A DNA stretch of 57,899 bases, taken from assembly GCF_004571075.1 (NCBI RefSeq), contig NZ_SPQP01000026.1, positions 1-57,899 on the forward strand, written 5' to 3'. The notes beneath the pieces were generated by a model, which was given only the letters and a program-made list of their open reading frames with translations, ran no database searches and was not told the origin of the DNA. Source of the stretch: Blastococcus sp. TF02A-35 (lineage in GTDB: Bacteria > Actinomycetota > Actinomycetes > Mycobacteriales > Geodermatophilaceae). Position numbers and translations under genes: made by a program. Of the stretch, positions 1 through 57,899 are shown one piece after another; position 1 is the stretch's first letter; every line of letters starts with the position of its first letter.

Positions 1-2
1 GA

Positions 3-731
3 TCTACGGCGGCTCCACCCCGGGCCGCCGCCCCGCTGACGCCGCGCGTCGTCGTCGTGCCCGAGCGGGTCCGCCAGCCGCTGGGCGGTCTGCGCGGCAT
101 CGCCCGCCGCGCGGCGCTCTGGGGCGCCGGTGAGCAGCAGGAGAACCTGGCCTGGCCCGCGGCGCGGCACGTCCCCGCCACCCCCGGCCGCCGCCGCGCG
201 GCCCTGCGTGCCCTCACCCGCCGCGTCGCCCTGTGGGGCGCCGGCGAGCACGGCGAGCACCTGGCCTGGGGCGCCCCCGCCCCGGTCCGCCGGGAGCTCG
301 AGCCCCCCGTGGTGCTGCGCGAGATGCCCAGCACCCCCTCGGTCCAGCCCGTGGCGGCTTCCCCCGCCGCGGCGCTCCTTCCCGCGGGACCGGCGTCGTC
401 GCCGGGGCCGCGGACCGGTACGGCCGCACCTGAGGCGACCGCACGCCCCACCCACCCGGGCCCCACGGAGCCCGCGACCTGGAGCCGGCCACGCGTCGCC
501 CGGCATCCAGCGCGGGACTGGCCGTCACCGGGTCGGTACGGGGCGAGGTCCACGCAGCCGATCCCACCGGTCCGCCGCTCCGGGGCCTCGAGCCCGGTCC
601 CGGGGGTGCCGGCACCGCGCTCCCCGCGGGGGTCCGGTGACGCCCGGGCACGCGGGGACCCGCTCGCGTGCTCGGCCAGGGGCTCCCCGCCCCCACCCCG
701 ACGAACCTGGCCCGCGGACGGCGCCTCATAG
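3..731 (+). CDS. C-terminal part of an unknown protein (cut by left edge)
   Basis: The frame is open from the left edge to a stop at 729-731. Third-position G/C is strong up to about base 360 and weaker after it, so the real coding part may be shorter. A 17-residue motif occurs twice, once around bases 106-156 and again around 219-269: R-R-x-A-L-W-G-A-G-E followed by a few polar residues and L-A-W. The remainder is Ala/Pro/Arg-rich and looks disordered. No domain was recognised. A +2-frame stop at 431-433 would fit a shorter protein if there were a frameshift. The 5' end and function are unknown. Confidence 0.35.
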   Translation, partial: STAAPPRAAAPLTPRVVVVPERVRQPLGGLRGIARRAALWGAGEQQENLAWPAARHVPATPGRRRAALRALTRRVALWGAGEHGEHLAWGAPAPVRRELEPPVVLREMPSTPSVQPVAASPAAALLPAGPASSPGPRTGTAAPEATARPTHPGPTEPATWSRPRVARHPARDWPSPGRYGARSTQPIPPVRRSGASSPVPGVPAPRSPRGSGDARARGDPLACSARGSPPPPRRTWPADGAS

Positions 732-1512
732 CGCGCCGCCCACGAGCGGGCACCTTCGTCACCCCCGCCCGGCGCCCCGCGCCTGGCTGATGCTGCAGCG
801 CGCCCACGGCACCCGGCCGCGGGCGTCGTCCCCCCGCCCACCGTCGAGCACGCCGGAGAGCCGGCCGCCCCCTTCCCCGGGTGGCCGCTGACCGTCGTCC
901 CGATCCCCGACCACGTCCTCCCTCCAGGCCGAGCCCCCTCGGCCGCACCCTGTCCACCCCGACGGTGTCCCCCCGGACGCCCGCAGACCTCGTCGTTCCA
1001 CGGATCCGGCCTCGACCCACCGCCGACTGCACTGCGCAGCGCGCGGACCCTCCCGGGAGGCCCGGACCGCGGACGACGGCGGCTGCCGGCCCGGAACCGT
1101 CCGGGGGACGACGGGCCCTGCCGGTACCCGGCGGCGCGAACCACGCGACGCGGGTCTCTGACCGCCAGCGGCGCCCGGAGGTGCGAGGCGGACGTCGCGG
1201 GGACCGCGGACACGGCCCCCGGTCCGCTGCTCCGGTCCAGGAGGACGACGTCGCGGAGCCGGCCGTGGCCCGCGCCGGCGGACGGCCTCCCCGTCCGCTA
1301 CCGCCGCCGAGCGGCGGGCGCCCGCCGAGCGCGGGCCGGACCTCACCCCGTCCGGCCCCGCCGAGGGCGCCCGCCTCGGCCGCTCCCACCGTGCGGCCTC
1401 CCTCCCGGGCCTCGCGCAGCTCTCCGGCCGGTGTGGAACGCTCTGTGTCGACGCTGACACCGGCACTGCCCGCACCGTCGGTCGCCGCGGACACCGGGAG
1501 GGGGGACGAGCC
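732..1512. other. Gene-free G+C-rich stretch
   Basis: About 780 bases with no convincing gene. Open frames exist on both strands, but their products are Pro/Arg/Gly-rich low-complexity strings and no frame shows the third-position bias of the neighbouring genes. One plus-strand frame (881-1516) ends in a GTGA overlap with the next gene, which is suggestive but not enough to call it. The only functional signal I see is a ribosome binding site (GGAGGGG at about 1497-1505) for the gene at 1513. Confidence 0.5.
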
Positions 1513-4065
1513 GTGACCGACGCCGAGCACGCCGAGGGCCTGCGCCCGGACGGCCCCGTTTCCGGCGCCGACCTCTCCGACCCCGGCCGGCTCGCGCTCG
1601 TCCGCCACCTGGCCGCCGGCGCCGTCGGGGCCCCCAGCCTGCAGCGGCTGACCGACCTGGCGGTCCGGCTGCTCGACTGCCCCACCGCCCAGATCTCGCT
1701 GCTCGGCGAGGTCCAGACCGCGGTCGTCGGCAGCGGCCTGCCCCCCGGCGGTCTCGGCGCCCGGATCCCGCTGTCCCACTCGCTGTGCGCCGTCGCCGTG
1801 GCCGGCGGTGCCCCCCTCGTGGTCGAGGACGCCGCGACCGACCCGCAGGTGCAGGACCGCGAGCCGGTGCGCACGGGGGAGATCGGCTCCTACCTCGGCG
1901 TCCCCCTGGTCGTCCCCGAGGGCCGCCCCGTCGGCGCGCTCTGCGTCTACGGGCCCGACGCCCGCACCTGGAGCGAGCGCGACGTCGCCGTGCTCAACCA
2001 GCTGGCCGACTCCGTGGCGACCGAGCTGCAGCTGATGGCGCTGACCGCGGAGTTCGAGGGCAGCCGGCTGCGCTTCGAGCTGGCGATTGACGCCGCCGGC
2101 ATCGGCAGCTTCGACTGGGACCTCACCAGCGGCCGGCTGCTCTGGGACGACCGGCTGCTCGCCCTGTTCGGCTACGACCGCGCCGGCTTCGACCAGACCA
2201 TCGACGCCTTCGCCGCCCGGCTGCACCCCGACGACCGGGAGCGCACGCTGGGCGCCCTGCAGGCCGCGGCGGACACGGTCGGCGAGTACGACGCCGAGTT
2301 CCGGATCGTCCTGCCGTCCGGCGAGACCCGCTGGATCCGGGGCCGCGGCCGCGCGGTGGCCGGCGACGGCGGGACCGCCGTCCGGCTGCTCGGGGCCGGC
2401 TACGACACCACACCGCAGCGGCAGGAGGACGTCCGCATCGCCCGCCTGCTCGAGGCGATGAAGGCGGCGTTCTTCTCCCTGGACCGGGAGTGGCGGTTCT
2501 CCTACGTCAACGCCGAGGCCGAGCGCGTCCTCGGCGCCTCGCGCGAGGACCTGCTGGGCGGCGTCGTGTGGGATCTCTTCCCGGCCGCCGTCGGCAGCGA
2601 CTTCGAGCGGAGCTACCGGGCGGCGGTGTCCACCGGCCGGCAGCAGATGTTCGAGGCCCACTACCCGGCTCCGCTGGACGCCTGGTTCGAGGTGCGTGCC
2701 TGGCCGACGCCGGACGGGCTGTCGGTCTCCTTCCTCGACGTCACCGAGCGCCGGGCCGCCGAGGAGCAGGCGCGGCGCAGCACGGCCCGCCTGTCGCTGG
2801 TGGCCCAGACGACCAGCGCCATGTCCGTCTCGCTGGGCAGCGTGGCGGCCGAGGAGCAGGCGCTGCAGCGGGTGGCCGAGCTGCTCGTCCCCGAGCTCGG
2901 GGACTGGGTGATCATCAGCCTGGTCGACGAGGACGGCCGGATGCGCGACGTCGCCAGCTGGCACACGACGCCGTCCATGCGCGCGGCGGTGGCCCGCTAC
3001 GCCGCCCTGCGGCTGGCCTCCCTGCAGCCCGGGGCCCCGGTGCTCCGGGCGCTGGCCTCCGGCCAGGTGTTCGTCATCCCCGACGTGGCCGAGGCCGTGG
3101 GGCGCACGCTGCCGGCGGGCGAGGTGCGCGACGCGTTCCGGGAGCTGGCCCCGAGGTCGGCGCTCACCCTGCCGCTGGCCGCCCGGGGCAGGACCCTGGG
3201 CGCGCTGAGCGTCTACCGGTCCGCCGACCGGCCGGTGCCGGACGACGAGGACGTCTCGACGGCGCACGACGTGGCCGGCCGGATGGCGCTCGCTCTGGAC
3301 AACGCCCGTCTCTACCGCGAGCAGCGGCAGCTGGCCGAGGGCCTGCAGCGGAGCATGCTCACCGCGCCGCCGCAGCCCGACCACACCGAGATCGTGGTGC
3401 GGTACCACCCCGCGATGGCCGCCGCCCAGGTCGGCGGCGACTGGTACGACGCCTTCCTGCAGCCCTCGGGCGCCACCATGCTGGTCATCGGCGACGTCGT
3501 CGGGCACGACACGGAGGCCGCGGCGGCCATGGGCCAGCTGCGCGGCATCCTCCGCGGCGTCGCCTACCGCGACGGGATCGGGCCGGCGCGGGTGCTCGGC
3601 GAGCTCGACGCCGCCGTCGACGGGCTCGGCATGGGCACGCTGGCGACCGCGGCGATCGTGCGGGTCGAGCAGACCGACGAGGAGCGGGCCGCGGGCCTCA
3701 CCCGGCTGCGCTGGTCCAACGCCGGCCACCCGCCCCCGATGGTGGTCCACCCCGACGGGCGGGTCGAGGAGCTGTCCGGGGAGCGGGCCGAGCTGATGCT
3801 CGGCGTGGACCCCGCGGCCCGGCGCACGGAGACGGAGACGACCGTCGCGCGCGGCTCGACGGTGCTGCTCTACACCGACGGGCTGGTCGAGGGCCGCGAC
3901 CTCTCGCTCGACGAGGGCACCGAGCGGCTGGCCACCGCGCTGCGGGAGCTGGCCGGCCTGCCGCTGGCCGAGCTGTGCGACGCCCTGCTGGCCCGGCTGC
4001 GGCCGGAGGGCCTGCAGGACGACGTCGCGCTGGTGGCCCTGCGGCTGCACCCGCAGGACGACTGA
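1513..4065 (+). CDS. GAF-PAS-PAS-GAF-PP2C (SpoIIE-type) serine phosphatase
   Basis: An 850-residue cytoplasmic signalling phosphatase. The order is a GAF domain (about residues 35-180), PAS 1 (about 190-300, including F-D-W-D-L and an R-L-H-P-D-D motif), PAS 2 (about 310-420), a second GAF (about 430-600) and a C-terminal PP2C/SpoIIE domain (about 610-848). The phosphatase motifs are intact: Q-V-G-G-D-W-Y-D, I-G-D-V-V-G-H-D, N-A-G-H-P-P and Y-T-D-G-L-V-E. In this family (RsbU/RsbP) the enzyme dephosphorylates an anti-anti-sigma protein, so the four sensor domains would gate a partner switch. The GTG start has a good GGAGGGG site. The gene converges on an RsbW-like kinase 12 bases away, a likely functional partner. 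No membrane segment is present. Confidence 0.93.
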   Translation: MTDAEHAEGLRPDGPVSGADLSDPGRLALVRHLAAGAVGAPSLQRLTDLAVRLLDCPTAQISLLGEVQTAVVGSGLPPGGLGARIPLSHSLCAVAVAGGAPLVVEDAATDPQVQDREPVRTGEIGSYLGVPLVVPEGRPVGALCVYGPDARTWSERDVAVLNQLADSVATELQLMALTAEFEGSRLRFELAIDAAGIGSFDWDLTSGRLLWDDRLLALFGYDRAGFDQTIDAFAARLHPDDRERTLGALQAAADTVGEYDAEFRIVLPSGETRWIRGRGRAVAGDGGTAVRLLGAGYDTTPQRQEDVRIARLLEAMKAAFFSLDREWRFSYVNAEAERVLGASREDLLGGVVWDLFPAAVGSDFERSYRAAVSTGRQQMFEAHYPAPLDAWFEVRAWPTPDGLSVSFLDVTERRAAEEQARRSTARLSLVAQTTSAMSVSLGSVAAEEQALQRVAELLVPELGDWVIISLVDEDGRMRDVASWHTTPSMRAAVARYAALRLASLQPGAPVLRALASGQVFVIPDVAEAVGRTLPAGEVRDAFRELAPRSALTLPLAARGRTLGALSVYRSADRPVPDDEDVSTAHDVAGRMALALDNARLYREQRQLAEGLQRSMLTAPPQPDHTEIVVRYHPAMAAAQVGGDWYDAFLQPSGATMLVIGDVVGHDTEAAAAMGQLRGILRGVAYRDGIGPARVLGELDAAVDGLGMGTLATAAIVRVEQTDEERAAGLTRLRWSNAGHPPPMVVHPDGRVEELSGERAELMLGVDPAARRTETETTVARGSTVLLYTDGLVEGRDLSLDEGTERLATALRELAGLPLAELCDALLARLRPEGLQDDVALVALRLHPQDD

Positions 4066-4077
4066 CGCGCGGGCGGG

Positions 4078-4512
4078 TCAGCGGGCGAGCAGCGCCCAGA
4101 CGTGCTTGTGGCCGTCGGTGGCGTACCAGCCGTGCTGCGCCGCGAGCTCGGCGATCAGGTACAGCCCGAGACCGCCGAAGCTCGGGTCGCGGCCCACGGC
4201 CGGCGACGGCGGCGTCTGCGGGGCCTGGTCGGTCACCTCGATCAGGTAGGCGGCGTCGGTGCGGGCGACCAGCGCCCGCACGTCACCGCCGCCGTGGCGC
4301 AGGGCGTTGGAGGCCATCTCGTCGAGCGCGAGGACGAGCCGGTCGATGAGGTCCGGCGTCACCGACCCACGCGCCACCTCGGTCAGCTCCCGGCGCACGT
4401 CGGCACGGACGCCGGGCAGCTCCGCCACCGCGCTGAGCTGCCACGACAGGACGACGTCGGCGGCGGGTGGGTACGCCGACGGCCACGTCGTGCCGGCCGC
4501 CTGCCCTGTCAC
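4078..4512 (-). CDS. RsbW-like ATP-binding protein (anti-sigma/serine kinase family)
   Basis: A 144-residue HATPase_c_2 protein. The N box is visible as V-L-A-L-D-E-M-A-S-N-A-L-R-H-G, and the G boxes as D-P-S-F-G-G-L-G-L-Y-L-I. This is the size and layout of anti-sigma factor kinases such as RsbW and SpoIIAB and of their many actinobacterial homologues, which phosphorylate STAS anti-anti-sigma proteins. The GTG start at 4512 has GAGGAGAG about 7 bases upstream. Its 3' end meets that of the PP2C phosphatase, so the antagonistic pair kinase/phosphatase sits side by side. No STAS or sigma gene is in the window. Confidence 0.85.
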   Translation of the reverse strand: MTGQAAGTTWPSAYPPAADVVLSWQLSAVAELPGVRADVRRELTEVARGSVTPDLIDRLVLALDEMASNALRHGGGDVRALVARTDAAYLIEVTDQAPQTPPSPAVGRDPSFGGLGLYLIAELAAQHGWYATDGHKHVWALLAR

Positions 4513-4630
4513 GCGCGTGCTCTCCTCGGTTCCTGGCCCGCGGGTCGCTGTGCTGGCCGAACAGTCACGTATGGGCCGTTCCGGGCGACGCCAAACATGG
4601 TGTTGCGCGGATCACCCTCCGGTGCGGCGG

Positions 4631-5386
4631 TCAGCCGACGAAGACCGGCGACCAGGACCCGGTCAGCACGCTCAGCGTGACCGCCACGGCGCAGACCACC
4701 ACGGTGCCGGCCACGAACGCGGTGTCCCGCCGGTGCAGCGTGGACCCCCGGGCGTTGCTGCGGGGGATGCCGGAGTCGAAACCGCGGGCGTCCATGGCCG
4801 TGGCGAGCCGCGACCCCCGGCGCACGGCACCCACGAGCAGCGTGAATGCCACCCCCGCGAGCAGGCGCACCCGGGCCACCGGGTTGCGGCCGGCCTCCAC
4901 CCCGCGGGTGCGCCGCGCCAGGCGGACCGTCTCGAACTCGGTCACGAGCAGCGGGGCCAGCCGCAGCGCCGCCAGCGCCCCGTAGGCGAACCGGGTGGAG
5001 ACCCGCCAGTGGATGGTGAGCGCGTCGGCGAGCCGTACCGGGTCGGTGGATGCGACGAGCAGGATCCCGGGCAGGGCGAGCCCGACCACCCGCAGCGCCA
5101 GCCCCAGACCGGTCAACGCGCCGGCGTCGTCGGAGAGCAGCACGTTCACCACGCCGACGGACCCGGCCCCCAGCAGCAGCGGCCAGGTCCGGCGCCACAG
5201 GTCGCGGGGGTCGGTCAGCCCGGCCGCCGGGAACAGGCACAGCTCCGCCGCGACGACGACCGCCGGCGTCACGACGTCGAGGCTGGTCAGCAGGACGAGG
5301 GTCACCACGCCCATGGCGGTCAGCTGCGCGACGGGGTTGACCCGCGACAGCCGGACGCCCGGGATCGGGCCGAGGGTGGCGGTCAC
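4631..5386 (-). CDS. ykoC: ECF transporter transmembrane (T) component, YkoC-type
   Basis: A 251-residue integral membrane protein, the scaffold (EcfT) of an energy-coupling-factor importer. About five hydrophobic segments are visible, and the cytoplasmic region carries the coupling-type motif A-M-D-A-R-G-F-D (canonical A-x-x-x-R-G) that docks the ATPase. It is the last gene of a three-gene operon: its GTG start overlaps the stop of the ATPase gene in GTGA (5383-5386). The order S component, double ATPase, T component is that of ykoEDC, the hydroxymethylpyrimidine/thiamine transporter. Translational coupling and the upstream TPP riboswitch should keep expression tied to thiamine status. Confidence 0.88.
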   Translation of the reverse strand: MTATLGPIPGVRLSRVNPVAQLTAMGVVTLVLLTSLDVVTPAVVVAAELCLFPAAGLTDPRDLWRRTWPLLLGAGSVGVVNVLLSDDAGALTGLGLALRVVGLALPGILLVASTDPVRLADALTIHWRVSTRFAYGALAALRLAPLLVTEFETVRLARRTRGVEAGRNPVARVRLLAGVAFTLLVGAVRRGSRLATAMDARGFDSGIPRSNARGSTLHRRDTAFVAGTVVVCAVAVTLSVLTGSWSPVFVG

Positions 5387-6846
5387 AGCGCGAGCTCCGC
5401 ATCGGCCAGGACCGCCACGAGGTCGGCGTCGTGGGTGACGGTGACGACGGCGCACCCGCGGGCGCGCTGCTCCGCCAGCAGCGTGACCACCTCCCGCCAG
5501 GTGGCCGCGTCCTGGCCGAAGGTCGGCTCGTCGAGGACCAGGACGCGCGGTGAGGTGGCCAGCACCGTCGCCACGGACAGCCGCCGCTGCTGGCCGCCCG
5601 ACAGCGTGTACGGGTTGGCGTCGGCGAGGTCGGCCAGCCCCAGCCGGTCGAGCAGCTGCTCGGCGGTCGCGCGGGCGGCCGCGGCCCCGGACCCGGAGCG
5701 CAGCGGTCCCAGGGCCAGCTCGTCGCGCACCTGACCGGTGAGGAACTGCTGCTCGGGGTGCTGGAACACCGTGCCGATGCGGGTGACCAGCTCGCCGGCC
5801 CGCCACCGCACCGGCCCGCGGTCGCCCCGGCGCACCCCGGCGGCGAGCTCGTCGGTCGCCTCCACGCGGCCCGTGGTGGGGGCCCGCAGCCCGGCGAGGA
5901 GGAGGGCCAGCGTCGACTTCCCGCGCCCGTTGGGACCGGTCACGGCCAGCGCCCGGCCGGCCAGGAGGTCCACGTCGGTCGGCGCGAGCGCGGGTGCCGC
6001 CGCGCCCGGGTAGGTGAACCCGGCCGCCGCGGCGGACAGGAGCAGCGGCCCACCGCCGCCCGGCGGCAGCACCAGCCCCTCGGACCGCCGTGGCGGGCGC
6101 CAGCCCGGGGGCTGCTCGACCAGGCCGCCGGGGCGTAGCTCGAGCACGCGGTCGACGAGCGGGAGCCAGGGCGCGGCGTCGTGGTCCACGGCGACGACGG
6201 TCACCCGCCGGTCGGCGGTCGCCCGGCCAACGGCGGCGCGCACCAGCGCCGCACCCGCGGGGTCCAGCTGCGCGGTCGGCTCGTCGAGCAGCAGCAGCGC
6301 CGGCCGCCGGGCGAGGGCACCGGCGAGCACCAGCCGCTGCTTCTCCCCGCCGGAGAGCGCCTGGGTCGGGCGGTCGCGGCCGTACGGGAAGCCCACGGCC
6401 GCCAGCACCTCGTCGACCCTCGGCCAGATGTCGGCCCGGGGCAGGCCGGCGTTCTCCAGCCCGAACGCGACGTCGTCCCCGGCGAGGGTCATGACCAGCT
6501 GGCTGTCGGGGTCCTGCGCGAGCATCCCCAGCCGGGCGCGCGCGGCGGCCGGGGCGACGCCGTCGACGGTCAGCTCACCGGCGAACTCCGTGGCCTCCCG
6601 GTCCAGGATGCCGGCCAGCGCGGCCAGCAGCGTGGACTTGCCCGCCCCGGAGGCACCCGTCAGCAGCACCCGCTCGCCCGGCTCGACGACGAGGTCGACG
6701 TCGCGGATGGCCCAGGCGCGGCGGGAGGCGTGCCGCACGCCGAACCCGCGGGCGACGACCCGGGCGGGGGCGTCGCCGGGGGACGGCCGGTCCCCGCCCG
6801 CACCCGCGGGCAGCGACCGGCCGTCCGGAGAGCTCCTCCTCAGCAC
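5383..6846 (-). CDS. ykoD: ECF transporter double ATP-binding protein, YkoD-type
   Basis: A 487-residue protein holding two ABC ATPase domains in one chain. Domain 1 has Walker A G-A-S-G-A-G-K-S-T, signature L-S-G-G-E-K-Q-R and Walker B L-L-L-L-D-E-P-T. Domain 2 has G-P-N-G-R-G-K-S-T, L-S-G-G-Q-Q-R-R and V-L-V-L-D-E-P-T. Both include a Q-D/Q-H-type Q loop (A-Q-D-P-D-S-Q and F-Q-H-P-E-Q-Q). Fused ECF ATPases are known for YkoD. The GTG at 6846 is the first usable start, 11 bases after the stop of the S component. A purine-rich AGGAGGAG lies just inside the gene rather than before it, so the start is not certain. Confidence 0.9.
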   Translation of the reverse strand: MLRRSSPDGRSLPAGAGGDRPSPGDAPARVVARGFGVRHASRRAWAIRDVDLVVEPGERVLLTGASGAGKSTLLAALAGILDREATEFAGELTVDGVAPAAARARLGMLAQDPDSQLVMTLAGDDVAFGLENAGLPRADIWPRVDEVLAAVGFPYGRDRPTQALSGGEKQRLVLAGALARRPALLLLDEPTAQLDPAGAALVRAAVGRATADRRVTVVAVDHDAAPWLPLVDRVLELRPGGLVEQPPGWRPPRRSEGLVLPPGGGGPLLLSAAAAGFTYPGAAAPALAPTDVDLLAGRALAVTGPNGRGKSTLALLLAGLRAPTTGRVEATDELAAGVRRGDRGPVRWRAGELVTRIGTVFQHPEQQFLTGQVRDELALGPLRSGSGAAAARATAEQLLDRLGLADLADANPYTLSGGQQRRLSVATVLATSPRVLVLDEPTFGQDAATWREVVTLLAEQRARGCAVVTVTHDADLVAVLADAELAL

Positions 6847-6857
6847 CCGGTGCGCGG

Positions 6858-7481
6858 TCAGACGCGGGCGCGGCCAGCGGCGAACGAGCCCAGCGCCCCG
6901 GTGCGGGCCAGGGCGCGGACCAGCAGCAGCCCGAGGACACCGGCCAGCAGCACGCTGGAGAGCACGGTGAAGGCCGCGTACGCGATGTTCAGCCCCGCCG
7001 AGACCTCGGCGTAGTACAGCGTGATGTCGAGGATCGCCGTCGACAGCCCGGCGGTGACGCCCGCGACCAGCGCCGTCGTCCAGCCGAAGCTGCGGTAGCG
7101 GGTGAGCAGGAAGCCCAGCTCGCCGCCGAGGCCCTGCACCAGGCCGTAGACCACGATGATCCCGCCGTAGGGCGAGCCGAGCAGGAGGCTCACCGCTGCG
7201 GCCAGCGTGGAGGCGAAGACCGCCGCCCCCGGCTTGCGCACCAGCAGGCCGGCGACGACGCCGGGCATCAGGAACACGCCGTTGAGCAGGCCCTTGATGG
7301 GCGGGAAGAAGTCCAGCGGCGTGGAGGCGACCTCGGCGACGAGGTTCCACGCCCAGAAGACGGCGCCGAAGGCGACGCCCAGGACGGCGGTGACGACGAT
7401 GTCGACGGTGCGCCAGCGGACGGTGCCGGGCCCCTGCCCGGTGGTCTCGGGGTACGACGAACGGACGGCCGGTTCGGCCAT
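6858..7481 (-). CDS. ykoE: ECF transporter substrate-binding (S) component, YkoE-type (HMP/thiamine)
   Basis: A 207-residue membrane protein with about five to six hydrophobic segments and the YkoE-like stretch D-F-F-P-P-I-K-G-L-L-N-G in the first third. YkoE is the S component that binds the pyrimidine moiety of thiamine. Assignment rests on this resemblance plus context: it is the first gene of an S-A-A-T operon placed directly under a TPP riboswitch. The ATG at 7481 has GGAGG at 7490-7494, nine bases upstream and only a few bases after the riboswitch, so riboswitch folding could control access to it. Confidence 0.9.
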   Translation of the reverse strand: MAEPAVRSSYPETTGQGPGTVRWRTVDIVVTAVLGVAFGAVFWAWNLVAEVASTPLDFFPPIKGLLNGVFLMPGVVAGLLVRKPGAAVFASTLAAAVSLLLGSPYGGIIVVYGLVQGLGGELGFLLTRYRSFGWTTALVAGVTAGLSTAILDITLYYAEVSAGLNIAYAAFTVLSSVLLAGVLGLLLVRALARTGALGSFAAGRARV

Positions 7482-7496
7482 GTCTCTGTCCTCCAG

Positions 7497-7576
7497 ACTC
7501 CCTGCGCCGGCATGACCCGGATCAGGTTCGAGGGTCTGCGGTGTCCCGCACTCTCAGCGCCGAAGCGCTCCCCTGC
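7497..7576 (-). promoter_or_regulatory. TPP (THI-box) riboswitch
   Basis: Read on the minus strand the leader contains the hallmark pieces of the TPP aptamer in order: GGGGAGC, CTGAGAGT, ACCTGATCCGGGTCATGCC and CAGGGAG. It lies directly before the ribosome binding site of ykoE and would turn the transport operon off when thiamine pyrophosphate is plentiful. No U-rich terminator is obvious, so control of translation initiation seems more likely. Only about 35 bases separate it from the end of the upstream Nramp gene, leaving little room for a private promoter. Confidence 0.95.
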
Positions 7577-7611
7577 TGTGAATGTGTGTTCAGTTGTGGT
7601 GCGCGACGACC

Positions 7612-8904
7612 TTAGCCCAGGACGAAGCCGAGGATCAGGTGGGCATTCAGGCCGATGATCAGCGCCGCGACGAGGCAGCCGGCCACCGTCGTCACCCGCC
7701 GGTTCACCCAGCCGCCCATGAGGTCGCGCCGGCTGGTCAGCCACAGCAGCGGCACCAGCGCGAAGGGGATGCCGAAGGAGAGCACCACCTGCGACCACAC
7801 CAGGGCGGTGGTCGGGTCCCCGCCGAGCACGAGCACCGCCAGCGCCGGGACGAGGGTGACCAGCCGCCGGGCCAGCACCGGGATGTGCCGCTTCAGGAAG
7901 CCGGCCATCACGACCTGGCCGGCGTGCGTGCCCACCGACGACGACGCGAAGCCGCTGGCCAGCAGCGCGACGGCGAAGGCCAGGGCCGCGCCGGTGCCGA
8001 GCTGGTCGCCCAGGCCGGCGTGCACGCCCTCCAGGGTGTCGGCGCCGCTGCCGCCGGTGAACAGCTGCGCGGCGATGACCAGCATCGCGGCGTTGACCAG
8101 GCCGGCCAGCCCCATCGCCAGGACGACGTCCAGCCGCTGGGCGCGCAGCAGCCGGCGCCGTCCGCCCTCGGTGCGCCCGGCGGTGACGACGTCGCCGTAG
8201 CGGCCGGGGGTCAGCGCCGAGTGCACGTAGATCACGTGCGGCATGACGGTGGCGCCCAGGATGCCGGTGGCCAGGAGGATGCTCTCCGAGCCCTCGAAGG
8301 AGGGCACCATGCCGCCGGCCACGCCGCCGAGGTCCACGCCGGCGCCGACCAGCGTGTAGCCGAAGCCCAGGCCGATCACGAGCAGCAGCCCGGTGATCAC
8401 CCGCTCGAAGGGCCGGTGCCCGCGGGACTGGGCGGCCAGCAGCACGAAGGCGACGACGGCGGTGATCAGCCCGCCGACGGGCAGCGGCACGCCGAAGAGC
8501 AGGTAGAGGGCCACGGCCCCGCCGACGATCTCGGCGACGTCGGTGGCGATCGCGACCGCCTCGGCCTGGAGCCACAGCACGTAGGTCACCCGCCGGGGGA
8601 GGCGCTCGCGGCAGAGCGTGGCGAGGTCGCGGCCGGTGGCCAGCCCGAGCTTCGCCGTCAGCGTCTGGACCAGCATCGCCATGAGGTTGGCCGCCACGAT
8701 GACCCACAGCAGCGTGTAGCCGAAGGCCGCCCCGCCGGAGAAGTTGGTGGCGAAGTTGCCGGGGTCGACGTAGGCCACCGCGGCGACGAAGGCCGGCCCG
8801 AGCATCGGCCAGATGCGGCGCCTGCCCGCCGGGGGAGCGGCCGGCCGCGGGGCGGCCACGAGCGTCGTCGGCAGCACGGCGGCCTCGGTCTTCGACAGGT
8901 ACAC
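7612..8904 (-). CDS. mntH: Nramp-family divalent metal (Mn2+) transporter
   Basis: A 430-residue membrane protein with about eleven hydrophobic segments. The family's metal-binding motif D-P-G-N is present in helix 1 (Y-V-D-P-G-N-F-A-T-N), and helix 6 has M-P-H-V-I-Y-V-H-S, matching the M-P-H motif. Bacterial members (MntH) import Mn2+ and other divalent metals with protons. The GTG start at 8904 has only a weak GCGAGG site. Downstream on the same strand is the riboswitch and thiamine transporter, with no clear terminator between. Manganese is the usual substrate, but iron cannot be excluded from sequence. Confidence 0.9.
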   Translation of the reverse strand: MYLSKTEAAVLPTTLVAAPRPAAPPAGRRRIWPMLGPAFVAAVAYVDPGNFATNFSGGAAFGYTLLWVIVAANLMAMLVQTLTAKLGLATGRDLATLCRERLPRRVTYVLWLQAEAVAIATDVAEIVGGAVALYLLFGVPLPVGGLITAVVAFVLLAAQSRGHRPFERVITGLLLVIGLGFGYTLVGAGVDLGGVAGGMVPSFEGSESILLATGILGATVMPHVIYVHSALTPGRYGDVVTAGRTEGGRRRLLRAQRLDVVLAMGLAGLVNAAMLVIAAQLFTGGSGADTLEGVHAGLGDQLGTGAALAFAVALLASGFASSSVGTHAGQVVMAGFLKRHIPVLARRLVTLVPALAVLVLGGDPTTALVWSQVVLSFGIPFALVPLLWLTSRRDLMGGWVNRRVTTVAGCLVAALIIGLNAHLILGFVLG

Positions 8905-9111
8905 GGCGGCCTCGCAGGGTGGAGCGGGTGGGCGGTCGCTCCTGTCCTGCCCACGGGGGGTGTCACGCCGGGGCCTAGTCGTGGCCCCCCGGGGCCAAGG
9001 TCAGCCTGGCCTTCCCCCGAGGGGCCTTCATGGCCATTTCGGCCCCGGCGGGTGGACCCGGCGCCCAGTGGGCAGGAACGGTCCGTCCGCCCCCTCGACC
9101 GTGGAGGTCCC

Positions 9112-9918
9112 GTGACCGACGCAGCAGCGCCCCGCCCCCTCGCCCTCGTGACCGGTGCCTCCAGCGGCATCGGCCTGGAGCTGGCCAAGCAGTTCGCCGA
9201 CAACGGCTTCGACCTGGTCGTCGTCGCGGAGGACGACGAGCTCGACGCGGCGAAGCTGCAGCTCCAGCAGCGCGGTGCGGCCGTCTCCGACATCCGGGCC
9301 GACCTCACCGAGCGGGCGGAGGTGGAGAAGGTGGTCGCCGCCGTGCGCGGCGCCGGCCGCCCGCTGGCCGCGGCGGCCCTCAACGCGGGGGTGGGCGTGG
9401 CCGGCCGCTTCAGCGAGACCGACCTGGACGCGGAGCTGGGGATCGTCCAGCTGAACTGCGCCTCGACCGTGCACCTGGCCAAGCGGGTGGTGCAGGACAT
9501 GGTGGCCCGCGACGAGGGCCGGATCCTGTTCACCTCGTCGGTGGCCTCGCAGGCTCCGGAGCCGTTCCAGGCGGTCTACTCCGCGTCGAAGGCCTTCGTG
9601 CAGTTCCTCGCGCTGGGCATCCGCGAGGAGCTGAGCGACACGAACGTCACCGTGACCGCGCTGCTGCCCGGCCCCACCGACACCGAGTTCTTCGACCGGG
9701 CCGATGCCACCGACACCAAGCTCGGCGCCTCGGACAGCAAGGACGACCCGGCGCAGGTCGCCCGGCAGGGCTTCGAAGGGCTGATGAAGGGCGAGGCGTC
9801 GGTGTTCGCCGGCTCGGTGACCAGCAAGCTGATGGGCAAGCTGTCGGCGGTCCTGCCCGACGCGATCGCCGGCAAGAGCCACAAGCCGATGACCGCCCCC
9901 GGGTCGGCGCAGGGCTGA
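9112..9918 (+). CDS. Short-chain dehydrogenase/reductase
   Basis: A 268-residue classical SDR. The NAD(P)-binding motif T-G-A-S-S-G-I-G is at residues 14-21, followed by L-N-A-G, and the catalytic set is S-S (T-S-S-V-A-S) with Y-S-A-S-K. The acidic A-E-D-D-E after the second strand gives no strong sign for NADP over NAD. The substrate is unknown; the sequence resembles the broad DltE/YqjQ-like group. The GTG start follows GGAGG by four to five bases. A GNAT gene starts 16 bases downstream and is probably co-transcribed. Confidence 0.9.
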   Translation: MTDAAAPRPLALVTGASSGIGLELAKQFADNGFDLVVVAEDDELDAAKLQLQQRGAAVSDIRADLTERAEVEKVVAAVRGAGRPLAAAALNAGVGVAGRFSETDLDAELGIVQLNCASTVHLAKRVVQDMVARDEGRILFTSSVASQAPEPFQAVYSASKAFVQFLALGIREELSDTNVTVTALLPGPTDTEFFDRADATDTKLGASDSKDDPAQVARQGFEGLMKGEASVFAGSVTSKLMGKLSAVLPDAIAGKSHKPMTAPGSAQG

Positions 9919-9934
9919 CCGGCAGGATCGAGGG

Positions 9935-10489
9935 GTGGAGACACCGCCGCTGGACCTCGGAACGCTGCTGCTGCGCCCGTGGCGGGACGACGACGTCGAC
10001 ACCGTCTTCGCCCTGCAGCAGGACGCGGCGTCGCGGCTGTGGTCCGGGGGCGGGGCGCTCGCGACCCGGGACGACGCCGTCGCGCTGGTCGCCCGGCTGC
10101 GCGCCCAGGACAACCGCGCGTCCTGGGCCGTGGTCGGCGCGGCGGCGGGGGAGCTGCTCGGCTCGGTGACCGTGCACTCGATCGACCTGGTGCAGGGCAA
10201 CGCCCAGGTCGGGTACTGGACGGCGGAGGCGGCGCGCGGGCGCGGGGTCGCCCCGCGGGCGGTGGACGCCGCCTGCCGGTGGGTGTTCGCGTCGCTCGGC
10301 GTGGACCGCATCGAGCTGTGCCACGCGGTCGAGAACACCGCCTCCGGCAGGGTGGCCGAGAAGGCCGGCTTCACCTACGAGGGGCGCCTCCGCCGCTCGT
10401 TCCGCTACGGCGACGGGCTCAAGCACGACGAGCTGGTCTGGGGCCGCCTGTCCGACGACCCCGCGCCGGGGCTCAGCAGCCGCAGCTGA
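9935..10489 (+). CDS. GNAT-family N-acetyltransferase (RimJ/RimL-like)
   Basis: A 184-residue acetyltransferase of the RimJ/RimL-like (Acetyltransf_3) group. Visible features are L-R-P-W-R-D-D-D near the start, the strand-4 motif A-Q-V-G-Y-W-T and the pyrophosphate-binding turn A-R-G-R-G-V-A, then N-T-A-S-G-R-V-A-E-K-A-G-F, typical of the C-terminal half. Acceptor unknown; members modify ribosomal protein N termini, antibiotics or small amines. Its last 17 bases overlap the 3' end of the convergent rhodanese gene. Confidence 0.85.
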   Translation: METPPLDLGTLLLRPWRDDDVDTVFALQQDAASRLWSGGGALATRDDAVALVARLRAQDNRASWAVVGAAAGELLGSVTVHSIDLVQGNAQVGYWTAEAARGRGVAPRAVDAACRWVFASLGVDRIELCHAVENTASGRVAEKAGFTYEGRLRRSFRYGDGLKHDELVWGRLSDDPAPGLSSRS

Positions 10490-10916
10490 CGCCGGCCGGG
10501 GCGGTGAGCGGGTCGACCGACGGGCGGTGGACGCCGTCGGCGGTGGCGATGGGGAGGCCCTCCCGCGCCCAGTACTCGAACCCGCCGATCATCTCCCGCA
10601 CGCGGTACCCCAGCAGCGCCAGCGCGAGCCCTGCCCGGGTGGCCCCGTTGCAGGCGGGCCCCCAGCAGTAGGTGACCACCGGGACGGCGCGGTCGAGCTC
10701 GGCGGGCGCGCGGGCCGCGATCTCCCGGGTCGGCAGGTGCACGGCGCCCGGCACGTGCCCCTGCCGCCAGGCGTCCTCGCTGCGGCTGTCGAGGAGGACG
10801 AACCCGGGCCGGCCGGAGTCCAGGGCGGCGTGCACGTCGCTGACGTCGGTCTCCACGGCCAGCCGGTGCGCGAAGTGGGCGGCGGCGTCGGCAGGTGCGG
10901 TGTCCCAGTCGATCAT
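10473..10916 (-). CDS. Rhodanese-like sulfurtransferase domain protein
   Basis: A 147-residue single-domain rhodanese. It has the L-L-D-S-R-S-E-D-A-W and G-H-V-P-G-A-V-H-L-P motifs and an active-site loop starting Y-C-W-G-P-A-C-N-G-A, so the catalytic Cys and a second Cys in the loop are both present. The protein ends C-G-C. Such proteins carry sulfane sulfur on the loop Cys. TACCGT lies seven bases before the ATG with no Shine-Dalgarno, suggesting a leaderless transcript. Confidence 0.85.
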   Translation of the reverse strand: MIDWDTAPADAAAHFAHRLAVETDVSDVHAALDSGRPGFVLLDSRSEDAWRQGHVPGAVHLPTREIAARAPAELDRAVPVVTYCWGPACNGATRAGLALALLGYRVREMIGGFEYWAREGLPIATADGVHRPSVDPLTAPAGVSCGC

Positions 10917-10989
10917 GCTCGTGACGGTAGGGACGGCGTCGCGACGGCGACAGCGTCCCGGCTGCCGACAACCGCAGGGATCCCGCCGT

Positions 10990-11676
10990 CTACAGCGGGA
11001 CGGCGACCCGTTCCGGGGCGGGACGGGCCAGCGCGCGGGCGACGTCGGCCGGCACCGGCCCCAGCCCTGCACCGGCGAGGACGACGTCGCGGACGAAGGT
11101 GTGCCACCGGTGCGCGTGCCGCAGCATGCTGTGGCCCCCGACGACGGTGAACCGGGCGACCTCCGCGCCGGCCGCCGCGGCCCGGGCCGCGAACTCCTCC
11201 GACAGCCGCGCCGGGACCCAGCGGTCCCCGCGCCCGTGCAGGATCGTCACCGACCGGCCGCGCAGGTGCTCGACCGGCTCCCCCGGCGGGGTCCAGGGCG
11301 CCAGCGCGCAGACCGCGCCCACCCCGTCGTGGCCTCCCGCGCGCAGGACCGCGCGGCCGCCCATCGAGTGGCCGACCAGGACGACCGGCAGCCCGGGGCT
11401 CTCGGCGCGGATCCGGTCCAGCGCCCAGCGCACGTCGGCGTAGGCGTCGGCGGCCGCGCCGTTCCAGCCGGCCACGCGGTAGCGGAGGAGGTGGGTCGTC
11501 AGGCCGGCGTCGGCGCCCGCCGCGGACACGAACTGCTCGATCGCACGCATCCGAACCAGGGACAGCGCCCGCTCCTTCGGCGGCTCCACGCTGGCCACCG
11601 TCCCGCCGTGGCAGAACAGCGCCACGGCCCGCGGCGTGCCCGTCGCGGCGTGGGTCTCCAGGACGGGGCCGGTCAC
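10990..11676 (-). CDS. Alpha/beta hydrolase
   Basis: A 228-residue alpha/beta hydrolase. The nucleophile elbow is G-H-S-M-G-G, the acid residue is probably in H-G-R-G-D-R-W-V-P and the catalytic His in V-V-G-G-H-S-M-L. Both the oxyanion region (F-C-H-G-G-T near residue 22) and the catalytic triad are therefore intact. Substrate unknown. The GTG start overlaps the stop of the small membrane protein gene upstream (GTGA at 11673-11676), so the two are translationally coupled. Confidence 0.85.
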   Translation of the reverse strand: MTGPVLETHAATGTPRAVALFCHGGTVASVEPPKERALSLVRMRAIEQFVSAAGADAGLTTHLLRYRVAGWNGAAADAYADVRWALDRIRAESPGLPVVLVGHSMGGRAVLRAGGHDGVGAVCALAPWTPPGEPVEHLRGRSVTILHGRGDRWVPARLSEEFAARAAAAGAEVARFTVVGGHSMLRHAHRWHTFVRDVVLAGAGLGPVPADVARALARPAPERVAVPL

Positions 11677-11879
11677 CCCCGGCGTCCGCGGCGGCCGCGC
11701 AGCGTCGCCCGCGCCCGGTCACCGAGGTCGCCGGCCTTGAGCAGGGCGTTGCTCACCGCTGACGGGCCGCGACGGCGCTGCAGGGCCAGGCCCACCCGCC
11801 GCAGCAGCCCGGTGGCCAGGGGGACGACGACGGTGAGCAGCAGCCAGGTGCGCAGCCGGCTGGTCAGGAAGAGCCACAT
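11673..11879 (-). CDS. Small single-pass membrane protein
   Basis: A 68-residue protein with one hydrophobic segment (about residues 9-25, rich in L and V) followed by a strongly basic tail with several R-R-R and R-G-R clusters. ATG start at 11879. It has the third-position G/C bias of a real gene and couples by a GTGA overlap to the hydrolase gene downstream. I do not recognise a family. It could anchor or regulate the hydrolase, but that is speculation. Confidence 0.65.
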   Translation of the reverse strand: MWLFLTSRLRTWLLLTVVVPLATGLLRRVGLALQRRRGPSAVSNALLKAGDLGDRARATLRGRRGRRG

Positions 11880-11907
11880 GAGCTGCCCCTTACCCCGGAC
11901 CGGCCGG

Positions 11908-12930
11908 TCATGCGGGGTCGTCGGCGAGGCGGACGACCATCTTCCCGGTGTTCCCGCCGCGCAGGAGGTCCAGGAACGTGTCGACGGCGGCGTCCAGGCC
12001 CTCGCGCACGGTCTCCCGCACCACGAGCCGGCCGTCGCGCAGCCAGCCGGAGACCGCCTCGGCGAAGGCCGGCTGCAGGTCGGCGTGGTCGCCGACGATG
12101 AACCCGCGCAGGCTGAGCTTCTTGGTCACCAGCATGAACATGTTCCGCGGCCCGGGGGCGGGCTCGGTGGCGTTGTAGCCGGAGATGGCCCCGCACAGCG
12201 CGGCGCGGCCGAACTCGTTGAACGCGCCGATGGCGGCCTCGAGGTGCTCACCGCCGACGTTGTCGAAGAAGACGTCGATGCCGCCGGGGGCGGCCGTCCG
12301 CAGCTGCTGGGCCACCGGGCCGTCGTGGTAGTCGAACGCGGCGGTGAAGCCGAGCTCCTCGGTCAGCCAGCGCACCTTCTCCGGGGTCCCGGCGCTGCCG
12401 ACGACCGCCGAGGCGCCGCTGAGCCGGGCGAACTGGCCGACGAGGCTGCCCACGGCGCCGGCGGCGCCGGAGACGAAGACCGTGTCGCCCTCCCGGAACT
12501 CCGCCAGCCGGAAGAGGCCGGCCCAGGCGGTGAGGCCCGGCATGCCGAGCACGCCCAGGTGGTAGCTCGGCGGGATGCCGGGCAGCTCCGGCAGCACCCG
12601 CACGTGCCGCGCGTCGAGCACGGCGACGTCCCGCCAGGCGGCGTCGGCCAGGATGAGCGCGCCCTCGGGGACGTCGGGGGAGCGGGACTCGACCACCCGG
12701 CCGACCGCGCCGCCCTTCATGGTCTCGCCGATCTCCCAGGCCGCGGCGTAGGACCTGCCCGCGTTCATCCTCCCCCGCATGTAGGGGTCGACCGACATGA
12801 CGAGCATGCGGACGACGACCTGGCCCTCGGTGGGGTCGGGCCGGTCCAGCTCGACCAGGCGGAAGTCGTCGGGCGCCGGCTCCCCGACGGGGCGGGCGGC
12901 CAGCTGCCATTCACGCGTGTGCACGGTCAC
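11908..12930 (-). CDS. NADP-dependent MDR oxidoreductase (curcumin/alkenal reductase-like)
   Basis: A 340-residue medium-chain reductase without the zinc ligands of alcohol dehydrogenases. Characteristic motifs are S-V-D-P-Y-M-R-G-R-M near residue 50, G-M-P-G-L-T-A-W-A-G and the nucleotide-binding V-S-G-A-A-G-A-V-G-S. This is the pattern of the CurA/YncB and leukotriene-B4 12-hydroxydehydrogenase group, which reduces activated double bonds using NADPH. The GTG start has no good ribosome binding site. It is probably a detoxification enzyme; natural substrate unknown. Confidence 0.88.
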   Translation of the reverse strand: MTVHTREWQLAARPVGEPAPDDFRLVELDRPDPTEGQVVVRMLVMSVDPYMRGRMNAGRSYAAAWEIGETMKGGAVGRVVESRSPDVPEGALILADAAWRDVAVLDARHVRVLPELPGIPPSYHLGVLGMPGLTAWAGLFRLAEFREGDTVFVSGAAGAVGSLVGQFARLSGASAVVGSAGTPEKVRWLTEELGFTAAFDYHDGPVAQQLRTAAPGGIDVFFDNVGGEHLEAAIGAFNEFGRAALCGAISGYNATEPAPGPRNMFMLVTKKLSLRGFIVGDHADLQPAFAEAVSGWLRDGRLVVRETVREGLDAAVDTFLDLLRGGNTGKMVVRLADDPA

Positions 12931-12978
12931 GCCGCGATCGTGCCGTGGACCCGGGGCCGGCGCTCGACCGGCCCCGGG

Positions 12979-13359
12979 TCAGGCCGGCCGGCTGCCCCGG
13001 CCCTCCCGCCGGGCCGGGGCGCTCCGGCGCTCGCGGCGGCCGCGGACGAGCTCGGTCGCCAGGGCGTCCAGCGGCTGGGCGAACGGGCGGAGGGGGTCGA
13101 CGAGGTCGGCGAGCCAGGCCCGCGCCGCCTCGAGGCCGTCCCCGTCGAGGGCGTAGAGCCGTCGCGTCCCGTCCGGGCGCACGGTCACGAGCCCGGCGTC
13201 CCGCAGCACCCGAAGGTGCTGGGAGACGGCGGGCTGGGAGATGGCGGCGTGCTCCCGCAGGGCCGCCACGACCCCGCCCGCCGGCTGCTCGCCCCCCGCG
13301 AGCAGGACGAGGATGCGGCGCCGGGTCGGGTCGCCCAGCGCCTCGAAGATCCCGCTCAC
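12979..13359 (-). CDS. ArsR-family transcriptional regulator
   Basis: A 126-residue winged-helix regulator beginning I-F-E-A-L-G-D-P-T-R-R-R-I-L, the classic ArsR opening, with recognition helix I-S-Q-P-A-V-S-Q-H-L-R-V-L-R-D-A-G-L. No cysteine metal-binding site is visible, so it is likely one of the non-metal members found beside SRPBCC genes. Its GTG overlaps the stop of the SRPBCC gene (GTGA at 13356-13359). The pair probably regulates itself through the palindrome at 14023-14040. Confidence 0.9.
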   Translation of the reverse strand: MSGIFEALGDPTRRRILVLLAGGEQPAGGVVAALREHAAISQPAVSQHLRVLRDAGLVTVRPDGTRRLYALDGDGLEAARAWLADLVDPLRPFAQPLDALATELVRGRRERRSAPARREGRGSRPA

Positions 13360-14012
13360 CCGGCGTTCGAGGGGTCCTCGGGCACGGTCGTGTAGAAGGC
13401 GACAGTCCGCTCCGCGGCCTCGTGCGCGGCGCCGGCCTCGTCGCCGTCGGCCACCGCGGCGTCGGCCCACCCGCCGGCCGCCTGGCGCACGAACGCGACG
13501 CCCTCGTCGGAGACGGCGAACGTCTCGCCGAAGGAGGCGTCGACCGCCTCCCCGCTCTCGACGTGCAGGCCCAGGCCCATGAGCGCCAGGTCCCACCCGA
13601 CGCCGACCGCGCCCGGTCCGAACTGGCGCCAGAACTCGGGGTCCACGGGTGCCTCGTGGACCAGCTCCAGCGTCGTCCCGGCCTCCGCCGGGGTCAGCCG
13701 GACCTCCAGCCACGACACCTGCCCGCCGAACTCCCAGGTCACGGCGAAGGACTCCGGTTCGTCGCAGCGCTCCACGACGCCGCCGGCGTTCCCCTCGGTC
13801 TGGTAGCGGCCGCCCACCCGCAGCTCGCCGCTGACCGGCAGGAACCAGCGCGGGATGCGCTCGGCGTCGGTCAACGTGCTCCAGAGGTCGGCCCGGTCCG
13901 CGGGGTACGTGCGGCGGGCGACGGCGATCCGCGTCGGCACGCCGTCGCGGGTGCCGCTGCGAACCTCCCGCGTCACCAGTCCGGCGGTGCGCATCGGGTC
14001 GATGGTCGTCAT
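13356..14012 (-). CDS. SRPBCC (AHSA1-like) domain protein
   Basis: A 218-residue START/Bet v 1-like protein. The AHSA1 pattern is visible as W-S-T-L-T-D-A-E-R-I-P-R-W-F-L-P and G-G-R-Y-Q-T-E-G-N, then S-W-L-E-V-R-L-T-P and a late W-D-L-A-L-M-G-L-G. A ligand-binding cavity is expected but the ligand is unknown. The ATG at 14012 has GGAGG six bases upstream and is preferred to the TTG two codons earlier. It is the first gene of a two-gene operon with ArsR, and the putative operator overlaps its ribosome binding site. Confidence 0.85.
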   Translation of the reverse strand: MTTIDPMRTAGLVTREVRSGTRDGVPTRIAVARRTYPADRADLWSTLTDAERIPRWFLPVSGELRVGGRYQTEGNAGGVVERCDEPESFAVTWEFGGQVSWLEVRLTPAEAGTTLELVHEAPVDPEFWRQFGPGAVGVGWDLALMGLGLHVESGEAVDASFGETFAVSDEGVAFVRQAAGGWADAAVADGDEAGAAHEAAERTVAFYTTVPEDPSNAG

Positions 14013-14022
14013 GGCCAACCTC

Positions 14023-14040
14023 CATAAGTTGCAGCTTATG
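14023..14040. promoter_or_regulatory. Palindromic operator for the ArsR/SRPBCC operon
   Basis: CATAAG-TTGCAG-CTTATG: six-base perfect arms around a six-base centre whose inner four bases (TGCA) are also self-complementary, so 16 of 18 positions are symmetrical. It touches the GGAGG site of the SRPBCC gene (14019-14023) and lies in an otherwise A+T-rich patch between the divergent operon and msrA. Size and position fit an ArsR dimer site; no direct evidence of binding. Confidence 0.65.
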
Positions 14041-14113
14041 AAAGCAGGCTAGGGGTGCCGGGGCCGCCGGGGCAAGGGGGATCGGTGTTGCACGACCGTC
14101 CTACGCTCGAGGC

Positions 14114-14776
14114 ATGTTGTTCTCCCGTGCCAAGACCGAGCTGGTCGCGCCCGAGGGCGCGCTGCCGGGGCGTCCCGACCCGCTGCCGCACGTGCCCGAG
14201 GTGCACGCGATCAACGGCAACCGCATCCAGCCGCCGTTCCCCGAGGGCATGCAGACCGCGGTCTTCGGCGCCGGCTGCTTCTGGGGCGTGGAGAAGGTCT
14301 TCTGGGAGACCCCGGGCATCTACTCGACGGCCGCGGGCTACGCGGGCGGCTACACCCCGAACCCGACCTACGAGGAGGTCTGCTCGGCGCGCACCGGGCA
14401 CACCGAGGTCGTGCTGGTCGTCTTCGACCCCGCGGTCATCTCCTACGAGCAGCTGCTGAAGGTGTTCTGGGAGGACCACGACCCCACGCAGGGCATGCGC
14501 CAGGGCAACGACATCGGCACCCAGTACCGCTCGGCGATCTACTACGCCTCGTCCGAGCAGGAGGCGGCCGCCCGCGCCACCCGTGACGCCTACCAGGAGC
14601 GCCTGCGGGCCGCGGGCTACGGCGAGATCACCACCGAGATCGCCCCGCTCGGCGACTTCTACTACGCCGAGGACTACCACCAGCAGTACCTCTACAAGGT
14701 GCCCAACGGGTACTGCCCGGTGCACTCGACCGGCGTCTCCTGCCCGATCGGCCTGGGCGTCGACAGCTCCGAGTAG
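14114..14776 (+). CDS. msrA: Peptide-methionine (S)-S-oxide reductase
   Basis: A 220-residue MsrA that repairs methionine-S-sulfoxide in proteins and free methionine. The catalytic motif G-C-F-W-G has its Cys at residue 55. Family motifs [21 protein letters not shown] and [10 protein letters not shown] follow. Two further Cys near the C terminus (Y-C-P-V-H and S-C-P-I-G) are placed as resolving cysteines. TACGCT sits six bases before the ATG with no Shine-Dalgarno, suggesting a leaderless transcript. Confidence 0.96.
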
Positions 14777-14784
14777 CGCCGGCC

Positions 14785-14850
14785 TCGCCGAGATCTCCCT
14801 CGGGCCGGCATCCGGTCTCCCGGATGCCGGCCCGAGCCGCATCTCGGCGA
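14785..14850. terminator. Long composite hairpin after msrA
   Basis: Inner stem CTCGGGCCGGCATCCG (14799-14814) with its exact complement at 14821-14836 and a six-base loop. An outer ten-base stem TCGCCGAGAT (14785-14794) pairs with ATCTCGGCGA (14841-14850). Four mismatched bases on each side separate the stems. No T-tract follows, as is usual in high-G+C actinobacteria. It may end msrA transcription, but the right arm runs into the first possible start codon of the next gene. Confidence 0.7.
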
Positions 14851-15983
14851 TGCAGGACAGTGGTGGGGTGCCCTCCGACCTGTTCGACCTGCTCCGCCGC
14901 GAGCCCGACGTCGAGGCGCCCGACCTGGTCGCCGTCGACGCGACCGACCGCCTGCTGCTCGACGAGGCGGCCGCCGCCCTGGCCCTGGCCGGCCCGGGTG
15001 AGGTCGCGGTCGTCGACGACTCCTACGGGGCCCTGACCCTGGGCGCGGTGGCGCTGCACGGGGCGAGCGACGTCCGGGTGGCCCAGGACCTGCTGGTGGG
15101 GGAGTTGGCGCTGGCCGCCAACGCGGAGCGCGCCGGGCTCGCCGGGAGCTACCGGTCCCTGCCGCTGGCGGAGGTGGCCACCGGCGCCCGGGTGGTGCTG
15201 GTCCAGGCGCCCAAGGCGCTGGACGCCCTGCGGGAGATCGCCGAGGCGGTGGCCGCCGTCGCCGCCCCCGACGTAACGCTGCTCGTCGGCGGCCGGGTCA
15301 AGCACATGACGCACGCGATGAACGACGTCCTGCGGGGCTCGTTCGACGACGTCTCCGCGACCCTCGCGCGGCAGAAGTCGCGCGTGCTGGTGGCCCGTGG
15401 CCCCCGGCCGGGCGCGTCGTCCTTCCCGCGGCGGCAGCGGCACGAGGACCTCGGCCTCACGGTCTGCGCGCACGGCGCGGCGTTCGCCGGCACCAAGGTC
15501 GACATCGGCACCCGCGCGCTGCTCGCCTGCCTGGACCGGATGCCGGCGGCGGGCACCGCGCTCGACCTCGGGTGCGGCACCGGCGTGCTGGCCGCGGCGC
15601 TGGCCCGCAGCCGGCCGGGCCTGGAGGTCCTGGCCGCCGACCAGTCCGCCGCCGCCGTCGCATCGGCCCGCGCGACGGCCGAGGCCAACGGCCTGGGCGA
15701 CCGGGTCAGGGTGGTGCGGGACGACGCCGGGGCCTCGCTGGGGGAGGGGAGCGTCGACCTGGTGGTGCTCAACCCGCCGTTCCACGTCGGGGCCGCCGTC
15801 GTCACCACGGTCGCGGAGCGGCTGTTCACCGCTGCGGCGCGCGTGCTGCGCCCGGGCGGCGAGCTCTGGACCGTCTACAACTCCGCGCTCCGCTACACGC
15901 CCGGGCTCTCCCGCATCGTCGGTCCCACCCGGCTGGCCGAGCAGACGCCGAAGTTCACCGTGACGGTCTCCACCCGCCGCTGA
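14850..15983 (+). CDS. Class I SAM methyltransferase, RlmG/RsmC-like
   Basis: A 377-residue protein. The C-terminal half is a SAM-dependent methyltransferase: motif I A-L-D-L-G-C-G-T-G-V-L and the catalytic N-P-P-F-H. The N-terminal half is a degenerate copy of the fold, as in RsmC and RlmG. Length and the N-P-P-F-H tetrad with following sequence are closest to RlmG, which makes N2-methylguanosine in 23S rRNA (position 1835 in E. coli). Target here is inferred. ATG 14850 lies inside the hairpin arm; GTG 14868, six codons later and preceded by GGTGGG, is an equally good start and would free the hairpin. Confidence 0.8.
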   Translation: MQDSGGVPSDLFDLLRREPDVEAPDLVAVDATDRLLLDEAAAALALAGPGEVAVVDDSYGALTLGAVALHGASDVRVAQDLLVGELALAANAERAGLAGSYRSLPLAEVATGARVVLVQAPKALDALREIAEAVAAVAAPDVTLLVGGRVKHMTHAMNDVLRGSFDDVSATLARQKSRVLVARGPRPGASSFPRRQRHEDLGLTVCAHGAAFAGTKVDIGTRALLACLDRMPAAGTALDLGCGTGVLAAALARSRPGLEVLAADQSAAAVASARATAEANGLGDRVRVVRDDAGASLGEGSVDLVVLNPPFHVGAAVVTTVAERLFTAAARVLRPGGELWTVYNSALRYTPGLSRIVGPTRLAEQTPKFTVTVSTRR

Positions 15984-16145
15984 CCGGCAATTACGGAACG
16001 AGGAAGGTCCTCCGTTCGGGTGATTGCCCTGTAGTTCGGCCTCCAGGCCGCCGATGTAGGGGCATACGGCACCGGGAACGCCCGGTACCGGGAACTTGGT
16101 CGCGGGTCCGGAGCACGACGCGGCGACGGGGCGGCCTGGGGGGAC

Positions 16146-16175
16146 GACGGCGGCGGGAGAGATCCCGCCGCCGTC
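16146..16175. terminator. Bidirectional hairpin terminator
   Basis: GACGGCGGCGGGA (16146-16158), loop GAGA, then the exact complement TCCCGCCGCCGTC (16163-16175). The 13-bp stem lies between the convergent methyltransferase and phosphoribosyltransferase genes and can act on both. No T-tract follows on the plus strand. Confidence 0.75.
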
Positions 16176-16194
16176 GATCTATGTGCGTGCCGGC

Positions 16195-16689
16195 TCAGGA
16201 CCCCGAGGGGCCGGGGCGCCGGCGCACCGGCGGCTCGGCCGACCACGGGAAGTCGATCCAGCGGTCGGTGCGGCGCCACACGTAGTCGCAGCGCACCAGA
16301 GAGCCGGGCTTCTCGTACACGACCGCGGTGCGCACGTCGGCCACGTGGCCGGCGCAGAAGTTCCGCACCAGCTCCAGCGTCTTGCCGGTGTCGGCGACGT
16401 CGTCGGCCACCAGGACCCGCGCGCCGGTCAGGTCCACGACGTCGAGGGTCGGCGGCAGGACCACCGGCAGGTCCAGCCGCTGGTCGACGCCGGTGTAGAA
16501 CTCGACGTTCATCACGAAGAGGTTCTTCACGTCCAGGGCGTAGCCGAGCGCGCCGCCGAGGAAGAGCCCGCCACGGGCGATGCACAGCACCAGGTCCGGC
16601 TCGAACCCGTCGTCGACGACCTGTTCGGCCAGGTCACGGGCTGCATGCCCGAACGCCTCGTACGTCAGCACCTCGCGGTCGTGGTCCAC
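16195..16689 (-). CDS. Purine-type phosphoribosyltransferase (xanthine/hypoxanthine-like)
   Basis: A 164-residue type I PRTase. The PRPP-binding loop reads V-L-V-A-D-D-V-A-D-T-G-K-T-L, and L-V-L-C-I-A-R-G-G-L-F-L-G-G corresponds to the P-P-loop of Gpt-like enzymes. C-terminal W-I-D-F-P-W-S is also typical of xanthine phosphoribosyltransferase relatives. It probably salvages a purine base with PRPP. GTG 16689 was chosen because homology begins at once; no ribosome binding site is visible. Confidence 0.85.
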   Translation of the reverse strand: MDHDREVLTYEAFGHAARDLAEQVVDDGFEPDLVLCIARGGLFLGGALGYALDVKNLFVMNVEFYTGVDQRLDLPVVLPPTLDVVDLTGARVLVADDVADTGKTLELVRNFCAGHVADVRTAVVYEKPGSLVRCDYVWRRTDRWIDFPWSAEPPVRRRPGPSGS

Positions 16690-16840
16690 GGGACGGATGG
16701 TGCACGTGGAACATTGCGGACGGGAGTCATCTCGGCGGCGGTCCGTTGCGCGGGGCCGGTGGTTGACCCCCGGCGTCCATGTCACACAATGTTCAACCAA
16801 CCGGCCGGGAACGCTCCGGCCCGCATGATCTGAGGGCGGC

Positions 16841-17827
16841 ATGTCTGAGGCGGTGGACGCAGGCCGGGAGCTCGCCGCAGCCTGCGACCCGGCCGGGCGC
16901 TCGCACACCGGGCTCGTTGCCGGGTCCGACGACGAGATCGTGGCCGGTGCCGTCCCCTACGTGGAGGAGGGGCTCGGCGCGGGGGACACGGTCCTGCTGT
17001 GCTGCCCTCCCGAGACCGTCGCCCTCATCACCGCGGCGCTGGGGGAGCGCGCCTCGGCCGTCGAGTCCGACGCGCGGATCTGCCTGCTGGGCACCCGCGT
17101 CGCCGACGCCATGGCGGTGACCCGCGAGTGGGTGCGGCGGGCGGCGGGCACCGGCTCCGGCCGGCTCCGGATCGTCGGCCAGGTGCAGTTCGGGGCCGCC
17201 GCGCGGAACTGGCGCGAGGGGCTGCGCTACGAGGCCGCCGCCAACCGGCTGCTCGCGGACGAGCCGCTCTCGGCGCTGTGCCTGTTCGACCGCCGGGTGC
17301 TGCCCGCCGAGGTGCTGGCCGGTGTCGGCGCTACCCACCCGCAGCTGCTCTCCGGTGGCCGTCACGTCCCGAGCGGTTCCTTCCGCGACCCGCGCGAGTT
17401 CGCCCTCCGGCTGCCGCTGCCCCGCGAGCCGATCGAGGGCGCCGGCCCGGTGTTCACCGCGACCGATGCGCCGTCGCTGGCCGAGCTGCGCGGCGACCTG
17501 CGCCGGGTCATCCGGGCCCGGGTCACCGACCCCGACCTGGACGAGGACCTCCACTTCGCGGCCAGCGAGGTGGCCTCCAACGCGTTCCGCCACGGGGCCC
17601 GCCCCGTCTCCGCCCGGGTCTGGGTGGACGCCGACCGCCTGGTCTGCGCGATCTCCGACAGCGGCCCCGGCTTCGACGACCCCTTCGCCGGCTTCCGGCC
17701 GGCGCACGGCGACGACCTGGCGCTCGGGGGCATGGGGCTGTGGCTGGCCCGCAAGCTCTGGGACCACGTGGACGTACTGCCGCTCGAGCCGGGCGTCACC
17801 GTACGGCTGAGCACGCGCCTGCGCTGA
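16841..17827 (+). CDS. MEDS sensory domain plus RsbW-like HATPase (RsbA-type regulator)
   Basis: A 328-residue soluble regulator. Residues about 20-190 form a MEDS domain (P-Y-V-E-E-G-L-G-A-G-D-T-V-L-L, and R-L-R-I-V-G-Q-V-Q-F-G), known from DcmR. Residues about 205-325 form an HATPase_c_2 domain with S-E-V-A-S-N-A-F-R-H-G and D-S-G-P-G-F-D-D plus G-G-M-G-L-W-L. This architecture is called anti-sigma factor RsbA-family in actinobacteria. GAGGG lies before the ATG. It shares a 150-base divergent promoter region with the PRTase gene; GGTTGA and TCAACC form an inverted repeat at 16761-16797. Confidence 0.85.
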   Translation: MSEAVDAGRELAAACDPAGRSHTGLVAGSDDEIVAGAVPYVEEGLGAGDTVLLCCPPETVALITAALGERASAVESDARICLLGTRVADAMAVTREWVRRAAGTGSGRLRIVGQVQFGAAARNWREGLRYEAAANRLLADEPLSALCLFDRRVLPAEVLAGVGATHPQLLSGGRHVPSGSFRDPREFALRLPLPREPIEGAGPVFTATDAPSLAELRGDLRRVIRARVTDPDLDEDLHFAASEVASNAFRHGARPVSARVWVDADRLVCAISDSGPGFDDPFAGFRPAHGDDLALGGMGLWLARKLWDHVDVLPLEPGVTVRLSTRLR

Positions 17828-17840
17828 CGCGTCCGCGCGG

Positions 17841-19682
17841 TCAGGCGAGCACGGACTCCGTGGCGTCGAGCAGGGCGCGGCTGTCCTTGCCGTTGCGCTT
17901 GGCGGTGTACATGGCGGTGTCGGCGCGGTGCAGCAGCTGCTCGGCCGTGCAGCCCGGCTCGGCCAGCGCGCCACCGATGCTCGCCGACACGGTGACCGCC
18001 TGCCCGGCCAGCTGCACCGGGGACCGCATCGCGACCAGCAGCCGGTCCGCGACGTCGCGCAGCCGGTCGCCGTCGGCGCCGTTCAGCAGCAGGGCGAACT
18101 CGTCCCCGCCCAGGCGGGCCACGACGTCGTCGCCGCGCACCTGGGCCGACAGCCTGCCCGCGACGGCGAGCAGCAGCTCGTCGCCGGCGGCATGGCCGAG
18201 CGTGTCGTTGACGGTCTTGAAGTCGTCGACGTCGACGAAGAGGACGGCGGGCGGCGTGACGGCGTCGACGTCGGCGGTGGCCGCCTCGAGCCGCTCGTTG
18301 AAGGCCGTCCGGTTCAGCAGCCCGGTCAGCGGGTCTGTGCGCGCCTGGCGGCGGAGCTCGTCCTCGAACAGCTTCCGGTCGGTCACCTCGCGGAAGTTCA
18401 CGACCCAGCCCTCGATGCCCACGGCGTCCACGCGGCCGCTGATGCGCATCTCGACCCACCGCGTCCCGCCGGAGCTGTGCTGCACGCGGATGTCGGTGTC
18501 GACGACGCCGGAGTCCGGGTCGCCGGACCGGCCGGCCGCGGCGACGGCGGCCCGCAGGCGGGGCTGGTCGCGGGGGTCGGCCAGGGAGATGGCGTCGCGG
18601 CCGACGTAGTGCGCGGCGGGCCGGCCGAGCAGTGACTGCACCGCCGGGCTCATGTAGGCGACCGCGCCGGCGGCGTCGACGATGGCGATGACGTCCGCGG
18701 CGTTCTCGAGCAGGATCTGCAGCCGCGCCTCGCTGGCGGCCAGGGCTGACCGGGTGCGCTCGCGCTCCCGGTTCAGGGCGAACAGCCGCCAGAGCGCCAT
18801 CCCGGTGAGCAGCGCGCTTCCCGCGCCGAGGACGTAGCCGATGCCGCCGTGGCCGGCGGTCCAGAGCACCAGGAGCGCGGGGCTGACGAGGAGAGCGGCG
18901 CCGACGGCCAGGACGCGGCTGGAGGTGGCGTCCTGCTCCGACGTCGGGGTCAGGCCCATGCGCGCGACGGAGGGGTGCCGGCCGGCCAGGGCGATCGCCG
19001 CCACGGACAGCAGCGGCAGCGGGTCGAGCAGCGTGGAGGTGCGCAGCGCGGACTCGGTGAGGATCGCGCCGCCGTAGCCCACGAAGGCCAGGGCCGCCGC
19101 GGCGAACAGGGCCATCGTCGTCACCGACCGGGTGCGGGAGAGCGCCAGCGGGACGCAGACGATGAGGAGGACGGCGGTGAGCAGCGGGGTGCCGATCCCC
19201 ACCTCGATCAGGTTGGCCGACATGGAGTGCCGGTCACCGCGCACGGCGAGGATCGCCAGCCCGGTGGCCAGCAGGAGGGTGGCGATGTCGAGCCAGGACG
19301 AGCGGTCGCGGTGCCGGCGGCCACCCCGCACCACGGCTATGGCGCCCACCACGAACGCCCCGTAGGCGGCGATGTCGAGGGCGGACTCCAGCGGGGCGGT
19401 GACGTCCGTGGCGACCCCGGCCAGCTTCCACACGTCGGCGACGCAGCTCAGGGCGAAGAACAGCAGGCCGAGCCCGAGTCCCCGCCAGGCGACGACGAGC
19501 TGGGTGCGGTGGTGGCGGAGGGCGACCCGCACGCCGGCCAGCCCCAGGGCGAAGAGGGGGATCTCGGCGGCGGGCCGCCAGGGGCCGTGGGGGACGACGG
19601 TGACGATCAGGGCGACGCTCAGCACGGCCAGCGCCGCGTGCAGCCAGGCAGCACGGGCGGTCGGAGCGTGGGAGCCGTTCAC
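17841..19682 (-). CDS. Membrane-anchored PAS-GGDEF diguanylate cyclase
   Basis: A 613-residue protein. The N-terminal half (to about residue 315) contains eight or more hydrophobic segments forming an integral membrane sensor. A PAS domain follows (about 320-440, V-D-A-A-G-A-V-A-Y-M-S-P-A-V), then a GGDEF domain whose active site is R-L-G-G-D-E-F-A-L-L. D-P-L-T-G-L-L-N-R-T opens the catalytic domain. All residues for c-di-GMP synthesis look intact; no EAL domain and no R-x-x-D inhibitory site is seen upstream of the active site. Likely senses a membrane or lipophilic signal. Confidence 0.9.
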   Translation of the reverse strand: MNGSHAPTARAAWLHAALAVLSVALIVTVVPHGPWRPAAEIPLFALGLAGVRVALRHHRTQLVVAWRGLGLGLLFFALSCVADVWKLAGVATDVTAPLESALDIAAYGAFVVGAIAVVRGGRRHRDRSSWLDIATLLLATGLAILAVRGDRHSMSANLIEVGIGTPLLTAVLLIVCVPLALSRTRSVTTMALFAAAALAFVGYGGAILTESALRTSTLLDPLPLLSVAAIALAGRHPSVARMGLTPTSEQDATSSRVLAVGAALLVSPALLVLWTAGHGGIGYVLGAGSALLTGMALWRLFALNRERERTRSALAASEARLQILLENAADVIAIVDAAGAVAYMSPAVQSLLGRPAAHYVGRDAISLADPRDQPRLRAAVAAAGRSGDPDSGVVDTDIRVQHSSGGTRWVEMRISGRVDAVGIEGWVVNFREVTDRKLFEDELRRQARTDPLTGLLNRTAFNERLEAATADVDAVTPPAVLFVDVDDFKTVNDTLGHAAGDELLLAVAGRLSAQVRGDDVVARLGGDEFALLLNGADGDRLRDVADRLLVAMRSPVQLAGQAVTVSASIGGALAEPGCTAEQLLHRADTAMYTAKRNGKDSRALLDATESVLA

Positions 19683-19747
19683 GCGACCCCATCGTCACGT
19701 CCGGGGAGAACCTTGACCACCTCATCCCCCAGGGGGATGTGTGCAGG

Positions 19748-20761
19748 TCATGGCACGGGCGGCAGGTCCTCCGGGTGCAGGTCGGGGCGCACGCGGACGA
19801 ACCGCAGCGGGTGCCGGAACACGCCCGCCTGGAGGGCCGCGTCGGCGCTCACCTCGACCACGGCGGTGGGCTCGACGCGGGTGAGCGGGACCGACAGCCT
19901 GCCGCCGCCGAAGCGGCCGGTGCCGATGCGCTCCGGCCAGGGGTGGTGGTCGCCGGCGGGGCGCAGCACGGCCGCGAGCTCGGCCGACTGCTGCGGGGAC
20001 AGCGGGCTGGTGCGGCCGACGACGACGAGCTCGCCGTCCCGGTAGCGGCCGGCCACCAGCTGGCTGGGCCGCTCGACCGGGCCGATGACCCCGCCGGCCA
20101 GGACCTCGGTGGTCTCCCAGCTCTTCACCTTGAGCCAGTCGCGCCGGCCGGGGGCGTACCGGGTGGCTGCGCCCTTGACGACCAGCCCCTCGATCCCGGC
20201 GGGCCGGAAGTCGGTGAACCACTGCTGGGCCTCGTCGAGGTCGGCGGTGACGGGGGAGAGCTGCAGCGGCGGTGCCCAGCGCCCGGCCATGGCCTCCAGG
20301 GCGGCGCGCCGCCGGGTCAGGGTGCGGCCGCGGAGGTCCTCCCCGCCGGAGGCGAGCAGGTCGAACGCGACGTAGGACGCCGGTGCCGCGCTCACCTGGG
20401 CGGCGATCCGGCCGGCCGCGGTGACCATGCGGCGCTGCAGCAGCCCGAAGTCCAGGCGCTCGCCGTTCCAGATCACGACCTCGCCGTCGACGACGGAGCC
20501 GGCCGGGACCTGCGCCAGCGCCGCGGCCGCGACGTCCGGGAAGCGGTCGGTGAGGTCGCGGCCCTGCTTGGACCACAGCCGGGTCGAGCTCCGGTCGCGC
20601 ACGATCACCAGGCGGTAGCCGTCCCACTTGGGCTCGTACCGGCAGCCGCCGGCCAGCGCCGCCGGCTGCGGGATCGCGCGCACCGGCTTGGCCAGCTGCA
20701 CCGCCACGGGCCCGGACAGCTCGGGCGGCAGCGCGGGCAGGCCGGTAGCGGACAGGGGCAC
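19748..20761 (-). CDS. ATP-dependent DNA ligase (LigC-like)
   Basis: A 337-residue ATP-dependent ligase core. The adenylation motif is E-P-K-W-D-G-Y-R, with K as the AMP-accepting residue. Motif III (Y-V-A-F-D-L-L), motif IV (E-G-L-V-V-K-G) and motif V (W-L-K-V-K-S) follow, then an OB domain. It lacks the polymerase and nuclease domains of LigD, so it resembles LigC, an accessory ligase for repair and end joining. GTG 20761 starts just before homology; GTG 20815 would add a basic 18-residue extension and would be 17 bases after the SulP stop. Confidence 0.87.
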   Translation of the reverse strand: MPLSATGLPALPPELSGPVAVQLAKPVRAIPQPAALAGGCRYEPKWDGYRLVIVRDRSSTRLWSKQGRDLTDRFPDVAAAALAQVPAGSVVDGEVVIWNGERLDFGLLQRRMVTAAGRIAAQVSAAPASYVAFDLLASGGEDLRGRTLTRRRAALEAMAGRWAPPLQLSPVTADLDEAQQWFTDFRPAGIEGLVVKGAATRYAPGRRDWLKVKSWETTEVLAGGVIGPVERPSQLVAGRYRDGELVVVGRTSPLSPQQSAELAAVLRPAGDHHPWPERIGTGRFGGGRLSVPLTRVEPTAVVEVSADAALQAGVFRHPLRFVRVRPDLHPEDLPPVP

Positions 20762-20831
20762 CCGGACAGCCTGCCGACCCCGCGGCCGGCGCGCACGCCG
20801 GCCGTCGCGGCTCACACCCGTTCGGGTCCGG

Positions 20832-22304
20832 TCAGCCCAGCTGCCCGCTGTGCCGCTCGAAGCGGGCGGCGGAGTGCCCCTCGAGCCCGACGACGGTCGC
20901 CGTCTTGCCCCGGGTGGCGTACTTGTGGGTGACGGCGTCGAGGACCGCGACCGTGGAGGCGTCCCAGACGTTCGCTCCCGAGAGGTCCACGACCACCTCC
21001 GCGGGGTCCCCGGCGTAGTCGAACTGGTGGACCAGGTCGTTGCTGGAGGCGAAGAACAGCGCGCCGTGCACGGCGTAGACCGCCCGGCCCTCGTCGTCGG
21101 TCGTGCGCGTCACCGACACGAGGTGGGCGACGCGGCGGGCGAAGAGCACGCAGGCCACGAGCACCCCCACGCCGACGCCGATCGCCAGGTTGGAGGTGGC
21201 CAGCGTGACCGCCACCGTCGCGAGCATCACGGCGGTCTCGCTCCGCGGCATGGACGGCAGCGTGCGCAGGCTGTGCCAGTCGAAGGTGGCGATCGACACG
21301 AAGACCATGACGGCGACGAGGGCGGCCATCGGGATGACGCCGACGACGTCGCCGAGCGCCACCACCAGGACCAGCAGGAAGACCCCGGCCAGGAAGGTCG
21401 ACAGCCGGGTGCGGGCACCCGAGGCCTTCGCGTTGATCATCGTCTGCCCGATCATCGCGCAGCCGCCCATCCCACCGAAGAGGCCGGTGACGATGTTGGC
21501 GACGCCCTGGCCCCACGACTCGCGGGTCTTGTCCGAGCGGGTGTCGGTGATGTCGTCCACGAGCTTGGCCGTCATGAGGGACTCCATCAGGCCCACGAAG
21601 GCGATGCCCAGCGCGTACGGGGCGATGACCCGCAACGTCTCCACGGTGAACGGGACGTCGGGGAGGGCGAGGAACGGGAGGCTCTCGGGCAGCTCACCCT
21701 CGTCCCCGACGTCGGGGAGGTCCCACCCGGCGCTCACCGTGAGCAGCGTCAGGACGACGATCGCGACCAGGGGAGCCGGCACCGCCGTCGTCAGCCGGGG
21801 GAGCAGGAAGATGATCGCGAGCCCCGCGGCGACCATCGGGTAGACCAGCCACGGCACGTCGACCAGGTGCGTGACCTGCGCGCTGAAGATCAGGATCGCC
21901 AGGGCGTTGACGAAGCCGACCATCACGCTGCGCGGGATGAACCGCATCAGCCGGGCCACCCCCGCCGCGGCGAGCAGGACCTGGACGACGCCGCCGAGGA
22001 TGACCGCGGCGATCAGGTACTGCAGCCCGTGCTCCACCGCGAGCGGGGCGACGACGAGCGCGATGGCGCCGGTCGCGGCGCTGATCATCGCCGGCCGACC
22101 ACCGGTGAAGGCGATGACGACGGCCATGGTGAACGACGCGAAGAGGCCGACCCGGGGGTCGACGCCGGCCAGGATCGAGAAGCTGATCGCCTCGGGGATG
22201 AGGGCGAGGGCGACGACGAGGCCGGCGAGGACCTCGGTGCGGGCGACCCGGGGGTCCAGCCAGGCGGGGCGGCGGAGGCGCAGCTCGGGCAGGGGTGAGG
22301 ACAT
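20832..22304 (-). CDS. SulP-family anion transporter with STAS domain
   Basis: A 490-residue membrane transporter with about ten to twelve helices and a C-terminal STAS domain (about 395-490, V-V-V-D-L-S-G-A-N-V-W-D-A-S-T-V). SulP motifs include L-A-L-I-P-E-A-I-S-F-S and G-G-M-G-G-C-A-M-I-G-Q-T. Characterised relatives move sulfate or, in cyanobacteria and marine bacteria, bicarbonate with sodium; no substrate can be assigned. The STAS position where some anti-anti-sigmas have serine is S-T here. ATG 22304 is weakly preceded by GGAAC. Followed closely by the ligase gene. Confidence 0.9.
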   Translation of the reverse strand: MSSPLPELRLRRPAWLDPRVARTEVLAGLVVALALIPEAISFSILAGVDPRVGLFASFTMAVVIAFTGGRPAMISAATGAIALVVAPLAVEHGLQYLIAAVILGGVVQVLLAAAGVARLMRFIPRSVMVGFVNALAILIFSAQVTHLVDVPWLVYPMVAAGLAIIFLLPRLTTAVPAPLVAIVVLTLLTVSAGWDLPDVGDEGELPESLPFLALPDVPFTVETLRVIAPYALGIAFVGLMESLMTAKLVDDITDTRSDKTRESWGQGVANIVTGLFGGMGGCAMIGQTMINAKASGARTRLSTFLAGVFLLVLVVALGDVVGVIPMAALVAVMVFVSIATFDWHSLRTLPSMPRSETAVMLATVAVTLATSNLAIGVGVGVLVACVLFARRVAHLVSVTRTTDDEGRAVYAVHGALFFASSNDLVHQFDYAGDPAEVVVDLSGANVWDASTVAVLDAVTHKYATRGKTATVVGLEGHSAARFERHSGQLG

Positions 22305-22439
22305 GTTCCGTTCCGGGGGGAGGTGGCGTTCCCGGCGGCGGGACGCGGTCGCCGTCGAGTCTGCGGGAGCAACACGGCTTGCCCGGGAGCCGCGGGAGAT
22401 GCGTGCTTGGTCACCCCCGGCCGGGGGAACGACCGGTAC

Positions 22440-22937
22440 GTGACCGAGCGCAAGCCGCCGGGGGTCTCCTTCGAGACCTGGGTGGAGACCCAGATCGCCC
22501 GTGCGGCGGAGCGGGGGGCCTTCGAGAACCTCGACGGCGCCGGCCACCCCCTGCCCCGGCGGAACCGGGAGGAGAACGCCTACGACTGGGCGGTCGCCAA
22601 GGCCCGCCGCGAGGGCGTGGACACCGCGGCCATGCTCCCGCCCGGCCTGGCGCTGCGCCGGGAGCGCGACGAGCTGTCCGGGCGCGTCGCCCACCTCGCC
22701 TCCGAGGCGGAGGTGCGGGCGGTGGCCGAGGACTACAACGCGCGCGTGGAGGCCTTCTGGCGGCAGCCCCAGGAGAGCCGGTGGTCCCCGGTGCCGGGGC
22801 TGGCCGACGTCGAGGCGCTCGTGTCCGGCTGGCGCCGGGCGCGTCCGCCGGTGCTGCCCTCCCCCGCACCGGAGGTCGTGGAGGTGCGCGCGCAGCGTCG
22901 GTTCCGACGGCTCGTGGCCCGCTTCCGCCGGCGCTGA
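22440..22937 (+). CDS. DUF1992 (DnaJ-homologue subfamily C member 28-like) protein
   Basis: A 165-residue soluble protein. The N-terminal half carries the DUF1992 pattern E-T-W-V-E-T-Q-I-A-R-A-x-E-R-G-A-F-E-N-L-D-G-A-G-H-P-L, a conserved region shared with eukaryotic DNAJC28. The C terminus is Arg-rich. Function of the family is not established. GTG start at 22440; a perfect 14-base palindrome CCCCCGGCCGGGGG lies at 22414-22427 just upstream, in the divergent region shared with the SulP gene. Confidence 0.82.
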   Translation: MTERKPPGVSFETWVETQIARAAERGAFENLDGAGHPLPRRNREENAYDWAVAKARREGVDTAAMLPPGLALRRERDELSGRVAHLASEAEVRAVAEDYNARVEAFWRQPQESRWSPVPGLADVEALVSGWRRARPPVLPSPAPEVVEVRAQRRFRRLVARFRRR

Positions 22938-23021
22938 GCGCCGCGTTCGCCGTCGGCGGATCCGCGGTCGGCCCGCCGCGGTGCGGGTAGGTGCGGGGTC
23001 CACGACCACGAGGAGGACGCC

Positions 23022-23198
23022 ATGACCGAGGTGCCGGGCACCGACCGCGAGCAGGCACGGGAGAACGTCCAGGAGGAGACCCCGCTCGTCCCGGAGGACG
23101 TCGAGGGCGCCGGGGACGAGGCCCGCCCGCAGGGCGACCAGGGCGTGACCGGCGACGAGGTGAAGCCGCGGCCGGGCAGCACCGACCCCGTCACCTGA
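23022..23198 (+). CDS. Small acidic hypothetical protein
   Basis: A 58-residue, strongly acidic, Pro/Gly/Glu-rich protein with no hydrophobic core, likely disordered. The evidence for a real gene is an excellent AGGAGG site six bases before the ATG, consistent G/C in the third codon position, and placement in the same direction as the DUF1992 gene. Sequence begins M-T-E-V-P-G-T-D and ends S-T-D-P-V-T. No family recognised. Confidence 0.6.
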   Translation: MTEVPGTDREQARENVQEETPLVPEDVEGAGDEARPQGDQGVTGDEVKPRPGSTDPVT

Positions 23199-23220
23199 CC
23201 GTCGGGGGCCGCTCGCGGCG

Positions 23221-23346
23221 TCAGTGGCTCGTCGACGCCGCTGTCGTGGTCAGCACGAACAGCGCCACCGCGAGCGGCCCCAGCACCAGCGCCGCGCGGC
23301 GCACCGCCGGGTGCCGCACCCCGCGGGAGGTCCGGGGATCGGTCAT
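23221..23346 (-). CDS. Tiny single-pass membrane protein
   Basis: A 41-residue frame: a basic N terminus (M-T-D-P-R-T-S-R-G-V-R), one hydrophobic helix (A-A-L-V-L-G-P-L-A-V-A-L-F-V-L) and a short polar tail. Third positions are nearly all G or C. It is convergent with the small acidic protein gene and follows the MarR gene on the same strand. Ribosome binding site weak. May be real, but too short to be certain. Confidence 0.45.
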   Translation of the reverse strand: MTDPRTSRGVRHPAVRRAALVLGPLAVALFVLTTTAASTSH

Positions 23347-23373
23347 GGCGGCACTGTGGCAGAGCGCCGGGCG

Positions 23374-23790
23374 TCAGTCGGCGAGGGCGCGCAGGATGCG
23401 GGCGAGGGTCTCCCGGTCCTCGGCCGGCAGGCGCCCGTAGAGCTCCTCCGCGTCGGCGGCCCGCGCGGCGTCGATCTCCTCGCGCACCCGCCGGCCCTCG
23501 TCGGTGGCCCGCAGCAGCACCGCCCGCCGGTCGCCCGGGTCGGGGGACCGCCCGATCAGCCCGCGCTCCTGCAGGGCGTCGGCCACCTCGGTCGCCGAGC
23601 GCGGCGCGATGCGCAGCCGCCCGGCGAGGTCGGAGAGCCGGACCCCGTCCCCCGCGCAGATCACGCCGAGCGCGCGGGCCTGGTGCGGGGAGAGGTCCCA
23701 GGGGCCGAGGAGGTCGCGGAACCGCCGTCGCTGGGTCCGGGCCACGCGCATGACCAGGTCGCCCAGGTCCGTCGTCCCGTCACCGCGCAC
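23374..23790 (-). CDS. MarR-family transcriptional regulator
   Basis: A 138-residue winged-helix regulator. The MarR pattern is visible as L-S-P-H-Q-A-R-A-L-G-V-I, the recognition helix R-I-A-P-R-S-A-T-E-V-A-D-A-L and the wing D-P-G-D-R-R-A-V-L-L. It is divergent from an ABC exporter gene and most likely represses it and itself through the inverted repeat at 23816-23838. TACGAT lies six bases before the GTG with no Shine-Dalgarno, suggesting leaderless translation. Confidence 0.9.
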   Translation of the reverse strand: MRGDGTTDLGDLVMRVARTQRRRFRDLLGPWDLSPHQARALGVICAGDGVRLSDLAGRLRIAPRSATEVADALQERGLIGRSPDPGDRRAVLLRATDEGRRVREEIDAARAADAEELYGRLPAEDRETLARILRALAD

Positions 23791-23815
23791 GGGGGAATCG
23801 TACCGGTGACGCTGC

Positions 23816-23838
23816 GGTTACCACACCGTGAGGTAACC
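23816..23838. promoter_or_regulatory. Probable MarR operator
   Basis: GGTTACC, nine bases, GGTAACC: a perfect seven-base inverted repeat in the short divergent region between the MarR and ABC exporter genes. The right arm is also the core of GAGGT-A-ACCTC, itself an odd palindrome (23830-23840). It lies 14 to 48 bases from the two gene starts, in position to block both promoters. Confidence 0.65.
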
Positions 23839-23874
23839 TCAGCATCGGATGGGGAGGTGGTCGGCATCGAGCCG

Positions 23875-25746
23875 ATGACGATGGGCGGCGGTGGCCCGGG
23901 CGGCGGCCGTGGTGGTGGCGGCGGTGGTGGTGGCGGCGCCGACCGCATCGGCCGCCGGCCGGACGCGGCCGACGTCGCGCAGCTGGAGCGCGCGCCGGTG
24001 CGGTGGAGCCGGGTCGCTGCCCTCTTCCGCCCCTACCGGTGGCAGCTGGCCGTGGTCGTCGCGCTGATCGTGGCGTCGTCCACGGTCGCCCTGGCCACGC
24101 CGTTCCTGATCCGGCTGGTCATCGACCGGGCGATCCCCGAGCAGGACGTCCCGCTGCTGCTCTGGGCCGTCGGCGGCATGCTCGCCGTCACGGTCGTGAC
24201 GGCGATCTTCGGCGTCGTCCAGACCTGGCTGTCCACCACCGTCGGCCAGCGGGTCATGCACGGGCTGCGGACGGCGGTCTTCACCCACCTCCAGCGCCAG
24301 TCGCTCGGCTTCTTCACCCGCACCAGGGGCGGGGAGGTGCAGTCGCGGCTGACCAACGACATCGGCGGCATGCAGTCGGTGGTCACCTCGACCGCGACGT
24401 CCTTCGCGTCCAACGCCACGACCGTCATCGGCACCGTCGTCGCCATGGCGGCGCTGTCCTGGCGGCTGTCGCTGCTGTCGCTGGTCGTGCTGCCCCCGGC
24501 GGTCGTGCTCACCCGCCGGGTCGCGCGCATGCGCCGCACGATCACCGCCCAGCGGCAGCGCTCGCTGGCCGACCTGCACTCGCAGGTCGAGGAGGGGCTG
24601 AGCGTCAGCGGGGTGCTGCTCGGCAAGACGCTCGGCGCGGGGCCGGCGCAGTCCCAGCGGTTCGCCGGCACGTCGGAGGACCTGGTCGCCCTGGAGGTCC
24701 GCTCCCAGCTCGCCGGCCGCTGGCGGATGGCCACGATGAGCATCGTCTTCGCCGGCATCCCGGCGCTCATCTACCTCGCCGCCGGCCTGCCCGCGACGTC
24801 GGGCGGCATGACCATCGGCACCCTGGTCGCCTTCACCACGCTGCAGGGCGCGCTCTTCCGGCCCTTGATGCAGCTGCTGGACATCGGCGTCTCGCTGACC
24901 GCGTCGATGGCGCTGTTCAGCCGGGTCTTCGAGTACCTGGACCTGCCGGTCGACATCGGCGACCCGGCCGAGCCGGTCCCCCTCGACCCGGCGGACGTCC
25001 GCGGGGAGGTGCGCTTCGAGGGCGTCGGCTTCACCTACCCCGACGGCGCGCGACCGGCGCTCAGCGGCGTCGACCTCACCGTCCCCGCCGGGACGACGCT
25101 GGCGCTGGTCGGCGAGACCGGCTCCGGCAAGAGCACGCTGGCCTCGCTGGTCGCGCGGCTGAACGACCCCACCGAGGGCCGGGTGACCGTCGACGGCGTC
25201 GACGTGCGCGACGTGACGCTGGCCGACCTGGCCCGCGTGGTCGGCGTCGTGGCCCAGGAGACCTACCTGCTGCACGGCACGATCCGCGAGAACCTGCAGT
25301 ACGCCCGACCGGGGGCCACGGAGGCGGAGATGGTGGACGCCGCCCGCCGCGCGCAGGTGCACGACCTGGTGGCCGCGCTGCCGTTGGGCTACGACACCGT
25401 CGTCGGCGCGCGCGGGCACCGGTTCTCCGGCGGGGAGAAGCAGCGCCTGGCGATCGCCCGCACGCTGCTGCGCGACCCGCGGATCCTGGTGCTGGACGAG
25501 GCGACCAGCGCGCTGGACAACGAGACCGAGCGGGCGGTGCAGGTGGCGCTGGACGAGGCGGCCCGCGGCCGGACCACGATCACCATCGCCCACCGGCTCT
25601 CGACCGTGCGCCACGCCGACCTGATCGCCGTCCTGCACGCGGGCCGGGTCGTGGAGCAGGGCACGCACGAGGAGCTGCTGGCGCGGGGCGGTCGCTACGC
25701 CCGGCTGGTCGGCGCCGCGGAGCGGGCGGCCGAGCTCGTCTCGTGA
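23875..25746 (+). CDS. ABC exporter (fused membrane and ATPase domains), drug-efflux type
   Basis: About 623 residues. A glycine-rich tract (one run of nine G) opens the protein, followed by a six-helix type IV membrane domain (about residues 45-345) and an ATPase domain with Walker A G-E-T-G-S-G-K-S-T, signature F-S-G-G-E-K-Q-R, Walker B I-L-V-L-D-E-A-T-S-A-L-D and H-loop A-H-R-L-S. It works as a homodimer or with a partner not present here. The divergent MarR gene suggests induction by a toxic compound. The start is uncertain: GTG 23857 is in frame and neither start has a well-spaced ribosome binding site. Confidence 0.9.
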   Translation: MTMGGGGPGGGRGGGGGGGGGADRIGRRPDAADVAQLERAPVRWSRVAALFRPYRWQLAVVVALIVASSTVALATPFLIRLVIDRAIPEQDVPLLLWAVGGMLAVTVVTAIFGVVQTWLSTTVGQRVMHGLRTAVFTHLQRQSLGFFTRTRGGEVQSRLTNDIGGMQSVVTSTATSFASNATTVIGTVVAMAALSWRLSLLSLVVLPPAVVLTRRVARMRRTITAQRQRSLADLHSQVEEGLSVSGVLLGKTLGAGPAQSQRFAGTSEDLVALEVRSQLAGRWRMATMSIVFAGIPALIYLAAGLPATSGGMTIGTLVAFTTLQGALFRPLMQLLDIGVSLTASMALFSRVFEYLDLPVDIGDPAEPVPLDPADVRGEVRFEGVGFTYPDGARPALSGVDLTVPAGTTLALVGETGSGKSTLASLVARLNDPTEGRVTVDGVDVRDVTLADLARVVGVVAQETYLLHGTIRENLQYARPGATEAEMVDAARRAQVHDLVAALPLGYDTVVGARGHRFSGGEKQRLAIARTLLRDPRILVLDEATSALDNETERAVQVALDEAARGRTTITIAHRLSTVRHADLIAVLHAGRVVEQGTHEELLARGGRYARLVGAAERAAELVS

Positions 25747-25750
25747 GCCG

Positions 25751-25810
25751 GCGAGATCTGCACACTCGCGCCCATCAGCGCCCTGAAGGGGGCGAGTGTG
25801 CAGATCTCGC
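25751..25810. terminator. Long perfect hairpin after the ABC exporter
   Basis: GCGAGATCTGCACACTCGC (25751-25769) is exactly complementary to 25792-25810. Additional C/G pairing (GCCC against GGGG) continues inward, leaving a loop of about fourteen bases. No T-tract. It could end the exporter transcript. The length and perfection also suit a dispersed palindromic intergenic repeat. Confidence 0.7.
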
Positions 25811-25871
25811 GCCCGGGTGACGAGCCTCGCACCCAGGAATCGATCCGTCGCGCGGGCCGGTTGCGCCGGGC

Positions 25872-26954
25872 ATGGACCTGTTCTCCCCCGTGCGGCTCGG
25901 CGACCTCGAGCTCGCCAACCGCGTCGTCATGGCCCCGCTCACCCGCATGCGCTCCGGTCGCGCCGGCATCCCGCGCGACATCGTCGTCGAGCACTACGAG
26001 CAGCGGGCCGGCACCGGCCTGATCATCACCGAGGGCACGTTCCCCAACGAGGAGTCCCGCGCGTTCGCCGGGCAGCCCGGCATCGTCACCGACGAGCAGG
26101 CCGAGGGCTGGCGACGGGTCGCCGACGCCGTGCACGCCCGCGGCGGGCGGATCGTCATGCAGGTCATGCACGGCGGCCGCGTCTCGCACCCCGAGCTCAC
26201 CGGCGGCCGCGTCGTCGCCCCGAGCGCCCTCGCGATCGACGGCGAGGTGCACGTGGGCGGGGGTGTGAAGAAGCCCTTCCCGGTGCCGCACGCCCTCACC
26301 ACCGAGGAGGCCCGCGCCACGCTGGCCGACTTCGTCGCCGCCTCGGAGCGCGCCGTGGCCGCCGGCCTGGACGGCGTGGAGCTGCACGGCGCCAACGGCT
26401 ACCTGTTGCACGAGTTCCTCTCACCGGCGTCGAACCAGCGGGACGACGTCTACGGCGGCAGCCCCGAGAACCGCGCCCGCTTCGTCGTCGAGGTCGTGAC
26501 GGCGGTCGCCGAGCGGGTCGGCGCCGGGAAGGTCGGCCTGCGCATCTCCCCCGAGCACAACATCCAGGGCGCCCTGGAGACCGACCGGGCCGACGTCCTG
26601 GCGACCTACGGCTCCCTCGTCGACCAGCTGCGCCCGCTGGGGCTGGCCTACCTGAGCGTCCTGCACCGCGAGCCCGCCGGGGACCTGGTGCAGGAGCTGC
26701 GCCGCCGCTTCGGCGGGCCGCTCATCGCCAACAGCGGCTTCGGCACGGTGACCACCCGCGAGGAGGCCGTGCGGCTGATCGAGGACGCGCACGCCGAGGC
26801 CGTCGCGGTCGGGCGCGCCCTCATCGCCAACCCCGACCTGGTCGAGCGGTGGCACGGCGAGCACCCGGAGAACGAGCCGGACGCGAGCACCTTCTACGCC
26901 TCGGGGCCCGAGGGCTACACCGACTACCCGTTCCTGGCCGCCTCCGGCCGCTGA
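25872..26954 (+). CDS. Old Yellow Enzyme-family NADH:flavin oxidoreductase (NemA-like)
   Basis: A 360-residue FMN-dependent ene-reductase. It opens L-F-S-P-V-R-L-G-D-L-E-L-A-N-R-V-V-M-A-P-L-T-R, the family's N-terminal block with the FMN-binding Thr. The substrate-binding H-x-x-N is H-G-A-N-G-Y-L-L, followed by Q-F-L-like E-F-L-S-P-A-S-N and the G-G-S-x-E-N-R-x-R-F motif. Members reduce alpha,beta-unsaturated carbonyls, nitro-compounds and N-ethylmaleimide. A G+C-rich hairpin ends the gene. Confidence 0.93.
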   Translation: MDLFSPVRLGDLELANRVVMAPLTRMRSGRAGIPRDIVVEHYEQRAGTGLIITEGTFPNEESRAFAGQPGIVTDEQAEGWRRVADAVHARGGRIVMQVMHGGRVSHPELTGGRVVAPSALAIDGEVHVGGGVKKPFPVPHALTTEEARATLADFVAASERAVAAGLDGVELHGANGYLLHEFLSPASNQRDDVYGGSPENRARFVVEVVTAVAERVGAGKVGLRISPEHNIQGALETDRADVLATYGSLVDQLRPLGLAYLSVLHREPAGDLVQELRRRFGGPLIANSGFGTVTTREEAVRLIEDAHAEAVAVGRALIANPDLVERWHGEHPENEPDASTFYASGPEGYTDYPFLAASGR

Positions 26955-26960
26955 ACCGTT

Positions 26961-26990
26961 GCCGCCCCGGCGTGCGAACGCCGGGGCGGC
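26961..26990 (+). terminator. Hairpin terminator of the Old Yellow Enzyme gene
   Basis: GCCGCCCCGGCG (26961-26972), loop TGCGAA, exact complement CGCCGGGGCGGC (26979-26990). It starts seven bases after the stop codon, followed by GGGTAG without a T-tract. Confidence 0.8.
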
Positions 26991-27101
26991 GGGGTAGCCC
27001 GCGGCGGTGGCGCCGGGGACGGCCCACGAGCCGGCGATCCGTCGTATCTTCCTGGCCCCGCCCGGAACGGATTCGTCCGAGGAGTTCGAGGAGCTGCCCA
27101 G

Positions 27102-28010
27102 GTGTCTGCGCAGGTCGGCCCGGCCCCCGATGCCGGCAGGCCGTCGCAGGCACGCCTGGTGCACGACTTCGTCGAAGCGGTGGAGGCGCTGCTGTGCGTC
27201 GTCGGCGCCGACGGCCGGGTCCTGTTCGCCAACCCCGCCCTCCAGCTCTTCACCGGCCGGACTGCCGAGGAGCTGGTCGGGCAGCGGTTCTGGGAGGTCT
27301 GGGTGGCACCCGAGGACGCCGCCCTGGCCGCCCACGCGGTCCGGTCGGCGATCGAGTCCGGCCGCGCCCATCCGCAGGAGGGCGACTGGATCGCCGCCGG
27401 CGGTGGACGGCGCCGGGTGACCATGCGCAACACCGTGCTGCGCGACCAGGACGGCCGGCCCTACGCCATCGCCTGCGTCGGCCTGGACGTCACCGACGAC
27501 CGGGCCCGCGAGGCCCGGCTGCGCCAGCAGACGCGGACGGACCCGCTGACCGGCGTCGCCAACAGGGGTGCGCTGTTCGACGCCCTGAAGGTCCGGCTGC
27601 GCGCCGAGGAGCCGAACGGGTGCGGCCTGCTCTTCTGCGACCTCGACGAGTTCAAGGCGGTGAACGACCTGCACGGCCACGCCACGGGCGACCGGCTGCT
27701 GGTCGAGGCCGCGGGCCGGCTCGCGGAGGTGGCCGGGCCCGACCACCTGGTGGCCCGGTTCGGGGGCGACGAGTTCGTCATCCTGTGCCCGCACGCGGAC
27801 GAGCAGGAGCTGAGGGCGCTGTCGGCGCGGGTCGCCGTCCGGCTGAGCGCCCCGTTCCCGGGCCCGGAGGGCTCGCTGCGGGTGGGCGTCAGCGTGGGCG
27901 CCGCGATCGGCCGGCCCGGGGAGCCGGCCGACGACGTCGTCGCCCGCGCCGACCGTGCCATGTACGGCGCGAAGAGCCACCAGCGCCGCAGGCGGCCACG
28001 GTCCACCTGA
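27102..28010 (+). CDS. PAS-GGDEF diguanylate cyclase (soluble)
   Basis: A 302-residue cytoplasmic protein. A PAS domain (about 20-135) contains V-V-G-A-D-G-R-V-L-F-A-N-P-A and ends in a PAC-like stretch. The GGDEF domain begins D-P-L-T-G-V-A-N-R and has an intact active site R-F-G-G-D-E-F-V-I-L. C terminus is very basic. It should make c-di-GMP in response to a cytoplasmic ligand or redox state. GTG start at 27102. Together with the EAL protein convergent at 28709 it gives a local synthesis/degradation pair. Confidence 0.88.
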   Translation: MSAQVGPAPDAGRPSQARLVHDFVEAVEALLCVVGADGRVLFANPALQLFTGRTAEELVGQRFWEVWVAPEDAALAAHAVRSAIESGRAHPQEGDWIAAGGGRRRVTMRNTVLRDQDGRPYAIACVGLDVTDDRAREARLRQQTRTDPLTGVANRGALFDALKVRLRAEEPNGCGLLFCDLDEFKAVNDLHGHATGDRLLVEAAGRLAEVAGPDHLVARFGGDEFVILCPHADEQELRALSARVAVRLSAPFPGPEGSLRVGVSVGAAIGRPGEPADDVVARADRAMYGAKSHQRRRRPRST

Positions 28011-28078
28011 GGCCGGCGATGAGTTCCCCGAGGGCGGGGCGTCTGACCCGGTGACACCCACCCCCCCAGGAGGTTCTC

Positions 28079-28699
28079 GTGCGCCCGCTCGTCGTCACCA
28101 CGTTCCTGACCCTCGACGGGGTCATGCAGGCCCCCGGCGGCCCGGAGGAGGACACCACCGGCGGGTTCCGCTGGGGTGGCTGGCTGGTGCCGCACTTCGA
28201 CGAGGAGCTGGGCGCGCAGATGGACGCCTGGTTCGCGACGGCCCAGGACTTCCTGCTCGGCCGCACCACCTACGAGATCTTCGCCGCGCACTGGCCGAAG
28301 GTGCCGACCGAGGGCGACGCCATCGCGACGGCGCTGAACACGCTGCCCAAGCACGTCGCGTCGCGCACCCTCACCTCGCTGGGCTGGGACACCGCGCGGC
28401 TGCTCGAGGGCGACGTCCCCGGCGCGGTGCGGGCGCTCACGGCCGCGGACGGCGGCGAGCTGCAGGTGCACGGCTCGGCGGGGCTGGTGCAGACCCTGCT
28501 GCGCGAGGACCTCGTCGACGAGCTGCGGGTGGTGGTCTTCCCGGTCGTCGTGGGGGAGGGCAAGCGGCTGTTCGGGGACGGAGCGGTCCCTCGCACCTGG
28601 CGGCTCACCGCCTCGAGGACGACGCCGGCCGGTGCCCTGGTCGCCACCTACCGGCGCGGGGGCGCGCTGACGACCGGCGACTTCACGCTGCCGGGCTGA
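28079..28699 (+). CDS. RibD C-terminal/dihydrofolate reductase-like protein
   Basis: A 206-residue protein starting V-T-T-F-L-T-L-D-G-V-M-Q-A-P-G-G, the usual opening of the RibD_C family, with later L-L-G-R-T-T-Y-E-I-F and H-G-S-A-G-L-V-Q-T-L-L and P-V-V-V-G-E-G-K-R-L-F. The fold binds NADPH as in dihydrofolate reductase. Stand-alone actinobacterial members have no assigned substrate. AGGAGG lies six bases before the GTG start, the best ribosome binding site in this part. Confidence 0.87.
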   Translation: MRPLVVTTFLTLDGVMQAPGGPEEDTTGGFRWGGWLVPHFDEELGAQMDAWFATAQDFLLGRTTYEIFAAHWPKVPTEGDAIATALNTLPKHVASRTLTSLGWDTARLLEGDVPGAVRALTAADGGELQVHGSAGLVQTLLREDLVDELRVVVFPVVVGEGKRLFGDGAVPRTWRLTASRTTPAGALVATYRRGGALTTGDFTLPG

Positions 28700-28708
28700 G
28701 CGGGGCGG

Positions 28709-29935
28709 TCAGACGTCCGCGGTCGCGGTGGGCTCGCGACGGGGCGCGGGGATCCGCGGTGCCGCCGTCGCCGCGAGGGCCTCGGGCGGTCCTGGACGGC
28801 CGTAGTGCCAGCCCTGGCCGTAGTCGACACCCAGCTCCCGCAGCACCGCGTGCTCCGCGACGGTCTCCACGCCCTCGGCGACCACCTGGACGTCGCAGCC
28901 GTGCGCGAAGTCGGCGAGCGAGGCGACGAGCTTGGCCAGCACCGGGTCGGCGTCCAGGCCGGCCACGATGCTGCGGTCGACCTTGATGACGTCGGGGGCG
29001 GTGACCACGATGTGCCGCAGCGAGGAGAACCCCGCGCCGACGTCGTCGATGGCCAGCCGCAGCCCGTCCTCGCGCAGCGGCGCCAGCACGGCGGTCAGCG
29101 CCGCGTAGTCCTCGACCTGGTCGTGCTCGGAGAGCTCCAGCAGGATCCGGTCCAGCGGCAGCCGGCCGAGCAGCTCGCCGCACTCCGGGGTGAGCAGCGT
29201 GGCGGGGGAGACGTTCATGGAGACGTAGCCCTCGACCCGGTCCAGCAGGGCTGCCGCGCGCTCGAGGGCCAGCACCTCCAGCCGGTGGCCGGCACCGATG
29301 CTGTGCGCCTCGGCGAAGCAGACGTCCGGGGGCAGGCCCCAGTCGCCGGGGAACCGGCTGAGCGCCTCGGCGCCCACCCGGCTGCCGGTGGCGAGCGAGA
29401 CGATCGGCTGCAGGACGACCGTGGGCCCGCCGGCGGCGATGAGGGGGTCGAGGCGGCCGGAGATCTCCTCGCGCCGCTCCTGCGAGCGGACCTCCGGCTC
29501 GATGATCACGGCGGCGGCGGACGCCAGCACGTCCATCAGCGCCTTGTCGCGCTGGGTGAGGTTCTTGTCGGTGGTGAGCCCGGCGGCGCAGAAGGTGCCG
29601 TACAGGGAGCCGTCGCTCAGGGTCACCGGCACGGAGACGTAGCTGCGCAGGCGGGGCATGCGTGCGGCCGGCAGCGCCATCGCCGCGGGGTGGTCCTTGA
29701 GGTCGGGGATGACCTGCGGGAGCTTCCTGTCCAGGATCGCCTGGCACAGGGTGGCCTCCTGGCGCTGCTGGTAGCCCTCCTGGAAGAGGAACGGCACCGA
29801 GGTGTCGACGACCTCGAGGTGCTGCGTCGTGCCGTCCAGCCGGCTGAGGAAGGCGACGCTGAGCCGCAGCGACTTGCGGGCCGTGTGCAGCAGGTCGGCG
29901 ATCTGCTGCTCGGCCGGCGAGCGATCTCTGCTCAC
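28709..29935 (-). CDS. GAF-EAL c-di-GMP phosphodiesterase (paralogue 1)
   Basis: A 408-residue soluble protein. The GAF domain covers about residues 25-160. The EAL domain (about 170-400) has E-A-L-S-R-F, M-N-V-S-P, L-L-E-L-S-E-H, A-I-D-D-V-G-A-G-F-S-S-L, I-K-V-D-R-S and A-E-G-V-E-T. The metal and catalytic residues (E of EAL, N, E, DD, K, E, and Q in the last loop) are present although D-D-V-G-A-G departs from the usual D-D-F-G-T-G. It is therefore probably active on c-di-GMP. GTG 29935 is chosen because GGAGGGG lies just before it. A close paralogue is at 37907-39139. Confidence 0.88.
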   Translation of the reverse strand: MSRDRSPAEQQIADLLHTARKSLRLSVAFLSRLDGTTQHLEVVDTSVPFLFQEGYQQRQEATLCQAILDRKLPQVIPDLKDHPAAMALPAARMPRLRSYVSVPVTLSDGSLYGTFCAAGLTTDKNLTQRDKALMDVLASAAAVIIEPEVRSQERREEISGRLDPLIAAGGPTVVLQPIVSLATGSRVGAEALSRFPGDWGLPPDVCFAEAHSIGAGHRLEVLALERAAALLDRVEGYVSMNVSPATLLTPECGELLGRLPLDRILLELSEHDQVEDYAALTAVLAPLREDGLRLAIDDVGAGFSSLRHIVVTAPDVIKVDRSIVAGLDADPVLAKLVASLADFAHGCDVQVVAEGVETVAEHAVLRELGVDYGQGWHYGRPGPPEALAATAAPRIPAPRREPTATADV

Positions 29936-30018
29936 GGGCTCCCCTCCACCGGGACGATTCCCCTCCATCGGCACGGCGGGGCCGGCGCTGGAGCGGCGTC
30001 ACCCGGCCGGGTGGGCGG

Positions 30019-31149
30019 TCACACGGAGCTGATCGCCCGCATCAGGTCGACCAGCCCGGCACCCTGGAAGTCCGGCACCCGCCCCAGCGACGAGGCGGTG
30101 TCGCGGAAGACCTGCTTCACGCGCGCCGGGTCGGCGATGAACTCGCGCTTGACCGACAGGAAGGCCGCCGCGGCCCCGGAGACGTGCGGGGCGGCCATGC
30201 TGGTCCCGTCGTCGTCCAGGTAGACCGCCCGGGCGCCGTCCGGGCCGAGGTCGCCCAGCCGGGCCAGGGCCGCTCCGGCCGCGCAGGACGTGATCTTCTC
30301 GCCGGGGGCGACGACGTCCGGTTTCTGGCGCCCGTCGCCCGTGGGTCCCTTGGAGGAGAAGTAGGAGACGCCGTAGGTGTAGGGCTGGTCGCGGTGGGTG
30401 GCCCCCACGGTGATCGCCAGCTCGGCGTTGCCGGGGTCGTTGATGGTCAGCGCCATGCCGGTGCTGGTCGACCGCGTGCGGGCGGCCACCCGGCCGTAGC
30501 CGGTGTTCCCTGCGGCCGCGACGACCACGACGCCGCTGCGCACCAGCTCGTTCACCTCGACGCAGAAGGGGCTCTGGCCGCAGGCGAACCACTGTGCGTC
30601 GAACTCGTACCCCAGGCTGAGGTTCACCCCGTGGATCCGCAGCCCCTTCCCGCCGACGTTGACCTGGCGCACGTAGCGCAGGGCCTCGATGATCGCCGAG
30701 GTCAGCCCGGCGCCCTTGTCGTCGAGGACCCGCAGGCTGACCAGCTTGCAGCGCGGGGCGACCCCCGCGAGGGCCGGGATCCCGTCGAGGGACCGGTCCT
30801 CGTGCACGATGTCGCCGGTCGAGACGTCGCGCACCCGCTCGGTCACCCGGAGCTTGGCCTCGGCCCACGCCGCACGGGGCAGCTCGCCGGCGATCACCCC
30901 GGCGACGTGCGACCCGTGCCCGTAGCCGTCGCGCAGCGCGGCCGCGGCCGACTCGGCCGGGTCCGCGTGCACGGCGGAGAAGTCGCGGTGCAGCTCCGCC
31001 ACCGATCCGCCGAGGGTGTCGTGCTCCCGGAAGTGCAGGTGCGCCCCGTCGATCCCGGAGTCGATGACCGCCCACACGATCCCGGCGCCGTCGGCCTGGA
31101 AGGAGCGGCGCGCCGCGTCGGCCTTGATGGTGGCCACGGACCTGTCCAT
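30019..31149 (-). CDS. Subtilisin-like (S8) serine protease, no signal or propeptide
   Basis: A 376-residue S8 peptidase. The catalytic triad is intact: Asp30 in V-I-D-S-G-I-D, His78 in G-H-G-S-H-V-A-G and Ser317 in D-G-T-S-M-A-A-P-H, with oxyanion Asn215 in A-A-G-N. The protein begins almost at the catalytic core, so it has neither a signal peptide nor an N-terminal propeptide and should act in the cytoplasm. Its ATG overlaps the stop of the propeptide-like gene (TGATG at 31147-31151). As the last gene of the RiPP-like operon it is the natural candidate for leader removal. Confidence 0.9.
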   Translation of the reverse strand: MDRSVATIKADAARRSFQADGAGIVWAVIDSGIDGAHLHFREHDTLGGSVAELHRDFSAVHADPAESAAAALRDGYGHGSHVAGVIAGELPRAAWAEAKLRVTERVRDVSTGDIVHEDRSLDGIPALAGVAPRCKLVSLRVLDDKGAGLTSAIIEALRYVRQVNVGGKGLRIHGVNLSLGYEFDAQWFACGQSPFCVEVNELVRSGVVVVAAAGNTGYGRVAARTRSTSTGMALTINDPGNAELAITVGATHRDQPYTYGVSYFSSKGPTGDGRQKPDVVAPGEKITSCAAGAALARLGDLGPDGARAVYLDDDGTSMAAPHVSGAAAAFLSVKREFIADPARVKQVFRDTASSLGRVPDFQGAGLVDLMRAISSV

Positions 31150-31553
31150 CAGCTGCTCCTCAGCGGTCGCACCGGGAAGTCGGGCCAGACGCGGTAGATC
31201 GCCCGGCGCCGGCGGTCGGGCTCGGCGGCGTCGGCGGCGACCAGCCGCCGGCTGTCGGCGACCGAGAGCCGGGCGGTGAACAGGGACCCCGAGACGGCGC
31301 GCGGGCCGGCCGGCTCCCCCAGCTCGCGGGCGAACAGCTCGACCAGCCGCGCGCGGGCCGCCTCGAGCCCCCCGGGGTGCGCGATGTTCAGCTCGACCAT
31401 GATCGGGACGGGCGCGTCCTCGTCGGTGTCGATGCCCATGCGGGCGCGCTCGTCGGGGTCCCGCAGGGCCTCCGACAACGTCTCGCGCACGTTCGGGCGC
31501 ATCACCTCGGGCAGGCCCGCCGCGGACGGCGCGCCGGCGTCGGGACCGGTCAC
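31149..31553 (-). CDS. Inhibitor I9/propeptide-like protein encoded apart from the protease
   Basis: A 134-residue protein. The centre, P-I-M-V-E-L-N-I followed by an amphipathic helix, then S-G-S-L-F-T-A-R-L-S-V-A-D-S-R-R-L-V and A-I-Y-R-V-W-P-D, follows the order beta-helix-beta-beta-helix-beta of subtilisin propeptides (I9), including the usual f-s-A-x-L-s segment. The gene sits between the radical SAM gene (two bases after its TAG) and the protease (overlapping stop/start). I infer a propeptide or chaperone working in trans; the resemblance is by eye and could be wrong. Confidence 0.6.
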   Translation of the reverse strand: MTGPDAGAPSAAGLPEVMRPNVRETLSEALRDPDERARMGIDTDEDAPVPIMVELNIAHPGGLEAARARLVELFARELGEPAGPRAVSGSLFTARLSVADSRRLVAADAAEPDRRRRAIYRVWPDFPVRPLRSS

Positions 31554-31555
31554 GG

Positions 31556-33487
31556 CTACCGCCCCGGCACGGCCGGCAGCGCCAGCGCCACGGCGAGGTC
31601 GCCGTCCAGGAACATGAGGCCGCGGGCCCCGAACTCGCCGAAGACCTCGCGGAGCTCCTCGACCGACCGGCGCAGCCCCAGCTTGTCCCGGACGGCGGAG
31701 GCGGTCGTGGGCCGGTCGCTGCAGGCCAGGTAGATCTCCGCCAGCTCGCCGGTGAAGGTGTACGTGCCCGGGTTCTGCGGGGTGCGGTTGTCGTAGATCT
31801 GGAGGAAGTCGGGCGCCGACCAGTACGTGAGCACCGGGGCCTCCTCGCCCTGCCACGCCTGGTTCCAGTCTGCGATCGCCGTCCGTAGCGGGTCGTAGAC
31901 GCTGTCGGGCAGCGCGTCCTCCAGCTCGTACTGGAAGAAGTAGGCGATCCGCTCGCCGTCCACGGTGGCCGGGTACACGTACCGGTAGCCCTCCTCGGGT
32001 GTGCGGCGCATCCGGCCGAAGGAGTCGGGCTCGGTGAACAGCGGGCTGAACCGCTCCATCCAGATCCGGCTCGCGCTGCCCGGCGGACGCAGGTGCACCA
32101 GGTGCGGGACGACCCGGGCCATCTCCGCGTAGTCCTCCTCGGTCTCGCCCGGGAAGCCCCACAGCACGTTCCACGCCACCCCGATGCCGTAGTACTGCGC
32201 CCAGCGCAGCAGGTTGACGTTCTGAGCAGCGCGGATGCCTTTGCGCATCAATGCGAGGACGTGCGAGTTGAGCGATTCCAGGCCGGGTTGGATGCGGGTG
32301 ACGCCGGATTGCGCGAGCAGTTTCAGCTGCGCCCGCGAGAGGTTTGCCTTCACCTCGTAGAACAATTCGTAGTCGGCGCCGCTCTCGACGATCGCCGGGA
32401 GCAGTTTCTTCAGGTATCCCATGTCCAGGATGTTGTCGACCGCGCCGAACTTGAAGCTGCGGTACTGCTTCGCGTGGTGTGCGAGCTCGTCGAAGACGCG
32501 TTCCGGCGACTTCGAGCGGAATGTCATGGTTCCGCCGTTGAGGCCGCAGAAGGTGCAGTGGTGCTTGGCGCCCCACCAGCACCCGCGGGCGGACTCGAAC
32601 GGGATCCAGACGTTGCGGTGGCCGGTGCGCGGCAGCAGCCCGAGGTCCTCGGTGCGCTGGAAGTACTCGGCGTAGTCGGGGATGGGCAGGTCGTCCAGCT
32701 GGGTGAGCGGCGGGGCCGGGGGAGTCGAGACCACCTGTCCTCCTCGCCGGCGGGCGACGCCGGGGATGCCCGCCGGGTCCTCGCCCGCCGCCAGGGCGTC
32801 GAGCAGGGCGGGGAACGCGCTGTCCCCCTCCCCGATGACGGCGTAGTCGATGCAGTCCACGGTCCGGACCAGCTCCAGCCCCATCTCCCCGTCGAAGTTG
32901 GCGCCACCGAACACGGTGACCAGGTGGGGGTGCCGCGCCTTCAGCCGCCGGGCGAGGGCGAACGAGGCGGCGTTCTGCTGGAAGGTCGAGGTGAAGCCGA
33001 CGACCTTCATCGACCCCCACGGGAGCGCCTCCTCCAGCGCGTCGAGGTACGCGGGCACCTCCTCGAGGCGGGTGGCGAGCAGCCGTTCGCGGACCTCGTC
33101 GGCGGTGCCGCCCAGGTGGGTCAGGTCGTCGGCGAAGTCGTCGAGCAGGCGGGCGTCGCGGTCCGGCGCGGCGTCGCCGAACGCCTCGACGGAGAACAGC
33201 CAGTCGCCGACCATCCGCCCCCGCTGCTCGCAGAGGACCACGTAGCGCTCGGTGCCGATCCGGGCGGCGAAGTCCAGGTTGGCGTGCAGCGTGGTCACGG
33301 GGAAGCCCGCGGCGGTCCCGATGGCCTTCAGCAGGCCCAGCTGGATCGACGGGCGGTCGTGCTCCATGAACGGCATCGACACCAGGGCCACCGGCCACTG
33401 CGCTCGCTGCTCGGGGGTGAGGAAGGTGTCGCGGCCGGGAGCGCCGCGGCCGGGGGGACGGGACAGCGTCAGCGGAACGGCCGACAT
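31556..33487 (-). CDS. RiPP maturation radical SAM protein with B12-binding domain (rSAM_ocin_1-like)
   Basis: A 643-residue enzyme. Residues about 30-250 form a cobalamin-binding Rossmann domain (V-T-V-F-G-G-A-N-F-D-G and Y-A-V-I-G-E-G-D). The radical SAM cluster ligands are Cys303, Cys311 and Cys314 in R-G-C-W-W-G-A-K-H-H-C-T-F-C, a CX7CX2C spacing rather than CX3CX2C; this matches the family named RiPP maturation radical SAM C-methyltransferase. Later motifs: P-G-L-E-S-L-N-S and W-G-F-P-G-E-T. Such enzymes are predicted to methylate unactivated carbons of a precursor peptide. Residues about 321-421 are written with codons unlike the rest. ATG 33487 is preceded by AGAAGGG. Confidence 0.88.
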   Translation of the reverse strand: MSAVPLTLSRPPGRGAPGRDTFLTPEQRAQWPVALVSMPFMEHDRPSIQLGLLKAIGTAAGFPVTTLHANLDFAARIGTERYVVLCEQRGRMVGDWLFSVEAFGDAAPDRDARLLDDFADDLTHLGGTADEVRERLLATRLEEVPAYLDALEEALPWGSMKVVGFTSTFQQNAASFALARRLKARHPHLVTVFGGANFDGEMGLELVRTVDCIDYAVIGEGDSAFPALLDALAAGEDPAGIPGVARRRGGQVVSTPPAPPLTQLDDLPIPDYAEYFQRTEDLGLLPRTGHRNVWIPFESARGCWWGAKHHCTFCGLNGGTMTFRSKSPERVFDELAHHAKQYRSFKFGAVDNILDMGYLKKLLPAIVESGADYELFYEVKANLSRAQLKLLAQSGVTRIQPGLESLNSHVLALMRKGIRAAQNVNLLRWAQYYGIGVAWNVLWGFPGETEEDYAEMARVVPHLVHLRPPGSASRIWMERFSPLFTEPDSFGRMRRTPEEGYRYVYPATVDGERIAYFFQYELEDALPDSVYDPLRTAIADWNQAWQGEEAPVLTYWSAPDFLQIYDNRTPQNPGTYTFTGELAEIYLACSDRPTTASAVRDKLGLRRSVEELREVFGEFGARGLMFLDGDLAVALALPAVPGR

Positions 33488-33543
33488 GGCAGGGCCCTTC
33501 TGGAACCGGTGCGGGGGAGGAGGTGGGGAGCCGGCGGCGCGGC

Positions 33544-33587
33544 CCCGTCACGGGCGGGTGCGCCGGTCGGCGTCCGTCCGTGACGGG
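33544..33587 (-). terminator. Attenuator-like inverted repeat between precursor and radical SAM gene
   Basis: CCCGTCACGG (33544-33553) pairs exactly with CCGTGACGGG (33578-33587) across 24 bases. It lies in the 116-base gap after the precursor-like gene and before the radical SAM gene. A partial terminator here would give more precursor than enzyme, a common arrangement in peptide natural product operons. No T-tract. Confidence 0.5.
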
Positions 33588-33603
33588 TCCGCGTGGAGGG
33601 CTG

Positions 33604-33924
33604 CTACTCGATCGTGACCGTGATGCTGCCGCCGACCTTGATGGCCGCGGCGCCGCCGGCGTCGCTGACCTCGCCGGGGGTGAACGCGCCGACGAACGCG
33701 TCCCGCAGCGGCGGGAGGTCGCCCTCGACGCCCACCGAGATGGGCGTGTCCTGGTTGCCTCCCCGGGCGACGGTCTGCCCGGTGCCCGAGCTGAAGGACT
33801 CCGACGCCGCGGCGATGACGCCGGTGAGCAGGGCCTTCTCCTGCTCGGAGAGCTGGGGTTCGAGACCGGCGATCTTGTCGCCGAGGCTCTGGACGTCGGC
33901 CTGGGTCACGGGGATCTGGGCCAT
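33604..33924 (-). CDS. Candidate RiPP precursor peptide
   Basis: A 106-residue protein with an excellent GGAGG site five bases before its ATG. The N-terminal half (residues 5-50) is predicted helical and acidic, with L-E-P-Q-L-S-E-Q-E-K-A-L-L-T-G-V-I like a leader. The second half is Gly/Ser/Thr/Val-rich, ending G-G-S-I-T-V-T-I-E, without Cys or aromatic residues except Phe. It is the first gene of the operon with the radical SAM protein, propeptide-like protein and protease. I do not recognise a named precursor family; the assignment rests on size, layout and neighbours. Confidence 0.6.
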   Translation of the reverse strand: MAQIPVTQADVQSLGDKIAGLEPQLSEQEKALLTGVIAAASESFSSGTGQTVARGGNQDTPISVGVEGDLPPLRDAFVGAFTPGEVSDAGGAAAIKVGGSITVTIE

Positions 33925-34358
33925 GGGTACCTCCGGGAATGGTGGGTGGACGGTGCGTGGTCGACCCAGCGCCCACCATTCAGTCCGTGAACGAGGGGAG
34001 CCGAGGCATTCGCAGCCCATGCCTCAGCAACGCACGTCTTGACGGCAGGTTGCCATTCCCGGACCGCACCTGGAATGGATGGCACAGGTCATCCGTGAAG
34101 CGCGATGGGGGAAGCGAGTGCGCCGATAGGGAAGTGGAAGGAATGCGAGGCGCAGGGTGGCGAGGCCGTAGTTGCGCCGTCAAGGGGTGTGCGCACGCTT
34201 TCATTCGTGCCGCACCGAAGTGAATTGCGGCCGACCATTCTGGCCGATTCTGCGTTGGAGAAGTTTGCGGGGTGTCGGCGTGGGCGCTGGCAGAGATGGC
34301 CAGCGCCCACGTCCGTGCCCTGTCGTCCGGCGGCTCCCCCAGCCGGTCGGCGGAGGGC
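33925..34358. other. Lower-G+C intergenic region with RiPP operon promoter
   Basis: About 430 bases visibly poorer in G+C than the surroundings. Short frames on both strands lack codon bias, so I call no gene. It must hold the promoter of the minus-strand RiPP operon. GAGGCAT (34003-34009) and ATGCCTC (34019-34025) form a perfect inverted repeat with a nine-base spacer, about 80 bases upstream of the precursor start, a plausible operator. The terminator for the next minus-strand gene lies at 34279-34311. Confidence 0.55.
34279..34311 (-). terminator. Hairpin terminator
   Basis: CGTGGGCGCTGGC (34279-34291), loop AGAGATG, exact complement GCCAGCGCCCACG (34299-34311). It lies about 48 bases beyond the stop of the minus-strand oxidoreductase gene and would insulate the RiPP operon promoter from read-through. 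Confidence 0.75.
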
Positions 34359-35000
34359 TCAGTAGGCGACGGTGAAGCGCGCCCGGCGGTGGGCCGGCGT
34401 CTCGATCTCGTCGACCAGGGCCTGGGCGAAGTCGGCACCGCCGATGAAGGAGTTCCCCTGCTCGTCGGTGAGCAGCAGGTCGTCGCCGACGCGGTAGGTC
34501 CCGCGAGCCTCGCCGGGGGCGAAGCCGCCGTAGGCGGCCGGCGGGCAGAGGTAGAACCAGTCGAGGCGGCCGGTCGCGCGGAGGTCGTCGAGGGCGCCGG
34601 CCATCTCGAGGCTCTCCGGCCGGTACTCGGCCGGGAAGTCGGGGGTGTCGAACAGCCGGGGCCCGCCCTCGGCCACGTGCAGCGACCCGGCGCCGCCGAC
34701 GACGCCGAGCCGCACCCCGGCCTGCTCCGCCTCGGTGGCGAGCGCCCGGATGCCGTCGCGCACGGAGCCGGCCATGTCGCCGCGGGGCGCGACCGCCACC
34801 ACGACGACGTCGGCGGCCTCCAGCGCGGCGCGCCGGGTCGCCTCGTCCAGCAGCGAGCCCTGCTCGTACCGCACGCCGTCGACCTGCTGCTCCGGCAGGG
34901 ACCGGCTGAACGACGTCACCTCGTGCCCGCGCCGCGCCGCCTCCGAGACGAGGTGGGTGCCGGTGTAGCCCGTTCCGCCGAAGACGCTGATCCGTGTCAT
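34359..35000 (-). CDS. NAD(P)-binding NmrA/epimerase-like protein
   Basis: A 213-residue Rossmann-fold protein opening I-S-V-F-G-G-T-G-Y-T-G-T-H-L-V, the G-x-x-G-x-x-G dinucleotide motif of atypical SDRs. Later G-V-V-G-G-A-G-S-L and L-D-W-F-Y-L-C-P-P-A-A-Y-G are typical of the NAD(P)H-binding (YwnB-like) group. The catalytic Y-x-x-x-K is absent, so it may be a reductase of the NmrA type or a redox sensor. ATG start at 35000, divergent from the serine hydrolase. Confidence 0.85.
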   Translation of the reverse strand: MTRISVFGGTGYTGTHLVSEAARRGHEVTSFSRSLPEQQVDGVRYEQGSLLDEATRRAALEAADVVVVAVAPRGDMAGSVRDGIRALATEAEQAGVRLGVVGGAGSLHVAEGGPRLFDTPDFPAEYRPESLEMAGALDDLRATGRLDWFYLCPPAAYGGFAPGEARGTYRVGDDLLLTDEQGNSFIGGADFAQALVDEIETPAHRRARFTVAY

Positions 35001-35123
35001 GCCCGGGGAACCCGCCCGGTCGGACGGCCATTCCGCCCCCGACCGCGGGTGCCGCCGCGGATGTGGCCGTGGTCTCATTCCCCAGGGGCGACGACGGGGT
35101 CGCCGGCGGGCGAGGAGGGGTCG

Positions 35124-36257
35124 ATGGCGGAGGTCCACGGGCGGTGCGACGAGCGGTTCGCCGGCGTGCGCGAGGCGCTCGCGCAGCAGCTGGACGGCGA
35201 GGAGCTGGGTGCGTCGGTCGCCGTCGACCTCGACGGCGAGACCGTCGTCGACCTGTGGGGCGGCTACCGCGACGAGGCCCGGACCGAGCCGTGGTCGGAG
35301 CACACGATCGTCAACGTCTGGTCGACGACGAAGTGCGTGCTGGCGCTGGCCGCGCTGGTGCTGGTCGAGCGCGGGGAGCTGGACCTGCACGCCCCGGTCG
35401 GTGACTACTGGCCGGAGTTCTGCGCCAAGGGCAAGAAGCACGTGCAGGTGCGGCACCTGCTCTCGCACACCTCCGGTGTCTCCGGCTGGGAGCAGCCGTT
35501 CTCGATCCGCGACATGTACGACTGGCCGACGGCCACCGAGCGGCTGGCGCAGCAGCGGCCGTGGTGGGAGCCGGGCACCGCCTCGGGCTACCACGCGAAC
35601 AACCAGGGGCACCTGGTCGGCGAGGTCATCCGGCGCATCACCAACACCACGTTCAAGAGGTTCGTCGCCGACCACATCGCCGACCCCCTGGGCGCGGACT
35701 TCCAGATCGGGGCGCGCGAGTCCGAGGTCTCCCGCATCGCCCCGGTGGTCCCGCCCCCGCCGCCGGACGTCGACCCGCGGACGCTGGACCCGGAGTCGGT
35801 CGCGGTGAGGACCTTCACGGGCCCGACGGCGTCGGCGAAGGCGGCGAACTCGCCGGAGTGGCGCGCCGCGGACCTCGGTGCGCTCAACGGGCACTCGAAC
35901 GCGCGCGGCGTGATGAAGGTGCTCCGGACGCTGTCGCTGGGCGGTGAGGCCGGCGGGGTGCGGCTGCTGTCGCCGTCGACGATCGAGAAGGTCTTCGAGG
36001 AGCAGGCCGACGGGGTGGACCTCGTGCTGGGGGCGCCGTTCCGCTGGGGCATGGGCTTCTGCCTCGGCTCCCCGACCGTTCCCTACGTGCCCTCGGGCCG
36101 GACGTTCTTCTGGGGCGGCTGGGGTGGCTCGCTGGCGGTCATGGACCTCGACCGGCGGCTGACGATCACCTACATGATGAACCGGATGGGCGGTGGGCTG
36201 ATCGGTTCCCCGCGCAGCGAGGCCTACGTGCGGGCCGTGTACGACGCCCTGCGCTGA
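35124..36257 (+). CDS. Serine hydrolase of the beta-lactamase class C/esterase (EstB) group
   Basis: A 377-residue cytoplasmic-looking protein (no signal peptide). The catalytic S-x-x-K is V-W-S-T-T-K-C, and Y-H-A-N-N-Q gives the Y-x-N motif. H-L-L-S-H-T-S-G-V-S-G-W is the conserved block after helix 3. F-F-W-G-G-W-G-G-S replaces the third motif K-T-G/H-x-G. Such proteins are usually esterases or peptidases rather than beta-lactamases. GAGGAGGGG lies three bases before the ATG. Confidence 0.9.
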   Translation: MAEVHGRCDERFAGVREALAQQLDGEELGASVAVDLDGETVVDLWGGYRDEARTEPWSEHTIVNVWSTTKCVLALAALVLVERGELDLHAPVGDYWPEFCAKGKKHVQVRHLLSHTSGVSGWEQPFSIRDMYDWPTATERLAQQRPWWEPGTASGYHANNQGHLVGEVIRRITNTTFKRFVADHIADPLGADFQIGARESEVSRIAPVVPPPPPDVDPRTLDPESVAVRTFTGPTASAKAANSPEWRAADLGALNGHSNARGVMKVLRTLSLGGEAGGVRLLSPSTIEKVFEEQADGVDLVLGAPFRWGMGFCLGSPTVPYVPSGRTFFWGGWGGSLAVMDLDRRLTITYMMNRMGGGLIGSPRSEAYVRAVYDALR

Positions 36258-36304
36258 CCGCGGTCGGGCGGCGAAGATCATCGGGGTGCGGTAGGTCTGT
36301 CCCC

Positions 36305-36865
36305 ATGACCACGGACCTCGATGCCGTGCTTCCGCGGCCGGAGCACGTGACCCGGCAGTCGCGCTGGATCGCCGCCCCGCCGTCCGCGGTGTGGGAGGCG
36401 CTGCACGCCGTGCGGCTGTCGGAGCTGCCGGTCACGCTGACGCTGTCGGCCGCCCGGTTCCTCCCGGTGGTGCTGTCCGGCCGCGGGTTCGGGGAGCTGC
36501 ACGACCGCCCGTTCCTCGACGCGCTGCCGGTACCGCTGCTGGCGTCGGAGGAGCCGACGGCGGTCGTGTTCGGCGGCGCGCTGGAGGCCTGGAAGCTCTC
36601 CGGTGGCGAGAGCGGGCCGGAGCTCGACGCCGCCGCCTTCCGCCGGTTCACCCAGCGCGGGTGGGTGAAGGCTGCGATGGACTTCCGGCTGACGCCGAGC
36701 GGGCGGGGCACCGAGCTGAGCTCGGAGACCCGGGTGATGTCGACCGACGCGCAGACCAGGGCGCGGTTCGACCGCTACTGGCGGCTGGTCCGGCCCGGCA
36801 GCACCGCCATCCGCTGGGAGGTCCTGACCGCGGTCGAGCTGAAGGCGACCGGCCGGCTGCCCTAG
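36305..36865 (+). CDS. SRPBCC-fold hypothetical protein
   Basis: A 186-residue protein with W-I-A-A-P-P-S-A-V-W-E-A-L-H-A-V early on, the usual opening of polyketide cyclase/SRPBCC domains, and a late T-E-L-S-S-E-T-R-V, then a paired-helix end R-F-D-R-Y-W-R-L-V-R-P-G-S. No catalytic residues can be read. Function unknown. It ends in a hairpin shared with the convergent SDR gene. Confidence 0.7.
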   Translation: MTTDLDAVLPRPEHVTRQSRWIAAPPSAVWEALHAVRLSELPVTLTLSAARFLPVVLSGRGFGELHDRPFLDALPVPLLASEEPTAVVFGGALEAWKLSGGESGPELDAAAFRRFTQRGWVKAAMDFRLTPSGRGTELSSETRVMSTDAQTRARFDRYWRLVRPGSTAIRWEVLTAVELKATGRLP

Positions 36866-36925
36866 ACCGTCAGCGTGCGCGGGTCCACCTCTGGCTGCGC
36901 CCGTGAGGTGGGTGCGCGCACGGTC
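36865..36925. terminator. Composite hairpin between convergent genes
   Basis: Stem segments GTGCGCG (36875-36881) with CGCGCAC (36915-36921), and CCACCTC (36885-36891) with GAGGTGG (36905-36911), enclose a 13-base loop. An outer GACCGT (36865-36870) can pair with ACGGTC at 36920-36925. It fills the whole gap between the SRPBCC gene and the convergent SDR gene and can work for both. Confidence 0.6.
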
Positions 36926-36926
36926 G

Positions 36927-37856
36927 TCAGGCGCGGCTGACGTCGAGGAGGACGTCGGTCTCGCGCTGGGAGAGCGCCCACAGGTCGGCGATCCGCCGGT
37001 CGAGGTCCCAGCGGCGCAGGACCGGACGGCGGACGGCGGGGCCGTTCGAGGCGTACCGCGGCGCGTAGAGCTCGCCGCCCCGGGACCGGGGGTCGGTGGC
37101 CGCGCGCAGCTGCGGGCGGGCGCCGAGGGCCGCGGGCATGCCGCTGCGTCTGGCCAGCACCTCCGAGAAGGCGCCCACCCAGCCGGCGCCGCCCTCCCGG
37201 ACGGTTCGTGACTGCAGGTCGGTGTTCGACAGGCCCGGGTGGGCGATGTTGCTCGTGGCGCGGACGCCGGCCTTCTCGAGCTGCCGCTGCAGCCCCAGCC
37301 CGAAGTGGTAGTTGGCCCACTTGGCTTGCGCGTAGGCGCGCCACGGGCCGTAGCGGCGGGTGAGGTGCGGGTCCGCCGCGTTCACCGGGCCCCCGCCGAA
37401 GCGGGCAGTGCTCGTGACGGTGACGACGCGGGCGGCGTCCGCGCGCAGCAGTGCGGGCAGCAGGTGCGCGGTGAGCGCGAAGTGGCCGAGGTGGTCGACG
37501 CCGAGCTGCATCTCGAAGCCGTCCTCGGTGCTCCGCCTCGGCATCGCCATCACGCCGGCGTTGTTCAGCAGCAGGTCGATGCGGGGGTGCGTCCGCTGGA
37601 CGGTCTCCGCGGCGGAGGCGACCGAGGCGAGGGAGCCGAGGTCGAGCGGGACGATCTCCGTGGAGGCCTGCGGGCTGCGGGCGTGCACGTACTCCTCGGC
37701 GCTGCGGGCCTTCTCCTGGTCGCGCGCGGCGATGACGACGTGCGCGCCGGCCTTCGCCAGCTCCTGCACGCACACCAGCCCGAGGCCGCCGTTCCCGCCG
37801 GTCACGACGGCGACGCGGCCGCTCAGGTCGGGGATGTCGTCCGGGGTCCAGGCCAT
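36927..37856 (-). CDS. Short-chain dehydrogenase (retinol dehydrogenase/WW-oxidoreductase-like)
   Basis: A 309-residue SDR. Cofactor motif T-G-G-N-G-G-L-G, A-A-R-D after strand 2 (favouring NADP), N-N-A-G-V-M, V-T-S-T-A and catalytic Y-A-Q-A-K. The large insert and L-L-N-N-A-G-V-M resemble the light-dependent protochlorophyllide reductase/retinol dehydrogenase subgroup common in actinobacteria. Substrate unknown. ATG start at 37856. Confidence 0.9.
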   Translation of the reverse strand: MAWTPDDIPDLSGRVAVVTGGNGGLGLVCVQELAKAGAHVVIAARDQEKARSAEEYVHARSPQASTEIVPLDLGSLASVASAAETVQRTHPRIDLLLNNAGVMAMPRRSTEDGFEMQLGVDHLGHFALTAHLLPALLRADAARVVTVTSTARFGGGPVNAADPHLTRRYGPWRAYAQAKWANYHFGLGLQRQLEKAGVRATSNIAHPGLSNTDLQSRTVREGGAGWVGAFSEVLARRSGMPAALGARPQLRAATDPRSRGGELYAPRYASNGPAVRRPVLRRWDLDRRIADLWALSQRETDVLLDVSRA

Positions 37857-37906
37857 GACCGCAGTCTGCTGGGCGCGACGCCGCCCGGCAGGACGGGGTG
37901 CGGAGG

Positions 37907-39139
37907 TCAGGCGCGTGGTGCGGTCGGGCCCGGCACCCGCGGGTCGGCCGGGGGGAGGGCGAGGACGACGCCCAGGTCCGCCAGCTGGTCGGGCGGCGCG
38001 GCACCGCCGAAGAGCCAGCCCTGCCCGCCGTCGACGCCGAGGCTGCGCAGCAGCGCGAACTCCTCCGCCGTCTCGACCCCCTCGGCGATCACCGAGGCGC
38101 CGAAGCTGTGCGCGAACTCGACCATCGACTGGGCGAGCTTGGTCAGCACCGGGTCCTGGTCGACGCCGCTGATGATGCTGCGGTCGAGCTTGATCACGTC
38201 GGGGGCGGCCATGACGATGTGGCGCAGCGAGGAGAAGCCGGCACCGACGTCGTCGATGGCCAGCCGCATCCCGCGCTCGCGCAGCGGCGCCAGGGCGCGC
38301 GTCAGCACGGCGTAGTCGTGCACCGGGTCGTGCTCGGAGAGCTCGAGGAGGACGCGGTCCAGCGGCAGGCGGGCCAGGAGCTCGCCGCACGCCCGCGTGA
38401 CGACGGTCTGCGGCGAGACGTTCACGGACACGTAGCCGGGCACCCGGTCGAGCAGGGCGACGGCGCGGGCGAGCGCGAGCAGCTCGAGCCGGTCGCCCTC
38501 CCCGATCCGGTGCGCCTCGTCGAAGACGACGTCCGGGGAGCGCTCCCACGCGAGCGGGAACCGGCTGAGGGCCTCCGCGCCGATCCGGGCGCCGCTGCAG
38601 AGGCTGACGATGGGCTGCAGGACGACGTCCGGGCCGCCGGCCTCCAGCACCGGTGCCAGCCGGTCCCGGATCACTGCGTGCTGCTGGTCGAGGCGGAACT
38701 GCGGCTCGATGACCATGGCGGCGGCCTCGGCGAGGATCTCCATGAGCAGGACGTCGCGGGCGGTGATGTCGGGCTCGGTGGTGAGGCCGAAGGCGCAGAA
38801 GGTGCCGTAGAGCTCGCCGTCGCTGAGCACGACCGGCACGCTGATGTGCGGCCCGATCTGCGGCAGGTCGGCGGGGTGCAGGCGCACGGCCTCCGGGTGC
38901 GTGCGGGCGTCGGGCAGGACCTGGGGAAGCCGTCCCTCGACCACGGCGAGGCAGAAGCCGGTGTCGCGGGGGCCGCTGTACCCGGCCTGGATGCTCGGCA
39001 GGGCGGAGTCGACGATCTGCAGGGTGCGCGTGGTCTCGTCGATCCGGCTGAGGAACGCCACGCTGAGGCCGAGCTTGGTGCGGGCGGTGCGGAGCAGCTG
39101 GGCGATCTGCCGTTCCGCCTCGGAGCCGTACTCCTGCAC
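37907..39139 (-). CDS. GAF-EAL c-di-GMP phosphodiesterase (paralogue 2)
   Basis: A 410-residue paralogue of the protein at 28709-29935, with the same order and the same unusual D-D-V-G-A-G. Matching blocks include Q-I-A-x-L-L-R-T-A-R-T-K-L-G-L-S-V-A-F-L-S-R at the start, E-A-L-S-R-F, V-N-V-S-P, L-L-E-L-S-E-H-D, I-K-L-D-R-S and A-E-G-V-E-T. Catalytic residues are intact. GTG 39139 has GGGGGAGG just upstream. A near-palindrome GTGACCGGTGTCAC lies at 39239-39252 in its upstream region. Confidence 0.88.
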   Translation of the reverse strand: MQEYGSEAERQIAQLLRTARTKLGLSVAFLSRIDETTRTLQIVDSALPSIQAGYSGPRDTGFCLAVVEGRLPQVLPDARTHPEAVRLHPADLPQIGPHISVPVVLSDGELYGTFCAFGLTTEPDITARDVLLMEILAEAAAMVIEPQFRLDQQHAVIRDRLAPVLEAGGPDVVLQPIVSLCSGARIGAEALSRFPLAWERSPDVVFDEAHRIGEGDRLELLALARAVALLDRVPGYVSVNVSPQTVVTRACGELLARLPLDRVLLELSEHDPVHDYAVLTRALAPLRERGMRLAIDDVGAGFSSLRHIVMAAPDVIKLDRSIISGVDQDPVLTKLAQSMVEFAHSFGASVIAEGVETAEEFALLRSLGVDGGQGWLFGGAAPPDQLADLGVVLALPPADPRVPGPTAPRA

Positions 39140-39268
39140 GCGACCTCCCCCGTGGATCCCAGTGCCCCGTCGATCGGCGCCACGGCCCGGCGCCTGAAGG
39201 CGCACGGCCGAACTCGTTCCGATTCTGCCCTCGTTCGGGTGACCGGTGTCACGCCGCGCCGGGCCGGC

Positions 39269-39664
39269 TCACCAGGCTGCGTCGGGCCTCATGCCGGCGT
39301 CGCTGGGGCACAGGCGCAGGAAGCCGATGTCGGAGGTGCCGGTCCAGCGCACGGGGTCGGCGAGCACGGCGCGAGCGATGTCGGGGTGGGGCAGCAGGCG
39401 GTAGCGGCCGTCGTTCCAGGCCCGCCACTCGCGGACGTTCTGCGGACGCGGGGCGTCGTCCGGCGGGTCCGCGTACAGCTGGACGAGCCCGGCGTCGAAC
39501 CACTGCAGCAGCTGCCGGGAGCAGTCGGCGGGGTCCCACGGCCCGTGCTCGTAGCCACCGTGACCGTCGGAGACGCCCAGCGGCACCTCCCACAGCCACG
39601 ACTCCTCGACGACGGCGAGGTACATCTGCTCGACGAACTCCGACGGCGCCTCGTCGGTCCCCAC
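39269..39664 (-). CDS. Hypothetical protein, Trp-rich
   Basis: A 131-residue soluble protein with many Trp and Asp residues (E-E-S-W-L-W-E-V-P-L-G, G-P-W-D-P-A-D-C-S-R-Q-L-L-Q-W-F, E-W-R-A-W-N-D). I do not recognise a family. TAGCCT lies seven bases before the GTG with no Shine-Dalgarno, a leaderless arrangement shared with the divergent selenoprotein gene 76 bases away, so the two may be expressed together. Confidence 0.6.
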   Translation of the reverse strand: MGTDEAPSEFVEQMYLAVVEESWLWEVPLGVSDGHGGYEHGPWDPADCSRQLLQWFDAGLVQLYADPPDDAPRPQNVREWRAWNDGRYRLLPHPDIARAVLADPVRWTGTSDIGFLRLCPSDAGMRPDAAW

Positions 39665-39728
39665 GCGCCGGAGGCTACGGCGGGATCGGCGCTCCGGCAG
39701 CCCGGCTGCGGGGGACCCGTGTCGTCCG

Positions 39729-39734
39729 TACGGT
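39729..39734 (+). promoter_or_regulatory. Minus-10 element for a leaderless selenoprotein mRNA
   Basis: TACGGT fits the actinobacterial TANNNT hexamer and lies six bases before the ATG at 39741, so transcription would begin on or next to the start codon. No Shine-Dalgarno is present apart from GGGGG directly against the ATG. Confidence 0.5.
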
Positions 39735-39740
39735 CGGGGG

Positions 39741-40394
39741 ATGGACGCCGATCTCCTCGCCCTGCGCTCGGACGAGCGCGCTGCCCTCCTGCTGGTCGGG
39801 CTGCGGGGCGACTGGTAGCCGTACTGCTGCGCCCAGGCGGTCCGCCTGGCCCGGTCCCTCTCCCGCCTCGCCGACGCCGGCACCGAGGTCGTGCTCGCCT
39901 CCGTCGACCCGCCGGAGGTGCAGCTGGCGATGAACCGGACCTGGCACCTCCCCTTCCGCTGGGTGAGCGATCCGGACGGTGAGCGCCTCGCCAAGCCGCT
40001 GGGCGCCTGGGACGAGGACGCGTCGATCTTCCGGCCGGTCGTCGTCGCGGTCGCCCCGGACGGGCGGCAGGTCTTCCGCGAGCTGTCGCGGGACTTCACC
40101 GACCGGACCGACGACGAGCCGGTGCTCGCCGCGGTGGAGCAGCTCGGGCTCGACCCGGTGGCCGCCGCCGGGTGGGAGCCCGAAGGGGTCGAGCCGCACC
40201 CGTCGAAGCGGGCGTTCCGGCCCGCCTCGTTTATCCCCTACTTCCGCGCGATCCGGTTCAACACGATGGCGTTGAGCGAGCGGATGGTCGACGACCGGGA
40301 CCGCGAGCAGCTGGTGGCCGAGAAGGAGATGGCCGAGTCCTTCCTCGCCGCCTTCGACGAGTGGCGCGCCGAGCACCCGCCGGACCACTCCTAG
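39741..40394 (+). CDS. Thioredoxin/peroxiredoxin-like selenoprotein with Sec encoded by TAG
   Basis: A 217-residue frame interrupted only by TAG at codon 26 (39816-39818). The context is L-V-G-L-R-G-D-W-[TAG]-P-Y-C-C-A-Q: in related AhpC/TSA-type proteins this place is the redox Cys of W-C-P-Y/F-C. Codon bias and frame are the same before and after the TAG, and the downstream part is a normal thioredoxin fold (E-V-V-L-A-S-V-D, then R-P-V-V-V-A-V-A-P-D-G). A Cys codon TGC would need two changes to become TAG. A SECIS-like hairpin follows. I therefore read codon 26 as selenocysteine, giving a U-P-Y-C redox centre. From memory, UAG-decoding tRNA-Sec has been reported in Geodermatophilus and Blastococcus. 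Without recoding only a start at 39891 would remain, lacking the active site. Confidence 0.82.
39833..39849 (+). promoter_or_regulatory. SECIS-like hairpin for SelB recruitment
   Basis: CCAGGCG (39833-39839) and CGCCTGG (39843-39849) form a seven-base perfect stem with G-G-U-C at the tip. It begins 14 bases after the TAG. The E. coli fdhF element also has a short stem capped by GGUC about 20 bases after its Sec codon, and G and U of that loop contact SelB. The hairpin lies inside the reading frame, coding Q-A-V-R-L-A. Confidence 0.65.
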
Positions 40395-40476
40395 TCGCCC
40401 GCGAGCCCGCGGGATGCAGCCGGGGGCGGCTCGGTCAGGCGGCGGGCGCGACCGACCCGTCGCCGCGGTGGAGCTG

Positions 40477-41874
40477 TCAGCGCGGGGTCTGCGTCTCCTC
40501 GCCGTGCACGTGGCCGAACGTGGAGCCGGCCGCCGGGTGCGGGCCCTCGCGCAGCAGCGAGGCCTTCATCTCCGCCGGCGCCAGCGCCCGGGCGACGTGC
40601 CAGCCGACGACCGCGACGATGGTCCCCAGCGCGATGCCACCGAGGGAGAAGTCGTCGGTGATCTGCAGCAGCGGGGCGTCGTCGCCCGCGTTCCCGATGG
40701 CGATGACGATCCCGGCGGCCAGCGGCACCAGGTTGACCGGGTTGGCGAAGTCGACCCGGTTCTCCTTCCAGATCTTGGCGCCGAGCAGGCCGATCATCCC
40801 GTAGAGCACCACGGTGATCCCGCCGAGGACGCCGCCGGGGACCGCGTTGATCAGGGCGCCGAACTTCGGCACCAGGCCCAGCACGATCGCCACCACCGCG
40901 GCCACGTAGTAGGCGGCCGTCGAGTAGACCCGCGTCGCCGCCATGACGCCGATGTTCTCCGCGTACGTCGTGGTGGGGGAGCCGCCGACCGACGTCGCCA
41001 GCACCGTCGCGGCGCCGTCGGCGAAGACCGCCCGCCCGATGACCGGGTCCAGGTCGCGCCGGGTCATCTCGGCCACGGCCTTCACGTGCCCGGCGTTCTC
41101 CGCCACCAGGGCGATCACCGCGGGCAGCACCAGCAGCGCGAAGTTGAAGGAGAAGCTCGGCCCGTTGAAGGTCGGCAGCCCGAACCACGGGGCGTCGCCG
41201 ACGGCGCTGAAGTCGACCCGGCTCTCCCCGGTCGAGCCCAGCGGCCCGGCCGCCCAGTCCAGGACGATCGACAGCAGGTAGCCGAACACCAGGCCCAGCA
41301 GGATCGATATCCGGCCGAGGAAGCCGCGCAGCAGCAGCGAGGCCACGATGACGAAGGTCATCGTCGCCAGCGCGACCCACTGGTCCTGCGGCCAGTAGGT
41401 CGCCGTCGCCACCGGCGCGAGGTTGAAGCCGATGAGCATGACCACGGCGCCGGTCACCGCCGGCGGCAGCACGCGGTTGACCAGCCGCACGCCGGCGACG
41501 TGGATCAGCACCCCGACCAGCGCGAGCACGACGCCCGACACCAGCAGCGCGCCCAGGACCTCGGCGTCCGTCCCCCCGGCCGCCCGCACGGCGACCACGC
41601 CACCGACGAACGAGGCGGAGCTGCCCAGGTAGCTGGGCACCTTCCCCTGCACGACCAGCAGGAAGAGGATCGTCGCGATCCCGCTCATCATGATCGCCAG
41701 GTTGGCGTCCAGGCCCATGAGCAGCGGGAAGACGAACGTCGCCCCGAACATGGCGACGACGTGCTGCGCGCCGATGCCCACCGTGCGCGGCCAGGAGAGC
41801 CGCTCGTCCGGCGCCACCGCCTCGCCCAGCGGCGGGGTCTTCCCGTCCCCGTACAGCTTCCAGCCGAACGCCAT
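40477..41874 (-). CDS. NCS2-family uracil/xanthine permease
   Basis: A 465-residue transporter with about fourteen helices or half-helices. NCS2 motifs are visible: G-I-G-A-Q-H-V-V-A-M-F-G-A-T, the substrate-site segment A-L-V-A-E-N-A-G-H-V-K and S-V-G-G-S-P-T-T-T-Y-A-E-N-I-G. The A-E-N and T-Y-A-E-N sequences match UraA-type uracil permeases. It imports a pyrimidine or purine base with protons. ATG 41874 has GGAGG about six bases upstream and is preferred to an earlier GTG/ATG. Confidence 0.92.
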   Translation of the reverse strand: MAFGWKLYGDGKTPPLGEAVAPDERLSWPRTVGIGAQHVVAMFGATFVFPLLMGLDANLAIMMSGIATILFLLVVQGKVPSYLGSSASFVGGVVAVRAAGGTDAEVLGALLVSGVVLALVGVLIHVAGVRLVNRVLPPAVTGAVVMLIGFNLAPVATATYWPQDQWVALATMTFVIVASLLLRGFLGRISILLGLVFGYLLSIVLDWAAGPLGSTGESRVDFSAVGDAPWFGLPTFNGPSFSFNFALLVLPAVIALVAENAGHVKAVAEMTRRDLDPVIGRAVFADGAATVLATSVGGSPTTTYAENIGVMAATRVYSTAAYYVAAVVAIVLGLVPKFGALINAVPGGVLGGITVVLYGMIGLLGAKIWKENRVDFANPVNLVPLAAGIVIAIGNAGDDAPLLQITDDFSLGGIALGTIVAVVGWHVARALAPAEMKASLLREGPHPAAGSTFGHVHGEETQTPR

Positions 41875-41955
41875 CGGTGCCTCCTCGACCTGCGGGAACG
41901 TCGGCGCGCATCGTTCCAGAGGCGGAGGGGCCACCCGGTCAGGGCCGCCGGGGTG

Positions 41956-42675
41956 TCAGCCCCGTGGGCGCGTCGGGTGCGGGGTGCGCCGGTACAGGTG
42001 CACCGACACGGCGGCGACCCAGGCCCAGCCGGTCACGACCGCGGCCCAGAGACCGGCCACCGCCAGGGGGGAGGCCCCTCCGCCGGCCACCCCGGCGAAC
42101 CCGGCGAGGACGACGGCCCCGGTGACCGCCGAGGACGCCGCCCAGCGGGTCCGCCCCTCGCGGGCGAACCGGCGGGCGAGGGAGACCGCGGCCGCGACCA
42201 GGCAGGCGAAGCCGAGCCCACCGGCTGCCAGGTGCAGGACCCCGCCCAGCGTCGGCTCCACCGGAGCGCCGGCCGGCGTGCCGAGGGGGAAGCCGTCCAT
42301 CGGGTCGGCGACGAAGACGCCGCCCAGCACCAGCGCCAGCCCGTAGCCCGCCAGCAGCCGACCGGCCCAGGTGCGGTCCGCGGCCCCCCGCAGCGCCCGC
42401 TGCACGCCCACGGCGGCGGCGATGGTCATCAGGCCAGTGACGACGAGCGTGGTGACGTGGATCCAGCCGTGCGGGCCGTTGGCCAGCAGGCTCAGGCTGT
42501 GCCGCCCGAGGTCGAACCCGTCGCGGGTGAGCCCCTGCGTCACGCCCGACGCCAGGTAGACGACCGCGGCCAGCGGCCCGTACCCGAGCAGCGACCGCGT
42601 GACGGCCGACGGCCGGTCGAGGTAGGTGGGACCGGTGTCCCGGACGGCGTCGCCGTGGCTTGCCTGCATGGTCAT
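41956..42675 (-). CDS. DUF998 membrane protein
   Basis: A 239-residue protein with about six hydrophobic segments. F-D-L-G-R-H-S-L-S-L-L-A-N-G-P-H-G-W-I-H is the DUF998 signature, with G-V-F-V-A-D-P-M-D-G-F-P-L-G-T-P later. Function unknown. GGAGG is nine bases before ATG 42675. Confidence 0.87.
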   Translation of the reverse strand: MTMQASHGDAVRDTGPTYLDRPSAVTRSLLGYGPLAAVVYLASGVTQGLTRDGFDLGRHSLSLLANGPHGWIHVTTLVVTGLMTIAAAVGVQRALRGAADRTWAGRLLAGYGLALVLGGVFVADPMDGFPLGTPAGAPVEPTLGGVLHLAAGGLGFACLVAAAVSLARRFAREGRTRWAASSAVTGAVVLAGFAGVAGGGASPLAVAGLWAAVVTGWAWVAAVSVHLYRRTPHPTRPRG

Positions 42676-42781
42676 GTCCGCGTTCCTCCCGCGTTGCTGC
42701 ACCCGTCGGTACTCAGACGGGCCCGCCGGGTGGAACTCATCGGCGGCGTCGGGCGAGCCAGGCCGGTGCCTCAGGCGGAGG

Positions 42782-43192
42782 TCAGAGCCGGTGTGCCCGG
42801 GCGGCGACGCGGCGCTGCCAGGCCACCAGCACCGGCGTGCCGAGCAGCTCGAGGGCCGCCGCCCCGACCAGGGCCGGGTGCGGCTTGCCGGCCGCGCGCC
42901 AGGCCAGCAGCCGGGTGGCGCCCCCGACGAACAGGGCGCCGGAGACGGCGCGCACCAGCGCACCCTCCCGCTCGATCCGGGGGAGGGCCGCCCAGACGAG
43001 CGGCCCGACGGCGGCGTACACGGCGTGCGTGTAGCGGTACTCGTTCTCCACCTCCGGCGTCACCGCGCCGCCGGCCCCGGGCAGCGAGGCCGGGCCGAGC
43101 AGCGCGCCTGCGAGCCCGGAGGCGAAGGGGATGGCCGCGACCGCGCCCAGGGTGATCTGCAGGGCGCGACGGCCGCCGTCGGAGGTGGTCAT
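42782..43192 (-). CDS. DUF4345 membrane protein
   Basis: A 136-residue protein with four hydrophobic segments and V-E-N-E-Y-R-Y-T-H-A-V-Y-A-A-V-G, the DUF4345 motif (E-x-R-f-x-x-a). Probably a small integral membrane protein; no known role. It precedes the DUF998 gene on the same strand with about 106 bases between. Confidence 0.78.
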   Translation of the reverse strand: MTTSDGGRRALQITLGAVAAIPFASGLAGALLGPASLPGAGGAVTPEVENEYRYTHAVYAAVGPLVWAALPRIEREGALVRAVSGALFVGGATRLLAWRAAGKPHPALVGAAALELLGTPVLVAWQRRVAARAHRL

Positions 43193-43238
43193 GGCAGCGA
43201 CCGTGGCACAGCCGCGGCGGTCCGACCAGCGCGGACGG

Positions 43239-43994
43239 TCAGGCAGGTCCGCAGGTCAGCAGGTGGTCGACGGCGTCGGCGAACCCCTCCGGCCCGGTCA
43301 GCGGCACGGCGAACGGCACCCGCAGGTCGTAGCAGCCGCGCCGGCTCTGCACCCGGAACCGGACGCCGAAGCGGTCCAGCCCGAGCAGGCGCACGTCGTC
43401 CCGCCGTCCGGCCCAGTGCTGGACCCGGCCGCACAGGCGGGAGAGCGGCCGGCGCTCGGCGACCATCAGGTCGGTCTCCACCCGGCTCACCGCGTCCGGC
43501 GCGGCCGCCCGGTAGTCGTCGGGGTCCACGTCGACGGACTGCCCCGACTCCTCCAGGGTCACCTCGGCCAGGTCCATCCGCACCAGGACGGCGGAGAGCC
43601 CCACCTCGAACAGCGCGTCGACCGGCGAGGTCTCCGCGAAGTCGAGCACCAGCCCGGCGACGTCGTCGGCCGGGACCGGCGTGAGCCAGCCGGAGAGCTG
43701 CACCAGCGCGCGCACCGGGTGGCGCAGCTCCAGCGGCGCACGGTCGGTGACCGTCAGGCGGGCCGGGACGTCGCCCAGCGGCGAGGCCTGCAGCGCCGCG
43801 GCGGCGCCGCCGGCAGCGGGGACGACGAGCAGCACGTCGCCGTCGCCCGTGGTCGTCGCGGCGAGCACCGGGCAGGTGCCGGCCCCGGCGACGTGGAGGG
43901 CAGCGGTCGGGCGCAGCGCGACGGTGCGGGCGCGCTCGGCCGCCGGCGGCTGCCGGTCGACGGCTGCGGACGAGTGGGTCGGGCCGGCCGTCAT
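43239..43994 (-). CDS. DUF2470 (HugZ-like) protein under an iron box
   Basis: A 251-residue soluble protein. The C-terminal third (D-Y-R-A-A-A-P-D-A and F-R-V-Q-S-R-R-G-C-Y-D-L-R-V-P-F) is a DUF2470 domain, as found at the C terminus of haem-utilisation proteins. The first part resembles a split-barrel flavin/haem-binding fold (P-L-E-L-R-H-P-V-R-A-L-V-Q-L-S-G-W-L). GAGGTGG lies five bases before the ATG. The IdeR/DtxR-type box at 44027-44045 suggests induction on iron starvation; role in haem or iron handling is inference. Confidence 0.78.
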   Translation of the reverse strand: MTAGPTHSSAAVDRQPPAAERARTVALRPTAALHVAGAGTCPVLAATTTGDGDVLLVVPAAGGAAAALQASPLGDVPARLTVTDRAPLELRHPVRALVQLSGWLTPVPADDVAGLVLDFAETSPVDALFEVGLSAVLVRMDLAEVTLEESGQSVDVDPDDYRAAAPDAVSRVETDLMVAERRPLSRLCGRVQHWAGRRDDVRLLGLDRFGVRFRVQSRRGCYDLRVPFAVPLTGPEGFADAVDHLLTCGPA

Positions 43995-44026
43995 CGGGAC
44001 CACCTCGGAGATCTCGGGAGCGAGTA

Positions 44027-44045
44027 GTAAGGTGAGCCTAACCAA
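44027..44045. promoter_or_regulatory. IdeR/DtxR-type iron box
   Basis: GTAAGGTGAGCCTAACCAA agrees closely with the DtxR/IdeR consensus TWAGGTWAGSCTWACCTWA. It lies 33 bases upstream of the DUF2470 start (minus strand) and only 15 bases before the GTG of rpsD, ending four bases before the rpsD ribosome binding site. Confidence 0.75.
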
Positions 44046-44059
44046 ACCGGAGGTCCTGA

Positions 44060-44662
44060 GTGAACACGCCCCGTCCCAAGGTCCGGCTCAGTCGTGCGCT
44101 GGGCATCCCGCTCACGCCGAAGTGCGTCCAGTACTTCGAGCGCCGCCCGTACCCGCCGGGCGAGCACGGCCGGAAGCGTCGCAAGGACAGCGACTACTCC
44201 ACCCGGCTCAAGGAGAAGCAGCGGCTGCGCGCGCAGTACGACATCTCCGAGACCCAGCTGCGGGCGGCCTTCGACCGGGCCAAGCGCACCGGCGGCAAGA
44301 CCGGCGAGGCGCTGATCCAGGACCTCGAGTCGCGGCTGGACGCCACGGTGCTGCGCGCCGGCTTCGCCCGGACCATCTACCAGGCCCGCCAGTTCGTCAC
44401 CCACCAGCACGTGCTGGTCAACGGCAAGCGGGTCGACCGGCCCTCGTACCGGCTCAAGCCCGGCGACTTCGTGCAGATCGCGGAGAAGTCGCGCACCAAG
44501 GAGCCGTTCGTCGTCGCCGCCTCCGGTGCGCACGCCGAGGCGCCGAAGTACCTCGAGGTGCGGCTGGCCGACCTGGTCGCGCGCTACGAGCGGACGCCGT
44601 CCCGCGACGAGGTCCCGGTGGTCTGCGAGGAGCAGCTGGTCGTGGAGTACTACTCCCGCTGA
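44060..44662 (+). CDS. rpsD: 30S ribosomal protein S4
   Basis: A 200-residue S4, the assembly-initiating protein that binds the 5' domain of 16S rRNA. It has the actinobacterial opening R-P-K-V-R-L-S-R-A-L-G-I-P-L-T-P-K, then R-P-Y-P-P-G-E-H-G-R, the S4 RNA-binding domain (L-E-S-R-L-D-A-T-V-L-R-A-G-F-A-R-T-I-Y-Q-A-R-Q) and ends V-V-C-E-E-Q-L-V-V-E-Y-Y-S-R. GTG start with GGAGG six bases upstream. Stand-alone rpsD, away from the alpha operon, is normal for actinobacteria. Confidence 0.97.
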   Translation: MNTPRPKVRLSRALGIPLTPKCVQYFERRPYPPGEHGRKRRKDSDYSTRLKEKQRLRAQYDISETQLRAAFDRAKRTGGKTGEALIQDLESRLDATVLRAGFARTIYQARQFVTHQHVLVNGKRVDRPSYRLKPGDFVQIAEKSRTKEPFVVAASGAHAEAPKYLEVRLADLVARYERTPSRDEVPVVCEEQLVVEYYSR

Positions 44663-44665
44663 CCC

Positions 44666-44724
44666 CCGGACCGCACGAACTCGTGGTCATCGCGGGCTGA
44701 TCGCCACGAGTTCGTGCGGTTCGG
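44666..44724. terminator. Long hairpin after rpsD
   Basis: ACCGCACGAACTCGTGG (44670-44686) pairs exactly with CCACGAGTTCGTGCGGT (44704-44720); four more outer pairs including one G-T extend it to 44666 and 44724. The loop is 17 bases. It begins four bases after the rpsD stop codon, so termination is likely. No T-tract. Confidence 0.75.
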
Positions 44725-44849
44725 TGCCGCCGCGCCATCGCCGCCACCCGGGGAACGGTCGTGCCCAATGCGTCCCGCGGGAGCGGCGGTGGAAGAATGC
44801 CCACGAGCACGGTCGCGGCCCCGGCGGGCCGGCGGAGGCGTGCCCGGCG

Positions 44850-46607
44850 GTGGGGGGAGCGGCACTGAACAGGCATCTGGCGGAGCTCGTACCGGGCGCG
44901 CCCCGGACCGAGCTGCAGCAGATGGTCCTGGAGCACGACTGGGCGACCACCGCTCTCGGCCCGCAGGCGGACTGGTCCCCGACGCTGCGGACGGCCGTCA
45001 GCACCGCGCTGAACTCGCGCTTCCCGTTCCTCCTCATGTGGGGGCCGGAGCTCGTCATGATCTACAACGACGACTACGCCCCCATGCTGGGCGCCCGGCA
45101 CCCCTCCGCGCTGGGCCGCTCCGCGCGGGACGTCTGGTCCGACATCTGGGATGCGCTGAACCCCATGGTCGCGGAGGTCATGGCTGGGCGGGCCACGTGG
45201 TCCGAGGACCTGCTGCTGGTCATGACCCGCAACGGCTGGGAGGAGGAGACCTACTTCTCCTTCTCCTTCAGCCCCGTGGTCGAGCCGGGCGGTCACGTGG
45301 TCGGCCTGCTCGACACGGTCGTGGAGACCACGCACCGGGTGCTCGCCGCCCGTCGGCTCAGCGTGCTGCAGCGGCTGGGCAGCCTCCCGCGCGCCGCGCA
45401 CGGTGACACCACCGAAGCCGTCTCCACCGCCCTCGGGATCCTGGCCGACGCCCGCGAGGACTGCCCGTTCGGCATCGTCTACCTGACCGACGACGACGGC
45501 GGCCACGTGCGGCTCGTCGCCGCGCAGGGCCTGGCCGTGCAGGGGGAGCTGGCGACGGGGCCCATCCCCGAGCAGGTGCGCCGGGCGATGGCGACCGGTG
45601 AGCCGCAGACGGTGACCGGGCTGGCCTCGCAGTTCCCCGGCCTGGCCACCGCCGGCGCCAGCCCGGTGGCCCACGCCGACGTCGACACCGCGGTGGTCCT
45701 GCCGCTCACCGCTGCCGGCGCCGATCGCCCGGTGGGGGCGCTGGTCCTGGGCGCCAGCCCGCACCTGCCCCTGGACGAGGACTACCGCGTCTTCATGTCC
45801 CTGGCGGCGGGCCAGGTCGCCGCCACGGTCACCGACGCGCAGGCGGTCGCGGCCGAGCGGCGCCGGGCGGAGGAGCGGGCGCAGTCGGAGCGGGCACGGG
45901 CCCAGTTCTTCACCGACGTCGCCGTCACCCTCCAGCGCGCGGTGCTCGGGCCGACCGTGCTGCCCGAGGGCTTCGCCGTCCACTACGAGCCGGCCACCGG
46001 CACGCTGGAGGTGGGCGGCGACTGGTACGACGTCGTCGACATGCCCGACGGCGGCTACGGCGTGGTCGTCGGTGACGTGGTCGGCCGTGGCCTGTCCGCG
46101 GCCGCGGTGATGGGCCAGCTCCGCAGTGCCGGACGGGCGCTGCTGCTGGAGAGCCGCTCCCCGGCCCACGTCCTCACGGCGCTCGACCGCTTCGCCGCGC
46201 TGGTCCCCGGGGCCGCCGTGAGCACCGTGTTCTGCGCCGTCATCGACGCGCGCAGGGGCACCGTCCGGTACAGCAGCGCGGGGCACCCGCCGGCCCTGCT
46301 CGTGGCCGCCGACGGCACCACCAGGCAGCTGGAGGAGGGCTGCGCCCTCCCCCTGGCCGTCGACGACAGCCGGGAGCGCCCCGAGGCGGAGGTCCAGATG
46401 CCGCCCGGCTCGACCCTGCTGCTCTACACCGACGGCCTGGTCGAGCGGCGCGACGAGGCCCTGGACGAGGGGATCGGCCGCGCCACCGACGCCCTCGTCG
46501 AGGGCCGGAACCTCGGCCCGGCGGAGCTGGGCGCCCTGCTCACCGAGCGGCTGCTCGGCGACGCCCCGGACGACGACGTCGCCTTCGTCCTCTTCCGCTG
46601 CGGCTGA
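44850..46607 (+). CDS. PAS-GAF-PP2C (SpoIIE-type) serine phosphatase
   Basis: A 585-residue cytoplasmic phosphatase. A PAS-like domain (about 45-165; F-L-L-M-W-G-P-E-L-V-M-I-Y-N-D-D-Y) opens it, then GAF (about 185-340), a short coiled linker rich in E and R, and a PP2C domain (about 355-585) with V-G-G-D-W-Y-D, G-D-V-V-G-R-G, S-A-G-H-P-P and Y-T-D-G-L-V-E-R. Probable role is dephosphorylating an anti-anti-sigma factor. GTG 44850 was chosen; a CTG at 44865 with a better-placed GGGGGAG is possible. Confidence 0.88.
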   Translation: MGGAALNRHLAELVPGAPRTELQQMVLEHDWATTALGPQADWSPTLRTAVSTALNSRFPFLLMWGPELVMIYNDDYAPMLGARHPSALGRSARDVWSDIWDALNPMVAEVMAGRATWSEDLLLVMTRNGWEEETYFSFSFSPVVEPGGHVVGLLDTVVETTHRVLAARRLSVLQRLGSLPRAAHGDTTEAVSTALGILADAREDCPFGIVYLTDDDGGHVRLVAAQGLAVQGELATGPIPEQVRRAMATGEPQTVTGLASQFPGLATAGASPVAHADVDTAVVLPLTAAGADRPVGALVLGASPHLPLDEDYRVFMSLAAGQVAATVTDAQAVAAERRRAEERAQSERARAQFFTDVAVTLQRAVLGPTVLPEGFAVHYEPATGTLEVGGDWYDVVDMPDGGYGVVVGDVVGRGLSAAAVMGQLRSAGRALLLESRSPAHVLTALDRFAALVPGAAVSTVFCAVIDARRGTVRYSSAGHPPALLVAADGTTRQLEEGCALPLAVDDSRERPEAEVQMPPGSTLLLYTDGLVERRDEALDEGIGRATDALVEGRNLGPAELGALLTERLLGDAPDDDVAFVLFRCG

Positions 46608-46617
46608 CGACCGGCAC

Positions 46618-47139
46618 GTGGACGTCGTCCGGGCCAGCAAGCGCCTGTCCTACGTCCTCCGCCACCGCCCGGACTCCGTCGGTCTCGAGCTGGACCCGGC
46701 CGGCTGGGCGGACGTCGACCGGCTGCTGGCCGCGCTCCACCTGACGCGCGAGCAGCTGGAGCGGGTCGTCGCCACCAACGACAAGCGCCGGTTCGAGCTG
46801 CGCGGCGACCGGATCCGCGCGGTCCAGGGCCACAGCGTCGCCGTCGAGCTCGGCTACGCCCCCGAGCGCCCGCCCCCCGTGCTCTTTCACGGGACGGTCG
46901 AGCGGTTCCTCCCGTCGATCCTCGCCGAGGGGCTGCGGCCGGGACGGCGGCACGCGGTGCACCTCAGCCCCGACGTCGCGACCGCGCGCACCGTCGGCGC
47001 CCGGCGCGGCCGTCCGGTGGTGCTGCGGGTCGACGCCGCGCGCCTGGCCGACGACGGCACGACCTTCAGCCGCTCGGCCAACGGCGTCTGGCTGGTCGAC
47101 GCCGTCCCGCCGTCGTACCCTGCGCTGCTCGAGGGCTGA
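46618..47139 (+). CDS. kptA: RNA 2'-phosphotransferase (Tpt1/KptA)
   Basis: A 173-residue member of the Tpt1 family, which removes a 2'-phosphate from RNA using NAD. Motifs: S-K-R-L-S-Y-V-L-R-H-R-P (Arg and His of the active site), R-A-V-Q-G-H-S-V, L-F-H-G-T and A-V-H-L-S. Bacteria have no tRNA splicing of the fungal type, so the substrate is unclear; ADP-ribosylation of RNA ends is one known side activity. It starts 10 bases after the PP2C gene and is probably co-transcribed. Confidence 0.9.
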   Translation: MDVVRASKRLSYVLRHRPDSVGLELDPAGWADVDRLLAALHLTREQLERVVATNDKRRFELRGDRIRAVQGHSVAVELGYAPERPPPVLFHGTVERFLPSILAEGLRPGRRHAVHLSPDVATARTVGARRGRPVVLRVDAARLADDGTTFSRSANGVWLVDAVPPSYPALLEG

Positions 47140-47142
47140 GGC

Positions 47143-48228
47143 TCAGCGGGGGAGGCGGACGGCCAGCAGCGCGATGTCGTCGTCGCCGCGCGAGCCCAGG
47201 GCGCCGAGCAGGCCGTCGCAGACCCGGTCCAGCTGCTCCTGCCCGACGCGGGACAGCGCCCTGAGCAGCCAGGCGGTCCCGTCGTCGAGGGTCATGCCGC
47301 GGCGCTCGACCAGGCCGTCGGTGTAGAAGAGCACCGAGTCGCCGCGGTGCAGCTCGACCTCGTGCTCGGTCCGCGGGGCGCTCGCCCGTCCCGCGCCCAG
47401 CAGCCGCTCGGGGGTCCGCTCCAGCAGGTCGGCGGTGCCGTCGGCGCGCACCAGGACCGGCGGCAGGTGGCCCGCGTTGGACCAGCACAGCGGGGCCGTC
47501 GCGCCGTCCCCGCGGACGTCGACGGTCGCGACCGCCACCGTCACCAGCGTGTCGAGGCCCATCTGCTCCAGGACCGCGTCCAGGGCCGTGAGCAGCGCTG
47601 CGGGTGAGCTGTGCCCCGAGCCGGCGAGCGCACGGACCATGCCGCGGGTCTGGGCCATCGTCGCGGCGGCGGGCGCGTCGTGGCCGGCGACGTCACCGAT
47701 CACCAGCATCATCCGGCCGTCGGGCAGCGGGAAGGCGTCGTACCAGTCCCCGCCGACCTGCGCGCCCTGCTCGCCGGGCAGGTAGCGGGCGGCGGTCTCC
47801 ATCCCCGGGACCCGAGGGGGCGAGCCGAGCAGCGCCCGCTGCAGCGTCTCGCTGGTGCGCACCGCGGCGCGCGTGGCGGCCGCCTCGGCGCTGAGCCGGG
47901 CGGTGTGCGCCTCGTTGCGCAGCCGCCGCTCGCAGGTGGCGACGGCCAGGAAGCCGGCCAGGACGACGGCGAGCAGCCGGATCGACTGGGCCACCACCGA
48001 CTCCGCGGTGTACTGCTGCGAGTACAGCCCGAGCAGGGTGGCGACGACGAAGGTGGTGGCCGCGTAGGCGACGGTGGCCTGCCGGCTGAGCGAGGTGGCG
48101 GCCACAAGGGGGGCCATGACGCTGAGCCCGAGCACCACCTGCTGGCGGCCGGTGGCCACCTCCGCCAGCACGACCAGGAGGAGGACGACGGCCGGCAGCG
48201 CCACGTCGACGCGTCCCGACCGGTTCAC
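47143..48228 (-). CDS. Membrane-anchored PP2C (SpoIIE-type) phosphatase
   Basis: A 361-residue protein. Four to five hydrophobic segments fill residues about 8-100, followed by a short coiled linker and a PP2C domain with V-G-G-D-W-Y-D, I-G-D-V-A-G-H-D, N-A-G-H-L-P-P, Y-T-D-G-L-V-E-R and D-D-D-I-A-L-L. This is the third SpoIIE-type phosphatase in the window and the only membrane one. GAGAGG lies six bases before GTG 48228 (GTG 48231 directly before it is also possible). Confidence 0.9.
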   Translation of the reverse strand: MNRSGRVDVALPAVVLLLVVLAEVATGRQQVVLGLSVMAPLVAATSLSRQATVAYAATTFVVATLLGLYSQQYTAESVVAQSIRLLAVVLAGFLAVATCERRLRNEAHTARLSAEAAATRAAVRTSETLQRALLGSPPRVPGMETAARYLPGEQGAQVGGDWYDAFPLPDGRMMLVIGDVAGHDAPAAATMAQTRGMVRALAGSGHSSPAALLTALDAVLEQMGLDTLVTVAVATVDVRGDGATAPLCWSNAGHLPPVLVRADGTADLLERTPERLLGAGRASAPRTEHEVELHRGDSVLFYTDGLVERRGMTLDDGTAWLLRALSRVGQEQLDRVCDGLLGALGSRGDDDIALLAVRLPR

Positions 48229-48308
48229 CACGTACCTCTCGTCCGGTCCGGTGCCACGGCTGCTGTTGAACCGAGCCTCCAACCTAGTGGACGCCCCGGG
48301 GGCGGCCG

Positions 48309-49553
48309 TCAGCCCGGCGAGCCGGGCATCGAGTCCAGGGGCATGCCGACGTAGAGCATCCCGATGAGGACGCCCGCGTCGTCGTGCAGGCCGGCGTAGG
48401 CGGTGAAGTACTGCCGGCCGGCGACCGTCGCCTCGCCGGTGTAGACCTCCCCGGCCAGGACGGCGGCGAGCACGGGGTTGCGGGTGCCGTCGGCGCCCAC
48501 CCGGGAGATGTAGGTGCCGATGTTGCGCCGGCCCGCGGGGTTGAGCACCGTGGTCGCGGCCCGCACCATGCTCCCCTGGTCGTCCAGGCGCTGGAAGAGG
48601 GTGCAGCTGCCGCCCACCTGCCGCACCACCTCGTCGACCAGCGGCACGGGACGGCGCGGGTCGTCGCTGCGCTCCAGCGGGACGTCGCCGATGAGGACAT
48701 CGGGCAGCTGCGCGGTGTGGGCGGCGCCGGTGGCCTGGTCCTTCACGCTGACGGTGGCGCGGTGCTCCCCGAGGCGGGCCCCGCCCAGGTCGGCGAGGCA
48801 CTGCTCGGCGACGGCGAGCGCCCGGCGGACGTAGACGACCCGCTGGCTCTCGGCCAGCCGGCCGACGGCGTCGGTGATGCGGGCCGAGCCGCTCGCGGCC
48901 CGGTCCACGTTCTCGACGACGCGCTCGGTGGCGGCCCGCTGCTGCTCGACGGCGGCGGCGATGGCGTCCTGCGCCTCGGCGATCGAGCCGAGGGTGCCGG
49001 TGATCCGCTGGATCACCTGGACGGCCTGGGCGGTCTCGTGCTGCACGGCCTTGATCTGCGCGTCGATGTCCTGCGCCGCCTGGGCGGTGCGGCCGGCGAG
49101 CTCCTTGACCTCGTCGGCGACGACGGCGAAGCCGCGGCCCAGCTCGCCGGCCCGCGTCGCCTCGACGGAGGCGTTCAGCGCGAGGAACCGGCTCTGCTGG
49201 CTGATCGCGGTGATCATGCGGACGAACTGGGTGATGGACTCGCTGGCGGTCTGCAGCGCGGCGATGCGCTCGTCCACGGCCTGGGCGTCCCGCACCGCCT
49301 CCTCCGCGACGGCGGAGACGCGGCTGGTGCTGGTGGAGATGTCGCCGATGGCGACGCGCAGCTCCGCGAGCGAGGCGGCGGCCTCGCGGGAGGTGTCGGA
49401 GACCTCGCGGGAGGCCTGGGCGAGCACGCCGGCCTGCTGGGCGGCCGCCTCCATGCTCGTGTCGCGCTCCGGGGCGCGCCGCGGAGCGGTCACCCGAGGG
49501 GCCGTGCCCGCTGCGGGCGCCGCAGCCCCCACCGACGTCGACGAGCGCACCAC
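48309..49553 (-). CDS. Soluble methyl-accepting-type receptor with C-terminal Cache-like domain
   Basis: About 414 residues. Residues about 50-260 are helical and contain the MCP signalling tip, F-L-A-L-N-A-S-V-E-A-T-R-A-G-E-L-G-R-G-F-A-V-V-A-D-E-V. The C-terminal part (about 280-410; L-F-Q-R-L-D-D-Q-G-S-M-V-R, T-G-E-A-T-V-A-G-R-Q-Y-F-T-A-Y and D-D-A-G-V-L-I-G-M-L-Y-V-G) resembles the Cache_3/Cache_2 sensory fold. There is no membrane segment and the order is the reverse of a normal receptor. AGGAGGAG precedes GTG 49553 and GTG 49550. Confidence 0.82.
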   Translation of the reverse strand: MVRSSTSVGAAAPAAGTAPRVTAPRRAPERDTSMEAAAQQAGVLAQASREVSDTSREAAASLAELRVAIGDISTSTSRVSAVAEEAVRDAQAVDERIAALQTASESITQFVRMITAISQQSRFLALNASVEATRAGELGRGFAVVADEVKELAGRTAQAAQDIDAQIKAVQHETAQAVQVIQRITGTLGSIAEAQDAIAAAVEQQRAATERVVENVDRAASGSARITDAVGRLAESQRVVYVRRALAVAEQCLADLGGARLGEHRATVSVKDQATGAAHTAQLPDVLIGDVPLERSDDPRRPVPLVDEVVRQVGGSCTLFQRLDDQGSMVRAATTVLNPAGRRNIGTYISRVGADGTRNPVLAAVLAGEVYTGEATVAGRQYFTAYAGLHDDAGVLIGMLYVGMPLDSMPGSPG

Positions 49554-49619
49554 CCGACTCCTCCTCCGCACCTCGAGAACGCACCTCGACGTGCCCGGGG
49601 GCAGGAGGTTCCGGAACAA

Positions 49620-49872
49620 CCTAGGCCGCTGGGCCGGCGATCCGAGGAGGCACGCCGCGCAGCGACGGCGGTTCGTCCGACCAATTCCCAGAATGGTATT
49701 CGGTCACCTTCCCAGAATTGTCGACACGGAGACTCCAGTTTCTTTTGGGACAAGAGTTAAGAATGTGCCGGGCGTTGCCGAAGACCTGGTTGTCGAACGA
49801 CAGGCCAGTGCCGATGACCCGGATGACAGGCATCCGGGCGGGCAGGGCCGCTGAGAGAACAGGACACAGGCA
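49620..49872 (+). promoter_or_regulatory. Upstream region of the secreted protein operon
   Basis: No gene. Bases about 49680-49765 are much richer in A+T than the surroundings. TTCCCAGAAT is repeated directly at 49685-49694 and 49709-49718 (24 bases apart). Nearer the gene, CCCGGATG (49818-49825) and CATCCGGG (49831-49838) form a perfect hairpin 35 bases before the ATG. I see no match to a known riboswitch. Confidence 0.45.
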
Positions 49873-50274
49873 ATGCGCAAGTCGCGCGTTCTGCTCGCCG
49901 GAGTCGCGGTTGCCGCTGCCGGCCTCACGACCACCGCTTTCACCGCCAGCAACAACTTCGGGACGGTGGACAACAACGTCGCCGGTTACGGCGAGCTGGT
50001 CACCTCCGGTGTGACGGTCACGAACATCGCCTACACCCCGACCGCCGCGGACGGTGCGCGCCTGCAGAGCGTCGCCTTCACCGTGACCGAGGACCTCACC
50101 GGCATGTCGTCGCGGATGACCCTGTACGGCCTGGGCGGCAGCCCGGCCCCGATCTCCAACGGCGCCTCCACCTGCAGCTACGTGGCGGCCAACAACCTCG
50201 TCACCTGCACCATGACGACGCCGCCGCTGATCACGTCCTTCGACAAGACCTCGCTGACGGTCACCTCGAACTAA
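49873..50274 (+). CDS. Small secreted protein with SipW-dependent-type signal peptide
   Basis: A 133-residue protein. The N terminus M-R-K-S-R then L-L-A-G-V-A-V-A-A-A-G-L-T-T-T-A-F-T-A-S is a signal sequence of the kind cleaved by SipW-type peptidases. The remaining about 105 residues are Thr/Ser/Asn-rich and predicted beta, with a single pair of Cys (T-C-S-Y and V-T-C-T) that could form a disulfide. It resembles camelysin/TasA-type small matrix proteins in size and layout only. A terminator-like hairpin and then the signal peptidase gene follow. Confidence 0.7.
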   Translation: MRKSRVLLAGVAVAAAGLTTTAFTASNNFGTVDNNVAGYGELVTSGVTVTNIAYTPTAADGARLQSVAFTVTEDLTGMSSRMTLYGLGGSPAPISNGASTCSYVAANNLVTCTMTTPPLITSFDKTSLTVTSN

Positions 50275-50287
50275 GCAGTCCCGTCCT

Positions 50288-50318
50288 GGGCGAGGCGGCC
50301 CTCGTGGCCGCCTCGCCC
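50288..50318 (+). terminator. Hairpin between secreted protein and signal peptidase genes
   Basis: GGGCGAGGCGGCC (50288-50300), loop CTCGT, exact complement GGCCGCCTCGCCC (50306-50318). Placed 14 bases after the stop, it probably gives partial termination so that the structural protein outnumbers the peptidase. Confidence 0.75.
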
Positions 50319-50338
50319 GAACCCCGATCGGTGCCTCC

Positions 50339-52051
50339 ATGACAGCCGCATCACGAGTCGCGAGCACCAGCGCCGCAGCCGCGCTGGTGCTCGCGACCCT
50401 GTGGTTGTTCTGGCCCCAGTCGCTCGGCGGGGGCACCACGTACGTCACCACGTACGGCAGCAGCATGGAGCCCGGCTTCTCCGCCGGGGACATCGCCGTC
50501 CTGAGCGAGGCCGCCACCTACTCGGTGGGCGACGTCGTCGCCTACCGCAGCGAGTCCCTCGACACGGTCGTCATGCACCGGATCGTCGCCGCGGACGCCG
50601 ACGGGTTCGTCACCCAGGGCGACAACAACGACTTCCTGGACCAGGACCGGCCGACCCGGGACGAGATCCTCGGCACGCTGTTCTTCCGCGTCCCCAACGG
50701 CGGCCACGTGCTGGCCACGCTCACCTCGCCGTGGACGCTGGCGGTCGTCGGACTCGCCACCGTCCTGGTCGTGGGCTCGGCCAAGGTCGGCAAGGAGAGC
50801 AGGGGCCGCCGGTCGCGGCGTCGCCGCGCGCCGTCGCTCCCGATGCCCTCCCTGTCCGTCCCGTCCGTCTCCCTGCCGGCCCTCACGGGGCCGGCGCTGT
50901 CGGTCCTCCGCCCGTCGGCGGGCGCGGTCCCCCTCCTCGTGCGCGCGAAGGCCCGCCAGGTGGCGCTGGCCGCCGGGTCCGTGGCGCTCGTGGCCGCCGT
51001 CGCGGCCGCGGGGCTGTTCCTCGCCCCCTCCACGCAGGCGGGCAGCGAGACGGTCGCGGTGACCGAGGAGGGGACGTTCACCTACTCCGGGACCGCCGCC
51101 CGGGGCACCACCTACCCGGCCGGGGTCATCGAGACCGGTGACACGGTCTGGACCAAGCTCTCGACCGGCCTGACCGTGTCCTACGCCAGCACCGTCACCG
51201 GTGACGGCCTCGCCGACCTCCAGGGCGTCCTGCGCCTGGACGTCTCGATCGAGGCCCCGGACGGCTGGAGCGCCTACCTGAACAGCGGGCCGGTCGTCCC
51301 GGTGCAGGACGGCGCCGCGACCGCCAGCGTCGAAGTCGACGCGGCCGCGGCCGCCGCGGTGCTGGAGGAGCACTACGCGGAGGTCGGCGGCGCCGCCGCC
51401 GGTGCGACGCTGCGGATCACGCCCACGACGGCGACCTCGGGCACCGTCCAGGGGATCCCGTTCGAGACCGAGCCGCCCGCGACCCTCGCCTTCGCCCTCG
51501 ACCCGACCTCGCTCCGGCTGGCCGGTGAGGCCGACACCGTGCTGAGCACGCTCACCGAGACCGCCGTGCCGACCGACGAGGTCGTCCCCCGGTCGTTCGC
51601 CGTCGCCGGGGCCACCGTCCCGATCGGCGTCGCCCGCGGGGTCGCGGTCCTCGTCCTGGCCCTCGCCGTGGCCTGCGCCGCCGTCGGCGCCTGGCTGAGC
51701 CGGGGCGGTCGCGACGACCCCGCCGACGAGTTCGTCGTCCGCCACGCCGACCGGATCGTGCCGGTCGCCGCCCTCGCCGCCGGCGGCACCGTCATCGACG
51801 TCTCCGACGCCGAGTCGCTGCACCGGGTGGCGGAGCGCTTCGACACCGTCGTGCTGCACCACGCCGGCGAGGACGAGGACACCTTCGCCGTGCGCGACGT
51901 CGACGCCACCTACCGGTTCGTCGTCCCCGGTGGGTCCGGCCGCCGCGGGAAGCCCCCGGTGCCGGCGCCCCGCCCGGCGACCGCGCCCGCAGCCGACGAC
52001 TTCACGACGCCGCTGCCGCGGGTGGGCGGCCTCCGCGGCCGCATGGCCTGA
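50339..52051 (+). CDS. His-type signal peptidase I (SipW/archaeal-like) fused to DUF5305
   Basis: A 570-residue membrane protein. Residues 1-150 are an S26 signal peptidase with catalytic Ser42 in Y-G-S-S-M-E-P-G and His80 in V-V-M-H-R-I-V where bacterial type I enzymes have Lys; His is typical of the SipW/ER/archaeal branch. After a basic Ser/Pro/Arg-rich linker (about 155-200) comes a membrane helix, an extracellular-looking beta domain (about 230-410) matching the DUF5305 plan, and another helix (about 420-445) with a cytoplasmic tail. It probably processes the protein encoded just upstream. Confidence 0.85.
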   Translation: MTAASRVASTSAAAALVLATLWLFWPQSLGGGTTYVTTYGSSMEPGFSAGDIAVLSEAATYSVGDVVAYRSESLDTVVMHRIVAADADGFVTQGDNNDFLDQDRPTRDEILGTLFFRVPNGGHVLATLTSPWTLAVVGLATVLVVGSAKVGKESRGRRSRRRRAPSLPMPSLSVPSVSLPALTGPALSVLRPSAGAVPLLVRAKARQVALAAGSVALVAAVAAAGLFLAPSTQAGSETVAVTEEGTFTYSGTAARGTTYPAGVIETGDTVWTKLSTGLTVSYASTVTGDGLADLQGVLRLDVSIEAPDGWSAYLNSGPVVPVQDGAATASVEVDAAAAAAVLEEHYAEVGGAAAGATLRITPTTATSGTVQGIPFETEPPATLAFALDPTSLRLAGEADTVLSTLTETAVPTDEVVPRSFAVAGATVPIGVARGVAVLVLALAVACAAVGAWLSRGGRDDPADEFVVRHADRIVPVAALAAGGTVIDVSDAESLHRVAERFDTVVLHHAGEDEDTFAVRDVDATYRFVVPGGSGRRGKPPVPAPRPATAPAADDFTTPLPRVGGLRGRMA

Positions 52052-52055
52052 CCGC

Positions 52056-52589
52056 TCAGACCGGCTCGGTCGGCTCGTCGTCGTAGGGGCCGAGCGCCCG
52101 CTGCGTCCAGAAGACGTCGAGCCACCGCCCGTGCTTGAAGCCGATCCGCCGGTAGGTGCCGATCGGCTCGAACCCCATCGCGGTGTGCAGCCCGGTGCTG
52201 GGCTCGTTGGGCAGCGTGATGCAGGCGACGGCGGTGCGGAAGCCGCGCTCGGCCAGCCGGGCGAAGAGCGCCTCGTAGAGCACGCGCCCGCCCCCGCGCC
52301 GACGTCGTCCGCCGTCCAGGTAGACGCTCACCTCGCACGACCACCGGTACGCCGCCCGCTCCTTGTAGGGGCCGGCGTAGGCGTATCCGACGACGGCGCC
52401 GTCCTCCTCCAGCACCAGCCAGGCGTGTGCGCGCTGCGCCGCGGCGATGCGCTCGGCCATCTGCGCCGCGGACGGCGGCTCGAGCTCGAAGGTGATCGCC
52501 GTGTCGGTGACGTAGGGGGCGTAGACCGCGGCGCAGGCGGCCGCGTCGTCCGCGGTGGCGTCGCGCACGACCGGAGCAGAGGAACCCAT
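52056..52589 (-). CDS. Phosphinothricin/methionine-sulfone N-acetyltransferase-like GNAT
   Basis: A 177-residue GNAT. A-D-D-A-A-A-C-A-A-V-Y-A-P-Y-V, A-Y-R-W-S-C-E-V-S-V-Y-L and F-K-H-G-R-W-L-D-V-F-W-T-Q are hallmark segments of the PAT/MddA family, which acetylates phosphinothricin and methionine sulfoximine/sulfone. The acetyl-CoA loop (R-R-R-R-G-G-G-R) is Arg/Gly-rich. Resistance itself is not proven. ATG 52589 is preferred to TTG/GTG just before it. Confidence 0.88.
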   Translation of the reverse strand: MGSSAPVVRDATADDAAACAAVYAPYVTDTAITFELEPPSAAQMAERIAAAQRAHAWLVLEEDGAVVGYAYAGPYKERAAYRWSCEVSVYLDGGRRRRGGGRVLYEALFARLAERGFRTAVACITLPNEPSTGLHTAMGFEPIGTYRRIGFKHGRWLDVFWTQRALGPYDDEPTEPV

Positions 52590-52631
52590 GATCACCAACG
52601 GTAGAGAGCGGCTCCGCTAGCGTCGCGCGCC

Positions 52632-53789
52632 GTGCCCGCCGCCCCGTCGTCGACGACCGTCGCCGGGCTGGTGACCGCCCTCGTCGGGTTCCTCAGCTCC
52701 TTCGCCGTGGTGCTCACCGGCCTGCGCGCGGTCGGCGCCTCGCCGGGCCAGGCGGCCTCCGGGCTGGTGGTCCTGTCGGTCGCGATGGGCCTGAGCACCG
52801 TGCTCCTGGCCCAGCGCACCCGGATGCCGGTCACGGTCGCCTGGTCGACCCCCGGCGCGGCCCTGCTGGCCACCGCCTCCGCGCCGTCCTGGGAGGTGGC
52901 CGTCGGCGCGTTCGTCCTCGTCGGGGCGCTGGTCCTGCTCACCGCGGTGTGGCCCCGCCTCGGCAGCGCGATCGGGGCGATCCCGCCGGTGCTGGCGCAG
53001 GCGATGCTCGCCGGCGTCCTGGTGCCGCTGTGCCTGCAGCCGGTCCGCGCGGTGCTGGAGATCCCCTGGCTGGTGGTCCCGGTGGTCGTGGTCTGGGTGG
53101 TCCTGCTGCGGCTGTCACCGCGCTGGGCGGTGCCGGCCGCGTTCCTGGTCACCCTGGGCCTCATCGGCTGGCTGGCCCTGCGCGACGGCGGGGTCGCGGC
53201 GGCGGCGCTCGTCCCCCGGCTGGAGTGGACGACCCCGGACCTCGGGTCGGTCGCGGTGGTGGGGCTCGCCCTGCCGCTGTTCCTCGTCACGATGGCCTCG
53301 CAGAACGTGCCGGGGATGGCGGTCCTCGCGTCCTACGGCTACCGGGCGCCCTGGCGGCCGGCCATGGCCGTCACCGGCGCCGGCACGGTGCTGGGCGCGC
53401 CGTTCGGCGGTCACGCGATCAACCTGGCGGCGATCAGCGCCGCTCTCGCGGCCGGACCGGAGGCCGACGCCGACCCCGCGCGCCGCTACCTCGCCGCGCG
53501 CACCGCCGGCCTGGCCTACGTCGGGCTCGCGCTCGTCTCCGCCGCGGTCGCCGCGCTCGTCGTCAGCGCGCCGGCCGGTCTCGTCGCCGCGGCGGCGGGG
53601 CTGGCCCTGTGGCCGGTCCTGGCGTCGTCGCTGAGCGCCGCGCTGGCGCGCGCCGAGGACCGCATCCCCGTCCTGGGGACCCTGCTGGTCGCCGTCAGCG
53701 GGATCACGGTCGGCGGCGTCGGCTCGGCCTTCTGGTCGCTGGTGGTGGGGCTTGCCCTGTGGGCGTGGTTCCGGCCGTCCCCCGCCTGA
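52632..53789 (+). CDS. benE: BenE-family benzoate/H+ symporter-like transporter
   Basis: A 385-residue membrane protein with about twelve helices. BenE motifs include V-A-W-S-T-P-G-A-A-L-L-A (substrate site of helix 3), A-I-P-P-V-L-A-Q-A-M-L-A-G-V-L and T-M-A-S-Q-N-V-P-G-M-A-V-L plus G-A-P-F-G-G-H-A-I-N-L-A-A-I. No benzoate degradation genes are nearby, so the substrate may be another aromatic acid. TAGCGT eight bases before the GTG suggests a leaderless transcript. Confidence 0.9.
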   Translation: MPAAPSSTTVAGLVTALVGFLSSFAVVLTGLRAVGASPGQAASGLVVLSVAMGLSTVLLAQRTRMPVTVAWSTPGAALLATASAPSWEVAVGAFVLVGALVLLTAVWPRLGSAIGAIPPVLAQAMLAGVLVPLCLQPVRAVLEIPWLVVPVVVVWVVLLRLSPRWAVPAAFLVTLGLIGWLALRDGGVAAAALVPRLEWTTPDLGSVAVVGLALPLFLVTMASQNVPGMAVLASYGYRAPWRPAMAVTGAGTVLGAPFGGHAINLAAISAALAAGPEADADPARRYLAARTAGLAYVGLALVSAAVAALVVSAPAGLVAAAAGLALWPVLASSLSAALARAEDRIPVLGTLLVAVSGITVGGVGSAFWSLVVGLALWAWFRPSPA

Positions 53790-53795
53790 GGGGCG

Positions 53796-54629
53796 TCAGC
53801 GGCGCCAGAAGTCGAAGCGGTCGCGCCCCGGTCGGAAGCCGGCGGCCTCGGCGACCGCGACGGCCAGCTCGAACTTCTGCCCGACGGCCGTGGGCGCGTG
53901 CGCGTCGCTGCCGAAGCTGACCGCCTCGCCGCCCTCCTCGTGGAACCAGCGGATCTGGTCCGCGGAGGCGAGCGGGCTGCTGGTGTTGATCTCCAGCGCG
54001 CGGCCGCTGCCGGCCAGCGCCCGGAACACCGCCCGGTACTCCTCCTCGTAGTCCTTCTCCACGTACCGGTGGCTGCCGCCGGGCCAGTACCGCCGGGGGA
54101 AGTCCACGTGCGCGAGGACCTGGAAGACGTCGCTGCCCTCGATCATGCCGACCATCTCGCCGAGGTAGCGGCGCATCGTGGCGTCGGCGTCCCCGTGCAG
54201 CAGCCGGCCGACGCCGACCAGGCGGCCCTCGTCGGCCAGGGAGTGCAGCGAGCCGAGGACCCGGTCGACCGGGGAGTCCTCGAGGTGCTTGGCGATGCTG
54301 GCGGCGAACAGGTGCGGCTCGCCGGTCTCGATCCCGGACCAGATGCGCAGCTCGGGGAAGCGGTCGCGGCACTCGGCGAGCTCGGCGAAGTAGCCCTCGA
54401 CGTCGATGGGCAGCTGGTGGGCCGGGTAGCGGTCGACCAGCCCCTGTTCGGTGGCGCGGTCCTCGGCCTGCCAGACGGTGAAGTCCAGGTGCTCGGTGAA
54501 CGCGATCGCCGGAAGCCCCTGGGCGACCGCCCGCTCGCAGGCCTTGCGCATCGTGGAGGAGTCCGGCGTGTCCCACGACCAGTGGGTGTGCACGTGGTTG
54601 TCGGGCGGGAGCTGTCCCTCGTGTTCCAT
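53796..54629 (-). CDS. PHP-domain phosphatase (histidinol-phosphatase-like)
   Basis: A 277-residue PHP protein. Metal-binding motifs: N-H-V-H-T-H-W-S-W-D near the start, F-T-E-H-L-D-F, G-I-E-T-G-E-P-H, L-G-S-L-H-S-L, A-H-V-D-F-P-R-R and G-S-D-A-H-A-P. This is the HisK-like set, which may act on histidinol phosphate; no his genes are near and other phosphoesters are possible. Divergent from the RecQ gene with about 80 bases between. Confidence 0.88.
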   Translation of the reverse strand: MEHEGQLPPDNHVHTHWSWDTPDSSTMRKACERAVAQGLPAIAFTEHLDFTVWQAEDRATEQGLVDRYPAHQLPIDVEGYFAELAECRDRFPELRIWSGIETGEPHLFAASIAKHLEDSPVDRVLGSLHSLADEGRLVGVGRLLHGDADATMRRYLGEMVGMIEGSDVFQVLAHVDFPRRYWPGGSHRYVEKDYEEEYRAVFRALAGSGRALEINTSSPLASADQIRWFHEEGGEAVSFGSDAHAPTAVGQKFELAVAVAEAAGFRPGRDRFDFWRR

Positions 54630-54710
54630 CGCTTGTGGATTCTCCACCCGTGTCCCCAGGTCGCGCGCGGGCACCCGTCGCTGTCGGCGGTCGTGCCTAC
54701 TGTCGTGCCC

Positions 54711-56933
54711 ATGACCACCGCTGCCCCGCCGTCGGAGATCGCCGACGAGGCCCTGCAGATCCTGCGCGAGCTCACCGGCCGGCCCGACGCGGTCTTCCGC
54801 GAGGGGCAGGACGCCGCCGTGGCCGCGCTGGTCGAGCGCTCGCAGCGGGCGCTCGTCGTGCAGCGGACGGGCTGGGGCAAGTCGGCGGTCTACTTCGTGT
54901 CGACGGCGCTGCTGCGCCGCAGGGGCAAGGGACCGACCTTGCTCGTGAGCCCGCTCCTGGCCCTCATGCGCGACCAGGTGGCCGCCGCCTCCCGCGCCGG
55001 CATCCGCGCGGTCGAGATCTCCAGCGCGAACATGACCGAGTGGGACGACATCGCCGCGCGCCTCGCGGCCGACGACGTCGACGTCCTGCTGGTCTCCCCC
55101 GAGCGGCTCACCAACCCGCGCTTCCGCGAGGAGCAGCTCCCCGGGCTGGTCGCCCGCTGCGGCCTGGTGGTGGTCGACGAGGCGCACTGCGTCTCCGACT
55201 GGGGCCACGACTTCCGGCCCGACTACCGCCGCATCCGCGACCTGCTGGGCACGCTCCCGGCCGGCACGCCGGTCCTGGCCACGACGGCGACGGCGAACGA
55301 GCGCGTGGTGGCCGACGTCGCCGAGCAGCTGGGCGCCGGCGGCGTCGAGGTGACGACGGTCCGCGGCCCGCTGTCCCGCGACTCGCTGCGGCTGGGCGTC
55401 CTGCGGCTGCCGTCGGACCGCGCGCGGCTGGCCTGGCTCGCCTCGCACCTGGACGACCTGCCGGGCAGCGGCATCGTCTACACGCTCACCGTCGCCGCGG
55501 CCGAGGAGACGGCGAACCTGCTGCGCGACGCCGGCCACGAGGTGCGCGCCTACACCGGCCGGCTCGACGACGCCGACCGCAAGGACGCCGAGGAGGCGCT
55601 GCGGGAGAACCGGGTCAAGGCGCTGGTCGCCACGTCGGCCCTCGGCATGGGGTTCGACAAGCCCGACCTCGGCTTCGTCGTCCACCTCGGGGCGCCGTCG
55701 TCGCCGGTCAGCTACTACCAGCAGGTCGGCCGTGCCGGCCGCGCCGTCGAGCACGCCGACGTCCTGCTCCTCCCCGGCCCGGAGGACATCGCGATCTGGC
55801 AGTGGTTCGCGACCTCGTCCATGCCGCGGGAGGACCACGCTGCCGCCGTCCTCTCCGCGATGGCGGACGGCAAGGCGTGGTCGGTCGCCCGCCTGGAGAC
55901 GGTCGCCGACGTGCGCCGCTCCCGCCTGGAGCTGCTGCTCAAGGTCCTCGCCGTCGACGGCGCCGTGGAGCGGGTGCAGGGCGGCTGGCGCTCGACCGGT
56001 CAGCCCTGGGTCTACGACGCCGACCGCTACGGCCGCGTCACGCGCACCCGTGAGGCCGAGCAGCGGGCGATGCTCACCTACGCCAAGCCGGTGGACGAGG
56101 CGGAGTGCCGCATGGCGTTCCTGCAGTCCGCCCTGGACGACCCGACCGCCGCACCGTGCGGGCGGTGCGACGTCTGCGCCGGCCCCTGGTACCCCACCGA
56201 CGTCCCGGAGGCCGCCGCGGAGAAGGCGTCCGCCGCGCTGGACCGCCCCGGCGTGGAACTGGCCCCCCGTGCCATGTGGCCGACGGGCGCCGACCGGCTG
56301 GGCGTCGACGTGAAGGGCAAGATCCCGCCGTCGGAGCAGATGGCGACCGGTCGTGCGGTCGCCCGCCTGACCGACCTCGGCTGGGGCCAGCGGCTGCGCA
56401 CCCTCCTCGGGGACGACGGCGTCGGCGGGGTGGTCGAGCTCGACCTCGAGGCGCCCGGTCTGGAGGAGGACCCGGACGCGGCCTTCGACGTCCCGGTGCG
56501 GCGCTCGGTCTCCGACGTCCCGCCGGATGAGGAGCTCCTGCGGGCATGCGGGCGCGTGCTCGCCGCGTGGGACTGGGCGGAGCGGCCGGCCGCGGTCGTG
56601 GCGGTCCCGTCCCGCCGCCGTCCGCAGCTGGTCAGCGGTGTGGCCCAGGGGCTGGCCCGGATGGGGCGGCTCCCCTACCTCGGCGAGCTCTCCCTCGCCC
56701 ACGGCGGCCCGACCGGCCAGCCCGGCGGCAACAGCGCCTTCCGGCTGGCCGCGGTGTGGGACCGCATCGTGGTCGGGCCGGAGCTGCGGGAGCGCCTGGC
56801 CGAGGTGTCGGGCCCGGTGCTGCTCGTGGACGACCTGGCCGACTCCCGCTGGACGATGACCGTGGCCGGCCGGGAGCTCCGGCGGGCCGGTGCCTCGGCA
56901 GTGCTGCCCTTCGCGCTGGCGCTCACCGCCTGA
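54711..56933 (+). CDS. RecQ-family DNA helicase fused to a phosphoribosyltransferase-like domain
   Basis: A 740-residue protein. Helicase core: Walker A T-G-W-G-K-S (residues 53-58; Trp replaces a Gly), D-E-A-H-C-V-S-D-W-G-H-D-F-R-P-D-Y, T-A-T-A-N and Q-Q-V-G-R-A-G-R. Zinc site: E-C-R-M-A-F with C-G-R-C-D-V-C. The last about 200 residues are not an HRDC domain but end V-L-L-V-D-D-L-A-D-S-R-W-T-M-T, a PRPP-binding loop of type I phosphoribosyltransferases. TACTGT seven bases before the ATG suggests a leaderless transcript. Confidence 0.9.
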   Translation: MTTAAPPSEIADEALQILRELTGRPDAVFREGQDAAVAALVERSQRALVVQRTGWGKSAVYFVSTALLRRRGKGPTLLVSPLLALMRDQVAAASRAGIRAVEISSANMTEWDDIAARLAADDVDVLLVSPERLTNPRFREEQLPGLVARCGLVVVDEAHCVSDWGHDFRPDYRRIRDLLGTLPAGTPVLATTATANERVVADVAEQLGAGGVEVTTVRGPLSRDSLRLGVLRLPSDRARLAWLASHLDDLPGSGIVYTLTVAAAEETANLLRDAGHEVRAYTGRLDDADRKDAEEALRENRVKALVATSALGMGFDKPDLGFVVHLGAPSSPVSYYQQVGRAGRAVEHADVLLLPGPEDIAIWQWFATSSMPREDHAAAVLSAMADGKAWSVARLETVADVRRSRLELLLKVLAVDGAVERVQGGWRSTGQPWVYDADRYGRVTRTREAEQRAMLTYAKPVDEAECRMAFLQSALDDPTAAPCGRCDVCAGPWYPTDVPEAAAEKASAALDRPGVELAPRAMWPTGADRLGVDVKGKIPPSEQMATGRAVARLTDLGWGQRLRTLLGDDGVGGVVELDLEAPGLEEDPDAAFDVPVRRSVSDVPPDEELLRACGRVLAAWDWAERPAAVVAVPSRRRPQLVSGVAQGLARMGRLPYLGELSLAHGGPTGQPGGNSAFRLAAVWDRIVVGPELRERLAEVSGPVLLVDDLADSRWTMTVAGRELRRAGASAVLPFALALTA

Positions 56934-56944
56934 GTTCTCCACAG

Positions 56945-56968
56945 CTTTTCGCACACATGTGCGAAAAG
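56945..56968. promoter_or_regulatory. LexA-like palindrome upstream of the AlkB gene
   Basis: CTTTTCGCAC, ACAT, GTGCGAAAAG: ten-base perfect arms. The core TCGCAC-N4-GTGCGA differs from the actinobacterial SOS box TCGAAC-N4-GTTCGA at one symmetrical pair. TAGCGT (56975-56980), the probable minus-10 of the next gene, follows six bases later, so a bound repressor would cover the promoter. It could instead be part of the recQ terminator. Confidence 0.55.
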
Positions 56969-56987
56969 TCCGGGTAGCGTCATCCCC

Positions 56988-57614
56988 ATGACGCTGGCGC
57001 ACCAGCCCTCCATGTGGGACCTCGCCGAGGAGGCGACGCTCGCCCCGCTCGCCGGGGTCGTCCGCCACCAGCTCGGCCGCGGCGCGTGGGTCGACCACCT
57101 GCCGGGCTGGGTCTCCGGCTCCGACGAGGTGCTCGAGGTCCTGCTGGGGGACATCGGCTGGCGGGAGGACCGCCGCCAGATGTACGAGCGCGAGGTGGCG
57201 GTGCCGCGGCTGCTGCGCTGGTACGGCGGGGGCGAGCGGCTGCCGCACGCGCTCCTCACCGAGGCGCGGGAGGAGCTGAACCGTCACTACAGCCCCGAGC
57301 TCGGCGAGCCCTTCGTGTCCGCCGGCATGTGCCTGTACCGCGACGGGCGGGACAGCGTGGCCTGGCACGGCGACCGGATCGGCCGCGGGCGCTCCGCCGA
57401 CACGATGGTCGCGATCGTGTCCTTCGGGTCCCCCCGTCCGCTCCTGCTGCGCCCGGTCGGCGGCGGCGAGTCCCTGCGGTTCCCGCTGGGGCACGGCGAC
57501 CTCGTGGTGATGGGCGGTTCCTGCCAGCGCACGTGGGAGCACTGCATCCCGAAGACGACCAAGCCGGTGGGACCTCGCGTCAGCGTCCAGTTCCGCCCTC
57601 GCGGAGTCGCCTGA
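56988..57614 (+). CDS. alkB: AlkB-type 2-oxoglutarate/Fe(II)-dependent dioxygenase
   Basis: A 208-residue enzyme of the AlkB family, which oxidatively removes alkyl groups from damaged nucleobases. The iron ligands are the H-x-D of V-A-W-H-G-D and the His in R-T-W-E-H-C-I-P-K; the 2-oxoglutarate-binding Arg pair is in R-V-S-V-Q-F-R-P. N-R-H-Y, I-V-S-F-G and H-G-D-L-V-V-M-G-G are further family motifs. Next to a RecQ helicase and under a LexA-like palindrome, it is likely part of a DNA damage response. Confidence 0.92.
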   Translation: MTLAHQPSMWDLAEEATLAPLAGVVRHQLGRGAWVDHLPGWVSGSDEVLEVLLGDIGWREDRRQMYEREVAVPRLLRWYGGGERLPHALLTEAREELNRHYSPELGEPFVSAGMCLYRDGRDSVAWHGDRIGRGRSADTMVAIVSFGSPRPLLLRPVGGGESLRFPLGHGDLVVMGGSCQRTWEHCIPKTTKPVGPRVSVQFRPRGVA

Positions 57615-57899
57615 CCTGCATGTTCTCGCCCGGGGACGCCCACCGGAGGGTCCCGTGGGGACCCCCCGTGCAGGCCCCGAAATCGTCGTGTAATGTTCTC
57701 TCTGCGCCCCACGGGAGGCCCGCAAGGGACACCGAGGAGCCCCCCACGGGGATGGCTCTGGAAGCGGCGTAAAGTTGGACATCCAGCCAGGGACGAAGCC
57801 CGGAAGGGTCGAGTTTCTGCGCGTCCGCTCCTTGAGAACTCAACAGCGTGCCGAAAGTCAGTGCCAAGTAATACCCCGTGCCAGGGCTTTGTGCTCCTG
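57615..57899 (+). promoter_or_regulatory. rRNA operon promoter and leader (16S gene begins beyond the window)
   Basis: No gene. TGTAAT at about 57689-57694 with GTTCTCTCTGCGC following looks like a minus-10 and start region of an rrn promoter. The downstream CTTGAGAACTCAACAG and GTGCCGAAAGTCAGTGCCAAG are typical of actinobacterial 16S rRNA leaders (antitermination and RNase III processing zone). The 16S rRNA gene should start within roughly 100 bases past the right edge. Confidence 0.7.

Follow-up and report, generated by a model that had tools for sequence, protein, structure and literature searches.

The window, the whole stretch of 57,899 nucleotides of Blastococcus sp. TF02A-35 analyzed here, is contig C20 of a 3.93-Mb genome assembly (87 contigs, 99.99% complete). 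Its plus strand carries a gene at positions 39741 to 40394 that we read as encoding a peroxiredoxin-like (AhpC/TSA) selenoprotein and that, by ORF reading, stands alone between opposite-strand genes. The gene opens with an ATG at 39741 and is intact apart from a single in-frame TAG at 39816 to 39818. This TAG is codon 26, at the first position of a predicted W-U-P-Y-C motif (W25-[TAG]-P27-Y28-C29-C30), and is followed by 191 open codons and a TAG stop at 40392 to 40394; read through, the product would have 217 residues, with selenocysteine (Sec) at residue 26. The GC content at third codon positions is 0.92 upstream of the internal TAG and 0.98 downstream. An earlier inspection of the letters alone (here, the sequence-only reading) had placed the TAG at the first redox position of the active-site motif and had described the frame and codon bias as unbroken on both sides; both descriptions hold. 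We assign a probability of about 0.96 to the reading that the gene encodes a UAG-written Sec in a peroxiredoxin-like active site. Without recoding, the ORF with a start codon downstream of the TAG spans 39891 to 40394 (167 amino acids, GTG start) and has no active site, as the sequence-only reading had anticipated for automatic annotation; the active site of the UAG-Sec peroxiredoxin-like enzyme escapes standard ORF calling.

The terminal stop is TAG in 14 of the 28 intact orthologues described below and TGA in the other 14, so UAG still terminates, and since TAG is the last codon of the window gene as well, the internal codon would be recoded by its context rather than through reassignment. 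Upstream of the gene, a likely −10 box (TACGGT, 39729 to 39734, plus strand) ends 6 nt before the ATG. Of the 30 orthologues, 25 have the hexamer TANNNT at −12 or −13, and the remaining five have CATCCT or CATGCT there; the conserved position of the hexamer so close to the start codon suggests a leaderless selenoprotein mRNA.

The GGUC-capped hairpin that had been proposed to follow the TAG is present at 39833 to 39849 on the plus strand (CCAGGC-GGUCC-GCCUGG, a 6-bp stem with the loop GGUCC). It begins 14 nt 3′ of the TAG, with GGUC at 20 nt. Bacterial SECIS hairpins lie directly after the Sec codon and carry a G or GU in the apical loop. The hairpin found here has this placement and this type of loop, which makes it a candidate bacterial SECIS element that SelB may bind. 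The six frames of the window contain 1,135 stop triplets (258 TAG, 859 TGA, and 18 TAA), and the TAG at 39816 is the sole one followed at 16 to 24 nt by a GGTC-capped stem of at least 5 bp; GGTC caps a stem of at least 6 bp at 6 of its 1,230 occurrences in the window. Synonymous divergence (pS) is 0.101 over codons +1 to +11, a threefold drop relative to the codons before (0.325) and after (0.318) them; an RNA signal embedded in coding sequence would be expected to have this effect. The only variation in the hairpin among the 28 intact genes is CGC or CGT at codon +9, which keeps a G-C or G-U pair, and covariation is not demonstrable in a stem with so little variation, all of it from G-C to G-U. 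Folding energies relative to shuffled sequences were unremarkable (z of −0.26 for 48 nt, −1.0 for 38 nt, and +1.72 for 65 nt).

Orthologues of the gene occur in 30 of 112 genomes of the family Geodermatophilaceae, distributed over five genera; codon 26 is TAG in every one of them. TAG is likewise found at all 21 Geodermatophilaceae loci of a named genome collection, which overlaps in part with the 30. By this gene, Blastococcus sp. TBT05-19 and Blastococcus atacamensis are the closest named relatives (93% identity each), in a search of that collection that may omit records very near the window. The alignment proposed by the sequence-only reading thus returned TAG throughout, with no decayed or varied codons at the site, and the orthologues exclude the sequencing error at 39816 to 39818 that it had named as a danger to its interpretation. 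Distant homologues carry Cys at the Sec position, a residue that is partly built into this comparison by the Cys-containing pattern through which some of them were found.

The frame is intact in 28 of the 30 orthologues. The other two, in G028 (locus L039 on contig C14) and G104 (L038 on C79), belong to different genera and have the same single-nucleotide deletion shortly 3′ of the TAG, in a CCC tract at the base of the hairpin; the frame beyond it is still open. This deletion may reflect gene decay, or else a sequencing error at the site of a strong hairpin, and both genes were left out of the codon statistics. In pairwise comparisons of the 28 intact orthologues on a codon alignment, pN/pS was 0.20 across the 22 codons upstream of the TAG and 0.30 from codon +12 to codon +100. 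Between codons +12 and +60 it was 0.33 in frame, against 1.35 and 2.42 when the same stretch was read in the two alternative frames. Both sides of the TAG are therefore under selection as protein in one frame. A lone stop in an otherwise intact gene looks at first like a nonsense mutation or a sequencing error in a decaying gene, and the frame-breaking deletion in two orthologues points the same way, but this explanation is extremely improbable in view of the purifying selection on either side, the recurrence of the same TAG in every orthologue across five genera, and the presence of a tRNA-Sec with the anticodon CUA in each of the 30 genomes. Equally, the GTG-initiated ORF at 39891 admits the possibility that the functional product comes only from this or another internal start, with the upstream part not co-translated. 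Such a product would lack the active site together with two elements of the structure model, strand 15-20 and helix 27-37, and the 22 codons 5′ of the TAG are constrained as protein; we consider it exceedingly unlikely.

Beyond the orthologues, the family search at an E value of ≤0.001 gave matches in 56 of the 112 genomes, 30 with the orthologue and the rest with weak matches only. Two weak matches with an internal stop (G101 and G030) were rejected as other AhpC/TSA-type proteins with the stop near the end of the alignment; two more were also set aside, one of which (G022) re-aligned over its stop-free part only, while the other (G077) gave no re-alignment. Among 394 genomes of the class (E value of ≤1e-8), full-length matches were found in the two family members drawn, and two genomes from outside the family had weak matches of 28 and 31% identity.

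The reading of UAG as Sec calls for a matching tRNA, and the sequence-only reading had proposed searching the genome for selA, selB, selD, and a tRNA-Sec with the anticodon CUA. A full-length tRNA-Sec with that anticodon lies at G000:C26:41312-41403 in the same genome (Rfam RF01852, 65.8 bits), and all three sel genes are present on its contig, selB being cut at the contig end. Within the extracted stretch of this contig (L009), selD occupies 8146 to 9153 on the minus strand, the tRNA-Sec gene lies at 9813, selA starts at 12745 on the plus strand, and selB runs from 14052 to the contig end (389 codons). selA and selD were identified by eye from their translations, and selB also by the SelB family model (273 bits; cut-off, 242). 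In the relatives G011 and G007, selA directly follows the tRNA-Sec gene and selB is complete; G058 also has a full-length selB. Other ORFs lie between the tRNA-Sec gene and selA in the genome studied here (L009:9905-12744). The last few dozen codons of its selB (L009:14052-15219) differ from the SelB of G011 and G007, and the end of this contig may be faulty.

ARAGORN labels the CUA tRNA-Sec genes tRNA-Pyl, both in this genome (L001:1501-1596) and at other loci, so automatic annotation can hide a UAG-Sec system. The label would fit a UAG read by a pyrrolysine tRNA or by a plain amber suppressor instead of by tRNA-Sec. We regard this as very improbable: the RNA matches the Rfam tRNA-Sec model from end to end, its gene shares a contig with selD, selA, and selB and lies directly 5′ of selA in G011 and G007, UAG remains a stop in the window gene itself, and sequence identity between the CUA tRNA-Sec and the UCA tRNA-Sec of the seven family genomes that have only UCA is 84 to 90%.

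A tRNA-Sec was found in 108 of the 112 family genomes, and the 4 without a match are 72 to 82% complete. The anticodon is CUA in 101 of the 108; the other 7, from three genera, have UCA only. The count of 101 is the union of an exact pattern search (75 of 112), ARAGORN loci (22 of 30 with CUA, 14 of them in genomes that the pattern missed), and further regions (12 of 12). The formate dehydrogenase gene of the genome studied here (C13:52822-56184, minus strand) has a TAG in the motif RI-[TAG]-HSATV. This site is TAG at all 30 loci read in CUA genomes, and a GGTC apex lies 18 nt 3′ of the TAG in each of the 30 best family loci; here the stem also varies on both sides with pairing kept (GGTGCCC/GGGTGCC versus GGTCCCC/GGGGACC). 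In three of the seven UCA-only genomes (G070, G072, and G074), the site is TGA. G073, also UCA only, has a TGA within its formate dehydrogenase match at a position that is unconfirmed, and the site was not found in G066, G068, and G069. The peroxiredoxin-like protein has no match at an E value of ≤0.001 in these seven genomes. As read from the sequences, the Sec codon follows the anticodon of the tRNA-Sec. The system is a clean natural case of Sec written as UAG. With TGA in the formate dehydrogenase site of the UCA-tRNA genera and TAG in that of the CUA genomes, the change of anticodon and codon is traceable within one family. A search with PF24696, which we take to be the UGSC family, gave no match in the genome studied here, and none in the controls.

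With the TAG read as Cys, the protein matches the Pfam families AhpC-TSA (E value of 7e-12; 45.8 bits against a cut-off of 26) and Redoxin (4.5e-7). No NCBIfam model reaches its cut-off; the model for SelL-related redox proteins (NF040769) was rejected at 15.9 bits against a curated cut-off of 120. The AlphaFold model (mean pLDDT, 91.9) has a predicted thioredoxin fold, in which residue 26 follows strand 15-20 and immediately precedes helix 27-37. The attacking Cys of thioredoxin folds occupies the same place, between a strand and a helix. The Pfam score and the fold together place the protein in the AhpC/TSA superfamily. Profile and fold searches of the PDB returned mainly peroxiredoxins, such as the thiol peroxidase 2cx3 and Mycobacterium tuberculosis AhpE, at TM-scores to the query of about 0.5, probably as the C-terminal helices 161-211 are left uncovered. 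The profile searches also returned ResA-type thiol-disulfide oxidoreductases, which leaves more than one candidate reaction. From its fold and motif, the enzyme may reduce peroxides or disulfides through Sec26 together with Cys29 or Cys30.

The open frame, conserved TAG, tRNA, sel genes, hairpin, and matching switch of codon and anticodon can all be read directly in the DNA, and known biology suggests how charging, SelB binding, and Sec insertion would proceed. SelA would convert seryl-tRNA-Sec(CUA) to Sec-tRNA-Sec(CUA) with selenophosphate supplied by SelD. SelB would then bring the charged tRNA to the ribosome and bind the GGUC-capped hairpin 3′ of the UAG, and the codon at 39816 to 39818 would be read as Sec instead of being recognized by release factor 1, while UAGs without a hairpin, including the last codon of the gene itself, would still terminate. 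In the enzyme, attack on the substrate would fall to Sec26 as the peroxidatic residue, with resolution by Cys29 or Cys30.

One genome of the family, G058, may hold a second Sec codon. It has a CUA tRNA-Sec beside selD, selA, and selB, and the orthologue of the window gene was not found there in the family search. A second tRNA-Sec, with the anticodon UCA, lies on its contig C17 (1173 to 1263; 81.8 bits). This RNA is only 64 to 71% identical to 12 other tRNA-Sec of the family, with CUA and UCA anticodons, and so looks foreign; those 12 are at least 80% identical to each other. An AhpD-like ORF lies about 0.3 kb away in the same stretch (L072:1169-2154). It has 192 codons, a lower GC content (0.60), and one TGA, in RCFY-[TGA]-MESH, with a hairpin 3′ of the TGA (ACGCAGA-GUU-UCUGCGU). 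With the TGA read as Cys, its product matches TIGR01926, a peroxidase-related enzyme, at 1.7e-32. TIGR01926 and NF041238 are listed among CxxU selenoproteins (PMC13188914). The next best match to the AhpD-like protein in the 112 family genomes is 40% identical and has no stop; no match was found in plasmids or, at 1e-30, in the 394 class genomes, a result in which G058 itself was not seen. Elsewhere on the 69-kb contig, the GC content is mostly host-like (0.70 to 0.79). Transposase-like ORFs, recognized by eye, flank the stretch with the UCA tRNA-Sec and the AhpD-like ORF, so it may be the product of a chimeric assembly.

We suggest tentatively, and rate as possible but doubtful, that G058 uses two Sec codons, UAG in formate dehydrogenase and UGA in the AhpD-like protein (motif CFYU, with its own UCA tRNA-Sec in an IS-rich stretch), with one SelB serving both; one SelB match in this genome exceeds the model cut-off. 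If so, gene transfer can give a second Sec codon back to a lineage, and whether two Sec codes can coexist within a cell becomes testable. No report of two Sec codons in one bacterium was found in titles and abstract openings, among which most subscription journals are not represented.

The use of UAG for Sec in this family is not new in kind. A CUA tRNA-Sec is described in three Geodermatophilaceae genomes (PMC5330540), in agreement with the UAG-decoding tRNA-Sec that the sequence-only reading had named for Geodermatophilus and Blastococcus. The same source refers to Mukai 2016 for UAG-Sec selenoproteins of the formate dehydrogenase and UGSC types and adds an AhpC from Blastococcus saxobsidens DD2 with a Sec-TAG followed by a hairpin (PMC5330540). 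UAG-Sec in the family was thus published in 2016 and an AhpC selenoprotein with UAG in 2017, and the novelty attached to the locus by the sequence-only reading was overstated. Elsewhere, UAG, UAA, and sense codons are described as used for Sec in some species (PMC10778597), and UAG and UGC/UGU are named as Sec codons (PMC8124441). The DD2 AhpC is most likely the orthologue of the window gene, as judged by way of strain DSM 44509 of B. saxobsidens. The orthologue in that strain (L105, G008:C18:52419-53057) has the TAG and 76% identity to the window protein, which matches nothing else in that genome at an E value of ≤0.001.

The window gene shares with the DD2 AhpC its family, AhpC type, UAG-Sec, hairpin, and CUA tRNA-Sec; the DD2 report concerns one genome, whereas the window comes from another Blastococcus-like species and has 30 orthologues here (PMC5330540). 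The Geodermatophilaceae UAG-Sec formate dehydrogenase has the same tRNA type, codon, and family, but the enzyme differs (PMC5330540, PMC8124441, PMC10778597). UGA-Sec peroxiredoxin-like selenoproteins include AhpC/TSA members with Sec in the redox motif, as here, but those described use UGA in a UxxS motif, in contrast to UAG and UxxC in the window protein (PMC13188914). Cys-type redoxins with the motif RGDWCPYC occur in Rubrobacteraceae MAGs (L108 to L111) and in an uncultured actinobacterium (L117), at 27 to 31% identity overall, and the alignments of L117 and L108 with the window protein reach its C-terminal part. All five carry Cys at the Sec position, and they possess an N-terminal segment absent from the UAG-Sec versions at the chosen start codon. 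Several UAG-Sec versions have earlier in-frame starts.
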